Shown: positions 1 through 64,000 of the stretch, piece after piece
Layout of the letters: the number at the start of each line of letters is the position of its first letter
How positions within the stretch are numbered: the first letter of the stretch is position 1
From: Alphaproteobacteria bacterium
Lineage (GTDB): Bacteria; Pseudomonadota; Alphaproteobacteria; Micropepsales; Micropepsaceae
Direction: 5' to 3'
Assembly (NCBI GenBank): GCA_016125165.1
Contig: WGMH01000011.1
Coordinates: 1-64,000, forward strand
DNA length: 64,000 bases
Program-made: the position numbers and the translations under genes
Notes under the pieces: generated by a model
Database searches by the model: none
Seen by the model: the letters and a program-made list of their open reading frames with translations, nothing else
Told to the model about the DNA's origin: nothing

Positions 1-2
1 CG

Positions 3-962
3 AACCTCAGCGTTCATGCCGCACCCGCCAGCGACGCGAAATTTGCGATTTCGCTGGATGCTCACACGCTGCCGCTGTCGTCGTCCGATCCCAAGCTGAA
101 TACGCTGGGTCGTCTGCGCTATCGTGGCGGGCTTGAGATCGACAGCAGCGACAGCCGCTTTGGCGGGCTTTCCGCCATGGCGATCAGCGCCGATGGAACG
201 CAGATTCTCGCAATATCAGACGAGGCCCACTGGTTCCGCGCCACGCTGCACTATTCGGCGAAGGGTGACCTCTCCGGCATATCAGACGGCGCTCTGGCCG
301 ATATGCGCGCGCTGGATGGTGCCACCTTGCGCGGCAAACAGGGCGACGCCGAAGGCATGGCAACTGTCACGCCGCATGGCATCGACGGCGAGGTGCTGGT
401 GAGCTTCGAAGGCGATCATCGGGTGTGGCGTTACGATCTGGCGAAGGGGCTCGATGCCGTGCCGAGCTCCTTTCCCATGCCCGATGCGATCAAATCGCTG
501 GACAGCAACAAGGGGCTGGAGAGCTTCGTCGCACTCGGCGGCGGCAAATATCTCGCCACCGCGGAGACCGGACAAAATGCCGATGGCACACATCCGGCGT
601 GGCTCGTGGGCGATGGCGCGCCGCAAACGCTGCGCGTGACGCACCACGATCCCTATGAAGTGACCGATGGCACCATCGGGCCAGACGGCAATCTCTATCT
701 GATGGAGCGGCACTACTTCGGACCACTGGGCGGCGTGGTGGCGGCGGTGCGCGAAGTGCCTTCCGCCGCGATCAAGCCCGGTGCGCAGCTGGACGGCGGC
801 GAGATCGCAAAATTCACGATGCGCCAGAACATCGACAACATGGAAGGTATCGCCATGCGCCTCGGCCCTGACGGCAAGACATTTGTCTATCTGCTCGCCG
901 ACGACAACTACAGCCCGATCGAGCGCACGGTCCTCTTGATGTTCGAGCTCTTGCCGCCCTGA
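3..962 (+). CDS. esterase-like activity of phytase family protein (5' truncated by window edge)
   Basis: Frame is open from the window start; beta-propeller-like repeats (GLSAMAISADGTQILAISD, GTIGPDGNLYLMERHY, NIDNMEGIAMRLGPDGKTFVYLLADDNYSP) typical of the family. Confidence 0.75.
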   Translation, partial: NLSVHAAPASDAKFAISLDAHTLPLSSSDPKLNTLGRLRYRGGLEIDSSDSRFGGLSAMAISADGTQILAISDEAHWFRATLHYSAKGDLSGISDGALADMRALDGATLRGKQGDAEGMATVTPHGIDGEVLVSFEGDHRVWRYDLAKGLDAVPSSFPMPDAIKSLDSNKGLESFVALGGGKYLATAETGQNADGTHPAWLVGDGAPQTLRVTHHDPYEVTDGTIGPDGNLYLMERHYFGPLGGVVAAVREVPSAAIKPGAQLDGGEIAKFTMRQNIDNMEGIAMRLGPDGKTFVYLLADDNYSPIERTVLLMFELLPP

Positions 963-966
963 GCGA

Positions 967-1770
967 TCAGTAACCGCCGAAGCCGGACATGGGCGGGATG
1001 ATCGGGCGCAGCACCCAGTACGGGATCAGAAGCGCGACAGCCCAGCCGAAGCAGACGCCGCCATAGGTGAGCATCTGGCCGGTCCAATCAACGGGTGTGC
1101 CAGCAAATGCCGCCGGGAAACCGATCACGCAAAAGAACAGACCGCCAAAGATCGACGCCATCAGCGGCGCCTGCCACCAGCGCGGGCCGCGCATGCGGTC
1201 AAATGTGAAGGCCGATACGCACTGCGCCACAAAGAGGGCCGCGCCGAACCCGCCCAGAATGCGCAGCGACGGCATGGGACCATCGCGCAGCATGCCGATG
1301 TCATCCGCAAAATAGATCATGCACGCCAGCGCAATGGCCCAGGAGCCAAAGATCTGGCCGAAGGCATAGGCGGCGCCGTACCGGCGATTGGTCAGGTGAA
1401 TGGCGAAAAGAGAGACCGGCAACACCAGCAGTCCCAGACTGAGCCACTCGTAGCCCGCATCGGTGATACCGGGAACGGGCGTGACGCCATAAACGAATGA
1501 GGCCGCTGCCAATGTGAGCAACAGCAACACCGGCACCATCAGCCGAAAACCGACTGCAAAAACGCTGACAATGCGATGGAAAACGCCGCCGCCGGAAACT
1601 GCCCGGCCTTCATATGCCGCGCCGATCGTTTCAAGCGGACGCATCCGCCCGGCATCACTGCCCGTTACGCCAACAGAACTTCTGGAAACGCCGTTACGCC
1701 CGGCGCTCACGCCCGCTTCGAAACCTGACACAGCACCCCACCCCTGCACCGGCGGTTCCGCCTGATGCAT
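967..1770 (-). CDS. integral membrane protein of unknown function (start uncertain)
   Basis: Several hydrophobic segments; no diagnostic motif recognised. Confidence 0.55.
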   Translation of the reverse strand: MHQAEPPVQGWGAVSGFEAGVSAGRNGVSRSSVGVTGSDAGRMRPLETIGAAYEGRAVSGGGVFHRIVSVFAVGFRLMVPVLLLLTLAAASFVYGVTPVPGITDAGYEWLSLGLLVLPVSLFAIHLTNRRYGAAYAFGQIFGSWAIALACMIYFADDIGMLRDGPMPSLRILGGFGAALFVAQCVSAFTFDRMRGPRWWQAPLMASIFGGLFFCVIGFPAAFAGTPVDWTGQMLTYGGVCFGWAVALLIPYWVLRPIIPPMSGFGGY

Positions 1771-1829
1771 TTTGAGACATTAGGACAAGAGTGTTGCAGA
1801 AGCTATGCCGTTATCAGGCAAATTTACGA

Positions 1830-2120
1830 TTAAGCGGCGTTAGCCAATTTCTTGGCGATGGACCGCTTAAGTTTCAGGGCGCGCGCGGAAAGCACGTCAT
1901 CCTTAGCCTTCAGCAGGAAAGCGTCGATGCCGCCGATCTTGTCCACGCTGCGCAAGGCATTCATGGAGATGCGCAGGCTGACGCTCTGGCCAAGGGCCTC
2001 GCTGTCGAGCGAGATGACCTGAAGGTTGGGGCGGAACACCCGCTTGGTCTTGTTGTTGGCGTGGCTGACGTTGTTGCCTACGAGAACGGCCTTACCCGTC
2101 AATTCACAGCGGCGCGACAT
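1830..2120 (-). CDS. rpmB: 50S ribosomal protein L28
   Basis: [34 protein letters not shown] is characteristic of L28. Confidence 0.97.
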
Positions 2121-2158
2121 GGCCCGAAACCTTTCGATGCTTCCGAAAAAGAGCGGCT

Positions 2159-2187
2159 CTCATAAGGGGCCACGTTCCCAAGGTCAA
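2159..2187 (-). promoter_or_regulatory. sigma70-type promoter for rpmB
   Basis: On the minus strand TTGACC-N17-TATGAG, upstream of rpmB and overlapping the meaB 3' end. Confidence 0.55.
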
Positions 2188-3167
2188 GCGTGGCGAAAAC
2201 GCCTGATCAGTGCCCGCGCCGCCGCATGGGGCAACACCTTGCCGGCGGCCACGTCCGCCTCCACCTGGGCCGCCTGGCCATCCTCGGCCACCTCATCCGC
2301 CACGGCGGCCTGTACTTCCGACCAGAACCAGCGCCGGGCCTGTTCCGCCCTGAGACGGGCAAGGCTGCCACTGGCTTTCAGCCCCTCCTGAAAGGCGCGC
2401 ATCGCAGCCCACGCTTCGGCAATGCCGGTGCCCTTCATGGCCGAAACCTTCAGGACCTGCGCCGTGAGCCCCGGATATTTGGGCCGCATCAGATGCATGG
2501 CGGCATGGTAGTCCGACGCGGCGCGCCCCGCCGCCTGCTCCAGATCACCATCGGCCTTGGTCACAAGGAGGATATCCGCCAGTTCCATCACCCCGCGCTT
2601 GATGCCCTGCAGGTCATCGCCACCACCCGGAGACAGCAGGAGCACAAACACATCCACCATTTCGGCCACTTCGGTTTCCGACTGCCCGACACCGACCGTT
2701 TCAACGATCACCACATCGAAGCCCGCCGCCTCCAGCACCAGCATCGCCTCGCGCGTGCGCCGCGCGACGCCGCCGAGCGTGATTCCGGCCGGCGACGGGC
2801 GAATAAAGGCCCCCGGATCGCGCGACAGCGCCTCCATGCGGGTCTTGTCGCCCAATATGGAACCGCCCGATCGTCGCGAGGTGGGATCAATAGCCAGAAC
2901 GCCGACTTTCAGGCCCTGCCCCGTCAGATGTTTGCCGAACGCCTCGATGAAGGTGGATTTTCCGGCGCCCGGCGCTCCCGAAATGCCAAGCCGCACGGAA
3001 CCGCCGGAAAGCGGCAAAAGCTGCGAAAGCAGGACTTCAGCCTCGGCACGATCCTCGGATTTGGTGGATTCCACGAGCGTGATCGCGCGGGCCAGCGCGC
3101 GACGGTCACCCGCCTTAACTCCGGGCAACAATTCGTGTTCACCGCTCTTTACCTTTGGACGCGTCAT
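2184..3167 (-). CDS. meaB: methylmalonyl-CoA mutase-associated GTPase MeaB
   Basis: Walker A GAPGAGKST, AIDPTSRRSGGSILGDKTRM, VETVGVGQSE motifs of the MeaB/ArgK family. Confidence 0.95.
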   Translation of the reverse strand: MTRPKVKSGEHELLPGVKAGDRRALARAITLVESTKSEDRAEAEVLLSQLLPLSGGSVRLGISGAPGAGKSTFIEAFGKHLTGQGLKVGVLAIDPTSRRSGGSILGDKTRMEALSRDPGAFIRPSPAGITLGGVARRTREAMLVLEAAGFDVVIVETVGVGQSETEVAEMVDVFVLLLSPGGGDDLQGIKRGVMELADILLVTKADGDLEQAAGRAASDYHAAMHLMRPKYPGLTAQVLKVSAMKGTGIAEAWAAMRAFQEGLKASGSLARLRAEQARRWFWSEVQAAVADEVAEDGQAAQVEADVAAGKVLPHAAARALIRRFRHA

Positions 3168-3251
3168 AATTGGACCATCTTGTCCCGCATTTTTATCATG
3201 GGCGCGTTCGAAATCGCCGTGCCTCTTTGCGTAGCTCTACAGGAGTCGATC

Positions 3252-4130
3252 ATGGGTGTCTTCAAATCGCGCAAGCGCCGGGTTGCCGGAATCGCCTTTG
3301 CCGCCGTCGCGCTGATGAGCGCCGCAGCACTCGCAGGCGATGTTGCAAAAACTGACAAGGTCGCTTCGATCGCGCCGGGCACCGCCGCTGGCACGCTCGA
3401 TCTGGCCTACAGCATTGCCTTCTGGGGCATCCCCTTCGGCCACAGCAATGTGGAGATCAAGCTGGACAAGGACGCCTATCAGACGCGCTCCGATTTCGAG
3501 ACGAGCGGCATTGTGAGCGTGTTCTGGAAGTCGGACATCGAGGCTTCATCCAACGGCACGATCAAACCGGGCAATCTGGAGCCGGCCGTTTACGACTCCT
3601 ATGACCAACGCCGTTCCGACCACAAGCAGCGCGTGAAGGTGACCTTCACCGATGACGATCCGACGGTTCTCGCAGATCCGCCCTACAACATGAAAAAATA
3701 CCCCGTCACCAGCAAACAGAAGCGCGAAGCGCTCGATCCCATGAGCGCGGTGGCACTGGTCATGGCGGGCGTGAAGGCCGATGCGAAGAATCCTTGCGGC
3801 ACCGTTGCACCAGTGTTCGACGGACGGCGCCGTTACGATATTTCCTTCACCCATATGAAGGACGAACAGGCGACCGTGAAGGGCATCTACAGCGGCAAGG
3901 CGCACCTCTGCCAGATGCACTACAACCAGATCGCGGGCTTCAAGCCGAAGATCGTGAAGGAAGGCAAATCGCTGCCGCCTGTCTATGGCTGGTTCGTCGA
4001 TGTGCCGAGCCCCAATGCGCCGAATGGCCGTTACGTTGTGCTCATCAAGGCATGGGCCAGCACCGGGTGGGGCACGGCAGACGCCACGATCACACACATG
4101 AGCATCGACAAGGGCATCAAGAAGGGCTGA
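3252..4130 (+). CDS. DUF3108 domain-containing protein with signal peptide
   Basis: ATG at 3252, N-terminal signal-like segment, LDLAYSIAFWGIPFGHSNVEIKLDKDAYQTRSDFETSGIVS pattern. Confidence 0.7.
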   Translation: MGVFKSRKRRVAGIAFAAVALMSAAALAGDVAKTDKVASIAPGTAAGTLDLAYSIAFWGIPFGHSNVEIKLDKDAYQTRSDFETSGIVSVFWKSDIEASSNGTIKPGNLEPAVYDSYDQRRSDHKQRVKVTFTDDDPTVLADPPYNMKKYPVTSKQKREALDPMSAVALVMAGVKADAKNPCGTVAPVFDGRRRYDISFTHMKDEQATVKGIYSGKAHLCQMHYNQIAGFKPKIVKEGKSLPPVYGWFVDVPSPNAPNGRYVVLIKAWASTGWGTADATITHMSIDKGIKKG

Positions 4131-4180
4131 CGCTCGACGCCTCCATCATCCCCCGCTAGCCTTCGGATAGCGGGGGAATC

Positions 4181-5110
4181 ATGGATACGTTTCTGCACGA
4201 TATGCACTGGGTGCTGCCGCTTCGGCATGCATGGGCCACTCCCATCGCCGATGCCTTCACCTTCCTGGGCTACACACCGTTCTTCTTCATCTTCATGCCG
4301 CTGGTCTACTGGTTCTGGGACCGGACCATCTTCATGCGGCTGGCGCTGGTGATCGTCATCACCGCGATCCTGAATGGATGGCTGAAGGATCTGTGGCAGG
4401 ACCCGCGTCCCGACCTGATATTCCAGCTCGATCATGAACGCGTCGCAGATTCGTTTGGGCGGCCAAGCGGTCATGCGCAGGTGGCATGGGCCATGTGGCT
4501 ATGGCTCGCTTATGAAATCCGCAGGGGCTGGGCATGGGCGCTTGCGGCTTTCATCGCACTCGGCGTGAGCCTTAGCCGCCTCTATCTGGGTGTGCATGAT
4601 GTTGACGATGTGCTGACCGGGTTCGCGCTTGGGGTTTCCGGTCTTCTCATTCTGGGCTTCCTGCTCGGTCACCGTTTCGATTTCTGGCGGCACTTGCCAA
4701 ACGCGGTTCACTATCTTGCGTTCGCGGTGCTGTTCGCCCTGCTCTGGGTAAGCTGGCCAATCGCGAAATATCCGGAAGGCACCGAGAACACGCTGCTGTT
4801 CTTCGTGGGCGCCTATACCGGCGCGCTCATCGATCACAAACTGATGCCGCATCAACCCGCGCGGCCAGAGTGGTGGCAGATGATTGCGTTCGGATTTCCG
4901 GCGGTGCTGGGGCTGTTCGCCTTTCGCACGCTCGTCGGCATTGCGGGTGCGCAGCTGCATTTGCTTCCCACGGTGACAAGCGGTGCGCAGGCGTTCCTTG
5001 TCGGCGCCTATGTGACGATCATCATCCCGGTAATTTTCCGCATGCTGAGCATCGGAAGAAAACAGGCAACAAGCGCCGATCAGGGCATCGTGGAGGAAGA
5101 GCCGGTGTGA
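4181..5110 (+). CDS. phosphatase PAP2 family membrane protein
   Basis: KDLWQDPRP, GRPSGHAQ and SRLYLGVHDVDDVLTG (PAP2 KxxxxxxRP / PSGH / SRxxxxxHxxxD motifs), multiple TM segments. Confidence 0.9.
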   Translation: MDTFLHDMHWVLPLRHAWATPIADAFTFLGYTPFFFIFMPLVYWFWDRTIFMRLALVIVITAILNGWLKDLWQDPRPDLIFQLDHERVADSFGRPSGHAQVAWAMWLWLAYEIRRGWAWALAAFIALGVSLSRLYLGVHDVDDVLTGFALGVSGLLILGFLLGHRFDFWRHLPNAVHYLAFAVLFALLWVSWPIAKYPEGTENTLLFFVGAYTGALIDHKLMPHQPARPEWWQMIAFGFPAVLGLFAFRTLVGIAGAQLHLLPTVTSGAQAFLVGAYVTIIIPVIFRMLSIGRKQATSADQGIVEEEPV

Positions 5111-5123
5111 GACCGGCCCTCTC

Positions 5124-7268
5124 CTACTCCGCCGCGTGCGGGAGTTTGCGTGCGCGGATGAGATCGAGAACCTTCTTCGCGGCTTCGACGATGTTGGTGC
5201 CGGGGCCGAAGATGGCGGCGACGCCGGACTTCTGCAGGAAGGGATAATCCTGCTGCGGGATGACGCCCCCGACCACCACCAGAATGTCTTCGGCCTTTTG
5301 CGCCTTCAATGCTTCGACGAGCTGCGGCACCAGAGTCTTGTGACCGGCGGCCTGGCTGGAAATGCCGATGACGTGCACATCCGCCTCGATGGCATCTTTG
5401 GCGACTTCTTCCGGCGTCTGGAATAGCGGGCCGATATCGACATCGAAACCGAGATCGGCAAACGCGGTGGCGATGACTTTCGCGCCGCGGTCATGTCCAT
5501 CCTGCCCCATCTTGGCGACGAGCATGCGCGGGCGCCGGCCCTCGTCCTTCGCGAATTTCGCCACATCATCGCGAATGGCGGCGAACTCATTGTCGCCTTC
5601 ATAGGCATGGCCATAGACGCCGGAAATGGAGCGGATTTCCGCACGGTGACGGCCAAAGACCTTTTCCATCGCATCGGAAATCTCGCCGACGGTCGCGCGG
5701 GCGCGCGCGGCATTTACGGCAAGCTCTAACAGATTGCCATTGTCCTTCGCACCTTCCGCAAGCGCGGCAAGCGAAGCTTCGACCGCCTTTGCATCGCGCT
5801 TTGCCTTGACATCCTTCAACCGCGCGATTTGCGCGTCCCGCACGGCGGCGTTGTCGATGTCACGGACTTCGATTTCACCACCGTCTTTCACCTGGAATTT
5901 GTTGACGCCGACGATCACATCCTCGGCGCGATCGACGCGCGCCTGACGGCGCGCGGCGGCCTCTTCGATACGCAACTTCGGGATACCGGCTTCAACGGCC
6001 TTGGTCATGCCGCCCATGCGTTCCACGTCGTCGATGATTTCCTGCGCAGCGCTGGCGAGCGAATGGGTGAGCGCCTCCACATAGTAGGAGCCGCCCAGAG
6101 GATCGACCACGCGCGTGACCTGCGCCTCGTTCTGCAGAATGAGCTGCGTGTTGCGGGCGATGCGTGCGGAAAATTCCGTGGGCAGTGCGATGGCCTCGTC
6201 GAATGAATTGGTATGCAGCGATTGCGTGCCGCCGAGCACCGAAGCCAGCGCCTCGATCGTGGTGCGCACGACGTTGTTGTACGGATCCTGTTCGGTGAGC
6301 GAGACGCCGGAGGTTTGGCAATGCGTGCGCAGCATCAGCGAATCCGGCTTCTTCGCATTGAAGCCCTTCATGATGCAGGCCCAAAGGAAGCGCGCGGCGC
6401 GCAGCTTCGCCACTTCCATGAAGAAATTCATGCCAATGCCGAAGAAGAACGACAGGCGCGGCGCGAATGCATCCACATCCAGCCCCTTGGCAAGGGCGGA
6501 ACGCACATATTCGATGCCGTCGGCCAGCGTGTAGGCCAATTCCTGCACCGCCGTCGCGCCGGCTTCATGCATGTGATAGCCGCTGATCGAGATCGAATTG
6601 AACTTCGGCATTTTCGTTGCCGTGTATTCGATGATGTCGGCGACGATGCGCATGGAGGCCGCAGGCGGATAGATATAGGTGTTGCGGACCATGAACTCTT
6701 TCAAAATGTCGTTCTGGATGGTGCCGCTCAGTTTCTCCGGTGAAACGCCCTGCTCTTCCGCCGCGACGATGTAGTTCGCCATCGTCGGGATAACGGCGCC
6801 GTTCATCGTCATCGACACGCTCATCTTGTCGAGCGGGATACCGGAGAAGAGGATCTTCATGTCCTCCACGCTGTCGATGGCAACACCGGCCTTGCCCACA
6901 TCGCCCGCCACGCGCGGATGATCGCTGTCGTAACCGCGATGGGTGGCCAAATCGAACGCCACCGAAAGGCCCATCTGCCCCGCCGCCAGATTGCGGCGAT
7001 AGAAGGCGTTGGATTCTTCGGCGGTGGAAAAGCCCGCATACTGACGAATGGTCCAGGGGCGGCCCGCATACATGGTGCCGCGCACGCCACGCGTGAACGG
7101 GAAGATGCCGGGCAGCGTATCGGTCTCGAAACCTTCCAGATCGGCGGCCGTGTAGAGCGGCTTGACCGCAAAGCCCTCCGGGGTAGCCCAGTTCAGGCTC
7201 TCCAGTGGCTTGTCCCGCAATTCCTTCTGGGCAAGGGCCTGCCAGGCCTTCAGATCGGTGTCACTCAT
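5124..7268 (-). CDS. scpA: methylmalonyl-CoA mutase, single-chain form with C-terminal B12-binding domain
   Basis: [34 protein letters not shown]12-binding [30 protein letters not shown] at 7268 (MSDTDLKAW). Confidence 0.95.
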
Positions 7269-7670
7269 GTGGGCGCTTCCGGATGCTTCGATTTTGCCGG
7301 AGTATCGCAGGTGCGAAGTCCGGTTCAATGCGAAACGGAAAACCGTTGCCACTCAAATGGCTAGCTTCTGGGGCGTTTTCGTCGCGTCACGATAGCTTTG
7401 CCGTACCGTCATATTGGTCAGCCTACGGAGTATTCCTGTGGGTAAGCCGTCAGACTCCATGATTGGGCACTGCCCCCAGATATCGTAGGGAACGATCCTT
7501 GACTTTCCAGTCATAGTATGAGAACAGAAGGTGATATTGATTCGGTTAGCGATTCGGACCTGATTCGTCCATGGTACGTTCGTAGCTGTTTACCCCGTCT
7601 GCCCAAATCCGTGGACTGTGACGATCAGGCTTGCGGCCACGCGTATTTGCGCCATGTTGAAACTATCATG

Positions 7671-10280
7671 AGCAGACGACACGGGATTGCCGGTGGACTG
7701 TCTTCCTCCGGCGGCAACGGCCCCGGCGGTCGCATTGGGGCCGTTCTTGGTCCCACCAACACCGGCAAGACGCATTACGCAATCGAGCGCATGCTGGCGC
7801 ATCGATCCGGCATGATTGGCCTGCCGCTGCGCCTGCTGGCGCGCGAAATCTATGACCGTATCGTACGCATCAAGGGGCCGGCAGTTTGTGCGCTCGTCAC
7901 CGGCGAAGAGAAAATCGTTCCGCCGGACGCGAAGTATTTCGTCTGTACCGTTGAAGCGATGCCGGTGGATCTGAAGCTCAGCTTTCTGGCCATCGACGAA
8001 ATCCAGCTTTGCGCCGACCCGGAGCGCGGGCATGTGTTTACCGATCGGCTCCTCAACGCGCGCGGCGAAGAGGAAACGCTGTTCCTCGGCGCGGAAACGA
8101 TGCGCGGCATGATCCAGCGCTTCGTTCCGGGCGCGCATTTCATCACCCGGCCAAGATTTTCCGATCTGGCCTATACCGGCCACAAGAAGCTCACACGGCT
8201 GCCGCGCCGCGCCGCGATTGTCGCCTTCTCATCAGAGGACGTTTACGGGATTGCCGATCTGGTGCGGCGCCAGCGCGGCGGCGCTGCTGTGGTATTGGGC
8301 GCGCTTTCGCCGCGCACACGCAACGCGCAGGTCGAACTCTATCAATCCGGCGATGTGGATTTCCTCGTTGCCACCGATGCCATCGGCATGGGCCTCAATA
8401 TGGACGTCGATCACGTTGCCTTCGCGGCGATGGAAAAATTCGACGGCGTGGGTGTGCGTCCTCTGCGGCCGGAAGAAATCGGACAGATCGCGGGTCGCGC
8501 AGGCCGTCATATGAACGACGGAACTTTCGGCGTTACAGGTGAAACCGAACCGCTGGAAGATGAAGTGGTGGCGCGCGTAGAGAGCCATCGCTACGAACCA
8601 GTGCGCCTCTTGCAATGGCGCAATTCGAAGCTCGCATTCCATTCCTTGTCCGCCCTGCTTGCCTCACTAGAGGAGATGCCGCCTGCCAAGGGCCTTGTGA
8701 AGGCGCGTCCTTCGATGGACTTTATCTCGCTGCGGCTGCTCGGCGAGCAGGACGACATCGCCGATATTGCGCAATCTCCCGCCGCCGTGAAAACGCTTTG
8801 GGATTCCTGTCAGCTTCCGGATTTTCGCAAACTTTCCCCCGATGAACATATCAAACTGGTGGGACTGATTTATCGTCACCTGATGGTAGATGGCGCCCTG
8901 CCCGAGGACTGGTTTGCCCGCAATGTCGCCAGGCTCGACGAAGTGGAAGGCGACGTGGCGACGCTCTCCGGCCGCCTCGCGCAAATTCGCACGTGGACGT
9001 ATGCAGCGCACAGGCCCGGCTGGATCAAGGACGCCGGCCACTGGCAGGAACAGACTCGTGCCGTGGAAGACCGTCTGTCGGACGCGCTGCACGAAATGCT
9101 CACACAGCGCTTCATCGACCGGCGCACGGCTGTGCTGATGCGTTCGCTGCGCGAAGACGATGCGATGAATCTGGTGCTGGACGATTCCGGTGGCGTTGCC
9201 ATCTCCGGCGAGACGATTGGCAAGCTGGAAGGCTTCCGTTTTACGCCCGATGCACGCGCCGAAGGCATCCATGGCCGCACCCTGCGCGCTGCAGCGCTGA
9301 AAGGTCTTGAAGGAGAATTCCTCGCCCGTGCGCGGCGTATCGCCAAAGCGGAAGATGCGGGCGTCACGCTCAGCGAACACGGCAGGCTGTGGTGGGATGG
9401 CGCCATTGTGGCGCAACTTTCTGCCAGCGCAGATCCATTGAAGCCGGCCGTCACGTTGCTGGCCGATGATATCCTGCGTGGCGATGAGCGCAGCGAAATT
9501 CAGGAACGGCTTGATGCATGGATGACGGTACGGATCGCCACCAAGCTCGATCCGCTCATGGCCTTGCGCAAAGCCTGTGACGTGAAAGCCGGAAGCGAGG
9601 GCGCGCTCGAGGCTCAGGCACGCGGCCTTGCCTGGCAAATGTGCCAGAATTTTGGATCGCTGGACCGTAAGAGTGCCACGCTGCCACCGGATGAACGCAT
9701 CGCAATGCGCGGTCTCCGGGGTTTCGGTATCCGCTTTGGCAAGCGCGCGATTTTTCTGCCCGCGCTGCTGAAGCCCGATGCCGCTTCGTTGCTTGCGCTG
9801 CTGTGGGGTGTGCATGCAAAGCTGGAGAAGATCCCGCCGGCGCCACAGGCCGGTCTGACCTCTTTCGATTTCGACGGCGATGTTCCGCTTGGTTTTCTGG
9901 CCGCTTCCGGATTTCACGTGTGCGGACCACGCGCCATCCGCATCGACATGATCGAGCGGCTGGAGGAAACGCTGCAGGACGCAGCCATCAAGGGCGCGGA
10001 CGCAAATACAGTTTTTCCGAAACTCGTTTCGCTGCTCGGTTCGGATCGCGAAACGATGGAGGCCGTGCTTGCCGCGCTCGGCTGGCACAAGGTGCGCGTG
10101 GAAGGCGAACAGCCTGTCGAGGTGTGGCGCGAAGCCAAGGCCCACGCACCGCAACGGCAAAAGCCGAAACACACGAAGCCAGGACACAAGAAACCTGCGC
10201 GCGAGAAACCGAAACGTGACGACAAACCAAACCCCCATTCCCCGTTCGCCAATCTGAAAGCGATGTTGCAGGGGAAATGA
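7671..10280 (+). CDS. SUV3-like DExH helicase (helicase-related protein); ORF open from 7518
   Basis: GPTNTGKTHYAIERML, AIDEIQLCADPERGHVFTDRLL, LVATDAIGMGLNMDVDHVAFAAMEKFDG, QIAGRAGRH; Lys-rich C-terminus. Confidence 0.9.
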   Translation, partial: SRRHGIAGGLSSSGGNGPGGRIGAVLGPTNTGKTHYAIERMLAHRSGMIGLPLRLLAREIYDRIVRIKGPAVCALVTGEEKIVPPDAKYFVCTVEAMPVDLKLSFLAIDEIQLCADPERGHVFTDRLLNARGEEETLFLGAETMRGMIQRFVPGAHFITRPRFSDLAYTGHKKLTRLPRRAAIVAFSSEDVYGIADLVRRQRGGAAVVLGALSPRTRNAQVELYQSGDVDFLVATDAIGMGLNMDVDHVAFAAMEKFDGVGVRPLRPEEIGQIAGRAGRHMNDGTFGVTGETEPLEDEVVARVESHRYEPVRLLQWRNSKLAFHSLSALLASLEEMPPAKGLVKARPSMDFISLRLLGEQDDIADIAQSPAAVKTLWDSCQLPDFRKLSPDEHIKLVGLIYRHLMVDGALPEDWFARNVARLDEVEGDVATLSGRLAQIRTWTYAAHRPGWIKDAGHWQEQTRAVEDRLSDALHEMLTQRFIDRRTAVLMRSLREDDAMNLVLDDSGGVAISGETIGKLEGFRFTPDARAEGIHGRTLRAAALKGLEGEFLARARRIAKAEDAGVTLSEHGRLWWDGAIVAQLSASADPLKPAVTLLADDILRGDERSEIQERLDAWMTVRIATKLDPLMALRKACDVKAGSEGALEAQARGLAWQMCQNFGSLDRKSATLPPDERIAMRGLRGFGIRFGKRAIFLPALLKPDAASLLALLWGVHAKLEKIPPAPQAGLTSFDFDGDVPLGFLAASGFHVCGPRAIRIDMIERLEETLQDAAIKGADANTVFPKLVSLLGSDRETMEAVLAALGWHKVRVEGEQPVEVWREAKAHAPQRQKPKHTKPGHKKPAREKPKRDDKPNPHSPFANLKAMLQGK

Positions 10281-10564
10281 GTCCGTCACCCGCCGAGCGC
10301 ATCCGTATCGACAAATGGTTGTGGCACGCGCGCTTTTATCGCACGCGCCCGCTGGCGCAGGCGGCCGTGATGTCCGGGCGCATCCGCCTCAATGAGACGC
10401 GCGTGGAAAAGCCCGGCCATGATGTGAAACCCGGCGATATTCTGACATTACCGCGTGGTGCCGAGGTCATGGTTGTGCGCGTGAAAGCGTGTGGAATTCG
10501 GCGTGGTCCTGCGAAGGAGGCGCAATCGCTCTACGAATCCCTCAATAACAGTGTGCTTGATTAG
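10277..10564 (+). CDS. RNA-binding S4 domain protein (Hsp15-like)
   Basis: [47 protein letters not shown]; 4-bp overlap with the helicase. Confidence 0.9.
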
Positions 10565-10614
10565 GAACCCCGGCGCGCCTTAATGGAGGCATTGTAACAG
10601 CCGCTGGAACACCC

Positions 10615-10953
10615 ATGACCTACGTCGTCACCGATGCCTGCATCAAATGCAAATTCATGGACTGCGTGGAGGTCTGTCCCGTGGACTGTTTCTACGAGGG
10701 CGAGAACATGCTGGTGATCGACCCCGACGTCTGCATCGACTGTGGCGTCTGTGAGCCGGAATGTCCGCCGGAGGCCATCAAGCCGGACACCCAGCCCGGG
10801 CTCGAGAAATGGCTGTCGCTGAACGCGGATTTCTCCAAGAGCTGGCCAAACATCACCCATAAGGGAACTCCTCCCGCAGATGCGAAGGACTGGCAGGGCG
10901 TGGATGGCAAGTTCGAGAAGTTCTTCAGCGATAAACCCGGTGACGGTTCGTAA
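10615..10953 (+). CDS. fdxA: 7Fe ferredoxin FdxA
   Basis: [26 protein letters not shown]...[16 protein letters not shown] cysteine pattern. Confidence 0.95.
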
Positions 10954-11322
10954 AATTAACGAATGTAAACTACAGCGTGGCACTGCGACCTCTGCGTACA
11001 CGCCCGGCTATCGGCCTGAAATCTATGACAAATTCTCACGAAAGACCGGATAAATTCTAATATTTCAAATGCTTGATAGAATCAGTCTTCCAAAATCCGC
11101 ATTTTTGTGATACCTCTTTTGACACTCGGCACAAGCAGCAAACAGCGCCTCGCGCGTTAACAACCCTGCACGAAAGCGCCGGACCATATTGGCTTCAGAT
11201 CCGCCCCCAATCTGAACGCCACACTGTGTCTGGCCGGACCGAAGCGTACCGGAAACCGGGGCTTGGAATGTTGCGCCGCAACGCGCGCGTCTTGTGCCGC
11301 GCGGCGACGATTGGGAAGACGA

Positions 11323-11871
11323 ATGACAGCGACAGCCGTGACGCCGAAGAAGAAGATTCCTGCTAACTCGAACAAGAAGCTCGAGTTCAAGGCCAACGAC
11401 CATGTGGTCTATCCGACCCATGGCGTGGGAAAGATCATGAAGGTGGAAGAACAGGAAGTGGCCGGCGCAAAGCTGGAACTGTTCGTCATCACCTTTGAAA
11501 AGGACAAGATGACGCTCCGCGTGCCGACGGCGAAGGCCAAGGCCGTGGGCATGCGCAAACTCTCCTCGCCCGATGTGGTGGCCACGGCGCTCAACACGCT
11601 GAAGGGCCGCGCCCGCATCAAGCGCACCATGTGGTCGCGCCGCGCGCAGGAATACGAAGCGAAGATCAATTCGGGTGACCTGGTGGCAATCGCAGAGGTC
11701 GTGCGCGACCTGTATCGCGCCTCCGGCCAGCCGGAGCAGTCCTATTCGGAACGTCAGCTCTATGAAGCCGCCCTCGCCCGCATGGCGCGCGAAGTGGCTG
11801 CTGTGGAGCGCACGGACGAACCGACCGCTGTGAAGCGCGTTGAAGGCATGCTCGTGAAAAAGGCGGCCTGA
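11323..11871 (+). CDS. carD: CarD family transcriptional regulator
   Basis: FKANDHVVYPTHGVGKIMKVEEQEVAGAKLELFVITFEKDKMTLRVP; ATG at 11323. Confidence 0.93.
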   Translation: MTATAVTPKKKIPANSNKKLEFKANDHVVYPTHGVGKIMKVEEQEVAGAKLELFVITFEKDKMTLRVPTAKAKAVGMRKLSSPDVVATALNTLKGRARIKRTMWSRRAQEYEAKINSGDLVAIAEVVRDLYRASGQPEQSYSERQLYEAALARMAREVAAVERTDEPTAVKRVEGMLVKKAA

Positions 11872-11896
11872 TAGGGCTTAAAGGACGTTACGCGCG

Positions 11897-11930
11897 AAGG
11901 GCCCGGTGGAAACGCCGGGCCCTTTGTCTT
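11897..11930. terminator. rho-independent terminator between convergent carD and thermonuclease-family gene
   Basis: Perfect 10-bp stem AAGGGCCCGG / CCGGGCCCTT with 8-nt loop followed by TGTCTTT. Confidence 0.8.
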
Positions 11931-12775
11931 TAGTGCGTCGCCGGTTTCAGCGAAGGCGGACCGGCATCCGCGACGATCTCGAGGTTCTGCGGCGCATAGA
12001 GTTCGATCTGCGGCCCGTTGAATGACTGAACAACGCCGCGCACGCGCACGCGCCTGCCCGCAAAACTCTCCGGGTCGATATCCGCGGCCTTGAACAGCTT
12101 CATGTCATCCGGCGCAATCGTGACCGTAAAATCCGTCCGCCAGTCCTCGCCAAAGTTCAGATAGGCACGCCCGCCCTTCACCATCGCCTCGCGCACCACG
12201 CCTTCGACCACCTGAAAGGTGCCGACATCGTTCTGCAGGGCCTCGGGCGTGCGGACCGCATAGGCAGTTGACGCCCATATGCCATAGCGCCGCGCACGCG
12301 CATCCGCTTCCGCGGCAAACAGGTCGCTCGCACATTCCGGCCGGTCTGGCTGGATGAAGACGCGTGCAAGCCCGCGCCGCAGCAGCGCGATCTGCAGCCA
12401 CTGTTCATCTGTGGTGTCCGGAAAGATCACCTGCGAGCGGATTCGGCCATAGCGGTCGCGCTTGGGGAGATTCACATACAGCGAAACGGTTCGTCGCTCC
12501 GCGAAATCCGTGAGCGTCGCCAGCGCCTGATCGCCGAGAAATTTGGGAGCATGATCCGAAGGACCATCGGGCAGCCGCAGACCTTCGAGCCTGGCGGCGC
12601 GGCCATCGTCCAGAACGATGATTCCGGAGCGCTCGACCCGCTCGATCCTCGCGCCGGACACTTCCACGCTACCGACACAGGCGGGCGCGGCGGCGGCCGG
12701 CTGGACCAGCAACACAAGCAGCGCGCCAGCCAAAACAGGCAGATGGCGGCTACGCCTGATTCTCAGCGTCTCCAT
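11930..12775 (-). CDS. thermonuclease (SNase-like) family secreted protein
   Basis: Signal peptide; VSLYVNLPKRDRYGRIRSQVIF...WLQIALLRRGLARVFIQPDRPECASDLFAAEADARARRYGIW pattern. Confidence 0.85.
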   Translation of the reverse strand: METLRIRRSRHLPVLAGALLVLLVQPAAAAPACVGSVEVSGARIERVERSGIIVLDDGRAARLEGLRLPDGPSDHAPKFLGDQALATLTDFAERRTVSLYVNLPKRDRYGRIRSQVIFPDTTDEQWLQIALLRRGLARVFIQPDRPECASDLFAAEADARARRYGIWASTAYAVRTPEALQNDVGTFQVVEGVVREAMVKGGRAYLNFGEDWRTDFTVTIAPDDMKLFKAADIDPESFAGRRVRVRGVVQSFNGPQIELYAPQNLEIVADAGPPSLKPATH

Positions 12776-12913
12776 ACCGCCAGATTGGCGGCGAGGCGGC
12801 GAAAAAACACCCTGAATCTGCCGATTTCCTGAATCGGGGGACAGAATTGTCGCAGACAGGGAACTCAGCCGCCCCCGGTGCGTACCCCATTCGGGTATCG
12901 AAGGGACATTCTC

Positions 12914-13777
12914 ATGGAATTTGCGAAGCTCAACATGTCCGCGCTCGAAGCGCTGGCGGTCGTCAGCGCCGTCGATCTGGCCTCGGCGATCTTGATTCTG
13001 ATCGCCGGCTGGCTGATCTCAGGGTGGCTTTCGCGGCTCACCTATCGCGGTCTGAACCGCATTCCCCATTTCGACCCAACGCTGAAGCCGCTGCTTTCAA
13101 CACTGGTTCGTTACGCGATTCTGGCGATCACGATTCTTGCCGTGCTTCATCGCTTCGGCGTCGAGACGACCAGCGTTATCGCACTTCTTGGCGCGGCGGG
13201 ACTGGCGCTCGGCCTGGCACTGCAGGGCACGCTGTCCGATGTGTCCGCAGGCGTCATGCTACTGATCCTGCGGCCCTTTCGCGTTGGCGACTATATCGAC
13301 ATCGGCACCGCGGGCGGCACGGTGCGCCAGATCGGCCTTTTCACCACCGAACTGATCAGTGCGGACCTTGTTTATGTTTCCGTGCCGAACCACCAGATAT
13401 TCGGGTCTGCCATCACGAATTACTCGCGCGAACCCACAAGGCGCATCAATTTCGTCCTGGGCATCGATTACGAAGCCGATATCGACAAGGCGCAGAATAC
13501 CGTCCTGGAAATCATGAGAAATGATCCGCGCATCCTCTCCAACCCGGAGCCGATGGTGCCGGTTTCCGCGCTGAACGCTTCGTCCGTCGACCTGATCGTG
13601 CGCTGCTGGGTTAAGAACGCCGATTACTGGGACACGCTTTTCGATCTGCAAAAGCAGGTGAAACAGGCCTTCGACGCCGCCAACATCGCCATTCCGTTTC
13701 CGCAGCAGGCGCTCTCGTTCCGGATTCCGCCAAAATCACCGCAGGATTCTGCCAGCACTAGCGGGAATTCCCACTAA
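12914..13777 (+). CDS. small-conductance mechanosensitive channel, MscS family
   Basis: LLGAAGLALGLALQGTLSDVSAGVMLLILRPFRVGDYIDIGTAGGTVRQIGLFTTEL is the MscS core. Confidence 0.93.
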   Translation: MEFAKLNMSALEALAVVSAVDLASAILILIAGWLISGWLSRLTYRGLNRIPHFDPTLKPLLSTLVRYAILAITILAVLHRFGVETTSVIALLGAAGLALGLALQGTLSDVSAGVMLLILRPFRVGDYIDIGTAGGTVRQIGLFTTELISADLVYVSVPNHQIFGSAITNYSREPTRRINFVLGIDYEADIDKAQNTVLEIMRNDPRILSNPEPMVPVSALNASSVDLIVRCWVKNADYWDTLFDLQKQVKQAFDAANIAIPFPQQALSFRIPPKSPQDSASTSGNSH

Positions 13778-13891
13778 CGCCCGAGCCATGCGCGGCACGC
13801 AACGCCGCTTTCCGGCCCCAATCCAGCCGCTTTGCCTTCGATTGGCCCCATTTGCCGGGCGGTGTTATACGGCGGAGTCGGAGGGAGGCCG

Positions 13892-14116
13892 ATGGATAGG
13901 CGGTACTACGCGCTGAAGATTGCTCTGGTTGTTCTTGCCGTTCTGACGGCGGGGATAACCAGCGGTATGGGCACCACGCAGGTGTCCCGTGCGGTCGCGC
14001 ACGCCCGCTACAGCGCCCCGGCCACCATCGAAGCCGCAGCCTGGCGCACGGCCGCCTGGCTCGCGCGGACCGTCTCCGACCTGATCCAAGTGTCTATCGA
14101 ACCGATTTCAAGCTGA
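13892..14116 (+). CDS. small hypothetical protein with N-terminal TM/signal segment
   Basis: MDRRYYALKIALVVLAVLTAGITSGMG; upstream GGAGGGAGG RBS-like sequence. Confidence 0.5.
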   Translation: MDRRYYALKIALVVLAVLTAGITSGMGTTQVSRAVAHARYSAPATIEAAAWRTAAWLARTVSDLIQVSIEPISS

Positions 14117-14960
14117 CGCTGGCTGGCGGCGGTATCCAGTCCGGAACGAAGAAATCCGGCATCAGATCAGCGGTGGGATCCACACGGTACTTGTCGAAGT
14201 CCGTGACGCCATGGTCGGCAAGAAATGTATCGTCGATCAGGAAATTGCCGGTGAATGCGCGCGCATCCTGCGCAAAGACGAGGTGCGCGGCATCGGCAAG
14301 GATTTCGGGCGTCCGGCAATGGCGCATGCCCTCCTCGCCCGCCAGCGCGTTCTTGATGGCGGCCGTGGCAACACCCGTGCGCGGCCACAAGGCGTTAAAG
14401 GCTATGCCGTCATCCTCAAATTCCGCCGCCATACCGAGCACGCACATGCTCATGCCGTATTTTGCCATGGTGTAGGCGGTGTGGCCGCGAAACCATTTGG
14501 GATTCATGTCCAGCGGTGGCGACAGCATCAGTACATGGGGATTGGCCGCCTTCTTCAGATGCGGGATGCAGGTGCGGCTGACCAGATAGGTGCCGCGCGC
14601 ATTGATGCCATTCATCAGGTCATAACGCTTCATGTCGGTTTGCAGCGTTCCGGTGAGCTGAATGGCGCTCGCGTTGTTCACGCAGATGTCGATGCCGCCA
14701 AAGCGCGAGACAGTCTTTTCCACCGCATCGGCAACCTGCTCTTCAAAGCGGATGTCACAGAGAAGCGGCAACGCCGTGCCGCCCGCCTTCTTAATCTCTT
14801 CGGCCGCCGAGTAGATCGTGCCGGGCAGTTTGGGATGCGGCTCCGCCGTCTTGGCGGCAATGGCGATATTGGCGCCGTCGCGCGCGGCGCGAAGCGCAAT
14901 GGCAAGGCCAATGCCGCGGCTGGCGCCGGTGATGAACAGGGTTTTGCCTTTCAGCGGCAT
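14094..14960 (-). CDS. SDR family oxidoreductase (HSDL2-like)
   Basis: LFITGASRGIGLAIALRAARDGANIAIAAKTAEPHPKLPGTIYSAAEEI. Confidence 0.88.
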   Translation of the reverse strand: MPLKGKTLFITGASRGIGLAIALRAARDGANIAIAAKTAEPHPKLPGTIYSAAEEIKKAGGTALPLLCDIRFEEQVADAVEKTVSRFGGIDICVNNASAIQLTGTLQTDMKRYDLMNGINARGTYLVSRTCIPHLKKAANPHVLMLSPPLDMNPKWFRGHTAYTMAKYGMSMCVLGMAAEFEDDGIAFNALWPRTGVATAAIKNALAGEEGMRHCRTPEILADAAHLVFAQDARAFTGNFLIDDTFLADHGVTDFDKYRVDPTADLMPDFFVPDWIPPPASVSLKSVR

Positions 14961-14972
14961 GGGACCCACTCC

Positions 14973-16031
14973 TCAAATTGCGCGCGTATACCAATCCACG
15001 CCATCGCTGTCGGCTTCACGCTTGATAAGACCGCGCGCACGCAGACAATTCAGATGCGCCAGGCTCTCGCCGGTGGCCATGCCAAATACGCCCGATGTGA
15101 TGCGGCTTCTGAACAGCGCCGGAAAGACATCGACGGCACGCCTGGGTTCCTCGCAAAGTGCGAGAAGTTTATCGAGGCCGCTCTCGTGCATATCGATCAG
15201 TTCCTGAAGCCGCAATTTCGAACCACGAAACGGTTCGTTATGCGCGGGCAGGATGAGAAGATCGTTGGGCAGCAGGTCTCTGAGCTTGGCGCAGGAGTCG
15301 ATCCATTCCTGCAGCGGATTGGCTTCCGGTTCGGTGGGAAACAGGCTGACGTTCGAGGAGATGCGCGGTAATATCTGGTCGCCGGAGATGAAGAGATCAT
15401 CTTCGCGGCTCCAAAGGCAAACATGTTCGGGCGCGTGACCGCGACCGACGACGACTTCCCAAACGCGCTTTCCAATCGGAATACGGTCGCCTTCCTGCAT
15501 GCGGCGAAAGCCGTTTGGCAAATGATAGACTCCCTTGCCGAAACCCCCGAAACGCGTGCGATACGTCTCAAGCTGATCTTCCGGAAAGCCTGCGGCCTTG
15601 TAGAAGCGGATGCCTTCCGGTGGAGCTTCGCGGCCTGTGTCGGCGGCAAGATTGCGGCACAGAAGGTAATCGGTGCGCGACATCCACAATTCGACATTGA
15701 ATTTGCGTACAAGCCAGCCTGCCATGCCCACATGGTCCGGATGCAAATGTGTGACAATGACCCGCGTGATGGGTTTGCCCTTCATGGGACCGGCAAAGAG
15801 GGTTTCCCAGGCAGTCTTGGTGGGTTCGTCGCGGATGCCGGTGTCGACAATCGTCCACCCGTCGCCGTCCTCCAGCAGCCACAGATTGATGTGGTTGAGC
15901 TGCATGGGCAGCGGCATGCGAATCCAATTCACGCCCGGCGCGACCTCGATCATGTCGCCGGGGACAGGTTTGGTCTCGAACGGATAGTCCAGATTGCTGC
16001 CGGGGCGCACGCGCGCTTCGGATGCGGTCAA
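14973..16031 (-). CDS. MBL-fold metallo-hydrolase
   Basis: VIVTHLHPDHVGMAGWL; GRGHAPEHVCLWSREDDLFISGDQILPRIS. Confidence 0.92.
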   Translation of the reverse strand: MTASEARVRPGSNLDYPFETKPVPGDMIEVAPGVNWIRMPLPMQLNHINLWLLEDGDGWTIVDTGIRDEPTKTAWETLFAGPMKGKPITRVIVTHLHPDHVGMAGWLVRKFNVELWMSRTDYLLCRNLAADTGREAPPEGIRFYKAAGFPEDQLETYRTRFGGFGKGVYHLPNGFRRMQEGDRIPIGKRVWEVVVGRGHAPEHVCLWSREDDLFISGDQILPRISSNVSLFPTEPEANPLQEWIDSCAKLRDLLPNDLLILPAHNEPFRGSKLRLQELIDMHESGLDKLLALCEEPRRAVDVFPALFRSRITSGVFGMATGESLAHLNCLRARGLIKREADSDGVDWYTRAI

Positions 16032-16168
16032 AGGGTTTTCCTCGAATAGCGGTCTGAACGACTATGGACCCGGTATGCCGGGCGTCAAGTTTTGGGCTGG
16101 TATGCCGCGTTGACCTTGGGGCAGCTTCACGACGACCATTGCTCCGGTCTTGAGGAAAGGATTCCCCG

Positions 16169-16747
16169 GTGAGTTCCGCACAGCAGGTATCCCGCTATGA
16201 TTCCGTTGCCATCGCACTCCATTGGACAATCGCAGCCCTGCTGATAGCCAATATCGCGCTGGGGCTCTATTTCGGCGATCTGCCGCGCAGCGACCCGAGC
16301 AAATTTCTGCTGGCGCAAACCCACAAATCCATCGGCCTTACTGTTCTGGTGCTGACGCTGGCGCGCATCGGATGGCGGCTGACACATCGCGTGCCGGGCC
16401 TTCCGCCCGACATGCCCGCGCTATTGAAGCTCGCGGCACGAGGCGCCCATGTTCTGCTTTACGTTGTGATGCTTGGCCTGCCGTTGACAGGATGGGCAAT
16501 GGTTTCCTCTTCGCCACTGGGACTGCCGACGAAATATTTCGGCCTTTTCGACTGGCCGAACCTTGGCTATTTCGCCAATCAGCCGGTTGAACAGAAGCGC
16601 GCCTTTATTGGCGCATTCCATGAATCGCATGAAATTCTCGCAAACATCGCCATTGCGCTGATCATCCTGCATGTGGGCGCGGCGCTCTATCATCAATTCG
16701 TGCGGCGTGATGGCGTGGCGATGCGGATGCTGGGCAGATCTTCATGA
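16169..16747 (+). CDS. cytochrome b561-family protein
   Basis: RYDSVAIALHWTIAALLIANIALGLYFG; KSIGLTVLVLTLARIGWRLTHRVP; four TM segments. Confidence 0.9.
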   Translation: MSSAQQVSRYDSVAIALHWTIAALLIANIALGLYFGDLPRSDPSKFLLAQTHKSIGLTVLVLTLARIGWRLTHRVPGLPPDMPALLKLAARGAHVLLYVVMLGLPLTGWAMVSSSPLGLPTKYFGLFDWPNLGYFANQPVEQKRAFIGAFHESHEILANIAIALIILHVGAALYHQFVRRDGVAMRMLGRSS

Positions 16748-17304
16748 AAAAATTGCTGGCCACGATCGCGCTGGTGTTGATGGCAACACCAGCACTGGCT
16801 GGCAATTGGACGGTGGATCACGCCAAGAGCAAACTTGGATTCACCATCCTGTGGGATGGTCACCCCTTTACGGCGGTGTTCGGCGACTGGACAGCTGACA
16901 TCACCTTTTCCCCCGACGATCTGGCCCATGCCAGCGCCGATGTGACCATCAAGACCGGCAGCATGGACTCCGGGGATCCCGACACCGATGACAGCGTAAA
17001 AGGCGCGTATGGTTTCGCGGTGGATGCGTTCCCCACGGCGCGCTTCAAAGCGACCAATTTTTCACGCAAGGGAAAGGGCTATGAGGCCAGCGGAACGCTC
17101 ACCATCCGTGGCATCAGCAAGCCCATTGCCCTTCCCTTCCTGCTCACGATCAGCGGTGACATGGCCCATGTGACCGGAATGGCTAAATTGCTGCGCACGG
17201 ACTACTCCGTCGGCACCGGGGAATGGGCCGCCGACAAACCCGCCGCCCGCGAGGTGCGCGTGACACTCGACATTATCGCGACGCGCGCAGGCAAATCGCG
17301 CTAG
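16744..17304 (+). CDS. YceI family periplasmic protein
   Basis: WTVDHAKSKLGFTILWDGHPFTAVFGDWTADITFSPDDL; ATGA overlap with cytochrome b561-type gene. Confidence 0.92.
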   Translation: MKKLLATIALVLMATPALAGNWTVDHAKSKLGFTILWDGHPFTAVFGDWTADITFSPDDLAHASADVTIKTGSMDSGDPDTDDSVKGAYGFAVDAFPTARFKATNFSRKGKGYEASGTLTIRGISKPIALPFLLTISGDMAHVTGMAKLLRTDYSVGTGEWAADKPAAREVRVTLDIIATRAGKSR

Positions 17305-17314
17305 TATCGCGGCC

Positions 17315-18283
17315 ATGCCGGTTGCTCCCTCCAACATCCGCGTGGTGGACGATGCCGCGATCGCCGATGCCGCAGCGATCCTGCGCGCGGGCGGGCTTGT
17401 CGCCTTTCCGACAGAGACCGTTTACGGCCTGGGGGCCGATGCCACCAATGGCGACGCGGTGGCCGCAATCTTTGCCGCGAAGAAGCGACCGCGCTTCAAT
17501 CCGCTGATCGTGCATCTGCGCGGACTGGAGGATGTGAACCGGCATGTGGAAATGCATCCGCTGGCCAAGCGGCTGGCGGAGAGATTCTGGCCAGGCGCCC
17601 TGACGCTGGTGTTGCCGCGCAAGGTGGATTCGCCCCTCTCGCTGCTGGTGAGCGCCGGGCTCGATACGGTGGCGGTGCGCGTCCCGAACCATCCCGTTGC
17701 GCAACGATTGCTGGCAGCGGCGGAACGGCCTCTGGCAGCACCAAGCGCGAATGCGTCTGGCAAGATCAGCCCGACAAATGCGGCGCATGTGGCCGAAAGT
17801 CTTGGACGCAATGTAGATTGCATATTGGATGGCGGCGCCTGTGCGCTTGGACTGGAATCGACAGTCATTGGTTTCGAAGGTGAGCACGCGGTTCTGCTGC
17901 GTCCCGGTGCCATTCCTCGCGAAGAGATCGAGGCCGTGACCGGACCATTGCAGGACGCCACCGAGGATAGTCACGCATCGCCAGGGCGGCTGCTGAGCCA
18001 CTATGCGCCACACGCAAAGATGCGATTGAATGCAGCAACCACAACGTCTGATGAAGCGTTGCTGGCCTTCGGACCGGATGTGCCAAAAGGCGCGATGATC
18101 ATGCGCAACCTGAGCGCGCGCGGAGATTTGAAGGAAGCCGCCGCCAACCTGTTCGCCCTGCTGCGCGAACTGGATGCCTCGGGCGCTGCGCGCATCGCCG
18201 TGATGCCTATTCCGCACACTGGCCTTGGCGAGGCCATCAATGACCGGCTGGACCGCGCGGCAGCGCCACGGGGAGAGTCGTGA
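17315..18283 (+). CDS. sua5: L-threonylcarbamoyladenylate synthase, Sua5-type
   Basis: GGLVAFPTETVYGLGADATNGDAVAAIFAAKKRPRFNPLIVH; APSANASGKISPTNAAHV; C-terminal Sua5 extension. Confidence 0.94.
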   Translation: MPVAPSNIRVVDDAAIADAAAILRAGGLVAFPTETVYGLGADATNGDAVAAIFAAKKRPRFNPLIVHLRGLEDVNRHVEMHPLAKRLAERFWPGALTLVLPRKVDSPLSLLVSAGLDTVAVRVPNHPVAQRLLAAAERPLAAPSANASGKISPTNAAHVAESLGRNVDCILDGGACALGLESTVIGFEGEHAVLLRPGAIPREEIEAVTGPLQDATEDSHASPGRLLSHYAPHAKMRLNAATTTSDEALLAFGPDVPKGAMIMRNLSARGDLKEAAANLFALLRELDASGAARIAVMPIPHTGLGEAINDRLDRAAAPRGES

Positions 18284-19680
18284 ATATTCCCGACAACATC
18301 CTCGCCCGCCTGAAGGATGCTGCGGGAGCCAGAGGGTTCAGCGAGGACCCATCGGAAATCGCGCCGCATCTGGAGGAATGGCGTAGCAAGTTTCATGGCC
18401 GGTCCAACCTGCTGCTGAAGCCGGATTGCACCGAAGCCGTCGCCAAAATCCTTTCGATCTGCAATAGCGCACGCATTGCGGTGGTTCCTCAAGGCGGAAA
18501 TACGGGCCTGGTGGGCGGACAAATCCCGTTTCACGGCGAGATCGTTCTCAGCCTCAAGCGCATGAACACCGTGCGCTCGGTCGACCCGGATGATTTCGCA
18601 ATGGTCGCCGAAGCCGGCGTGATCCTTGCCGATGCACAGCGGGCGGCAGAGCAGAAGCAGTTACTTTTCCCGCTCAGCATCGCAGCGGAAGGGTCCTGCA
18701 CCATTGGCGGCAACCTTTCGACCAATGCAGGCGGTGTGAATGTGCTGCGGTACGGTTCTGCGCGCGATCTGGTTCTGGGTATCGAGGCCGTGCTGGCTGA
18801 CGGCCGCGTACTCGACATGCTGAAGGTGCTGCGCAAGGACAATACAGGTTACGACCTGAAGCAACTCTTCATCGGGGCGGAGGGTACGCTTGGCGTCATC
18901 ACGGCCGCGTCGCTCAAACTCTATCCGCAGCCGATCTCGCGCGGGACGGTGTTGTTCGCCTTCGAAAACCTGGGCGCGGCGGTTCAGGCATTCAGCCGCC
19001 TGCAACACGACACCGGAAACCTTCTGACTTCCTTTGAATTGATTTCGCGCACTGCGCTGGAGCTGGTGCTGAAACATTTCCCCGGCCTGCGCGATCCGTT
19101 CATGCGGCCGCACCGATGGTATGCGCTGGCCGAAGCCTCTTCATCGGGGATGTTGCCGATGGAACACGTGATGTCGGAGAGCGTGGAGCGCATGTCCAGC
19201 CACTATACCGACGCCATACCCGCCATGAACGAAGCGCAGCGCGCAGCCTTCTGGGCCTTGCGCGAAAACATTTCCGAAGCGCAGAAACGCGAGGGCGCCT
19301 CCATCAAGCACGACATATCAGTGCCGGTGCGGGACATTCCGCGATTTGTGGCAGAGGCCGTGCCCGCGGTGGAGGCGATAGTGCCCGGCGCAAGACCTGT
19401 GACGTTCGGCCATCTGGGCGATGGCAATCTCCACTTCAACTTCAGTGTTCCCATCGGCGGCGATGATGCGGCGTTTCTTGGACATTGGGAGGCAATCGCG
19501 CGTAAGGTCCATGATATCGTGCATGCGCACGCCGGATCCATCAGCGCTGAGCATGGCATCGGTATCCTGAAGCGTGAGGATATCGTGCGCTACAAGAGCG
19601 CGGCCGAAATCGAGACGATGCGCGCGCTGAAGCGCGCATTGGATCCAAACGGAATTCTCAATCCCGGCAAGGTTGTTTAA
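18280..19680 (+). CDS. FAD-binding oxidoreductase (D-2-hydroxyacid/2-hydroxyglutarate dehydrogenase-like)
   Basis: VVPQGGNTGLVGGQIP; GSCTIGGNLSTNAGGVNVLRYGSARDLVLGIEAVLADG; GTG start overlapping sua5 stop. Confidence 0.9.
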   Translation: MNIPDNILARLKDAAGARGFSEDPSEIAPHLEEWRSKFHGRSNLLLKPDCTEAVAKILSICNSARIAVVPQGGNTGLVGGQIPFHGEIVLSLKRMNTVRSVDPDDFAMVAEAGVILADAQRAAEQKQLLFPLSIAAEGSCTIGGNLSTNAGGVNVLRYGSARDLVLGIEAVLADGRVLDMLKVLRKDNTGYDLKQLFIGAEGTLGVITAASLKLYPQPISRGTVLFAFENLGAAVQAFSRLQHDTGNLLTSFELISRTALELVLKHFPGLRDPFMRPHRWYALAEASSSGMLPMEHVMSESVERMSSHYTDAIPAMNEAQRAAFWALRENISEAQKREGASIKHDISVPVRDIPRFVAEAVPAVEAIVPGARPVTFGHLGDGNLHFNFSVPIGGDDAAFLGHWEAIARKVHDIVHAHAGSISAEHGIGILKREDIVRYKSAAEIETMRALKRALDPNGILNPGKVV

Positions 19681-22319
19681 GCGGCCCTGGGCAATTCCGC
19701 ATCTTCCGATTCTGACCCGGCAGCCCCAGCATCCGCCGCGCTTACACGATATGAGGAAGCGCTGATTGCCGCCATCATCAAGGTGGCAATGTAGGGCAAA
19801 AGCTGAATGGTGAGCATGATCATCCAAAGTACGGCGGCGGACTCACCGAAGCCGCGATACCGCGCCGTGCCGAAGATCGCCAGCCCGCAAAGGCCGAGCA
19901 GCGTCGCTTCCTGCCACACCACACGGAACACCTGATCGAGCGCAGCAGGGTTTTCCATCTTCGGCGTGCGCAGGAACGGCTTGTTCGAGGTGAAAAGACC
20001 GGAGATCACCGCCTTGGCGACAGTATGGGTGAGCGAAAGTCCCGCGATGGATGCGAGGAACGCACCGCTGACGCCAGAACCGACTTTCTGGGGATAGAGC
20101 AGCAACGTCTTCAATGTCTTTGCGCCAAACAGCGCCAGTGCCGCCGTGGACAGGGCCGCCATCGGCGCGCTGAAATATTCCGGCATGGTGATCATCAACA
20201 GAGTCCACAACAGCGCGAGCCCGGTGATAATCAAGCTGAGGCCATCGGAAATCCACGGCAGCCAACCGGACAAGAACTGATACCGTTGCGCCCATGTGAG
20301 CCTGGTTCGCCCCAGAAAAATGGCGCCCGCATGACGTTTCATGATCTGCATCGCGCCATAAACCCAGCGATGGCGCTGGCTCATGAAGGCCGCGAGCGTA
20401 TCTGGCGTCAGTCCGCGACCCATGCTTTCGGGGATGTAGGCGGCGCTGTAGCCGGCTTCGAACAGTTTCAGGCCAAGCTCGGTGTCTTCGGTAATGCACC
20501 ACGTGCTCCAGCCACCGACCTCCTCAAGCGCATTCTTGCGCACGATCGTCATGGTGCCGTGCTGAATGATCGCGTCGTGCTCGTTTCGCTCCACCATACC
20601 GATGTGGAAGAAGCCGCGATATTCCTCAAAACACATGGTCTTGAAGAGGCCTTCGGTGCCGTCACGATAATCCTGCGGGCCCTGCACCACCGCCACTTCC
20701 GGAGAAGCAAACAGCGGCATGGCCCGGCGCAGCCAATAGGGTTCCACGCAATAATCGCTATCAATGACGGCGATGTATTGCGCGGCAGGATCGGTAACGG
20801 CCATCGCTTCGTTCAGTGCGCCGGCCTTGAAACCTTCAACCTTGTCGAAATGAAAGAAGCGGAAGCGGGCACCAAGACGCGCGCAATGCGCCTCCACAGG
20901 TTTCCAGACCGCTTCGTCTTTCGTGTTGTTATCGATGAGCAGGACTTCAAAATTGTCGTAGTCGAGCGCGGCCAGACCATCGAGCGTGGCCATCACCATA
21001 TCTGGCGGCTCATTGTAACAAGGCACATGGATCGAAACACGCGGTGAGCTTTCCGGAATGGCGGCCTGAACCACGCGCCGTTCCACCCGCCACAGACTTG
21101 CGGCCAGTTCCACCCCCTCGGTGAGAATGAGGGTGGCCGCCAGCAGCACCAGCGGCACCATTGCCGCAATCATGACGATGTAACTCGGTTCCAGATATTC
21201 CAGAACGCTTTCGTCGACGAGCACGAAGAGGCCGGTGGCCACGACCGCCACCAGACCGCCCATGACGAGGTATCCCGTCTGGCGAACCGCCGGCATGCGG
21301 CCCAGGATCAGCAAACCAAGAAGGAATGTGAGGACCGCCGCACCAAGTGCATATTCACGCCATTCGGGAAATGCGCGCAGCATACCGGTGAAGGCGAATT
21401 TGGGATCGCCTGCGGCATCATAGAGACCCCAATAGGCGCCGACTGCACCTTCCGCCCCGCCTTTCCATGGCTGGTCGAAGGCTTCGATCAGATAGTAGTC
21501 GTAGCCTTTTTCCATCGCGAGCTGCACGAAGCTGCGGATGAACAGGGCCTCATTTGCAATGGAGGCTTCCGCAAAACGTCGCGACTTGCCTTCAGACGGC
21601 CAACCGGCTTCGCCAATGATGATTGTCTTGTCTGGAAACTCGCGGCGCACATGGCCAAGCGCGCGCTGCACGAAACCCATGGAGTCGCGCGCGCTGATAC
21701 CTTCCCAATAGGGAAGCAAATGCACGGATATCATATCAACGTGTTCGCCGATCTCCGGACTGAGCAACCATGTCGACCACGGCTCTGCCGTCGTCACCTT
21801 GATGCGGTTGGGAAGCGCAGCACGCACGCGCATGATGTAGGCGTTAAGCTGATCGCTCGAAACATCGCCACGCAGGATGGTCTCGTTGCCGACAAACACG
21901 CGATCGACCGTCCGGCGATTGGCCGTGGCCACGCGGATCAGCGTTTCCAGTTCCTTTTCATTCTCCTGCAGATCCGGACCAATCCATGCGCCAAGCGAAA
22001 CGGTGATACCATAACGGCGAGCAATCTCCGGCACGCGGTCAAGCCCGCTGGAAACCGTGTATGTGCGCACATGGGAGGTGATCTTGGAAAGTTCGCGCAT
22101 ATCGCGGTCGATATGCTCGGGCGAAACCAGATCGTGATCCTTGCGCGTATATAGGCCCGAGGGGCTGTACGCGACGCCACGCACGAGCCCATCCCAATCC
22201 GGCGCTACAACGGCGTAATCCCGGCTCGCCCAGAACATGAAGCTCGCGCCCACGACCAGCGCCAGCGCGACCACTATGCGCATCGTTCCACGCGGACGGG
22301 CCCAATCGGGCAAGTTCAC
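19677..22319 (-). CDS. GH17-GT2 bifunctional beta-glucan synthase (NdvB-like)
   Basis: N-terminal GH17-like region (VFVGNETILRGD, IIIGEAGWPSEG); C-terminal processive GT2 (DSDYCVEPYW, ITEDTELGLKL, QRHRWVYGAMQI) with TM segments. Confidence 0.88.
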   Translation of the reverse strand: MNLPDWARPRGTMRIVVALALVVGASFMFWASRDYAVVAPDWDGLVRGVAYSPSGLYTRKDHDLVSPEHIDRDMRELSKITSHVRTYTVSSGLDRVPEIARRYGITVSLGAWIGPDLQENEKELETLIRVATANRRTVDRVFVGNETILRGDVSSDQLNAYIMRVRAALPNRIKVTTAEPWSTWLLSPEIGEHVDMISVHLLPYWEGISARDSMGFVQRALGHVRREFPDKTIIIGEAGWPSEGKSRRFAEASIANEALFIRSFVQLAMEKGYDYYLIEAFDQPWKGGAEGAVGAYWGLYDAAGDPKFAFTGMLRAFPEWREYALGAAVLTFLLGLLILGRMPAVRQTGYLVMGGLVAVVATGLFVLVDESVLEYLEPSYIVMIAAMVPLVLLAATLILTEGVELAASLWRVERRVVQAAIPESSPRVSIHVPCYNEPPDMVMATLDGLAALDYDNFEVLLIDNNTKDEAVWKPVEAHCARLGARFRFFHFDKVEGFKAGALNEAMAVTDPAAQYIAVIDSDYCVEPYWLRRAMPLFASPEVAVVQGPQDYRDGTEGLFKTMCFEEYRGFFHIGMVERNEHDAIIQHGTMTIVRKNALEEVGGWSTWCITEDTELGLKLFEAGYSAAYIPESMGRGLTPDTLAAFMSQRHRWVYGAMQIMKRHAGAIFLGRTRLTWAQRYQFLSGWLPWISDGLSLIITGLALLWTLLMITMPEYFSAPMAALSTAALALFGAKTLKTLLLYPQKVGSGVSGAFLASIAGLSLTHTVAKAVISGLFTSNKPFLRTPKMENPAALDQVFRVVWQEATLLGLCGLAIFGTARYRGFGESAAVLWMIMLTIQLLPYIATLMMAAISASSYRVSAADAGAAGSESEDAELPRAA

Positions 22320-22343
22320 GGAATTTCTCCCACCGCTGCCTGA

Positions 22344-22850
22344 CTATTGGTCGTCGTCGTGGCGTTCCGGAGGGGCGGGCGTCATGGAGACCAGTTCCAT
22401 GTCAAAAACCAACGTCTGGTCAGGTGGAATTGCATCACCAGCACCACGCGACCCGTAGCCTAGGCGACCAGGAATTACGATCTCCCAGTGATCGCCTTCC
22501 CGCATCAGGCCCAAAGCCTCCTTCCAACCTTGGATCAGACCGCTGATTGGGAAAGTTGCAGGAAGTCCAGGTTCGGTAGAATCGAATACCGTCCCGTTGA
22601 TCAGGCTACCCTTATAATAAACAGTCACCGTGTCCCTGGCACTTGGTCTGCGCCCAAAACCGTTCTGGATGATGCGATACTCGAGGCCGCTTGGACGGAC
22701 GATCACGCCCCGTTTTTGGGCGTAGTCGGCGAGATACTTCGCGTTCGCTTCCGGGCTTAATGAGGCATCGACCGCCATCGCTGGAGCCGCGCTCAGCGCG
22801 AAAACCGCCGCAAGGGCAAAACCCAACCACCGCATCTGCATACTCCCCAT
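22344..22850 (-). CDS. exported FKBP-type peptidyl-prolyl isomerase
   Basis: Signal peptide; TVTVYYKGSLINGTVFDSTEPGLPATFPISGLIQGWKEALGLMREGDHWEIVIPGRLGYG. Confidence 0.92.
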   Translation of the reverse strand: MGSMQMRWLGFALAAVFALSAAPAMAVDASLSPEANAKYLADYAQKRGVIVRPSGLEYRIIQNGFGRRPSARDTVTVYYKGSLINGTVFDSTEPGLPATFPISGLIQGWKEALGLMREGDHWEIVIPGRLGYGSRGAGDAIPPDQTLVFDMELVSMTPAPPERHDDDQ

Positions 22851-22937
22851 CTGAACAGGCTGAATGGCGCCAGGCCACCCGTTCCGGCACCGGCAAAGCA
22901 ATACTCCCCAACGCCTTGGATTCAAAGCCAGAATGCC

Positions 22938-23408
22938 CTAGCGGGCGAGGAGGAACCGCGCCAGCCACGACCGCTTGGGCTTGGAGGCCCGGGTTCCGGC
23001 CATTTTCGCCAGTTGCGCTCCAATCGGCTCCGGTACCGATGCCTGTTCCGGCAGGTCAAAAGTTGGGGCAGCAATCCGTGTCACGGCCACGGAGCGATCC
23101 TTGTGCAGCGAAAAAACATGCAAGGCCGCTTGTTCCCGCAATCCGGAGAACTGGCGCGGAAGCACGAGAGCTTCCTTCGCGAGAATGCGCTGGGCAGCAA
23201 AATTGCGCTCCCACATCGTGTCGGGCGCGGTTTTAACGTCTGCTCCGTTCAGAACCAGCGGCGGCACGCCCGGATGTACAGCAGGCGGCGCGCCCAGTTT
23301 ACGGGCCAGTTCGTCCAGCCGCGCGATGCCATCGGCCAATCCGGCTGGTGGCGCTTCGGGCAGCAACGGAGCAAATGTCTTCTTGGGCTTCTTGCGCCAG
23401 AACATCAT
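22938..23408 (-). CDS. hypothetical protein, coupled to the upstream proteasome-like protein
   Basis: MMFWRKKPKKTFAPLLPEAPP...; its ATG overlaps the preceding stop (ATGA). Confidence 0.65.
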   Translation of the reverse strand: MMFWRKKPKKTFAPLLPEAPPAGLADGIARLDELARKLGAPPAVHPGVPPLVLNGADVKTAPDTMWERNFAAQRILAKEALVLPRQFSGLREQAALHVFSLHKDRSVAVTRIAAPTFDLPEQASVPEPIGAQLAKMAGTRASKPKRSWLARFLLAR

Positions 23409-24649
23409 TCGCCTCCTGCCTTGTTCACCCATTGGAAGCCGCTCTCGCGGCTGATGACCGCCGAAATCACCTCACCGCCAACCGTTTCCTTTTCGGCCAG
23501 CGCACGCTTCTTGAAGATGTTGAGGTTCACAAGCTCGGCCGCTGTCTGCGCAAGCTCCTTGCGGCCAGCCACTTCGAGTACACGCAGGATCGGATTGATG
23601 AACATCTGGTGCTGATACCGCGCGATGCCGCGATAGAAGTAGGCAAAATAGCGAGGCAGCATATCCTGCTGCACCGCCTGCCGCACGCCCTCGCGCTGCA
23701 CCGGATCGCTGCTGGCAAAGGCGTCAACGGTCTCGTCTGCGATCGCCTTCAAAAAGAGCGCGGCACCGTCATACATATGCTGTTCAAGACCAGGATCGAT
23801 CCCGCGAATGAATGCACTGGCCGCCCCGCTATCGGCGAACAGCAGGATTTGCGAATGCACGTCTCCGTCGATCGAGTCGATGCTCTTCTGCGAGCGTTTC
23901 ATGATGCCTCCGACGATGGCAGAAGCATAGTAGGTGACGATGGTGGGATAGCGATCGTCTTCACCAAAGCCCGCAAACACCAGTCCGCTAACGTCTTCCA
24001 GGAACAGATCCTTCACAACCGCAAAAACTGCGATTTCACGTAGCTGCTGCTGCGCCTGGACACTCAGGCCATATGCCCCGAAGGCATAGGCGATGACTTC
24101 CTCGATATCCTTGCCGTGCTGTGCGGCAATTGTCTGCGCGAAGCCTTCTGGAAAGCAGGGCAGATTTGCCCGTGGTCCGCCCTGCCCGTCGAATTGATAG
24201 CCGCGCCAGATTTCCTCAATCACCGCTGCCAGAAGAGCCCGCTCATCACCCTGCCCGCCCATGCTACCGATGAGATATTGGGCGTAGCTGAAGATGTAGC
24301 GATAGACGGACACGATCAGCCGCTTGAATTCGTCCTCGTGCCGCTCCTTCGGGAAAAATTCTTCCAGATGGTCGAACATGCCGGTGAAGCTGGCGGCATA
24401 GTCTTCGATATGAGCCATGGCGCCAGGCTTCAATTTGCGTTGGTAGTGGCTGATAAGCTGTTCCCACGGATGGCCCATCACTTCGGCGCCGCCATAGAAC
24501 ATGACGCCGACGGGCTGGCCCTCCACCAGATTGAACAGCTTGCGATGCTCGTTTCGCACCACCACTCGGCCGCCGTCGATCAGCGTTACGGCGGAATCCG
24601 CCGCAAGCGCAACCGCCCGCTGGTTCATCACCGCGATTTCCGACGTCAT
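23405..24649 (-). CDS. uncharacterised proteasome/HslV-like Ntn-hydrolase candidate
   Basis: MTSEIAVMNQRAVALAADSAVTL...RNEHRKLFNLVEGQPVGVMFYGGAE: Thr after Met, Asp at position 17 counted from that Thr, downstream Lys and GG, like proteasome beta/HslV N-termini. Confidence 0.75.
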   Translation of the reverse strand: MTSEIAVMNQRAVALAADSAVTLIDGGRVVVRNEHRKLFNLVEGQPVGVMFYGGAEVMGHPWEQLISHYQRKLKPGAMAHIEDYAASFTGMFDHLEEFFPKERHEDEFKRLIVSVYRYIFSYAQYLIGSMGGQGDERALLAAVIEEIWRGYQFDGQGGPRANLPCFPEGFAQTIAAQHGKDIEEVIAYAFGAYGLSVQAQQQLREIAVFAVVKDLFLEDVSGLVFAGFGEDDRYPTIVTYYASAIVGGIMKRSQKSIDSIDGDVHSQILLFADSGAASAFIRGIDPGLEQHMYDGAALFLKAIADETVDAFASSDPVQREGVRQAVQQDMLPRYFAYFYRGIARYQHQMFINPILRVLEVAGRKELAQTAAELVNLNIFKKRALAEKETVGGEVISAVISRESGFQWVNKAGGE

Positions 24650-24847
24650 TACCCCACTACCCTTCGCGCCAATTGGCGTTGTTTGGCTGCTGCTCCGCAG
24701 CCTTTGCCGCAGCATCTCACAATCGCGCGCCAATGGGGAGACACCGCGAAATTATGGTTACGAAGGAGATTTTCGCAGTTGGCGGGGCCGTTGCCCGGGA
24801 CTAGGGTCGCGCCGACGGAACCATTAAACACGACGCAGGAAACGCCT

Positions 24848-25627
24848 ATGTACAAACCATTCGACCTCACCGGAAGAGTCGCACTCGTGACGGGCGGCAA
24901 TCGCGGCATCGGCCTCGGCATGGCCGAAGCCATGGCCCAAGCCGGTGCCGACATTGTCATTTGGGGCACCAACGAAGAGCACAACGCCAAAGCGAAAGCG
25001 GCGCTCACCGCGCTTGGCCGCAAGGTTACGGCCCGCAAGGTGAACGTGGCGGAAGAGGCCGAAGTGGTGGCCGGGATGAAGGCAGCCGTCGACGAGATGG
25101 GCCGGGTGGATACCGTGATCGCCAATGCCGGTATCGGCGGCGGCGCGCCGTCGTTCAGCGAAATGTCCATCGAACTTTGGCGGCGCGTGCATGCGGTGAA
25201 CGAGGAAGGCGTATTTTTCACCCTGCGCGAAGCCGCCAAGCACATGGTGGATCGCGCGAAGAATGGCGATGCAGGCGGCTCGTTGGTGGGCGTCGCGTCA
25301 CTTGCCGGTATCGAAGGCGCTGCCCGAAACGAAGCCTACAGCGCGACCAAGGGCGCGGTGCTGGCGATGGTGCGCTCCATTGCGGTGGAGCTTGCCCGCT
25401 ATGGCGTGCGCGCGAACTCGATTGCGCCTGGCTGGATCGCAACGGACATGACCCGTGGGGCGCAGCACAGCCAGGTATTCACCGACAAGGTTATCTCGCG
25501 CGTGCCGATGCGCCGCTGGGGCGACATCGAGGATTTCGGCGGCATCGCTGTCTATCTGGCATCCGACGCCTCGAAATATCACACCGGCCAGACCTTTGTG
25601 ATTGACGGCGGCTACAGCGTCTTCTGA
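24848..25627 (+). CDS. SDR family oxidoreductase
   Basis: DLTGRVALVTGGNRGIGLGMAEAMAQAGADIVIWG; YSATKGAVLAMVRS; IAPGWIATDMT. Confidence 0.92.
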   Translation: MYKPFDLTGRVALVTGGNRGIGLGMAEAMAQAGADIVIWGTNEEHNAKAKAALTALGRKVTARKVNVAEEAEVVAGMKAAVDEMGRVDTVIANAGIGGGAPSFSEMSIELWRRVHAVNEEGVFFTLREAAKHMVDRAKNGDAGGSLVGVASLAGIEGAARNEAYSATKGAVLAMVRSIAVELARYGVRANSIAPGWIATDMTRGAQHSQVFTDKVISRVPMRRWGDIEDFGGIAVYLASDASKYHTGQTFVIDGGYSVF

Positions 25628-26307
25628 GCCGGCGGCTCCGGCAAATGCGCGAGCATGAGCGGCAGAATCGTCTTCGAGATTTCGCCCTTCATGCCGCGCA
25701 TCTGCGCCGGACCGTCGAATTGACCGCCCAGCGCCAGATGCGCAAAGCCATGCACGCAAGACCACACGGCCATCAGATAGCCGTAGCCATCGGGCGGCAT
25801 CTCATCGCTGCCCGTTAGGCCCATGGCAGCGCGGATGGCTTTTTCCAGCACCCGAAACGAACGGTTCGATATCTCGTCCAGATTCTTGTAGGCGGGATCG
25901 CACTTGCCGTTTGAAAACATGAGCTGGAAGCGCGCAGGATTTTTCAGCGCGAAGTTCACATAGGCTTTGCCCTGCTCGTAAAGCCGCGCAGCGGGATCCG
26001 AACCGCCGAGCGCATCGCCCGCGGCGAGCGCATCGCCGAATTCCTGAAAGCCGAGCAACGCCACTTCCGACAACAACCCCCGCGCGTCGCCGAAATGATG
26101 GGCGGGCGCGGCCGGAGAAACCCCGGCGCGGCGCGCAACCTCACGCAAGGAAAAGCCATCCACCCCGCGCTCGCGGATCAGCGCCTCGGTCGCGGCGATT
26201 AGCTTTTCGCGCAGATCACCGTGGTGATAGGCGCGCTTCGGAGCCGGTTTTACCGCCTTTTTCCGCGGAGACACCTTTTCCACGCGCTTTATCTTGACAC
26301 TGTTCAA
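25612..26307 (-). CDS. TetR/AcrR family transcriptional regulator (TTG start shown; a downstream GTG is possible)
   Basis: REKLIAATEALIRERGVDGFSLREVARRAGVSPAAPAHHFGDARGLLSEVA helix-turn-helix. Confidence 0.9.
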   Translation of the reverse strand: MNSVKIKRVEKVSPRKKAVKPAPKRAYHHGDLREKLIAATEALIRERGVDGFSLREVARRAGVSPAAPAHHFGDARGLLSEVALLGFQEFGDALAAGDALGGSDPAARLYEQGKAYVNFALKNPARFQLMFSNGKCDPAYKNLDEISNRSFRVLEKAIRAAMGLTGSDEMPPDGYGYLMAVWSCVHGFAHLALGGQFDGPAQMRGMKGEISKTILPLMLAHLPEPPAQKTL

Positions 26308-26340
26308 TTCGAAACCTATTTATCTGGACAGTGTCAAGAT
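26291..26340. promoter_or_regulatory. inverted-repeat operator/promoter between divergent tetR and DUF2306 genes
   Basis: Perfect 13-bp inverted repeat ATCTTGACACTGT ... ACAGTGTCAAGAT; each arm contains TTGACA; plus strand TTGACA-N17-TATTTA. Confidence 0.7.
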
Positions 26341-26358
26341 TAGGTTGCGGAGGCTCCG

Positions 26359-26997
26359 ATGGGAAGCAGGATTTCGCGCTTCGGTCTCTATATGATGGCG
26401 TTTCTATCCGTAGGCACCGCCCTCTATTCGATGCGTTTCGCGGCCATTCCGGCCGGAGTGTGGCTAGGCATCGATGACGGCATACGAAGCGTTGTTGAGC
26501 GCATTCCGCTTTCCGCCCTCTCCCACATGATCGTTGCACCCATTGCGCTTTTCGCCGGGGCGTTTCAATTTTTCGGCAGCATCCGTGCCCATCGGCCCGC
26601 GCTTCATCGCGCCATGGGGCGAGTTTATGTTGTCGCCTGCGTGGTAGCCGGCATTGCCGGTCTCGCAACAGCGCTGCACGCTTCCGGGGGGCCGATTGCT
26701 GGCCTTGGGTTCGGCACACTCGCGGTTTTGTGGATCGCGGTCACGGTGGGCGCCTGGCGCGCGGCGGTAATGCGGAAGTTCGATCTGCACCGCCTCCTGA
26801 TGCGCTTTTCCTACGCGATGACGTTCGGCGCGGTAACACTGCGCCTGCAGATTCCACTCTTCATCATGGCGGGTTACGCCAGCTATAGTGACGTTTCGGT
26901 CTGGCTCGCCTACACGGCCTGGATTCCGAATGTGATCGTGGTCGGGTTGTGGTCGATGGTCGAAGCACTGCGCAAATCTGCGCTCATGCCGGCCTGA
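26359..26997 (+). CDS. DUF2306-type integral membrane protein
   Basis: HMIVAPIALFAGAFQFFGSIRAHRPALHRAMGRVYVVACVVAGIAGLATALHASGG pattern; multiple TM segments. Confidence 0.8.
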   Translation: MGSRISRFGLYMMAFLSVGTALYSMRFAAIPAGVWLGIDDGIRSVVERIPLSALSHMIVAPIALFAGAFQFFGSIRAHRPALHRAMGRVYVVACVVAGIAGLATALHASGGPIAGLGFGTLAVLWIAVTVGAWRAAVMRKFDLHRLLMRFSYAMTFGAVTLRLQIPLFIMAGYASYSDVSVWLAYTAWIPNVIVVGLWSMVEALRKSALMPA

Positions 26998-27153
26998 TAT
27001 TCCTTACACGGAATATCTGCATAAAGAAAAAGTGGGACCGCGATTTCCGCCATCCCACTAGGTGGCTGTAGTCTAGGGAGCAAGAAACAGTCTGGCAAGC
27101 CCGAAAAATGCGTAATAGATGAGGTCCCCATTCTGAACCCAAGGGGACTTATC

Positions 27154-28407
27154 ATGACGGCCTGTGGCCTAGATTTCGGCACCTCCAACTCCGCGCTCGG
27201 CGTGATGCGGGCGGGTACACCGGTGCTGGCGCCGGTTGAGGGGGAATCCACCCTCATCCCGTCCGCCATCTTCTTCGACTACGAACATATGGGCCGGACG
27301 ATCTTCGGCCGCCACGCCATCGCCACCTATATCGGCGAGCATGACGGGCGGTTGATGCGCGCCCTCAAGACGATCCTTGGCTCGTCACTGATTGATGAGA
27401 AAACCGCTGTTGGCAACCGGCGTATCGCGCTGACGGAGGTGGTGGAAATCTTCATCCGCCATCTGAAGGCACAAGGCGAAGCCTTTGCCGGAACAGAGTT
27501 CAACAGCGTCGTGCATGGCAGGCCCGTCCGCTTCGTGGACGGTGATGACGAAGCCGATGCGCGGGCGCAGAACGTGCTTGAAGGCATCGCGCACAAGGTG
27601 GGCTTCAAGCATGTGGCGTTCGAATACGAACCCATCGCCGCCGCCTACCACTACGAGGATACGGTCACCCGCGAGGAGATCGTGCTGGTGGCCGACATCG
27701 GCGGCGGTACGTCCGACTTCACCGTCATCCGTATTGGTCCGGACCGGCGCGGCAAGCCAGACCGGAAGGACGACATCCTCGCCAACACCGGCATCCGCAT
27801 CGGTGGCACCGACTTTGACACGCTCCTCAATGTGGATGCGGTGATGCCCCTACTCGGCCTTGGCACCCAACTCATAAGCAAGAACCTGCCCATGCCGAAG
27901 GCCACCTATTTCGAGCTGGCAACCTGGGCGACCATCAACTTCGTTTACAATCACAAGACCGAGCGGGAGACGCGCGAGCTTCTCGCCGATGCCTGCGAGC
28001 CGGAGAAGGTGGCGCGCCTTTACAAGACGATTCGCCGTCACCTCGGCCACCGCATCGCCTTCGCGGTGGAAGATGCCAAGATCGCTCTCAGTACCGCAGA
28101 AGCGCATGACATGCCGCTCGGCTTCCTCGAATCCGGGCTTCACGCGCAGACCACGCGCACAGGATTCGAGCGCGCCATATCGCAGAAAACGCACAAGCTG
28201 ACAGAGATGGCCGCACAATGCGTGACAATGAGCGGCCTGAAACCCGAACAGGTGGATACGATCTTTCTGACTGGCGGCTCCAGTCTGGTGCCAGCAGTTC
28301 GGCGCGCGGTGAGCATTGCCGCACCGAATGCACATGCGACAAGTGGCTCGGACTTTCTTTCCGTAGCGTTAGGTCTCACACGAGAGGCTTCGCGCAAGTT
28401 CGGCTAA
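27154..28407 (+). CDS. Hsp70 family protein (YegD-like)
   Basis: GLDFGTSNSALGV; VADIGGGTSDFTVIRIG; IFLTGGSSLVPAVRRAV. Confidence 0.92.
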   Translation: MTACGLDFGTSNSALGVMRAGTPVLAPVEGESTLIPSAIFFDYEHMGRTIFGRHAIATYIGEHDGRLMRALKTILGSSLIDEKTAVGNRRIALTEVVEIFIRHLKAQGEAFAGTEFNSVVHGRPVRFVDGDDEADARAQNVLEGIAHKVGFKHVAFEYEPIAAAYHYEDTVTREEIVLVADIGGGTSDFTVIRIGPDRRGKPDRKDDILANTGIRIGGTDFDTLLNVDAVMPLLGLGTQLISKNLPMPKATYFELATWATINFVYNHKTERETRELLADACEPEKVARLYKTIRRHLGHRIAFAVEDAKIALSTAEAHDMPLGFLESGLHAQTTRTGFERAISQKTHKLTEMAAQCVTMSGLKPEQVDTIFLTGGSSLVPAVRRAVSIAAPNAHATSGSDFLSVALGLTREASRKFG

Positions 28408-28441
28408 GCGCTACAGTCATCAAAACACGGGAGACGCCGCC

Positions 28442-29413
28442 ATGAGCATTCACACGCCAATCTGCGACATGCTGAAGATCAAATATCCCATCATGCTCGC
28501 GGGCATGGGCGGCGTGTCCTACGCGGAATTGTGCGCGGCAGTTTCCGAAGGCGGTGGATTTGGAACGCTGGGCCTTGCGGGCCGCACACAGAAGGAGATC
28601 GCAGAAGAGATCAAGAAAGTGCGCGGCCTGACCGACAAGCCGTTTGGCGTCGATCTGCTCGCGGCAGTTCCCGAATCTCTGGAACATGCGGCGGACGCCA
28701 TCATCGAAGGCGGCGCCGCAGCATTCATTTCCGGTCTTGGCGTTCCCCCGCCGCATCTGGTGAAGAAGTTTCACGATGCGGGCCTGAAAGTGATGAACGT
28801 GAATGGCACCGTGAAGCACGCAAAGTCCGCCGAAGCGGGCGGCCTCGATGCCGTGGTGGCTCAGGGTACCGAAGCTGGCGGTCACACCGGCCGCATCGCA
28901 GGCATGGCGCTGATTCCGCAGGTGGTGGATGCCGTGAAAATTCCCGTGATCGCGGCGGGCTCAATTGTCGATGGTCGCGGTCTTGCTGCGGCGCTTGCGC
29001 TTGGTGCGCAGGGCGTGTGGATCGGCACACGCTTCATCGCATCCGCCGAAGCGCATGCCGGCGCGATGTACAAGCAGGTCATCGTGGATGCGAACGATGA
29101 GGACACCATCATTTCCCGCTCCTATTCCGGCAAACCCATGCGCGTGTTCCAGAATGAATGGACCAAAGATTGGGAGGCACGCCCCCAGGACATCCAGAAA
29201 TTCCCGGCGCAGGCCATCATCTCCACGCAGGCGGGCGTGATGGGCGGCATTGGCGGTCAGATAGAAGGTCTCGACATCAAGCGCAGCGCCTTTGCCATGG
29301 GACAGGGCGCAGGCGGCATTCACGATGTGAAGCCAGCAGCCGCCATCATCCGCGAAATGATGGAAGACGCCGAAGCCGTGATTGGCAAAATGGCGAAGCT
29401 GGCGCGCGCCTAG
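28442..29413 (+). CDS. nitronate monooxygenase family protein
   Basis: YPIMLAGMGGVSYAELCAAVSEGGGFGTLG; AQGTEAGGHTGRIAGMALIPQVVDAVKIPVIAAGSIVDGRGLAAALALGAQGVWIGTRF. Confidence 0.93.
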   Translation: MSIHTPICDMLKIKYPIMLAGMGGVSYAELCAAVSEGGGFGTLGLAGRTQKEIAEEIKKVRGLTDKPFGVDLLAAVPESLEHAADAIIEGGAAAFISGLGVPPPHLVKKFHDAGLKVMNVNGTVKHAKSAEAGGLDAVVAQGTEAGGHTGRIAGMALIPQVVDAVKIPVIAAGSIVDGRGLAAALALGAQGVWIGTRFIASAEAHAGAMYKQVIVDANDEDTIISRSYSGKPMRVFQNEWTKDWEARPQDIQKFPAQAIISTQAGVMGGIGGQIEGLDIKRSAFAMGQGAGGIHDVKPAAAIIREMMEDAEAVIGKMAKLARA

Positions 29414-30063
29414 AGGAATTTCAGAGCGGCGTGTATCAGGACGGCGATGCCAAAGGCCGAGACTGCAATACCGGACAGGTGATTGATGGCACGCATCACC
29501 TTGGCGTCGATGCGCGCATGAAACAGGCCAATGATGGTGGTGAGCGTGAACCACCAAAGCGCGGAACCGGCCACCACACCCGCAACGACGACACCGGCCT
29601 CCATGTAACTGGTGTCTTCGCCAAGCAGGCCCCCCAGTCCGGCAAACAGGGCCGCGAAGCCGAACAAGGTCGCCGGGTTGGTAATGGTGAGGAAAAAGGT
29701 GGAGAGCATCGCGCGCGCCAGCGATGAACCTGCGCCTTCCTGCACACGCGCTTTTTCGCGTTCGCGCGATGGATCGGTTTCGGCCACATAGGTCCACCAG
29801 CCGAACACCAGCAGCAGCGTTCCGCCCGCAATCTGCAACGCCAGCGAGAACCCTTCGATTGCCTGCGCAACAGCAGTCAATCCGAACGCGGTGATAATGG
29901 CGAACACGCCGTCGCCAAGCGCTGCGCCAAGGCCTGAGAAAAATCCGTTCACGGGGCCGCGTGCCAGAGTACGGCGGATGCAGATGAGATTGACGGGCCC
30001 GATGGGCGCCGCGGCGATCAGACCGATCACCATGCCGGAGAGAACGAGAAGAAGATAATTCAT
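29410..30063 (-). CDS. LysE family transporter
   Basis: GLIAAAPIGPVNLICIRRTLARGPVNGFFSGLGAALGDGVFA; TM segments. Confidence 0.9.
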   Translation of the reverse strand: MNYLLLVLSGMVIGLIAAAPIGPVNLICIRRTLARGPVNGFFSGLGAALGDGVFAIITAFGLTAVAQAIEGFSLALQIAGGTLLLVFGWWTYVAETDPSREREKARVQEGAGSSLARAMLSTFFLTITNPATLFGFAALFAGLGGLLGEDTSYMEAGVVVAGVVAGSALWWFTLTTIIGLFHARIDAKVMRAINHLSGIAVSAFGIAVLIHAALKFL

Positions 30064-30079
30064 GCCCCGGAAGATCGCG

Positions 30080-31072
30080 TCATTTCGAGAGGTCGACGAC
30101 GAGTCTTCCGCGCACCTTGCCCGCCAATATGTCGGTTGCGGCGCTGCGCACTTCAGAGAGCCCGATTGTTTTGGTCATGCTGTCCAGCTTCTTGATGTCC
30201 AGATCGCCTGCCAGCCGCTGCCACGCCTGGATGCGCCGTTCCTTGCGCATATATACGGATTCGATGCCCAGAAGCGAAATGCCTCGCAGGATGAAGGGTG
30301 CCACCGAAACCGGCAGGTCCAGCCCCTGTGCCAGACCGCAAGCCGCAACCGCACCACCATACTGGGTGGACGCAATGGCATTGGCGAGCGTCTTGGAGCC
30401 CACACTGTCCACAACACCAGCCCATCGCTCCTTGGCAAGCGGCCGCGGATCGCCCGCCAGCTCTGCGCGCGGTATGACCTCAGCGGCGCCCAGCGCCTTC
30501 AGATAGGGTTCCTCCTCCGTGCGGCCAGTGGAGGCAAAGACCCGATAGCCAAGCCTGGACAGGAGGGCCACCGCCACGGAGCCCACGCCACCCGATGCAC
30601 CCGTTATCAGAACCGGACCATTGGCGGGGGTTACGCGCGCATCCTCCAGTGCCAGCACACAGAGCATCGCCGTATAGCCCGCGGTGCCGATGGCCATCGC
30701 CTGAGCCGGCGTAAAGGCGCCCGGTAACGGCACCAGCCAGTCAGCCTTCACACGCGCCAGTTGAGAATAGCCGCCGTAGTGATTTTCGCTCAGCCCGTAG
30801 CCATTGAGCAGAACCTTATCGCCCGGCTTGAAGGCCGGGTTCGCGGATTCCTGAACAACGCCGGCCAGGTCGATGCCGGGGATCATCGGAAATTTGCGAA
30901 CAACAGGCGAGCGGCCGGTGATTGCCAATCCATCCTTGTAGTTCACGGTGGAATGCGAAACCGCGACGGTGACATCGCCGTCCATCAGATCGGCTTGCGT
31001 CAGTTCGACATCTTCGACGGTCTGTGTATCCCCGTCCTTCCGGATGAGCACGGCTTTGAAACGCTGGGTCAT
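30080..31072 (-). CDS. acuI: MDR family oxidoreductase, acryloyl-CoA reductase-like
   Basis: MTQRFKAVLIRKDGDTQTVEDVELTQADLMDGDVTVAVSHSTVNYKDGLAITGRSPVVRKFPMIPGIDLAG; PVLITGASGGVGSVAVALLSRLGYRVFASTGR. Confidence 0.88.
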   Translation of the reverse strand: MTQRFKAVLIRKDGDTQTVEDVELTQADLMDGDVTVAVSHSTVNYKDGLAITGRSPVVRKFPMIPGIDLAGVVQESANPAFKPGDKVLLNGYGLSENHYGGYSQLARVKADWLVPLPGAFTPAQAMAIGTAGYTAMLCVLALEDARVTPANGPVLITGASGGVGSVAVALLSRLGYRVFASTGRTEEEPYLKALGAAEVIPRAELAGDPRPLAKERWAGVVDSVGSKTLANAIASTQYGGAVAACGLAQGLDLPVSVAPFILRGISLLGIESVYMRKERRIQAWQRLAGDLDIKKLDSMTKTIGLSEVRSAATDILAGKVRGRLVVDLSK

Positions 31073-31268
31073 TGGCACTTGCTTTCCGTGAGTGCTGCCA
31101 AGAGGAAGCCACATAAACAAAGGATTTTGATGCGCCGGTCAAGCGCTGACGATGTCAAGTCTCGACAAGCGCCAAATGAGTGCCCAACCTTTCCGCAACA
31201 CAAATGAGTCATATTGGGGAACCGCCCGCGAGGAGATGGAAAGGCAAACGGTACGAGGGACAACAAAC

Positions 31269-31532
31269 ATGCGTAACATTGCGTTGGCACTTGACGGTTA
31301 CAGGCTTACCACCGCCGAAATTCTCTACCACATTCCGGATCACCCGAACCTGTTGCAGACATTCATCTGGCAGGCGCTCGATCTGGCGCCGAAGTTTCCA
31401 GTCCTCAACAAATTTCTGCACCACTGGGAAGTGAACATCGAAGGCAAACTGCATTCGGTGCGGATTGCCAGCAGTGGCCTTTTTTCACCCGCTGATCTCA
31501 AGCATCTGGGCGGCGAGTACAAACTGCACTAG
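31269..31532 (+). CDS. usg: Usg family protein (conserved alphaproteobacterial protein)
   Basis: GYRLTTAEILYHIPDHPNLLQTFIWQALDLAPKFPVLNKFLHHWEVNIEGKLHSVRIA. Confidence 0.85.
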   Translation: MRNIALALDGYRLTTAEILYHIPDHPNLLQTFIWQALDLAPKFPVLNKFLHHWEVNIEGKLHSVRIASSGLFSPADLKHLGGEYKLH

Positions 31533-32938
31533 GGACCGGTTTCGAATCGCGTTCCTGTCTGATCCTGGCCGGCTTGGTGCCAGATCGCCTCTGTCGCGTG
31601 ACCGTTGACGATCGCGCCAAACGTGATCTGGACATCGAACGCCTTGTAGAAGAATTCGCGCTCTTTTTCCGCGAATATCGGAAACGTGCCCATGCCCGAC
31701 ACGGTCGTTTCGAGGTGATCGCCCTTGCGCGCAACGGTCACGATGTCCGTTTCGGAATAGCGATAGCTGCCCACGTACTGATCCAGAACAGCGGTATCGA
31801 GCGCAATCTCGGTATGGGTCCGCGGCACATGCAGATCCACCGGGAACGACCGCGTGAGCACATGCAAACCGATATCATCGCCCCCCTCACCGGTTTGGGC
31901 GTTTGCAAGCGCAACAACGCCGATACGTGCATCCGGGTCAAAGCCCACGAAAGCGCGGAATCCTGCGACACTTCCGTTCTTCCACACGATCGTATGGCCG
32001 CCATCCCCGAGAATGTTCCATGCCAGCGCAATCTGTGTGGCAGGCTGCATGCCACCCGGACGGCGCATTTTGATCATTGCGTCCATGGCCGGGCGCAGCG
32101 GCGACGAACAATAGCGGAGCGCCGCACTCAGGAATTTCAGGAGGTCGTCAGCGGTAGAAAGGTACGACCCCGCGCTTTCGAGAGCGCCCATATCCCAGCG
32201 CACCACGGGATTGAGATAGATGTCATAGCCGCTTGCCATTCGCTTCGACATGTCCGCCGTCGGAACGATGCGCGTGTCATTCATGCCCAGAGGCGCGGTG
32301 ATACGGCTGCGGACCAGCGCCTGATAGCTTTCGCCTGCGCGCGAGGCGAGCGCTGCACCGAGCAAGCCATACCCTACGTTAGAGTAATCATACGCACTGC
32401 CGGGCGCTCTTGTGAGCGTATATCCCGACAAGAACTGCAACAGATCGGTCTGGGTGTAGCCTGCATAAGGATTGGCCGGATCGCTAGACGGCAGATTTGC
32501 AGGCCGGAGCGGAAGGCCGGAGGTATGCGTTGCCAGATCCGCCAATTCGATTTGTCTGCCCTGATAGGACGGCATCGCGGTGTCCGGAAAGTATTTACCG
32601 ACCGCATCATCGAGGTTGACCTTTTTGTGCACCGCCATGTCGGTCAGCAGCAGCGCAGTTAAGACCTTCGTAATCGATCCGACGGCAAAAACCGTTTGAC
32701 CGTTCACACGGCGCGCATCGCCGATCCCGAGCGTACCGTAGGAGATGATGCGCTTGCCCTGGGGCCCTATGATGCCGACGACCATACCGGTCGCCTTCTT
32801 TTGCAAATCGACACGGACGTGCAGCATCTGAAGGATTTGCGCATCTGTCAGTTGCTCTTCGGCGTGCGCCGTTCCTAGCACACCCGTCCAGAAGACGGCG
32901 AGCACCAGCACGGAGAGAACAAACTTTCCCAAATGCAT
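31529..32938 (-). CDS. secreted serine hydrolase, beta-lactamase/PBP class C family
   Basis: Signal peptide; SITK (SxxK) in FAVGSITKVLTALLL; YSN in YDYSNVGYGLLG; ATG at 32938. Confidence 0.9.
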   Translation of the reverse strand: MHLGKFVLSVLVLAVFWTGVLGTAHAEEQLTDAQILQMLHVRVDLQKKATGMVVGIIGPQGKRIISYGTLGIGDARRVNGQTVFAVGSITKVLTALLLTDMAVHKKVNLDDAVGKYFPDTAMPSYQGRQIELADLATHTSGLPLRPANLPSSDPANPYAGYTQTDLLQFLSGYTLTRAPGSAYDYSNVGYGLLGAALASRAGESYQALVRSRITAPLGMNDTRIVPTADMSKRMASGYDIYLNPVVRWDMGALESAGSYLSTADDLLKFLSAALRYCSSPLRPAMDAMIKMRRPGGMQPATQIALAWNILGDGGHTIVWKNGSVAGFRAFVGFDPDARIGVVALANAQTGEGGDDIGLHVLTRSFPVDLHVPRTHTEIALDTAVLDQYVGSYRYSETDIVTVARKGDHLETTVSGMGTFPIFAEKEREFFYKAFDVQITFGAIVNGHATEAIWHQAGQDQTGTRFETGP

Positions 32939-32958
32939 TGCACCACCAGACGAATAAC

Positions 32959-34305
32959 TTAGACCGCAGCGGTTTCCGAGAATGTTTCGACGAAGCCGAC
33001 CGGTTCGCCCTTGGCGGCAAGCGTCAGCGCATGATCGCGCATCACCGTCTGCCCACGGATGATCGTGGCGATGGGCCAGCCGGTCGTCTTCATGCCGTCG
33101 AACGGCGTCCAGCCGCATTTGGACGCAATCCATGAATTCTCGATCGTGCGCGTCTTCTTCAAATCCACGATGGTAAAATCGGCATCGTAGCCACGCGCGA
33201 TGCGGCCCTTGCCCGCGATTCCGAAAATGCGCGCCGCGCCCGCGCTCGTCAGATCGACAAAGCGTTCGAGCGACAGGCGGCCCGCATTCACATGATCGAG
33301 CAGGATGGTGGCGAGCGTTTGCACGCCGGGCATACCCGATGGGGTGTTTGGATAAACCTTGTCTTTTTCTTCGCGCGTATGCGGTGCATGATCCGAACCG
33401 ATGACATCGATCACGCCTTCGCTTACCGCTTTCCACAATGCTTCGCGGTGTTCCACAGTGCGTATGGGCGGGTTCATCTGCGCATAGGTGCCCAGGCGCT
33501 CGTAGCATTCCGGCGCAGCAAGCGTGAGATGCTGCGGCGTCGTCTCGACCGTGACAAGATCGTGCGCTTCGGCAAGCAGTGGAATCTCCTCCGCCGTCGT
33601 CACATGCAGCACATGCAAACGCCGCCCGGCCATGCGTGCCAAACGAAGCACGCGCTCGGTCGAAGCGCGCGCGGCTTCCGCATCGCGCCAGACGGGATGG
33701 GTGCGCGGGTCGCCTGCCTTCGCGAAGGATTTGCGCGCGATCAGACGATGCTCATCTTCCGAGTGAACCGCCATGCGGCGGCGCCCGCCCTTCAGCGCGG
33801 CAAGAATGTCCTCATCTTCGCTGAGAAGAAGCGTTCCCGTGCTGGAACCCAAGAAAGCCTTCACGCCGCACACACCGGGGATACGTTCGAGTTCGGCGAG
33901 CGCGCCGACATTGCCTGGCGTAGCACCCGCATAGAACGCGTAATCGCAATGCATACGGTTCTTCGCACGGAAGAGTTTGTCTTCGATGGCTTCGCGGGAA
34001 GTCGTGGGCGGGCTGGTGTTCGGCATTTCGAACACGGCGGTTACGCCGCCCAAGACCGCGGCGCGTGATCCGCTTTCCAGGTCTTCCTTGTGCTCGTTGC
34101 CCGGTTCCCGGAAATGGACCTGCGTGTCGATGACGCCCGGCAGCACGTGCAGACCTCTGGCGTCGAACACCTCGGCAGCCTTCGCGCCTGACAGCGAACC
34201 GATGGCGGCAATCCTGCCGCCGATTACGCCTATATCGGCGGGCGCGATTCCATTGGGGGTTGCGGCAATGCCGCCCGAAATTAACAGGTCGAAGCTCTGG
34301 GTCAT
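32959..34305 (-). CDS. pyrC: dihydroorotase
   Basis: LPGVIDTQVHFREPGNEHKEDLESGSRAAVLGGVTAVFEMPNTSPPTT; DVIGSDHAPHTREEK. Confidence 0.92.
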   Translation of the reverse strand: MTQSFDLLISGGIAATPNGIAPADIGVIGGRIAAIGSLSGAKAAEVFDARGLHVLPGVIDTQVHFREPGNEHKEDLESGSRAAVLGGVTAVFEMPNTSPPTTSREAIEDKLFRAKNRMHCDYAFYAGATPGNVGALAELERIPGVCGVKAFLGSSTGTLLLSEDEDILAALKGGRRRMAVHSEDEHRLIARKSFAKAGDPRTHPVWRDAEAARASTERVLRLARMAGRRLHVLHVTTAEEIPLLAEAHDLVTVETTPQHLTLAAPECYERLGTYAQMNPPIRTVEHREALWKAVSEGVIDVIGSDHAPHTREEKDKVYPNTPSGMPGVQTLATILLDHVNAGRLSLERFVDLTSAGAARIFGIAGKGRIARGYDADFTIVDLKKTRTIENSWIASKCGWTPFDGMKTTGWPIATIIRGQTVMRDHALTLAAKGEPVGFVETFSETAAV

Positions 34306-34393
34306 GGCGCTCTCTTAGGCGAGGCGGAACCGGGATTCAAACCGGACAGCGGATTCATTTGACGCGCCAGCCCGCATCCCGCACAAGCCACGC

Positions 34394-35506
34394 ATGATCC
34401 TGTTCACCACGCAGAACTTCCTGCCCGATGTCGGAGGCACGCAGCTTTATGTCACCGGGCTGGCCGATGCATTGGCGGCGCGCGGTCATGAGGTCGAAGT
34501 CTACTGCGATACCGCCAGCCGGGGAGCGGCGCGCGGGGTAGATCAGGCCCGGAACTATCCTATACACCGCTTTGGCGGGCCCCGACCATGGATGCGCTGG
34601 CGAAAGGCCCGCGCGGTGATCGGGCGCCTGGCGGACCAGATCGGCCGTTCACGCGTGCGGGCGGTCGTGACAGATACGTGGAAGAGTCTGGAACTCATAC
34701 CGGCCGAATCGCTTTTGCATGCGCGCGTTTTCTGTCTGGCACATGGCAGCGAGTTCCTCATCAAGCCCGGCAGCCGCAAGGAGCGCAGACTGCGTTCGGC
34801 GCTGGCCAAAGCCAACATCGTTGCAGCCAATTCGCGCTTCACCGCCAGCCTTGCACAGCCATTCGCACCCGGCGGCACGGAAGTGCGCGTCATCCTGCCC
34901 GGCATTGTCCCACCTTCGGGCGCGCCACGTGCGCTTCCGCCGCGTGCGGACGATGGCACGATCCGCATTCTCACCATTGCAAGACTGGAACCTCGCAAAG
35001 GCGTGGACACCGTCCTGGCTGCACTCCCCGCGCTGCGTGAAAAAATCCCCGGCATTCACTACGACGTCATCGGCAAGGGTGAGGATGCCGCGCGACTGCA
35101 ACAGATGACCCAACAACTCGGGCTTTCCGGCACCGTGACATTCCACGGTTATATCCCGGACGAAAAAAAGGCCGCGCTGATATCCGGCGCGACATTGTTC
35201 GCGCTGCCCAACCGCCGCGAACCCGGTTCGGTGGAAGGGTTCGGCATCGTGTTTCTGGAAGCGGCGGCCTATGGGGTGCCATCGCTGGCCGGTGGCGATG
35301 GCGGAACCGCCGACGCGGTGGTGGATGGCGAGACAGGCCGCATGGTGGATGGCGACGATGCGGCTGCCGTGCAGCAGACACTGCTATCGATGCTAACGGA
35401 TCGCGAAGCCTGCGCCCGGCTGGGCGATGCCGCCCATGAACGCTTCTGGACCACCTTTGCCTGGGACGCGGCTGTCACGCGTTTTGAACAGGCGCTGCGG
35501 TTATGA
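34394..35506 (+). CDS. glycosyltransferase family 4 protein
   Basis: FLPDVGGTQLYVTGLADALAARGHEVEVYC; ARLEPRKGVDTVLAALPAL; EGFGIVFLEAAAYGVPSLAGGDGGTADAV. Confidence 0.92.
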   Translation: MILFTTQNFLPDVGGTQLYVTGLADALAARGHEVEVYCDTASRGAARGVDQARNYPIHRFGGPRPWMRWRKARAVIGRLADQIGRSRVRAVVTDTWKSLELIPAESLLHARVFCLAHGSEFLIKPGSRKERRLRSALAKANIVAANSRFTASLAQPFAPGGTEVRVILPGIVPPSGAPRALPPRADDGTIRILTIARLEPRKGVDTVLAALPALREKIPGIHYDVIGKGEDAARLQQMTQQLGLSGTVTFHGYIPDEKKAALISGATLFALPNRREPGSVEGFGIVFLEAAAYGVPSLAGGDGGTADAVVDGETGRMVDGDDAAAVQQTLLSMLTDREACARLGDAAHERFWTTFAWDAAVTRFEQALRL

Positions 35507-36297
35507 GCGTTCGGCTGGAAGACCGTGCAATTGTCGCGCTTTCAGGTCCAGAGGCACGGAGCTTCCTGCAAGGTCTCACCACCAATGATGTGGAACTGCT
35601 TTCGGTGCAGAAGCCGCTCTACGCCGCGCTGCTGACGCCGCAGGGCAAAATCCTGTTCGACTTCTTCCTGTTCCAGCAGGGCGACACCGTTCTCCTCGAT
35701 GCGGTTTCCACGCAGCGCGAAGCGCTGCTCAAGCGCCTGTCGCTTTACCGGCTGCGGGCGAAGGTGGACATTGCACCGCGCGATGATCTGGCCGTGATCG
35801 CTGGCTGGCCGGGCAGCGAATGGGGCCAGTCCGACCCGCGCCTTGCCGCGATGGGTTCACGCGCCATTTGCGCACTGGCGGAAGCGCCACCGGCAAATAC
35901 AGCTGCATATCATGACCATCGCCTTGCGCTCGGCGTGCCGGAAGGAAACGATTTTCGGCAGGACCATATTTTCGCGCTTGATGCCGGCCTGGACGAACTG
36001 CACGCCATATCCTTCACCAAGGGCTGCTATGTAGGACAGGAACTGACAGCGCGCATGAAGCATCGCGGAACCGCACGCAAACGCCTGCTGCCGGTCGAAG
36101 GCACCATGCTGACACGCGATGGCAGCATTGTTGGAGGTGATGGCAAGTCCATCGGCGAGATCGAGGCTGTATTCGGCACACGCGGCTTTGCGCTGGTACG
36201 CCTCGACAGGCTTGCGGAAACCGCCGGTCAGCCTCTAACCGCCAATGGTCAGGCCGTGCGCGTCATCAGGCCGACATGGCTTGCCCTCGCCTCTTGA
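35503..36297 (+). CDS. ygfZ: folate-binding protein YgfZ
   Basis: FLQGLTTNDVELL; signature KGCYVGQELTARMKHRG. Confidence 0.94.
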   Translation: MSVRLEDRAIVALSGPEARSFLQGLTTNDVELLSVQKPLYAALLTPQGKILFDFFLFQQGDTVLLDAVSTQREALLKRLSLYRLRAKVDIAPRDDLAVIAGWPGSEWGQSDPRLAAMGSRAICALAEAPPANTAAYHDHRLALGVPEGNDFRQDHIFALDAGLDELHAISFTKGCYVGQELTARMKHRGTARKRLLPVEGTMLTRDGSIVGGDGKSIGEIEAVFGTRGFALVRLDRLAETAGQPLTANGQAVRVIRPTWLALAS

Positions 36298-36349
36298 CCG
36301 TTTCCAACATCGGATCACATTGGATGCGCAGGTCTCGACGGAGATTCTC

Positions 36350-36844
36350 ATGTTGCATCATGTCTCGGTGGGTGTGAACGACGTTGTTCGCGCGGCGAAA
36401 TTCTATGACCCGGTGCTGAAGGCGCTGGGCTACAAGCGCGTGATGGAATTTCTGCCATTTGCGGTTGCCTATGGCACCGACCATCCCGAATTCTGGGTGC
36501 AGCTTCCGCACAACCAAAAGCCCTGTCACCCCGGCAACGGCGTGCATGTCGGGTTCGTCGCGCGCTCGCGAAAGGCTGTGCAGAAATTCCACGACGCGGC
36601 GCTGGCAAACGGAGGCAGCAATGGCGGCGAACCGGGTCCGCGCCCCGACTACGGTCCGGCATACTACGGCGCATTCGTTTACGACCTTGACGGCAACAAG
36701 CTGGAAGCAACCCTGCACGCACTCGTGAAAGACGTTGCCAAGAACAAAAAAGCCAAACCGAAATCCGCCAAGGCGTCACCAAAGAAGAAAAAACCTGCGA
36801 AGGCCAAACCCGCGAAGCGCAAAGCCAAGAAGAAGCAGCGGTGA
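36350..36844 (+). CDS. VOC family protein with Lys/Ala/Pro-rich C-terminal tail
   Basis: MLHHVSVGVNDVVRAAKFYDPVLKALGYKR; tail KNKKAKPKSAKASPKKKKPAKAKPAKRKAKKKQR. Confidence 0.88.
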   Translation: MLHHVSVGVNDVVRAAKFYDPVLKALGYKRVMEFLPFAVAYGTDHPEFWVQLPHNQKPCHPGNGVHVGFVARSRKAVQKFHDAALANGGSNGGEPGPRPDYGPAYYGAFVYDLDGNKLEATLHALVKDVAKNKKAKPKSAKASPKKKKPAKAKPAKRKAKKKQR

Positions 36845-37428
36845 CAAAGACTCTCGCCACCTGCACCTGGCCAGGCACGGACCCGCTCTATCTCGATTAC
36901 CACGACACCGAATGGGGCGTGCCGGAATATGATTCCCGCGCGCTCTACGAAAAGCTTGTGCTAGACGGATTTCAGGCGGGGCTTTCCTGGATCACGATCC
37001 TGCGCAAACGCGAAAACTTCCGCAAAGCATTTGGCAATTTTGCGCCAGAGAAGATCGCGCGTTACGGCGAGCCACAGATTGGTCGCCTGCTGAAGGATGA
37101 AGGAATCATCCGCAGTCGCGCCAAGATTGAAGCGGCGATCCGCGGCGCCCGCCTCTGGCTTGAGATTGAAGAGAAGGAACCGGGCGGCTTCACCGAACTG
37201 ATCTGGAAGCACGTGGACGGCAAGCCCAAGGTCAACCACTTCAAATCCATGAAACAGGTTCCGGCCAAGACACCGATGAGCGAAAAGCTGGCCAAAGAGC
37301 TTAAACAGCGCGGCTTCAATTTCTGCGGACCGGTGATCGTCTATGCATTCGCGCAGGCTGTGGGCATGGTCAACGATCACATGATCGCCTGCCCCCGTCA
37401 CAAGGAATGCCAGAAGCACGTTCGCTAG
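36841..37428 (+). CDS. tag: DNA-3-methyladenine glycosylase I
   Basis: CTWPGTDPLYLDYHDTEWGVPEYDSRALYEKLVLDGFQAGLSWITILRKRENFRKAF; GTG start overlapping VOC stop. Confidence 0.95.
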   Translation: MTKTLATCTWPGTDPLYLDYHDTEWGVPEYDSRALYEKLVLDGFQAGLSWITILRKRENFRKAFGNFAPEKIARYGEPQIGRLLKDEGIIRSRAKIEAAIRGARLWLEIEEKEPGGFTELIWKHVDGKPKVNHFKSMKQVPAKTPMSEKLAKELKQRGFNFCGPVIVYAFAQAVGMVNDHMIACPRHKECQKHVR

Positions 37429-37901
37429 CCAGCCGGGACGGTAACGCGCTGCTTCATGCGCTCAATGCCTGAGGGACCGGTATAGACGCGTTCCGAGAAC
37501 GTCCAGTCGCCAATGACCCGGCGCCAAAATGCGATGGCGGGGGTATTGGAGATGAATTCCGACAAGATCCATGTTCCCGGAAAGCGCTTCATGACATCGC
37601 GGGCAAACGGCAGCCCGATACCTGCCCTGCGATGCTCGCGCCGGATGTAGAATTCGGCCATGTGTACCGTTCCATCAGCCTCGCGGCGTACCAGTGCGAA
37701 ACCCACCCGTTCCCCATCGACCATGGCCCAGAAGGGCCAGCGGTTCGCATCGCTCCAGTAGAGATCGAAATAGGGATATGCGAATGCGCCGTCCACGCGC
37801 GGCACATCGACATAGGCCGTCATGTCCTGAATGTAGTCCTGCAGCATCTCCCAGAACGCGGGCTTGTCTGCGTGCGGCGCCGCCAGGATTTCGACCGGCA
37901 T
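37425..37901 (-). CDS. GNAT family N-acetyltransferase
   Basis: VGFALVRREADGTVHMAEFYIRREHRRAGIGLPFARDVMKRFPGTW; TGATG overlap with queF. Confidence 0.85.
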   Translation of the reverse strand: MPVEILAAPHADKPAFWEMLQDYIQDMTAYVDVPRVDGAFAYPYFDLYWSDANRWPFWAMVDGERVGFALVRREADGTVHMAEFYIRREHRRAGIGLPFARDVMKRFPGTWILSEFISNTPAIAFWRRVIGDWTFSERVYTGPSGIERMKQRVTVPAG

Positions 37902-38356
37902 CAGCCGCGGCCGCGATACGGCGACACCCCCGGATCGGGAAGCCATGCGCCCGACGGGAGTTTTCCCGTTTGCCAGAACACATCGATGGGAATGCCACCG
38001 CGCGGATACCAGTAACCGGCAATGCGCAAAAACTTCGGCTTGATCGCGGAAACAATGCGCTTGCCGATGAAGACTGTACAATCCTCATGGAACGCGGCGT
38101 GATTGCGGAAGCTGAACAGGAAAAGCTTCAGCGATTTGGATTCGACAATGGATTTTCCGGGCACATAGTCGATCACGAAATGCGCGAAATCCGGCTGGCC
38201 GGTGATCGGGCACAGCGAGGTGAATTCGGGCGCGGTGAAACGCACCACGTAATCCGTGCCGGCCTGCGGATTGGGCACAGCGTCCAGAACCGCATCATCC
38301 GGCGATACCGGCACCGGAACCGAGCGACCAAGCTGCAAGGCTTTGCGCTTCGCCAT
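37901..38356 (-). CDS. queF: preQ1 synthase (7-cyano-7-deazaguanine reductase)
   Basis: [50 protein letters not shown]. Confidence 0.95.
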
Positions 38357-38359
38357 TGG

Positions 38360-38713
38360 TCAGGCCTCGTATACGCAGGACTGGCCATAGGATGGGCGCT
38401 TGATCTTCACGCGCGCCACTTCCGGCAGTTTGACCTTCGCGCTTTGGAAAATGAACTTCGCCAGATTCTCCAGCGTGGGGTTGCCGATCTCGGCGATGTC
38501 ATTGAGCACACGATGGTCAAGCAATCCACGGATGCTATCGAGCACGGAACGCACTTCGCCCAGATCGCGCAGCCAGCCGGTCGAAGGATCGGGCTCGCCG
38601 CGCAGCGTCACCTCCACATAGAAGGAGTGGCCGTGCATGCGACGGTTCTCTGCTGCGCCCTGCCCCAAAAAGTGGGCGGCGTCGAAGCCGAATTCCTGCG
38701 TCAGTTCGATCAT
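38360..38713 (-). CDS. queD: 6-carboxy-5,6,7,8-tetrahydropterin synthase
   Basis: FGFDAAHFL...NRRMHGHSFYVEVTLRG; DHRVLNDI. Confidence 0.93.
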   Translation of the reverse strand: MIELTQEFGFDAAHFLGQGAAENRRMHGHSFYVEVTLRGEPDPSTGWLRDLGEVRSVLDSIRGLLDHRVLNDIAEIGNPTLENLAKFIFQSAKVKLPEVARVKIKRPSYGQSCVYEA

Positions 38714-38846
38714 GGCGCGGGCGTTTCGCAGGTGCGGCGGGGCCGGTCAAGCGGCGGCGCTAACGAATTCGGGAACCGGAGGCTGGCAAGGCCGTCGCAA
38801 GCCCCTATATTTGCTAGGTAACCGACCCGAGACAACGGCAATTTCG

Positions 38847-39680
38847 ATGCGGGATCAAATTCTTCCCAGAAGTCTCCGGGTGCGCTTGCGCGCCTTTCGC
38901 CGCCTGTGCCATCGCGCCGGCGCCATTCTGGCCCGCCAGCCCTACTGGCCTCCCTTGCGGACGGGTCTGAATTTCCTAAAGGAACCGGTCATCGCCGTTG
39001 CTCTGGTGTTCGCCTCCACCACCGCAATTGCGCAGCCCTTTTATGTCCCGTCCGGCTCCATGGAGCCGACTCTGCAAATTGGCGACGAGATCGTGGCCAC
39101 GAAGTTTTCCTATGGTTACGGGCGATACGCAGTGCCATTCGGTACCGGACCGGAACCGCGCATCATGGCGGCCACGCCCAAGCGCGGCGATATCGTGGTT
39201 TTCAAACCCCTGAGTGACCCCGAACATCATTGGGTAAAGCGCGTGATCGGGCTGCCAGGCGACCGCATCCAAATGCGCGCGGGCCGGCTCTGGATCAACG
39301 ACAGGCAGCTTCCCATACGCGCTGACGGAACCGGCGTTGTCGAAAACTCCTATGGTGTGCATCAGGATGTGCCCCGTTTCATCGAAACGCTGCCAAATGG
39401 CGTCGAACATCCGATCTTCAAATGGCGTCAAACGCCCTACGACGACACCGAAGTGTTCACCGTGCCCAAGGATCATCTTTTTCTGATGGGCGACAATCGC
39501 GACGACTCTTTTGATAGCCGCGTGCCGCTGGCAGATGGCGGAATTGGCTTTGTGCCAATGGACAATCTCGTCGGTCGCGCGCGTGTGGTTCTTGGTTCGT
39601 GGGACTTTCTCGATCCGGCCAACTCACCGGCTGGCCCGTTCGGTGTACGTTTGTCGCGCTTCTTCGCGCGCGTGCACTAA
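38847..39680 (+). CDS. lepB: signal peptidase I
   Basis: PFYVPSGSMEPTLQIGDEIVATKFSYGY; PKRGDIVVFK; DHLFLMGDNRDDSFDSR. Confidence 0.96.
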   Translation: MRDQILPRSLRVRLRAFRRLCHRAGAILARQPYWPPLRTGLNFLKEPVIAVALVFASTTAIAQPFYVPSGSMEPTLQIGDEIVATKFSYGYGRYAVPFGTGPEPRIMAATPKRGDIVVFKPLSDPEHHWVKRVIGLPGDRIQMRAGRLWINDRQLPIRADGTGVVENSYGVHQDVPRFIETLPNGVEHPIFKWRQTPYDDTEVFTVPKDHLFLMGDNRDDSFDSRVPLADGGIGFVPMDNLVGRARVVLGSWDFLDPANSPAGPFGVRLSRFFARVH

Positions 39681-40096
39681 CCCGCCCAGGACGTATCGAT
39701 CCGCCAGACCACCGGCGTGGCCGTCACTGTCTGCTCACTGTGGCGCGCCTGTTCCAGCAGGTGCATTTCCAGCATTCGAATAAGCCTGCGGCGGTGGATT
39801 GCCGGGAAAATAGTGCCCCCGCTCGCATAGGGCATGACTGCGCGATCCACGACACTTTCCAGTTCCTGACGCCAATGCGTTGAACCGCTTCCATAACGCG
39901 CGCGCTTGTGCAGGAGCACGGGCAAGTGGGGCGCCGCGAGCGCTGCGACCTCATTCTCGAGAACGCTGCGCTCGCCGGGCCCATCGCCGAACCCCTGGAA
40001 CAGGAATCCCAGAACCTCGGCGAGCACCCCACCAAAGGCGTGACGCTCGGCAGGACCGGGCGCAATTTCTTCGCAAACCGCAATTGTCCATCGCAT
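39677..40096 (-). CDS. hypothetical protein (possible third gene behind kinase/sulfotransferase)
   Basis: Only long ORF co-directional with the upstream pair; no motif recognised. Confidence 0.4.
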   Translation of the reverse strand: MRWTIAVCEEIAPGPAERHAFGGVLAEVLGFLFQGFGDGPGERSVLENEVAALAAPHLPVLLHKRARYGSGSTHWRQELESVVDRAVMPYASGGTIFPAIHRRRLIRMLEMHLLEQARHSEQTVTATPVVWRIDTSWAG

Positions 40097-40144
40097 AAGA
40101 CAATGATGCGCCCGAACCCTTTAATGTGATGCTGAGAGACGTGG

Positions 40145-41023
40145 TTACGAAAAGGTAGCTTCGGAAAGGGGCAGATACGAGCCGTCTGCCTTATATCCCA
40201 GCCTTTCCATAACCTTGCCATGTGATTCGAAAATTCCGGCGCGTTGCGTATCGGAGAGCAAACCTTCCCAAGACCGTGGCTTGCCGGACCGGAAAAACGC
40301 TTCCGAGGCCCGCGGCCTTTCGCGAAATCCGACAGCGCGCTCTTCCTCCCGCAATTTGTCGAAACGGGTTGCGTCGATTGCCATCGCGATACGGGCGTCG
40401 CTCGCAACGAAACCCACAGCGGCAACAATTTTCTGGAATGTCGGGAAAGTCGACTCATGCATATCTTCGTATCGAACGGTCGTGACTTGATAAGGCGATC
40501 CAGAGAGCCAAGAACATACATTCTGGCTCCATGATCCGATGACTTCATGCAAAGGCGGTGGCAGTCGGTCTCTGCCAAGAGTGACCATTTCGTTTTCCCG
40601 CCCCATCACATCAATCGCCCAATCCACGTCTTTCCCCATATGTTTGGCGTAAGACACGGCCACATCGAACGGGTGACGGACCAGATGAATTACACCGTGC
40701 ACGTTGTCTGGCGGCATGAACCATTTGCCAGAAGGTGTTCTTCGGGCAGCATCGTGGGTTTTCATGAAAATCGGCGCGTCAATCTCGTTTGCAAACTGTG
40801 CAAACACGTCAGGCAGCCACTCATCAATCTCATCTGGCGTTAGATCCGCAGCGTTGATCGGTGCGATGTCGTCAAATAGCACACGGCGCGGAAAACCATG
40901 AAAGTCACCGTTCAACTCGTTTAGTGCGACCGGTCCGCCCTTCATGAGGGCTTGCAGCACCAGACGCGTCCATGTGTTCCCCGATTTCGGATAACTTGCC
41001 AACAGCACAATAGGGGCGCTCAT
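40145..41023 (-). CDS. sulfotransferase domain-containing protein
   Basis: PAPS-binding-like ASYPKSGNTWTRLVLQAL; IHLVRHPFDVAVSYAKHMG; TTVRYEDM. Confidence 0.9.
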   Translation of the reverse strand: MSAPIVLLASYPKSGNTWTRLVLQALMKGGPVALNELNGDFHGFPRRVLFDDIAPINAADLTPDEIDEWLPDVFAQFANEIDAPIFMKTHDAARRTPSGKWFMPPDNVHGVIHLVRHPFDVAVSYAKHMGKDVDWAIDVMGRENEMVTLGRDRLPPPLHEVIGSWSQNVCSWLSGSPYQVTTVRYEDMHESTFPTFQKIVAAVGFVASDARIAMAIDATRFDKLREEERAVGFRERPRASEAFFRSGKPRSWEGLLSDTQRAGIFESHGKVMERLGYKADGSYLPLSEATFS

Positions 41024-41850
41024 TGTACAAGTTCCTCAATCTGATCGGCAATGTCGCCTACAAGTTTGCTTCGCGCACCACCGAGCAGATGCATCCGCGT
41101 TGAAAGTGCGACACGCGCTGCCATCTGGCGATGAATTTCAAGGCACCGCATGGGCTCAATAAGTCGAGGTCTGAACGACAATCGCGAAAGAGTGTCTGCT
41201 CGCTCGCCACCTCGCAATGGCACAGATGAGGACACCATGTCCCGTCCGAAATCCACGATCAGGGAAATTGTCGCCGGATTGTGGCTCGCACTTACAGGCA
41301 CCTCGTATTTCTCCAATCCGGTACGATGGCGCGTGAGACTACCCTTTTCTATTCCGAACCGCTCGCAAGCATCGCCCCACAGAAGGATGCACTCCTCTGA
41401 TGGCATCGCGACCGCCTTGTTGCCGACGCAGTTGATCTGCACAATTCCATCAGCAAGCAGCATCCACCCACGACGAGTCAGTTCGTACGCGGCAGTGGAT
41501 TTCCCGGATGATGAAAATCCGCTCAAAACAATCGCCCTGCCTCCTTTTGAAACGAGGGCGGAGCCGGTAAGCGGAATGTTGCCGCGTTGGTGGATCAGGG
41601 CAGCCCGAATGATTCCAGACAGAAGCAGGCGGACCTTTTCCGGGTTCGCTGATTCCTCAAGTTGGATTGCGACATCGTCGCCATTGCGCGCCTGGAATTT
41701 GCCTACACCCGGCACCGTGACGAGCAGCGTCCGGGGTGCAGCCTCGGTTCCCAATCCGATGCGCTCTGCACCTGGGAGGTGAGCGGGCAACCCGCTGTCG
41801 TGCCGGACGACTACGTCATTTAGACCTGAGATGTGCCATGCTGCGGTCAT
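41020..41850 (-). CDS. HPr-kinase-like P-loop kinase
   Basis: IPLTGSALVSKGGRAIVLSGFSSSGKSTAAYELTRRGWMLLADGIVQI: Walker A followed by the D-containing segment typical of HprK-like proteins. Confidence 0.75.
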   Translation of the reverse strand: MTAAWHISGLNDVVVRHDSGLPAHLPGAERIGLGTEAAPRTLLVTVPGVGKFQARNGDDVAIQLEESANPEKVRLLLSGIIRAALIHQRGNIPLTGSALVSKGGRAIVLSGFSSSGKSTAAYELTRRGWMLLADGIVQINCVGNKAVAMPSEECILLWGDACERFGIEKGSLTRHRTGLEKYEVPVSASHNPATISLIVDFGRDMVSSSVPLRGGERADTLSRLSFRPRLIEPMRCLEIHRQMAARVALSTRMHLLGGARSKLVGDIADQIEELVQ

Positions 41851-42071
41851 TTTATTGCCTTGATTAGGCAACCCGAATGGACGACAGCCCCCCGGATTGC
41901 AATGGAAATTTGCAGTAAGGTTTGGCCCTGCGACAGGTGAGACACCGTGGCTGACGCCAGATTATTGCGCCCGCTAAGGGGGCGTGCTAGGTCACCGGCG
42001 CGCGGATGTTAAGATTCGTCCACGCGAGTGAATTTCTTCGCTCAATCAACGGGTTACACCACGGCGGCTCC

Positions 42072-42662
42072 ATGATGGAGCGGCCTGAAGAAAACGGGGT
42101 GCGGGTGGCTACGGACGAACCGCATAATTCTGGCCTGGCAGGACGTTATGCGTCCGCCCTTTTTGAACTGGCGCAGGAAGAAAAGTCCCTGCCCGCCGTC
42201 GAAAAGGATTTGGCAACGCTGAAGACCATGATCGGCGAAAGCGCCGATCTGCTGCGCCTTGTGCGCGCGCCGGTATTCAGCAACGAAGAACAGAGCAAGG
42301 GCATGAATGCGATCCTGCATCGCATGGAAGCGTCTGCGCTCACGCGCCGTTTCATTCTGCTGCTGACCAGCAAGCGCCGCCTGTTCGTGTTGAACGACAT
42401 TATCCGCGCCTTCCAGGGCCTTGCCGCCCGTCATCGTGGCGAAATCCGCGCAACGGTCACAAGCGCCCGCGCGCTCTCCGATGCGCAGACCAAGGCCCTG
42501 AAGGATGCCCTGAAATCCGAGCTTGGCCGCGAGGCTTCGCTTGATGTGAACGTAGATCCAAACCTCCTCGGCGGCCTCGTCGTGAAGGTGGGTTCGAAAA
42601 TGATTGATTCGTCGTTGCGCACGAAGCTGAACGGCATTCGTGCGGCCATGAGAGGTAACTGA
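42072..42662 (+). CDS. atpH: F1F0 ATP synthase subunit delta
   Basis: [31 protein letters not shown]...[21 protein letters not shown]. Confidence 0.93.
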
Positions 42663-42664
42663 AC

Positions 42665-44197
42665 ATGAACATCCAGCCCGCCGAAATTTCCGCGATCCTG
42701 AAACGCGAGATTCAGAACTTCGGCGCCGAAGCACAGGTGAGCGAAGTCGGCCAGGTGCTTTCCGTGGGTGACGGCATCGCCCGCGTCTATGGTCTCGACA
42801 ACGTGCAGGCCGGTGAAATGGTCGAGTTTCCAGGCGGCATCAAAGGCATGGCGCTGAACCTCGAAACCGACAATGTCGGCGTGGTGATCTTCGGTTCCGA
42901 CAGCACCATCAAGGAAGGCGACACCGTCAAGCGCACAGGCGCCATCGTGGACGTCCCGGTCGGCCGCGGCCTTCTGGGCCGCGTCGTCGATCCGCTCGGA
43001 AATCCGATCGACGGCAAGGGTGACCTCAAGAATGTCGCCGAACGCCGCCGCGTGGACGTGAAGGCGCCCGGCATCATTCCGCGCAAATCGGTGCATGAGC
43101 CTGTGCAGACGGGCCTTAAAGCCATCGACACGCTGATCCCGATCGGCCGCGGCCAGCGCGAGCTCATCATCGGTGACCGCCAGACTGGCAAGACCGCCGT
43201 CGCCATCGACACCATCATCAACCAGAAGGCCGTGAATGCCGGCACCGATGAGAAGGCGAAGCTCTATTGCATCTACGTCGCCATCGGCCAGAAGCGCTCG
43301 ACGGTCGCGCAGATCGTGAAGACACTCGAAGACGCCGGTGCGATGGAATACACCACCGTCGTTTCCGCCACTGCCTCCGAGCCCGCCCCGCTTCAGTTCC
43401 TCGCGCCCTTCTCCGGTTGCGCGATGGGCGAATGGTTCCGCGACAACGGCATGCACGCACTCATCATCTACGATGATCTTTCCAAGCAGGCCGTCGCGTA
43501 TCGTCAGATGTCGCTGCTGCTGCGCCGCCCGCCGGGCCGCGAAGCCTATCCGGGCGACGTGTTCTATCTGCACAGCCGTCTGCTGGAACGTGCCGCGAAA
43601 CTCAACGAAGACAACGGCGCCGGTTCGCTTACCGCCCTGCCCGTCATTGAAACGCAGGCAAACGACGTGTCTGCCTACATTCCGACCAACGTGATCTCGA
43701 TCACCGATGGCCAGATCTTCCTGGAAACCGATCTGTTCTATCAGGGCATTCGCCCCGCCGTGAACGTCGGCATCTCGGTGTCGCGCGTTGGTTCTTCGGC
43801 GCAGATCAAGGCGATGAAGACCGTGGCCGGCCCCATCAAGGGCGAGCTTGCGCAATATCGCGAAATGGCCGCTTTCGCGAAATTCGGTTCGGACCTCGAC
43901 GCCGCCACGCAGAAGATGCTGGCGCGCGGCGAACGCCTCACCGAGCTTCTGAAGCAGCCACAGTACAAGCCCTTTGCCGTGGAAGAACAGGTGGCGGTGA
44001 TTTACGCCGGCACTCGCGGTTATCTCGATCCATTCCCGGTTGCCCGCGTGGGTGCATTCCAGGAAGCGCTGCTCTCCAAGCTGCGCGCGAGCTACCCGCA
44101 ATTCCTCGAAGGCATCCGCACCGAAAAGGCGCTGACCCCCGCACTCGAAGAAATGCTGAAGAAGGCGCTGGACGAAGTCTCAAAGACTTTCGCCTAA
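42665..44197 (+). CDS. atpA: F1F0 ATP synthase subunit alpha
   Basis: [39 protein letters not shown]. Confidence 0.98.
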
Positions 44198-44213
44198 GGA
44201 AAGCTGATCGCTC

Positions 44214-45080
44214 ATGGCTTCCGTCAAGGAAATGCGCACGCGTATCGCGAGCGTAAAATCCACACAGAAGATCACGAAGGCGCTGCAGATGGTGGCGGCG
44301 GCAAAGCTGCGCCGGGCGCAGGCTGCCGCCGAAAGCGCGCGTCCTTACGCGCAGCGCATGTCTGCCGTGATCGCCAATCTGGCTGCAGGTGTTTCCGGCC
44401 CGACGGCGCCGCAGCTTCTGGCGGGCACCGGTTCGGACAAGCGCCATCTGGTGATTGTGGCAACGGCCGATCGCGGCCTTGCTGGCGGCTTCAATTCCTC
44501 CATTGCCCGCGCCGCGCGCGAGAAGATTGCCGCGCTCATCGCCGAGGGCAAGGACGTCAAGATCATCACGGTGGGCCGCAAGGGCCGCGACCAGCTTCGC
44601 CGCGCCTATGGCAGCCGCTATGTTCAGAGCTTCGAAGTTGGCAACAAGCCCGCCACCTTTGCGTTGGCAAAACCCATCGCCGAAAAGGTGCTGGAGATGT
44701 TCAATGCCGGTGAAGTGGATGTGGTCACGCTGGTATCGAGCCGCTTCAAGTCCGTGGTCTCGCAGATCCCGACGGTGCGTCAGCTGATACCGGCGGTGGT
44801 CGAGAACGAGGGCGGATCAAAGGGCGCGTTCTACAACTACGAACCGGATGAAGCCGAAATCCTGAGCGTGCTGCTGCCGCAGAACATTTCCGTGCAAATC
44901 CTCTCCGCCCTTCTGGAGAACGAAGCCGGGTTCTATGCCGCGCAGATGACCGCCACCGACAATGCAACCCGCAACGCGGGCGACCTCATCAAATCGCTCA
45001 CCATCCAAATGAACCGCACGCGCCAGGCACAGATCACCAAGGAGCTGATTGAAATCATCTCCGGTGCTGCCGCCGTCTGA
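44214..45080 (+). CDS. atpG: F1F0 ATP synthase subunit gamma
   Basis: [36 protein letters not shown]. Confidence 0.97.
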
Positions 45081-45140
45081 CGCGAAGGAAAGAGGAACGG
45101 AAAGGAAGGCCCACGAAGAAACGTCATCCACCCCGCCTAG

Positions 45141-46826
<1,686 letters not shown>

Positions 46827-46828
46827 TG

Positions 46829-46877
46829 CTTCGAGACGCCCAAGCACCCTCATTCTGAGGAGCGAAGCGTTTCGAAG
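46829..46877. repeat. nested inverted-repeat element between atpD and atpC (alphaproteobacterial intergenic-repeat-like)
   Basis: CTTCGAGACGC ... CCTCA-TTC-TGAGG ... GCGTTTCGAAG; outer arms match 10/11, inner arms perfect. Confidence 0.7.
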
Positions 46878-46912
46878 AGCTGTAGGCATGGCCTTTCAGC
46901 AAGAGGGTTTCG

Positions 46913-47311
46913 ATGACTGACAAAATCGCATTCGATCTCGTCTCTCCGGAGCGGCTTCTGCTCTCCGAAAATGCCGAGATGATCACGTTGCCGGGCGCCG
47001 AAGGTTACCTCGGCGTTCTGGCAGGTCATGAACCGCTCATCACCGTGTTGCGCGCCGGCGTGATCGACGTGAAAGGCGGCGACAAGGGCGATGCGCGGTT
47101 CTTCGTGCTGAGCGGCTTTGCCGAAGTGAATCCTGGCAAGCTGACGGTCCTGGCTGAGGAAGCCATACCGATGGAGCACATCGACGCCGCAGCCCTCGAC
47201 AAGCGCATTGCCAACGCCCGCGAGGATATCCTGACAGCGAAGACGGACGCGGATCGCGCCAAGGCCGTCATCGTGGTTGACGATCTGGAAACGCTGCGCG
47301 CCGCAATCTGA
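46913..47311 (+). CDS. atpC: F1F0 ATP synthase subunit epsilon
   Basis: FDLVSPERLLLSENAEMITLPGAEGYLGVLAGHEPLITVLRAG. Confidence 0.95.
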   Translation: MTDKIAFDLVSPERLLLSENAEMITLPGAEGYLGVLAGHEPLITVLRAGVIDVKGGDKGDARFFVLSGFAEVNPGKLTVLAEEAIPMEHIDAAALDKRIANAREDILTAKTDADRAKAVIVVDDLETLRAAI

Positions 47312-47314
47312 TCG

Positions 47315-49105
47315 TCAGGCGGGAAGCTCTTTTTCGATACGGGCCCTGACCGCCAGCCATTGACGGAAGTATGGCTTCTGTTCGAACGCCTTCCATTCCG
47401 GCGTCTGATACATCTCAAATCCAAGGTCGCGCGTATATGCCTCCGGCATCATCCACGGCTCGCGCCGATCATAGGATTTCTCAGCCCACATCATCGCCGT
47501 TCTGTAATCGCCCAGCATGCGATAGGCGCTCACAAAGTCGGTCGCATTGATGCCATCAACCGGGCCATTTTCAGCTATGGCATCAGCGAATTTGCGCGCT
47601 TCCCGCACCTTTCCAGAAACAATATCGACGCGATACTTGCAGGCAATCTGCTGGAATATTGGCTGTTTCGGAGACAGCGCCGTCAATCTGTCAAGATAGC
47701 CACGCGCTGCATCGACATGCCCCAGTCCCAGTTCCGCGCGGCAGAGCATGAGCAAACTGTCCGGATGATCGGGCACAATGGCCAGAGCATCCTTCGCCGC
47801 AGCAATGCCCTCCTGATAACGCCCCAGCGCAACGAGATAGGCGGCAATGTTGTAACGGTCGATATAGGAAAGTGGATCGCGCGTGACGGCGTTGCGCGAA
47901 GCGCGCAAGGCCTGTTCGGGCAACCCCATGAAGCCGTATAGCGTGGCCATCGCATGCCAGACCTGCGCAGTATCCGGATGCAGCGATTTCACGCGAGCGA
48001 GTTCGTCAATGGCGACGCTCCATTCCCATCGCATGATCGACAACGTGGCGTGCGCCACAAGCGCACTGGTGTTCGAGCGGTCAAGCTCCAGCGCTTTCTT
48101 CAGGGCGGCCATTGCAGGCTCGATCTGTTCCGGTAATCCCTGGTTCATGGCCATCACGGCGCGTGAATACCCCAAGGCTGCATAGCCGTCGGCGAATCCT
48201 GGAGCCAGCTTAACGACCTGATCGAACAATTCGGCGGCGCGACGTTCGCCATCCGGTGTGCGCTTGGCCAGAAAATCCTGCCCCTGCAGAAAAAGCCGAT
48301 AGGCCTTCGGATCGATTGCGGGATGATTGACCGCAATGACCGGTGATGGGGCGCGCCCGAGCAGCCTGTGTGCGAGCGCGGTACTGATGGCGCGCGCAAT
48401 TTCATCCTGAAGGGCAAGAATGTCGGTCAGCTTGCGGTCGTATGTCTCCGACCAGATCTGAAACCCGTCGCCGGCATTGATCAATTCGGCCGTGATGCGG
48501 ACGCTGTCGCCATATTCGCGCACGCTGCCATCCACCACCGCCCGGACATTGAGGCGGCGCGCGATGGCCTGCACATCCATCTTCTGCTCTGCCAACGCGA
48601 AAGACGATGTCCGTGCCGCCACTCGTAGATCGGGCTGGCGGGCCAACTCGGAAATCAACTGCTCGGAAATTCCGTCACTGAAGTAGCGTCGCTCTGGGTC
48701 GCCGCTCAGATTGGCAAAGGGAAGAACAGCGACCGTGGCTGTCTGAATGGCGGAGGCATGAGGCCGCTGAACGTGTGGTTGATCCTGCCGGGTGGACCAG
48801 GAGATGGCCAGATGCCCAAGACTGGCCAACAGCATCAATGCGGCACCGCCCAGCAACACCCAGTCTCGCCGCACCGTACGCCGGGCTTCGACGTGGTCCG
48901 GGGCCAAAAGCACCCAAGCGACGGCCAATGCGGCCGGAAAACCCGCAAAAGAGGCAACAATTAACCAGCGCATCACCCACGCCGGGGCATCGAAGGCCGG
49001 CAGCGCAATAGAGGCACCCTGCACGATCACCCATGCCACGACGGCGTAGGCCGCGCCGACGCTGTCCAGCCTGCGTTCCCTGATCGCCTTCAGGACGTGT
49101 TCCAC
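47315..49105 (-). CDS. tetratricopeptide repeat protein with TolB-N-like domain
   Basis: VAVLPFANLSGDPERRYFSDGISEQLISELARQPDLRVAARTSSFAL; TPR-like repeats; N-terminal TM segments; GTG start. Confidence 0.82.
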   Translation of the reverse strand: MEHVLKAIRERRLDSVGAAYAVVAWVIVQGASIALPAFDAPAWVMRWLIVASFAGFPAALAVAWVLLAPDHVEARRTVRRDWVLLGGAALMLLASLGHLAISWSTRQDQPHVQRPHASAIQTATVAVLPFANLSGDPERRYFSDGISEQLISELARQPDLRVAARTSSFALAEQKMDVQAIARRLNVRAVVDGSVREYGDSVRITAELINAGDGFQIWSETYDRKLTDILALQDEIARAISTALAHRLLGRAPSPVIAVNHPAIDPKAYRLFLQGQDFLAKRTPDGERRAAELFDQVVKLAPGFADGYAALGYSRAVMAMNQGLPEQIEPAMAALKKALELDRSNTSALVAHATLSIMRWEWSVAIDELARVKSLHPDTAQVWHAMATLYGFMGLPEQALRASRNAVTRDPLSYIDRYNIAAYLVALGRYQEGIAAAKDALAIVPDHPDSLLMLCRAELGLGHVDAARGYLDRLTALSPKQPIFQQIACKYRVDIVSGKVREARKFADAIAENGPVDGINATDFVSAYRMLGDYRTAMMWAEKSYDRREPWMMPEAYTRDLGFEMYQTPEWKAFEQKPYFRQWLAVRARIEKELPA

Positions 49106-49271
49106 GCCGCCTCCCCAAGCCGGAATCGTTCTATCACGCCACTTTGGCCGGGCGAACCGGCGGTCCCGGCTGGCGTCGGCGTTCACCGCATTGCACAATT
49201 GACAGTTCAACCGGGCAACTGCCTTTGGTATAAGGCGTTTTGGGGTGGTTGGTGGTTCAATTGGATCGGGG

Positions 49272-50138
49272 ATGACTGCAGGAGCCGTTTACAGTCAGGG
49301 TTGGACACTGGACGACGTCCGGTGGGACGCGTTCGATCCGTCAAAGGTCGATGCGGACCTTTTGGCTGCCGTGAAGGCTGCGGCCCTCGTGGAATACAAT
49401 GCCGCCGATTATGTGGCCTATCTGAAGCGCGTCTTCGCAGGTTCCAGCCCGGAGATGCTGGCCGATATCGAACATTGGGGTGTTGAAGAAACCCAGCACG
49501 GCCTTGCGCTGGGTCGCTGGGCAGAACGCGCCGACCCCAATTTCAGTCTGGAAGAGGCGTTCGCGCGATTTCGCGCAGGCTACAAGCCCCCGCATTTTCT
49601 GTCCGATGACACGACCTCCGTTCGCGGCAGCCGCCGAGGCGAGATGATCGCGCGTTGCGTGGTGGAATCCGGGACATCTTCCTACTACAGCGCTATGCGC
49701 GATGCGGCGGATGAGCCAGTCCTGAAAGAAATCGCAGGCCGCATCGCAGCTGACGAATTCAGGCATTACAAGCTCTTCCTCGATACTCTTGAGAAACAGG
49801 ACGAACCGGAGTTGCCGTTCTGGCGCAGAATCATCGTCGCCATCACACGCGTGAACGAGGCCGACGACGACGAACTCTCCTTCGCGTATTATTGCGCGAA
49901 TGTACCTGCCCGGCAGGAGGCCGAGCGGCCTTACATGCGAGAGGCGTATGCGCGCGCTTCTTATGCGAAGTCCATTCCCCTTTATCGCCGTCATCACATC
50001 CACAAGCTGGCGCAAATGATCGCAAAGGCGGTTGGCGCCAGTCCGCAGGGCGCTTTTGCCAAGCTCGCTTCGACTGTGCTGTGGCATGTGCTGCGCGCCC
50101 GCGCGGGGCTCAACACCGTTCGGACCCAGGCGGCGTGA
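49272..50138 (+). CDS. ferritin-like domain-containing protein
   Basis: HWGVEETQHGLALGRW and RIAADEFRHYKLFLDTLE (ExxH and DExRH helices). Confidence 0.78.
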   Translation: MTAGAVYSQGWTLDDVRWDAFDPSKVDADLLAAVKAAALVEYNAADYVAYLKRVFAGSSPEMLADIEHWGVEETQHGLALGRWAERADPNFSLEEAFARFRAGYKPPHFLSDDTTSVRGSRRGEMIARCVVESGTSSYYSAMRDAADEPVLKEIAGRIAADEFRHYKLFLDTLEKQDEPELPFWRRIIVAITRVNEADDDELSFAYYCANVPARQEAERPYMREAYARASYAKSIPLYRRHHIHKLAQMIAKAVGASPQGAFAKLASTVLWHVLRARAGLNTVRTQAA

Positions 50139-51496
50139 GCGCAGTCGCGCTGCCCAATCATATCCCGTCCGCGCAGCTAGCGTCTTATCCGGTCCGTGGC
50201 GGCAATGCATTGCGCGCGCTGGTGGACGGCGATCGCGCATTCCGGCGCATCTGTGAGGCAGCCGATCAGGCGCGGCACAGCGTTTGGGTTACGGTAGCAT
50301 TTCTCTATCCGGATTTCCGCATGCCGGATGGGCGGAGTTTCTTCGATGTCCTCGACCAGGCCGCCGGGCGTGGGGTGGATGTGCGGGCATTGTTCTGGCG
50401 CACAAAATCCGAAGAGGCCGGTCACTTCCACGGCCATGCCGAAGACCACGGCTTCCTGACGAAGCGTGGTGCGCGCTTTCTGGCCCGATGGGACCGTGCG
50501 GAAAAGAACTATTGCCAGCACCAGAAAAGCTGGCTGATCGATGCGGGGCACGAGAGCGAAATCGCCTTCGTCGGCGGCATCAATCTCGACAACCCCTCTG
50601 TTTCCGCTAGCGGCCACGCAGACCGTGACGGCGAACACACTCACGACGTCTATCTGGAGTTGCGCGGGCCCTGTGCCACAGACGTGCACCACAATTTCGT
50701 TCAGCGCTGGAATGAAGCCAGTGAGCGCCATCTCGATGGCGGACTGTGGGCGCACGCGCGAGAACACGTCCTGCCCTTCCCCGCCCGGCTCTCCCCAGCG
50801 GCGGGAAACGCAATCGTTCAGATGCAGCGCTCGATTCGTGCCGGGCGCTACAGCGACTCAACGGCGACGCCAGACGGCGCGCCATTCGAGATAGCAACCG
50901 GCGAACACAGCATTTTCGAGCAATATGCCTCCGCCATCACAGCGGCCAGACACGCGATCTACATCGAGGATCAATATATCGCTTCACCCGATATCGTTGA
51001 AGCGCTGCATTCTGCGTTGAAGCGCGGCGTGGACGTGACATTCCTCGCACCCGCCGATCCGGAACCGCAGGTGAAAGCGGCGCGTAAGCGCCCCGAAGCA
51101 ACACCCTTCTTCGCGCGCGTGGCGGCCCTTGGCGAATATCCGAACTTCCTGCTCGCAGGCATCGCCTCGCCGCGCACCGGCGCGCCGGTTTATGTGCATG
51201 ACAAAATCATGCTGGTGGACGATTGTTGGGCCACGATCGGCTCCTGCAACATCGCCTCGCAATCCTTCTTCTGCGACAGCGAACTCAATGCCTCCATCTG
51301 GGATGAAGTATTCGTGCGCACAGTGCGCGCTGAACTTCTGAAAGAACACCTTGGCGAAGATACCACGCACCTCTCCGTACGCGCGGCCATGAAGCGCTAT
51401 CGCGACGTAGCCCACGCCAACGCCGAAGCGCGCGCGGGCGGCAAGCGGATGACAGCGCTCGCCTTTGCGCTCGATCCCGCCAAGTATGCGCTCTAG
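50135..51496 (+). CDS. phospholipase D/cardiolipin synthase-like protein
   Basis: Two PLD motifs: HQKSWLIDAGHESEIAFVGGINL and VHDKIMLVDDCWATIGSCNI; GTG start overlaps preceding stop (GTGA). Confidence 0.87.
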   Translation: MSAVALPNHIPSAQLASYPVRGGNALRALVDGDRAFRRICEAADQARHSVWVTVAFLYPDFRMPDGRSFFDVLDQAAGRGVDVRALFWRTKSEEAGHFHGHAEDHGFLTKRGARFLARWDRAEKNYCQHQKSWLIDAGHESEIAFVGGINLDNPSVSASGHADRDGEHTHDVYLELRGPCATDVHHNFVQRWNEASERHLDGGLWAHAREHVLPFPARLSPAAGNAIVQMQRSIRAGRYSDSTATPDGAPFEIATGEHSIFEQYASAITAARHAIYIEDQYIASPDIVEALHSALKRGVDVTFLAPADPEPQVKAARKRPEATPFFARVAALGEYPNFLLAGIASPRTGAPVYVHDKIMLVDDCWATIGSCNIASQSFFCDSELNASIWDEVFVRTVRAELLKEHLGEDTTHLSVRAAMKRYRDVAHANAEARAGGKRMTALAFALDPAKYAL

Positions 51497-51619
51497 GCCT
51501 TTTACGCAGCGACAACCCACCATTCACCCCAACGTTCCTTGACTTCAATCAATGGCACGGCTCTGGGCAAATGGAATGCTTCCATTCATCTGAGGAAACT
51601 GCCACGCGCGAGAACGCAA

Positions 51620-52894
51620 ATGTATATCCCACAAGAGGTTGCCTGGAACATTGTCGACCCCGTTGCCTACTCCAAGGAAAAGCCCGTCGATGAGGCCTTT
51701 CGGTGGCTGCGCAAAAACGCGCCATTCGCGCAAGCCAGCCTTGAGGGTTATGATCCGTTCTGGGTTGTGTCCAAGCATGCGGACATTCTGACGGTCGAGC
51801 GGCAGAACGATCTGTTTCACAATGGCGACCGCCAAACCACACTGGCCACAAAGGAAGGCGACGCCCAGGTTCGTGCGATCACCGGCGGCTCACCGCATCT
51901 GATCTATTCGCTGGTGCAGATGGACAACCCGGATCACTTCAACTACCGCCGTCTGACACAAGGCTATTTCCTTCCCCAAAACATCAAGAAACTTGAGCCG
52001 CGCATCCGTGAGATTGCGCGCGGCTTCGTCGACAACATGGCGGCCATGGGCGGCAAGTGCGATTTCGCGCGCGACGTCGCCTTTCTTTATCCGTTGCATG
52101 TCATCATGGAAATTCTCGGGGTGCCGCAGAGCGATGAGCCGCGCATGCTGAAGCTCACGCAGGAACTGTTCGGCGCGGCCGATCCGGATTTGAACCGCAG
52201 CGGCAAGACGCCCACCGAAGCCGGCAACGATCTTGGCGGCCTGCTCGGCACGGTGATGGATTTCGTGAATTATTTCGATGCAATGACCGCAGACCGGCGT
52301 CGCTGCCCGCGCGAAGATCTCGCGAGCCTGATTGCGAACGGACAGATCAACGGCGAACCGCTCGCCGAGCGCGCCGCCATGGGCTACTACATCATTGCGG
52401 CGACGGCCGGTCACGACACGACATCGAACACCACGGCTGGCGGGCTCTGGGCGATGGCCGAAAACCCCGGTGAGTTCGCAAAGTTCAAAGCCAATCCGGA
52501 ATTGATGCCCTTGTTTCTTGAGGAAACCATTCGCTGGGTGACACCAGTGAAGCACTTTATGCGCAGCGCCACCGCCGACACAGAGATTCATGGACAGAAG
52601 GTCGCCAAGGGCGATTGGCTGATGCTTTGCTACCCCTCCGGCAATCGCGATGAAGACGTTTTCGAGGATCCCTTCCGCTTCAAGATCGACCGTCAGCCAA
52701 ACAAGCATGTGGCGTTCGGTTACGGCGCCCATATCTGTCTTGGACAGCATCTGGGCCGGATGGAAATGCGCATTCTGTGGGAGGAGTTGCTGCCGCGTCT
52801 GAAATGGGTGGAACTCGATGGCGAGCCCACGCGCACGGTGGCGAACTTCGTGTGTGGTCCCAAAAGCGTCCCCATTCGCTACGAAATGCAGTGA
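51620..52894 (+). CDS. cytochrome P450
   Basis: [18 protein letters not shown]-helix; heme-binding [20 protein letters not shown]. Confidence 0.95.
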
Positions 52895-52907
52895 GTGGAC
52901 GGCGGCA

Positions 52908-53081
52908 ATGACCGAATTCAAAGTCTGGCAATGCACGACCTGTGGCTACATCTATGACGAAGCGGCAGGTGATCAATCGGAGGGCCTGAAACCAGGAACG
53001 CGCTGGACGGACATTCCAGAGGATTGGGTGTGCCCGGCATGTGGCACGCCCAAATCCGGTTTCACGATGATCGAGCTTTAG
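52908..53081 (+). CDS. rubredoxin
   Basis: [46 protein letters not shown]. Confidence 0.96.
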
Positions 53082-53087
53082 CGCTGC

Positions 53088-53882
53088 TTACACGCTCCGC
53101 TTCACCATCATCTGTTTGATCTCGCCGATTGCGCGGGCCGGATTGAGGCCTTTTGGGCAGGTGTTAGCGCAATTCATGATGGTATGGCAGCGATAGAGGC
53201 GGAAGGGATCTTCCAGTTCGTCGAGGCGCGCGCCGGTGGCTTCGTCACGGCTATCGGCGAGCCAGCGATAGGATTGCAGCAGCGCGGCGGGGCCAAGATA
53301 GCGATCCGAATTCCACCAATAGCTTGGGCATGATGTGGAACAGCAGGCGCAGAGGATACACTCATAAAGCCCATCGAGTTTTGTGCGCTCTTCCGGCGAT
53401 TGCTTCCATTCCTTCTCCGGCGTCGCCGTCTGCGTCTGCAGGAAGGGTTTGATCGAAGAATACTGCGCGTAGAAATTTGTCAGATCAGGCACCAGGTCCT
53501 TCACCACCGGCATGTGTGGCAGGGGATAGATGCTGATGGAACCCGACACATCCGATATCGCCTTTGTGCAGGCCAACGTGTTGGCGCCATCGATGTTCAT
53601 GGCACAGGAGCCGCATACGCCTTCGCGGCATGAGCGCCGGAAAGTCAGCGTGGGATCGACTTCGTTCTTGATCTTGATGAGCGCGTCCAAAACCATCGGA
53701 CCACAGCCTTCCAGATCGACAGTGTAGGTATCGACGCGGGGATTGGCGTCCTGATCCGGATCGTAGCGGTAGACGCGGAAATTCTTGGTGCGCTTGGGCC
53801 GCTTGCCATTGGCCCCCACCGGTCCGGGCCAGACTTTGCCGCGCTTGACCTGACTGCCCGTCGGCAAGGTGAGTTGAGCCAT
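53088..53882 (-). CDS. sdhB: succinate dehydrogenase iron-sulfur subunit
   Basis: [57 protein letters not shown]. Confidence 0.97.
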
Positions 53883-53954
53883 GAACGTCCCCAAACGGTA
53901 ATGCTTCCAAATGATTAGCAAAGCCCCGCCGGGGTGGCAACGCGGCTCGGCGCC

Positions 53955-55292
53955 TCAATTCCCGCCCCTTGGCGCGACCTGATACCAGTCAATCCGGCGG
54001 GTGACATACATGGTGGCCGCCAGCGCAAGGAACAGCACGATACTGCCGATCAGGAGTGCATTGTCCTCGGCCTTCAGCAGCATGTAGAGCAGGCCATATT
54101 GGGTGCCCAGGGCCACACCCAGAAGCCCGGCCCGTAGCCAGCCGCCATAGGCAGATGCGCCATAGGCCGCTGTCAGGACCACCGTTGCCGCAGCGGCAAT
54201 GAAATAGGCGTTTCCGAAACCGACATGTTCGGAAAAAGACAGGAGCAACAGGTAAAATACCACCTGCGCGGAGCCGACCAGAATGTACTGGATCGCATGC
54301 AACCTGCGCCCTGCCACGATTTCCATCACGAAGAACAGGAGAAAGGCCAGTCCGACGAAAAAGATCGCGTATTTCAGCGAACGTTGGACAAGCTGGTAGT
54401 AGTCCACTGGCTGATAGAACAGGACGCCAAAGGATGAATCCTGCAATTGACGGATGAAGTTCTCGCCCGGTTCGAAACTCTGTCCGAAGCCGCGTGCGAG
54501 ATACGGGATTTTCCACTCCGCATCGAATCCCTTTGTTCCGAGTCGCCGCGCGTCAGGCAGAAACGATCCGGAGAAACTGGGCGATTGCCAATTCGAGCGC
54601 ATCGACGCGGTGGTGTTCTCGCCGAGCGGCGCCAGCTTCAGTTCGCGTGTGCCACACAGGGCGATACCGGTTTGCAGATCTAGCTGGCCCGGTTGCCCCC
54701 TGAGCCCCAGCGACGCATGGATGCCCGCAACGCCTGGATAATCTCGCCCCGCACTGGGTTCAAAATCGCGCTTGTCGCCATTGACGCTGATAACGGCATT
54801 GCCGGTCAATCCATGTGTGTCTCCGACGATGACGCTTGTATAGGCACGATCCCAATGCGCTTCCGCATCGGCGGGAATTAGAGCTTTCAGCGACTCGGCG
54901 GAGAACACCGCATGAATGCCAAGATTTGTACGATAGACCGGAACATCGAACAGGCCACGATGCCGTTCCTCCACATTCGCTTGCGCCACTAGTTGCAGCA
55001 TGTCTGGCAAAAGCGCAGCAACGCTATCGGCGTGTGTGATCGTGGTTTTGCCGTCGACGACCGTTTCATACGTTCGGGTGAAGGGCACAAACACAATGGG
55101 CCCGGCAACGGTTTGCGGTCCGCCCCATCCGCCCGCGATATCCTGCCAGACTTCCGATGCGTAGCCCTGTCTGTCGGACAGCACGAGTTGCACAAGAAAG
55201 AGCGGCACGGCCATAAGAATTGTCAGGCCTGCGACGAGCAGGAGTTTCAGGCCGGGCGTTCTGAGCGCCGCCGCTGTTTGTTCAGACGTCAT
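53955..55292 (-). CDS. creD: inner membrane protein CreD
   Basis: GGPQTVAGPIVFVPF; YQPVDYYQLVQRSLKYAIFFVGLAFLLFFVMEIVAGRRLHAIQYILVGSAQVVFYLLLLSFSEHVGF. Confidence 0.93.
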   Translation of the reverse strand: MTSEQTAAALRTPGLKLLLVAGLTILMAVPLFLVQLVLSDRQGYASEVWQDIAGGWGGPQTVAGPIVFVPFTRTYETVVDGKTTITHADSVAALLPDMLQLVAQANVEERHRGLFDVPVYRTNLGIHAVFSAESLKALIPADAEAHWDRAYTSVIVGDTHGLTGNAVISVNGDKRDFEPSAGRDYPGVAGIHASLGLRGQPGQLDLQTGIALCGTRELKLAPLGENTTASMRSNWQSPSFSGSFLPDARRLGTKGFDAEWKIPYLARGFGQSFEPGENFIRQLQDSSFGVLFYQPVDYYQLVQRSLKYAIFFVGLAFLLFFVMEIVAGRRLHAIQYILVGSAQVVFYLLLLSFSEHVGFGNAYFIAAAATVVLTAAYGASAYGGWLRAGLLGVALGTQYGLLYMLLKAEDNALLIGSIVLFLALAATMYVTRRIDWYQVAPRGGN

Positions 55293-55402
55293 GGTATCCC
55301 CTCCACAAGGATGAGATCCAAGGGTGCTGCGCCAACCGTGGCGCAATCACGGCGGCAGCACGGCACTTTTCCGGTCAATCGCTGATCGTATTGCGGCTGG
55401 GG

Positions 55403-57130
55403 CTAAATCGCGCCCATCTGCTCAAATGTCCATGCCACTTCGACCGGCTGATCCTTGACCGTGCCGGATATGACGATCTGCTCCGTTCGCCGCACCGGTG
55501 CGCCGCCGAGATAGATACTCTCTTCAATGCTGAGATTGCCACCGCAGCGAAAGCGCCACCCCTCCCCGTTGGGTAGCTTCAGGATGATGCCTCCGCCTTG
55601 CGAAGTCGACATCCGCACATCGGGATGAATATGAAAGCGCACAGCGAAAGGCGTGGTCTGCTTGCGGCCTTGTACGGGAAGAATCGCATCGCAACCCGTG
55701 AGATGCGAACCTTGTTGGGACAGCGTCACTGTGCGCTGGTGGCGAAGCCCGAACGGCCTGAGATAGCCGTCATGTACCGCTTCCACCGTGCGACCGTGGA
55801 GATTTTCGCCGCGGCTGGTCGTCACTTCGCGGGGGCCGCCCAGAAGCCGCGCGCCCAGAATATCGCGCGCCGTACCTGCAGATAGTACCGAAGCGGTCGA
55901 AGTATCTGCGATGGTGACAGTGGAGTGCGCCGCCGTTGCTCTGAGCGCGCTATCCCATTTGGAATTGGCCTCGCCCGCGCTACCGCAATTCACGACAATA
56001 CGGTACGGACCGGCACTGAATTCGAACGCGAGCGGACTTGCGTGGGCGTCGTTTGAAAAGGCGCCATATGGCGGCGTTCCGCAATCCATGATGAAGAGCG
56101 ACTTGCCCGAAGCCAAACGCTGATATCCGGAATGGGGCGCATGGAGAAATGGCTGCCCCCGCACTTCATCGCGCGCAAGAATACCTGCAATCATGCGTGG
56201 ATCGCATTCGCGGCCCCCGTTGAACAGCGCCAGCCCGCCATCACCATGACGGAAGAAACGCAGCATGGGGGCCATACGGTCATGGGCACTGCGAATGGTA
56301 TGTGGAATCGGATGTTCGATCGCTGTCAATGCATCGGCCACCATCACGATATGACGAAAGGCATGGACCAGAGCTTCCGGCGAACGCGATGTGTGCCCGC
56401 CGTCGGGAAGAATTTGTTCCGCGATTTCCTGCTCAAGACGAAGCAGCCCTGCCTCAAGCCGTTTAGGATTGTCATTCAGGCAAGCGCCTGACAGCGCGAA
56501 TGCAGTCGCCGCTTCCAGACGCGGCAAACCGGCGGGCGCATCCTCTGCGGTGCGCGCCAGCAGCTTTACCTGCTCGCGCAGCGACACGAAAACCTTGGAA
56601 CGCCACAACACATCAGAGTTGGCGAGCACGAAGCGGCCGTGCGCGAACAGGTGGATCAGCCGGCGCGCGACCACTTGCGGCTCGAAAGCCGGTTCAGAAT
56701 AGCGCGCATTGCGACGCAGCCATTGCGACAACAGATTGGTCGCCAATGTCCGCGAGGCGTCGCCCCCTGCCGCGGAGAGCGGCGGAAGCCACGCAAAAGA
56801 CTGAAGCGCGTCGTTCCAGGCAGGCGTAGGCGCAGGCTGATCGAATATCGAACCCTCCTTCACGTCCACTGCATCGCCGCCAAAACGAAAACGCCCACGC
56901 AACAGTGCATCGGCATCTTCGAGACGCCTTGGCAACGCGTCATATGGGTAAAATGTGATGTGGTCGCAGAGCTTTCCCTTCAGAAAACTGCGATAGATGA
57001 AACCGCGCCGCCACAAAATACGGAACGGCCTCATCGCGCGGCGTAACAAGCCGCGCGCGATTTCCGGCCACAGGCTTATCGGTGCGCCTTGCCGCCTGGG
57101 TGCTTTTGCGGGCGTCTGCGGCTGGGACAC
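55403..57130 (-). CDS. heparinase II/III family protein
   Basis: GGHTSRSPEALVHAFRHIV; DGGLALFNGG; NDAHASPLAFEFSAGPYRIVVNCGSA; GTG start just after rpe. Confidence 0.88.
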   Translation of the reverse strand: MSQPQTPAKAPRRQGAPISLWPEIARGLLRRAMRPFRILWRRGFIYRSFLKGKLCDHITFYPYDALPRRLEDADALLRGRFRFGGDAVDVKEGSIFDQPAPTPAWNDALQSFAWLPPLSAAGGDASRTLATNLLSQWLRRNARYSEPAFEPQVVARRLIHLFAHGRFVLANSDVLWRSKVFVSLREQVKLLARTAEDAPAGLPRLEAATAFALSGACLNDNPKRLEAGLLRLEQEIAEQILPDGGHTSRSPEALVHAFRHIVMVADALTAIEHPIPHTIRSAHDRMAPMLRFFRHGDGGLALFNGGRECDPRMIAGILARDEVRGQPFLHAPHSGYQRLASGKSLFIMDCGTPPYGAFSNDAHASPLAFEFSAGPYRIVVNCGSAGEANSKWDSALRATAAHSTVTIADTSTASVLSAGTARDILGARLLGGPREVTTSRGENLHGRTVEAVHDGYLRPFGLRHQRTVTLSQQGSHLTGCDAILPVQGRKQTTPFAVRFHIHPDVRMSTSQGGGIILKLPNGEGWRFRCGGNLSIEESIYLGGAPVRRTEQIVISGTVKDQPVEVAWTFEQMGAI

Positions 57131-57134
57131 ACGC

Positions 57135-57797
57135 CTATCCCCGCAATGCCGCAATGTTGGCCGCATAATGCGAAGAACCGCCCTTGAAGACGGATGTTCC
57201 GGCCACCAGCACATTCGCGCCCGCGTCGATCGCTTGTTTCGCTGTTACTGGCGTGATGCCGCCGTCGACTTCCAGCGCAATTTGGCGGCCAGACCTGACA
57301 ATCAAATTCGCCGCGGCTTCAATCTTCCTGAGCTGGCTTGAAATGAAAGATTGCCCGCCAAAGCCGGGGTTGACGCTCATGATAAGCACCAGATCGACAA
57401 GATCGATCACGTTATCCAGCGCATCCACCGGCGTTCCGGGGTTCAGCACCACGCCCGGTTTTTTGCCAAAGCTGCGGATCAGTTGAAGGGTCCGGTGCAC
57501 ATGGGGGCCTGCTTCCGGGTGCACGGTAATGCCGTCTGCGCCCGCGCTGGCGAAGGCCTCGATGAAGGGATCGACGGGCGAGATCATCAGATGCACGTCG
57601 AAGGGCTTGGTGGTGTGGGGCCGCAGCGCCTTCACCACAGCCGGACCGATCGTGATGTTGGGCACGAAATGCCCGTCCATTACATCGACATGGATGAGAT
57701 CTGCGCCCGCTTCCGAAATGGCCCGCACCTCCTCGCCCAATCGCGCGAAATCGGCGGAAAGTATGGAAGGCGCGATGCGGATGGGGCTGGCGACCAT
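57135..57797 (-). CDS. rpe: ribulose-phosphate 3-epimerase
   Basis: [45 protein letters not shown]. Confidence 0.97.
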
Positions 57798-57803
57798 GCC
57801 CCC

Positions 57804-59198
57804 CTACGTGCCGGATTCCCGCATATCCCGCAAGGCCGCAATGCGTGTTGTTCCCAGCAATGCGAGGGCAAAAACGGGCAGCCACACCAGACGCGATTGA
57901 TACCGGAAGTGCGGTCCGGACCAGACGCCACAAATGAACGCGTTGCCGAGCAATGCCAGAAGCAGAAAAGTGGGCAGGATTCGCGCAGAAGGCGGCAGGC
58001 TCCACGCACCTGTTGCCACCAGCCAGATGAGCAAAAGAACGGCGCCTAGCGCGACTGGAACGTGAAGGATATTCAAAGCATCAAAGGGAAGCTTTCCCAT
58101 CTGTTGCCGTGCCCGCGAATAGTCCGCGATTTGCCTTGAACCAGCCCGCTTCAATTCTGGAAGCGTAATCGATTGCTGCGGGACGATGCCGTCGCCGGTA
58201 GCCACCGCCCCAAATTGCAGCGCGGTGTTGGCGATGGCCCAACCGAGGTTTGCCACCGGATCGCGCTTGAGGCTCAAGGCGACCAGCATGCCTGCCTCAG
58301 TTTCCAGACTGCGAAAACCACCGATCCAGCGGAACGGACTCACATGTTCGTCCCAGAGCCAGGTATCGGCTGTTGCTGGAAAGGAATCCTTGTAGCGGCA
58401 AAGTCGGAATTGAATTTTTGAGCAATTTTCGTCCAGAACAGGTTTCAGCAATCCGTCCTGCATGAGCCGGGCCGAGAGAAAAACGGCACCGGACCGGCTG
58501 ATAAACACCTGCCTCGTGAAGGCGTAGTTGGCACCAATGACAAGCGCGAACGCGACGGCGAGCGACAGCATCGGCCCCGCCAAGAACGGCACCGGAAGGC
58601 CACGTCCATCAAGCCATCTGCGGGGTGCGAACTTCACCACCGCAAGTATCAATACGAGACCCGCCGTCACACCCAGATGCGTCATGTGAACTGCGGCACT
58701 AAGAGCGGTCACGATGATCAGAAGCGCGCGCCGGCACGGGCCAAGCAATGAATTGTGAAAAGCCAGAAGGTACACACCGGCGACCGCAACGGCGGCAAAA
58801 CAGTCTGGCTGAATTTGGCCTGCATACCAGGGCGCGCTGGTGCCAATCACCGTCGCTATCCCCAATGCAAGAAAGCCTTGTAGCGGCAGCATTGGCCGCA
58901 AGGCGCGCGACAATTCGACCATGACATAGGCCATGATCGCGGACTGCACCGCCGCCACAATCCACAAATTCGGCGAAGGTCCCGCTATCCGCAGAAACAG
59001 CGAATAGACCGGCGAACGCGACGCAATGAACACGTGGGCAAAGCCTTGCAGGAGATAGGCACCGGTATCGTAGAAAATTATGGGGAAACCGTTCAGCAGG
59101 GCTGCAGACAACAGCATCAACGACAATGTGACAATTGCCACACTTTCGCTCAGGGCGCCCGCGATCGGGCGGCGCAATATTGCGGGCACAACATTCAT
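57804..59198 (-). CDS. polytopic membrane protein of unknown function
   Basis: Many hydrophobic segments; FYDTGAYLLQGFAHVFIASRSPVYSLFLRIAG. Confidence 0.7.
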   Translation of the reverse strand: MNVVPAILRRPIAGALSESVAIVTLSLMLLSAALLNGFPIIFYDTGAYLLQGFAHVFIASRSPVYSLFLRIAGPSPNLWIVAAVQSAIMAYVMVELSRALRPMLPLQGFLALGIATVIGTSAPWYAGQIQPDCFAAVAVAGVYLLAFHNSLLGPCRRALLIIVTALSAAVHMTHLGVTAGLVLILAVVKFAPRRWLDGRGLPVPFLAGPMLSLAVAFALVIGANYAFTRQVFISRSGAVFLSARLMQDGLLKPVLDENCSKIQFRLCRYKDSFPATADTWLWDEHVSPFRWIGGFRSLETEAGMLVALSLKRDPVANLGWAIANTALQFGAVATGDGIVPQQSITLPELKRAGSRQIADYSRARQQMGKLPFDALNILHVPVALGAVLLLIWLVATGAWSLPPSARILPTFLLLALLGNAFICGVWSGPHFRYQSRLVWLPVFALALLGTTRIAALRDMRESGT

Positions 59199-59283
59199 GC
59201 AGGGATGCCCCAGCCACCGGCCGGCTACGTAGCGCACTGCAGCGCACGCGCCAATGGCGGCGCACCGACCATGCGCTTAAGAT

Positions 59284-59820
59284 TTGCGGATGAACCAGCC
59301 TGGCCCCATCAGTTTTCGGCGCCTCGCCGAGGATGACCTTGCGCTGTTGTCTGGCTGGCTGAACCGGGAGCACCTGCGCCCATTCTACCAAAAGACGCCG
59401 GTATCCATGGACGAGGTTCGGAAGAAATACCTTCCGCGCATTGAGGGGCGTGTGCCTGCGCACTGTCACCTGGCAATCATGCGGAACAACCCAATCGGCT
59501 ACCTGCAATGCTATCGGATTGCCGATTGGCCGGACTGGAAGGCTTTGACAGGGATTACAGATGGCATCGGCACTGATCTTTTTCTGGGCGAGCCAGACCT
59601 GCTGGGACAAGGAATCGGCACGGCCATGCTTGACGGCTATTTGCGGGAGGTGGCGCTCTGCCTGTTCCCTGAAGAACAGGCATGTTTCATCGCGCACCAC
59701 TTGGACAATGCCGCTGCACGCGCCTATTCAAGGGCGGCCGGCTTCGTGCCCTTTCAGACATTTGTCGAGGAGGGCATGCCCATGGAACTGATGCGGGTAA
59801 TGCGCAGGGATCTGCGTTGA
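59284..59820 (+). CDS. GNAT acetyltransferase resembling AAC(6')/siderophore-type acetyltransferases
   Basis: RRLAEDDLALLSGWLNREHLRPFYQ; LLGQGIGTAMLDGYL; NAAARAYSRAAGF. Confidence 0.82.
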   Translation: MRMNQPGPISFRRLAEDDLALLSGWLNREHLRPFYQKTPVSMDEVRKKYLPRIEGRVPAHCHLAIMRNNPIGYLQCYRIADWPDWKALTGITDGIGTDLFLGEPDLLGQGIGTAMLDGYLREVALCLFPEEQACFIAHHLDNAAARAYSRAAGFVPFQTFVEEGMPMELMRVMRRDLR

Positions 59821-59912
59821 TCGGACCCAGAAATCCGGCCTTTCGCCGTTGACTTGGGGGGCTCCCCTCCTACACTCCGGCTCGCTTCGGTACCTCAATT
59901 CTGGGACTTTTC

Positions 59913-60341
59913 ATGGCGGAATCTCCGCAATCTCACTCGGCCGGGCGCCGCTCGCGCCCGCTCTCGCCATTTACCTCGATCTATCGCTGGACGCCCACGA
60001 TGGCGGCCTCCATCACCCATCGCATCACAGGCATGGGTCTGTTTTTCGGGACGATATTCCTCGCCTGGTGGCTCATTGCCGCCGCTGCGGGGCCGGAAGC
60101 CTATGAGACATTTGCCAATCTGGCGGTAACGCCCCTAGGGCAACTCATTCTCTTCCTGTGCGCGCTGGGCTTGATCTACCACCTGCTTTCAGGGTTGCGG
60201 CATCTGGTCTGGGACGTGGGGCACGGTTTCACGCCAGCCAAGGCAAATACCTGGAGCGTCCTGATTTTCCTCGCCGCGATTCTCGGTGCGGCCGGGCTGT
60301 TCTGGCTCGTTTACAGCCAGAAGGGGTTCATGCCGCTATGA
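59913..60341 (+). CDS. sdhC: succinate dehydrogenase cytochrome b556 subunit
   Basis: RPLSPFTSIYRWTPTMAASITHRITGMGLFFGT; HLLSGLRHLVWDVGHGF. Confidence 0.95.
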   Translation: MAESPQSHSAGRRSRPLSPFTSIYRWTPTMAASITHRITGMGLFFGTIFLAWWLIAAAAGPEAYETFANLAVTPLGQLILFLCALGLIYHLLSGLRHLVWDVGHGFTPAKANTWSVLIFLAAILGAAGLFWLVYSQKGFMPL

Positions 60342-60712
60342 GCACACGCACACCGCTATCCAATGTTCAGGGCCTAGGTTCGGCAAAATCGGGTGTCGAG
60401 CATTTCTGGCGTCAACGCGCCACCGCCGCAGCGCTCATTCCCCTTTCCCTGTGGTTTATCTTTGCTGTGTTCCACCTGATCGGCCAGCCACAGGCTACTG
60501 TCGTCGCCTTCATTGCCAATCCGGTTCACGCGATCCTGCTTGGGCTTTTCGTCATTGCCGTCCTGATCCACATGATCCTCGGCGTGCAGGTGGTGATCGA
60601 AGACTACATCACCGCCGAAGGCTCCAAGCTTCTCACGCTGCTTCTGGCAAAGGCATTCACCTGGCTTGTGGGGGCGGCCTGTCTGTTCGCCATCATCAAG
60701 ATTGCGATTTGA
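60338..60712 (+). CDS. sdhD: succinate dehydrogenase membrane anchor subunit
   Basis: GSAKSGVEHFWRQRATAAALIPLSLWFIFAVFHL; ATGA overlap with sdhC. Confidence 0.93.
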   Translation: MSTRTPLSNVQGLGSAKSGVEHFWRQRATAAALIPLSLWFIFAVFHLIGQPQATVVAFIANPVHAILLGLFVIAVLIHMILGVQVVIEDYITAEGSKLLTLLLAKAFTWLVGAACLFAIIKIAI

Positions 60713-60727
60713 GTTGGACAACACACG

Positions 60728-62515
60728 ATGACCGCTTACCCCATTACCGATCACACCTTTGACGTTGTCGTTGTCGGCGCAGGGGGCGCGGGCCTGCGTG
60801 CCACGCTCGAATGCGCTTTGCGCGGTCTCAAGACCGCATGCGTGACCAAGGTGTTTCCCACCCGCAGCCACACGGTTGCAGCCCAGGGCGGCGTCGCCGC
60901 CTCACTCGGCAACATGGGCGCGGACGACTGGCGCTGGCACATGTACGACACCGTAAAGGGGTCCGACTGGCTGGGCGATCAGGATGCCATCGAATATCTC
61001 TGCAAGAACGCGCCAGATGCCGTCTACGAACTTGAACATTTTGGCATGCCGTTCAGCCGCACCGAGGAAGGCAAGATTTATCAGCGCGCATTCGGCGGCA
61101 TGACCTCCAACTACGGAGAAGGCATCGTGCAGCGCACCTGCGCAGCTGCCGACCGCACCGGCCACGCCATGCTTCACACGCTTTACGGCCAGTGCGTGAA
61201 GAACGACGTGAATTTCTTCATCGAGTATTTCGCGCTCGATCTGATCGTGGAAGATGGCGACGTGCGCGGCCTAATGGCCTGGAATCTGGAGGATGGCACA
61301 ATCCACCGTTTCCGCGCCCGCAAAGTCATCATCGCCACTGGCGGTTATGGCCGCATCTACTTCTCCTGCACCGGCGCCCACACCCAAACCGGAGACGGCA
61401 ATGCCATGGTGCTCCGTGCGGGCCTGCCATGTCAGGACATGGAGTTCGTCCAATTCCATCCCACCGGCATATATGGCGTCGGCACCCTCATCACCGAAGG
61501 TGTACGTGGCGAAGGCGGTTACCTGACAAACTCCGAAGGCGAACGCTTCATGGAGCGCTACGCACCGAGCGCGAAGGACCTGGCTTCGCGCGACGTCGTA
61601 AGCCGCGCGATGACGATTGAAATTCGTGAAGGCCGTGGCGTGGGTCCGTTGAAAGATCACATCCACCTGCACCTGTCCCACCTCGATCCGAAAATCATTC
61701 ACGAACGTCTGCCGGGCATCGCCGAGAGCGCACGCATTTTCGCGGGCGTGGACGTGACCAAGGAACCAATTCCGGTTCTGCCGACAGTGCACTACAACAT
61801 GGGCGGCATTCCCACGAACTATCATGGCGAGGCCCTGACGCTGAAGGATGGCAATCCTGACACGGTTGTGCACGGCCTCATGGCCGTGGGGGAAGCGGCG
61901 TGCGTCTCCGTGCATGGCGCAAACCGCCTGGGTTCGAATTCGCTGATCGACCTCGTAGTGTTCGGCAAGGCGGCAGGCATTCAAGCCGCCAAATCGATCG
62001 ATCCGGAATCGCGTCAGGCAGATCTGCCGAGGAACGCCGGCGATGAAGCGCTCGCCCGACTCGACAAACTTCGTTACGCGAAGGGCAAGACACCAACGTC
62101 GCAAATGCGCGTTGCCATGCAACGGGCGATGCAGGAAGACGCAGCGGTTTTCCGCACCGGGGAAACGTTGCGCAAAGGCCGCGAACGCATTGATGCAATC
62201 TACAAGTCCCGTGACGATATCGCCGTGACGGATCGCTCGATGATCTGGAATTCTGATCTGGTAGAAACGCTGGAATTTGAAAATCTGATCCAGCAGGCAA
62301 TCGTATCCATCGAAGGCGCCGTGACGCGCGAGGAAAGTCGCGGCGCACACGCCCGCGAAGACTTCCCTAACCGCGATGACGAGAAGTGGATGAAGCACAC
62401 GCTATCGTGGCTCGACCAGCAAACAGGCTGGGCGAAGCTCGACTACCGGCCAGTGCATACCTACACGCTCTCGAACGAGGTGCAGTACATCAAGCCGAAG
62501 GCGCGTGTGTACTGA
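60728..62515 (+). CDS. sdhA: succinate dehydrogenase flavoprotein subunit
   Basis: [51 protein letters not shown]. Confidence 0.98.
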
Positions 62516-62596
62516 GGGAACCTTCGCAGGGGCCTCTTGAGCGCCTCAACCCTTGCAGCCGCACTGCTTCTACCAGATCAAACCGCTCAGGGGCCG

Positions 62597-62622
62597 GGAA
62601 CCCAAAACGCGCCCGAACCGTT
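62597..62622 (+). promoter_or_regulatory. candidate EcfG-type (general stress response) promoter
   Basis: GGAAC (62597-62601), 17-nt spacer, CGTT (62619-62622). Confidence 0.6.
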
Positions 62623-62719
62623 AGCAATCGAGCCGTTCAGGCCCCGTTCAGGCTTGAACCCCGATGTTTGGGGCAATGCCGGGGGACTACCCGGGCACCA
62701 TGAAGACGAGGAGAACTCC

Positions 62720-63217
62720 ATGCTGAAACGCGCAGGTTTGACACTGGCCGCTGCCACCCTGGCGCTGGCCTTCAGCGCCTCCGGTGCTGCCGCCCGCAAC
62801 CACTACTATTATGGGGATTCCTGTCGCGACCAGAACCGTACCGCAGGCACCATCCTCGGGATGATAGCCGGCGGGATTATCGGAAATCAGTTCGGTCATG
62901 GCGGCGGCAAAGCCGCAGCCACGATTGGTGGTGTGTTCCTAGGTGGCGTCGCAGGCCGCTCGATCGGCGAAGATATCGATTGTGAAGACCGGCCTTATGC
63001 CTTCCACACCTATTACGAAGGCTTTGAAGGCCCGCTGGACCGCCGCTATGAATGGCGGCACCGCGATGCTTATGGCTGGATGGAGCCGACACGGCAATAT
63101 CGCCGCCGGGGTCAGGTCTGCCGCGATTTCATGACAACGACCTACCGTCATGGCCGCGAATATGTGCGCCACGGCACGGCGTGCCGCGATCGGTATGGCG
63201 ATTGGCACTTCATGTAA
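62720..63217 (+). CDS. glycine-zipper (17 kDa surface antigen-like) exported protein
   Basis: Signal peptide; TILGMIAGGIIGNQFGHGGGKAAATIGGVFLGGVAGRSIGEDID. Confidence 0.85.
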   Translation: MLKRAGLTLAAATLALAFSASGAAARNHYYYGDSCRDQNRTAGTILGMIAGGIIGNQFGHGGGKAAATIGGVFLGGVAGRSIGEDIDCEDRPYAFHTYYEGFEGPLDRRYEWRHRDAYGWMEPTRQYRRRGQVCRDFMTTTYRHGREYVRHGTACRDRYGDWHFM

Positions 63218-63242
63218 GAAGCGCGACTAGGTTCGGCTGCGA

Positions 63243-63280
63243 GGCCGCCTCCGGTTTCCCCTTCCGGAGGCGGCCTTTTT
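63243..63280. terminator. rho-independent terminator
   Basis: Perfect 12-bp stem GGCCGCCTCCGG / CCGGAGGCGGCC, 9-nt loop, followed by TTTTT. Confidence 0.9.
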
Positions 63281-63979
63281 CTATGGGTGAAGCCGCTCGA
63301 ACCCGCCGGAGACAGCGAACAACATCAGCCACGGCTCGATGACGAGATCGATGAGTCCGTGCGCGAACATCGCCGGCATCAGGCTGCGTTTGCTCGCCAC
63401 GTATACGAGGGCCAGCATCAGCCCCAGGATCGACGTGCCAGCGATGGCGCCAATCATGGAGCCGATGCTGAAATTCGCCGTCATGCCGCCCCATCCGCCA
63501 TGCGCAATTCCGAACAGAAGCGCCGACAGCAGAACTTGAACCCATGTGGGTGCGCCGCCATCGCGCGCCGCCGTCATGACGAAACCGCGAAATATGAGCT
63601 CTTCGCCGAAGCCCGCGGTGATGCCGATACCGAGCGCTGTGAGAATGCGGAAGGCCGACCAATCCGTGAGAAATGGTGCGCCTTTCAGCATCGGGCCGCT
63701 GAACGAAAAGCCGGCGTAAATTGCAAACGCGATGGCCGCCGCAACCCATGCCCAAATCGGCGCGCGCTTTCGCCAACCAAGATTGGCAAATCTCTGCCCG
63801 CGAAGCTTCAGAAGGAAATAGAGCGCGGCCACTTCCACCCAAATCAGCAGAATGCTGCCACTGGCGCGGAAGGCTACCATCGCGCGCGGATTGCTGAGAT
63901 CGAAATGCAGCATGGCACGGGCTTGCCCGGCCTTCACTGCAACATACACACCCGCAAAGACCGCAATGAATAGCAGCAA
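63281..63979 (-). CDS. CPBP family intramembrane metalloprotease (5' end may extend beyond the window)
   Basis: GFGEELIFRGFVMTAA (EExxxR), LLSALLFGIAHGG, MPAMFAHGLIDL. Confidence 0.88.
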   Translation of the reverse strand: MLLFIAVFAGVYVAVKAGQARAMLHFDLSNPRAMVAFRASGSILLIWVEVAALYFLLKLRGQRFANLGWRKRAPIWAWVAAAIAFAIYAGFSFSGPMLKGAPFLTDWSAFRILTALGIGITAGFGEELIFRGFVMTAARDGGAPTWVQVLLSALLFGIAHGGWGGMTANFSIGSMIGAIAGTSILGLMLALVYVASKRSLMPAMFAHGLIDLVIEPWLMLFAVSGGFERLHP

Positions 63980-64000
63980 CGCCGACCATGGACCTATCGT

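Follow-up and report, generated by a model that had tools for sequence, protein, structure and literature searches.

A probable PMI-4-type proteasome homologue of an alphaproteobacterium with a small, probably translation-coupled partner gene, and small genes downstream of its phage relatives

The window (the whole stretch of DNA that was analysed, 64,000 nucleotides of an alphaproteobacterial contig) encodes a protein, P0001, that is most likely an N-terminal-Thr hydrolase or ligase acting with a small co-translated partner, P0002, in this clade at the membrane (Table 1). The best explanation as a whole, to which we assign a probability of about 0.62, is a Thr hydrolase of the PMI-4 family that would work together with P0002, would be tethered here at the inner membrane and would have originated in phage conflict. 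A small conserved partner gene of PMI-4 enzymes is absent from the survey of Fuchs, Alva and Lupas (2021), in which 22 new proteasome homologues were catalogued and whose authors reported neither a genomic context suggestive of function nor co-occurring genes (PMC8665760); it is new here.

Table 1. Coordinates of the two-gene cassette, its neighbours and the rhizobial plasmid loci (loci other than the window are given with their own numbering).
Feature	Position	Strand	Remarks
P0001, PMI-4-type proteasome-like Ntn-hydrolase (putative), 414 aa	23405..24649	-	Predicted nucleophile Thr2 (Thr1 after Met removal), Asp18, Lys37
ATGA overlap, P0001 stop / P0002 start	23405..23408	-	AGGAGG ribosome-binding site within the P0001 coding end
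P0002, small partner, 156 aa	22938..23408	-	Positional orthologues, selection; no confident structure predicted
P0002 C-terminal basic-aromatic tail KPKRSWLARFLLAR	22941..22982	-	Resembles the MinD membrane-targeting tail
Exported FKBP-type prolyl isomerase, neighbour outside the cassette	22344..22841	-	Pfam FKBP_C; kept without the cassette
Membrane GH17-GT2 glycosyltransferase, neighbour outside the cassette	19677..22319	-	Kept without the cassette
PMI-4 genes near multiubiquitin/ThiF	L177 4733-9437; L178 8001-14484; L180; L181		Rhizobial plasmids

Direct reading of the minus strand confirmed the open reading frame beginning M-T (N-terminus MTSEIAVMNQRAVALAADSAVTLIDGGRVVVRNEHRKLFNLVEGQPVGVMFYGGAE) and, with Thr counted as 1, the Asp at 17, the Lys at 36 and the GG pair at 52-53, as a sequence-only reading of this DNA had numbered them. 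The longer TTG start in the list of open reading frames is probably not used, because conservation among the relatives starts at the annotated ATG. In an alignment of 38 diverse relatives (22-30% identity to P0001), Thr2 was present in 37 and replaced by Ser in the remaining one, and Asp18 and Lys37 were invariant (38/38), a retention beyond chance. The Asp and Lys occupy the positions of D17 and K33 of 20S/HslV, and profile-profile alignment with hhalign paired the T, D and K of P0001 with those of HslV (weak overall, P 0.005). No significant match to P0001 was found in Pfam, NCBIfam or single-sequence PDB searches. Of 69 genomes of the genus, 28 carry a relative of near full length; further relatives come from 112 viral-contig stretches, 10 plasmid records and 13 records of phages or satellites.

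The AlphaFold2 model of P0001 is confident (pLDDT 92.1, pTM 0.89) and, like the Foldseek comparison, displays a beta-sandwich core with flanking helices; all of the 50 PDB matches listed by Foldseek were 20S proteasome or Anbu chains, the top ones with a probability near 1. The C-terminal strand GG-x-IDVAVI matches archaeal 20S beta (E 0.02). Together with the invariant T/D/K these results support the proteasome-type Ntn-hydrolase suggested from the sequence, and we have little doubt about the predicted proteasome-like fold and active site, the fold being settled as far as prediction allows. Of the "one large extra domain" in the same suggestion, the extra sequence stands and the single domain does not: the model shows two separate helical blocks (62-212 and 275-383) inserted into the sandwich. 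In the first, helices 81-212 lie between H1 (62-72) and a strand at 221; the second, the H3/H4 insertion, places some 120 largely helical residues between a strand that ends at 272 and one that starts at 394. A shorter proteasome-like family of 280 aa, with a similar N-terminus and without the large insertions, was also noticed (L151 7968-8985; L225, reverse complement, 7896-8738); its genes, too, have an ORF of 61-62 aa downstream.

The name PMI-4 stands for a proteasome homologue with multiple insertions; only PMI-3 and PMI-4 have both a long insertion behind H1/H2 and a further one between H3 and H4, and of these two, phages are listed for PMI-4 only (Table 1 in PMC8665760). Because both insertions are present in the model and the distribution among bacteria is broad and includes phages, P0001 probably belongs to PMI-4, an assignment made by insertions and distribution. 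PHROG 5990 matches P0001 across its full length (E 9e-66) and, judged by this match, is the same family. The enzyme can thus no longer be called undescribed, as it had been, although a literature search found no functional study of PMI-4.

The ATGA in which the stop codon of P0001 and the start codon of P0002 overlap was confirmed by direct reading. The two genes are probably translationally coupled, because the ribosome-binding site of P0002 lies inside the end of P0001 and GGAG-type sequences with comparable spacing are found at the equivalent place in the relatives from the genus. Positional orthologues and purifying selection on orthologue pairs (dN/dS 0.12-0.41 in the genus, with dN above that of the matching P0001 orthologues) argue that P0002 is a real gene. 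A gene of 112-156 aa follows the P0001 orthologue directly in all of the 16 loci first examined, and with the partner matched in three further loci, a partner-size gene is present downstream in 19/19 cassette loci examined. Homology searches with P0002 found it in only one other genome, the other partners being located by position, and the model of P0002 alone is of low confidence (pLDDT 49).

At the same site, none of 16 loci without P0001 carries an intact partner, and the FKBP and GH17-GT2 genes are retained. In one of the genomes (G009; L165, reverse complement, 7134-7217), a 29-aa match to the partner protein remains and the cassette is otherwise gone, likely a deletion scar. On the tree of the neighbouring GH17-GT2 protein, at least six cassette changes are required. 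Since the cassette-less loci keep the FKBP and GH17-GT2 genes but no intact partner, the unit, as judged by these comparisons, is a cassette of two genes, P0001 and P0002, jointly gained and lost at one site in the genus. The "three-gene unit" with the FKBP proposed earlier has therefore to be given up, whereas the coupled partner gained support and extends far beyond the source genome (19/19 cassette loci, and 26/30 phage-type representatives, see below); we consider it probable that the partner forms a real functional unit with the PMI-4 enzyme.

The exported FKBP itself was correctly recognized (FKBP_C, E 6.8e-24, with a signal-peptide-like start), but it begins about 100 nt beyond P0002, at an ATG at 22841 or 22835, and is not genetically linked to the cassette. 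It scores 106.4 against the NCBIfam cut-off of 100 for BamJ, a family of the beta-barrel-assembly machinery. The GH17-GT2 protein combines a GH17-like N-terminal part, below the Pfam cut-off, with a GT2 domain; almost every genome sampled in the genus has its gene, and the membrane protein is possibly a beta-glucan synthase.

Partner genes are not restricted to the genus. Other alphaproteobacterial PMI-4 genes that lack a C-terminal KRKHYF...LN tail are followed by a gene of about 110-195 aa, and the sampled tail-less proteins with long partners group on one side of a branch (SH-aLRT 98) in a quick tree that includes one very long row, L227, the partner of which does not have the basic-aromatic tail pattern. 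In the phage-type clade, an ATG with a ribosome-binding site, at most 35 nt from the stop codon and opening an ORF of 35-90 aa, was found downstream in 26 of 30 PMI-4 representatives versus 7 of 84 controls, i.e., other long ORFs of the same loci (p 2.5e-15), and at 60 of 1980 random positions. The small phage-type genes showed dN/dS values of 0.06-0.27 where dS was measurable, synonymous sites being saturated in the other pairs. Downstream of the PMI-4 gene of E. coli H3, a 49-aa ORF of this kind carries no annotation.

Most of the long partners have a basic-aromatic stretch at the C-terminus (e.g., TPKKKRGFFGWLFGR in L220). The tail of the L222 partner, RKKGFLRRLFGAR, resembles the C-terminus of E. 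coli MinD, EEKKGFLKRLFGG; the likeness is confined to the last dozen residues, and MinD has an ATPase domain whereas the partner has none. The C-terminus of MinD is a membrane-targeting helix, and because the partner tails resemble it, we see about an even chance that the partner tail tethers the enzyme to the membrane in the alphaproteobacterial clade. The tail pattern was drawn up after the partners had been viewed, and its fit to them is therefore not independent; among the 684 proteins scanned, however, it matched only 3 of about 665 non-partners and revealed two partners not previously sought (in L222 and L223). The hydrophobic moment of the tails did not exceed that of shuffled sequences, but MinD itself failed the same test, which therefore has no power. 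The phage-type partners and the alphaproteobacterial partner in L227 lack the tail, so that the partners may not all work by one mechanism.

Among mobile elements, the PMI-4 gene lies between the antiterminator Q and holin genes in the E. coli H3 prophage, in opposite orientation to its neighbours, between Q and holin in a Providencia phage, next to the holin gene in a Stenotrophomonas phage, at the end of a Streptococcus prophage, and near the end or late in satellites; full-length copies occur in E. coli prophages. These look like cargo positions, which suggests that the mobile relatives act in competition among phages or prophages, a suggestion that we regard as evenly balanced. In a prophage of E. 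coli 20KM2222 (L235 4787-6190), the gene adjoins an HTH gene and YdaS/YdaT, upstream of recE/recT. Three plasmids of Rhizobium and one of Mesorhizobium carry genes for multiubiquitin and a ThiF-type E1 near the PMI-4 gene, and a gene for a ClpP-like subunit is also close by in the Rhizobium cases.

In the mechanism we propose, methionine aminopeptidase would remove the Met and expose Thr1 of P0001, which with Asp17 and the Lys of HRKLF would form the catalytic site on the proteasome beta-type sandwich. A closed, HslV-like double ring is probably precluded by the two large helical blocks, one behind H1 and the other in the H3/H4 region, which probably also supply binding surfaces. P0002, probably made from the P0001 mRNA by translational coupling, would bind P0001 and, in the alphaproteobacterial clade, keep it at the inner membrane by its MinD-like C-terminal tail; catalysis by P0001, its physical binding to P0002 and the tethering are what we infer. 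Outside this clade, the enzyme and its partner of 35-90 aa would be prophage or satellite cargo, and the original role was therefore probably in phage-host or phage-phage conflict. Tentatively, and with somewhat more doubt than confidence, PMI-4 and its small partners may be seen as a previously unrecognised phage-mobilised two-gene system for phage conflict, with a Thr enzyme that is controlled by, or acts on, its partner, one alphaproteobacterial branch of which has become a membrane-tethered chromosomal enzyme.

A toxin-antitoxin-like or pro-enzyme pair, in which a damaging protease is held by a small inhibitor or self-cleaved regulator and the pair stabilises mobile elements or kills infected cells, would account for a partner that is small, fast-evolving and translation-coupled, for the occurrence of PMI-4 in prophages, satellites and plasmids and for the joint gain and loss of the pair. 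The partner gene is, however, downstream, whereas many antitoxin genes are upstream; in the alphaproteobacterial clade, moreover, the copies are on the chromosome and have been lost repeatedly, and P0001 had no PADLOC match; we regard this explanation as unlikely, if still worth serious consideration. Somewhat less probable is a protein ligase or an enzyme processing a single target, comparable to the archaeal connectase, with the partner as substrate or substrate adaptor: the fold and the N-terminal Thr are common to connectase and P0001, the insertions are likely ring-blocking, as has been argued for PMI proteins (PMC8665760), and a dedicated partner suggests narrow specificity, but the S3/S4 insertion that defines connectase is absent from the P0001 model and no peptide motif shared across all partners was found.

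That P0001 serves as a scaffold without catalysis, or assists the FKBP-glycan gene cluster with no link to mobile elements here, would fit its stable chromosomal site beside the FKBP and GH17-GT2 genes in the genus; it is made highly improbable by the retention of T, D and K despite deep divergence and by the persistence of both neighbours where the cassette is missing. A ubiquitin-like pathway, in which PMI-4 would degrade proteins tagged by bacterial multiubiquitin/ThiF systems, finds encouragement in the multiubiquitin and ThiF genes within a few kb on the four rhizobial plasmids, in two distinct arrangements, but is highly improbable, as the association recurred in none of the viral or other-class PMI-4 loci tested, the genome of P0001 has no Multi_ubiq match and plasmid islands accumulate accessory genes.

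For a Thr hydrolase acting with P0002, our preferred reading, the significance lies in the partner gene: the 22 proteasome homologues of 2021 had no functional lead, and the conserved small gene supplies one, in that its product may bind the PMI-4 enzyme, be its substrate or inhibit it, the two genes forming one unit. Its tail, moreover, yields a testable prediction, namely a membrane location in one clade.

Compared with known systems, P0001 shares the predicted fold and the positions of Thr1, Asp17 and Lys33 with HslV, 20S beta and Anbu. HslV, of about 175 aa, belongs to PF00227 and is paired with HslU, whereas P0001 is about twice as long and has no PF00227 match; as HslU was not found among the genes neighbouring P0001 and HslV is encoded at a separate locus in the same genome, P0001 was ruled out as HslV. 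Anbu has a long C-terminal helix H5, whereas the model of P0001 ends in a strand (404-409, followed by five residues) without that helix. Connectase resembles P0001 in its proteasome-like fold and does not form rings, but its two-helix insertion between S3 and S4 has no counterpart in P0001, in which strands 38-40 and 47-53 are connected by a short loop and the insertions lie elsewhere. PHROG 5990 is a phage family without functional annotation, whereas the alphaproteobacterial clade of P0001 is chromosomal. The closest likeness is to PMI-4, which has a proteasome-like core bearing Thr/Asp/Lys, interrupted by insertions behind H1/H2 and again between H3/H4, and a wide bacterial range including phages; from PMI-4 as described, P0001 differs in its small coupled partner gene and in its membership of a chromosomal alphaproteobacterial clade that lacks the KRKHYF...LN tail and has a longer partner.
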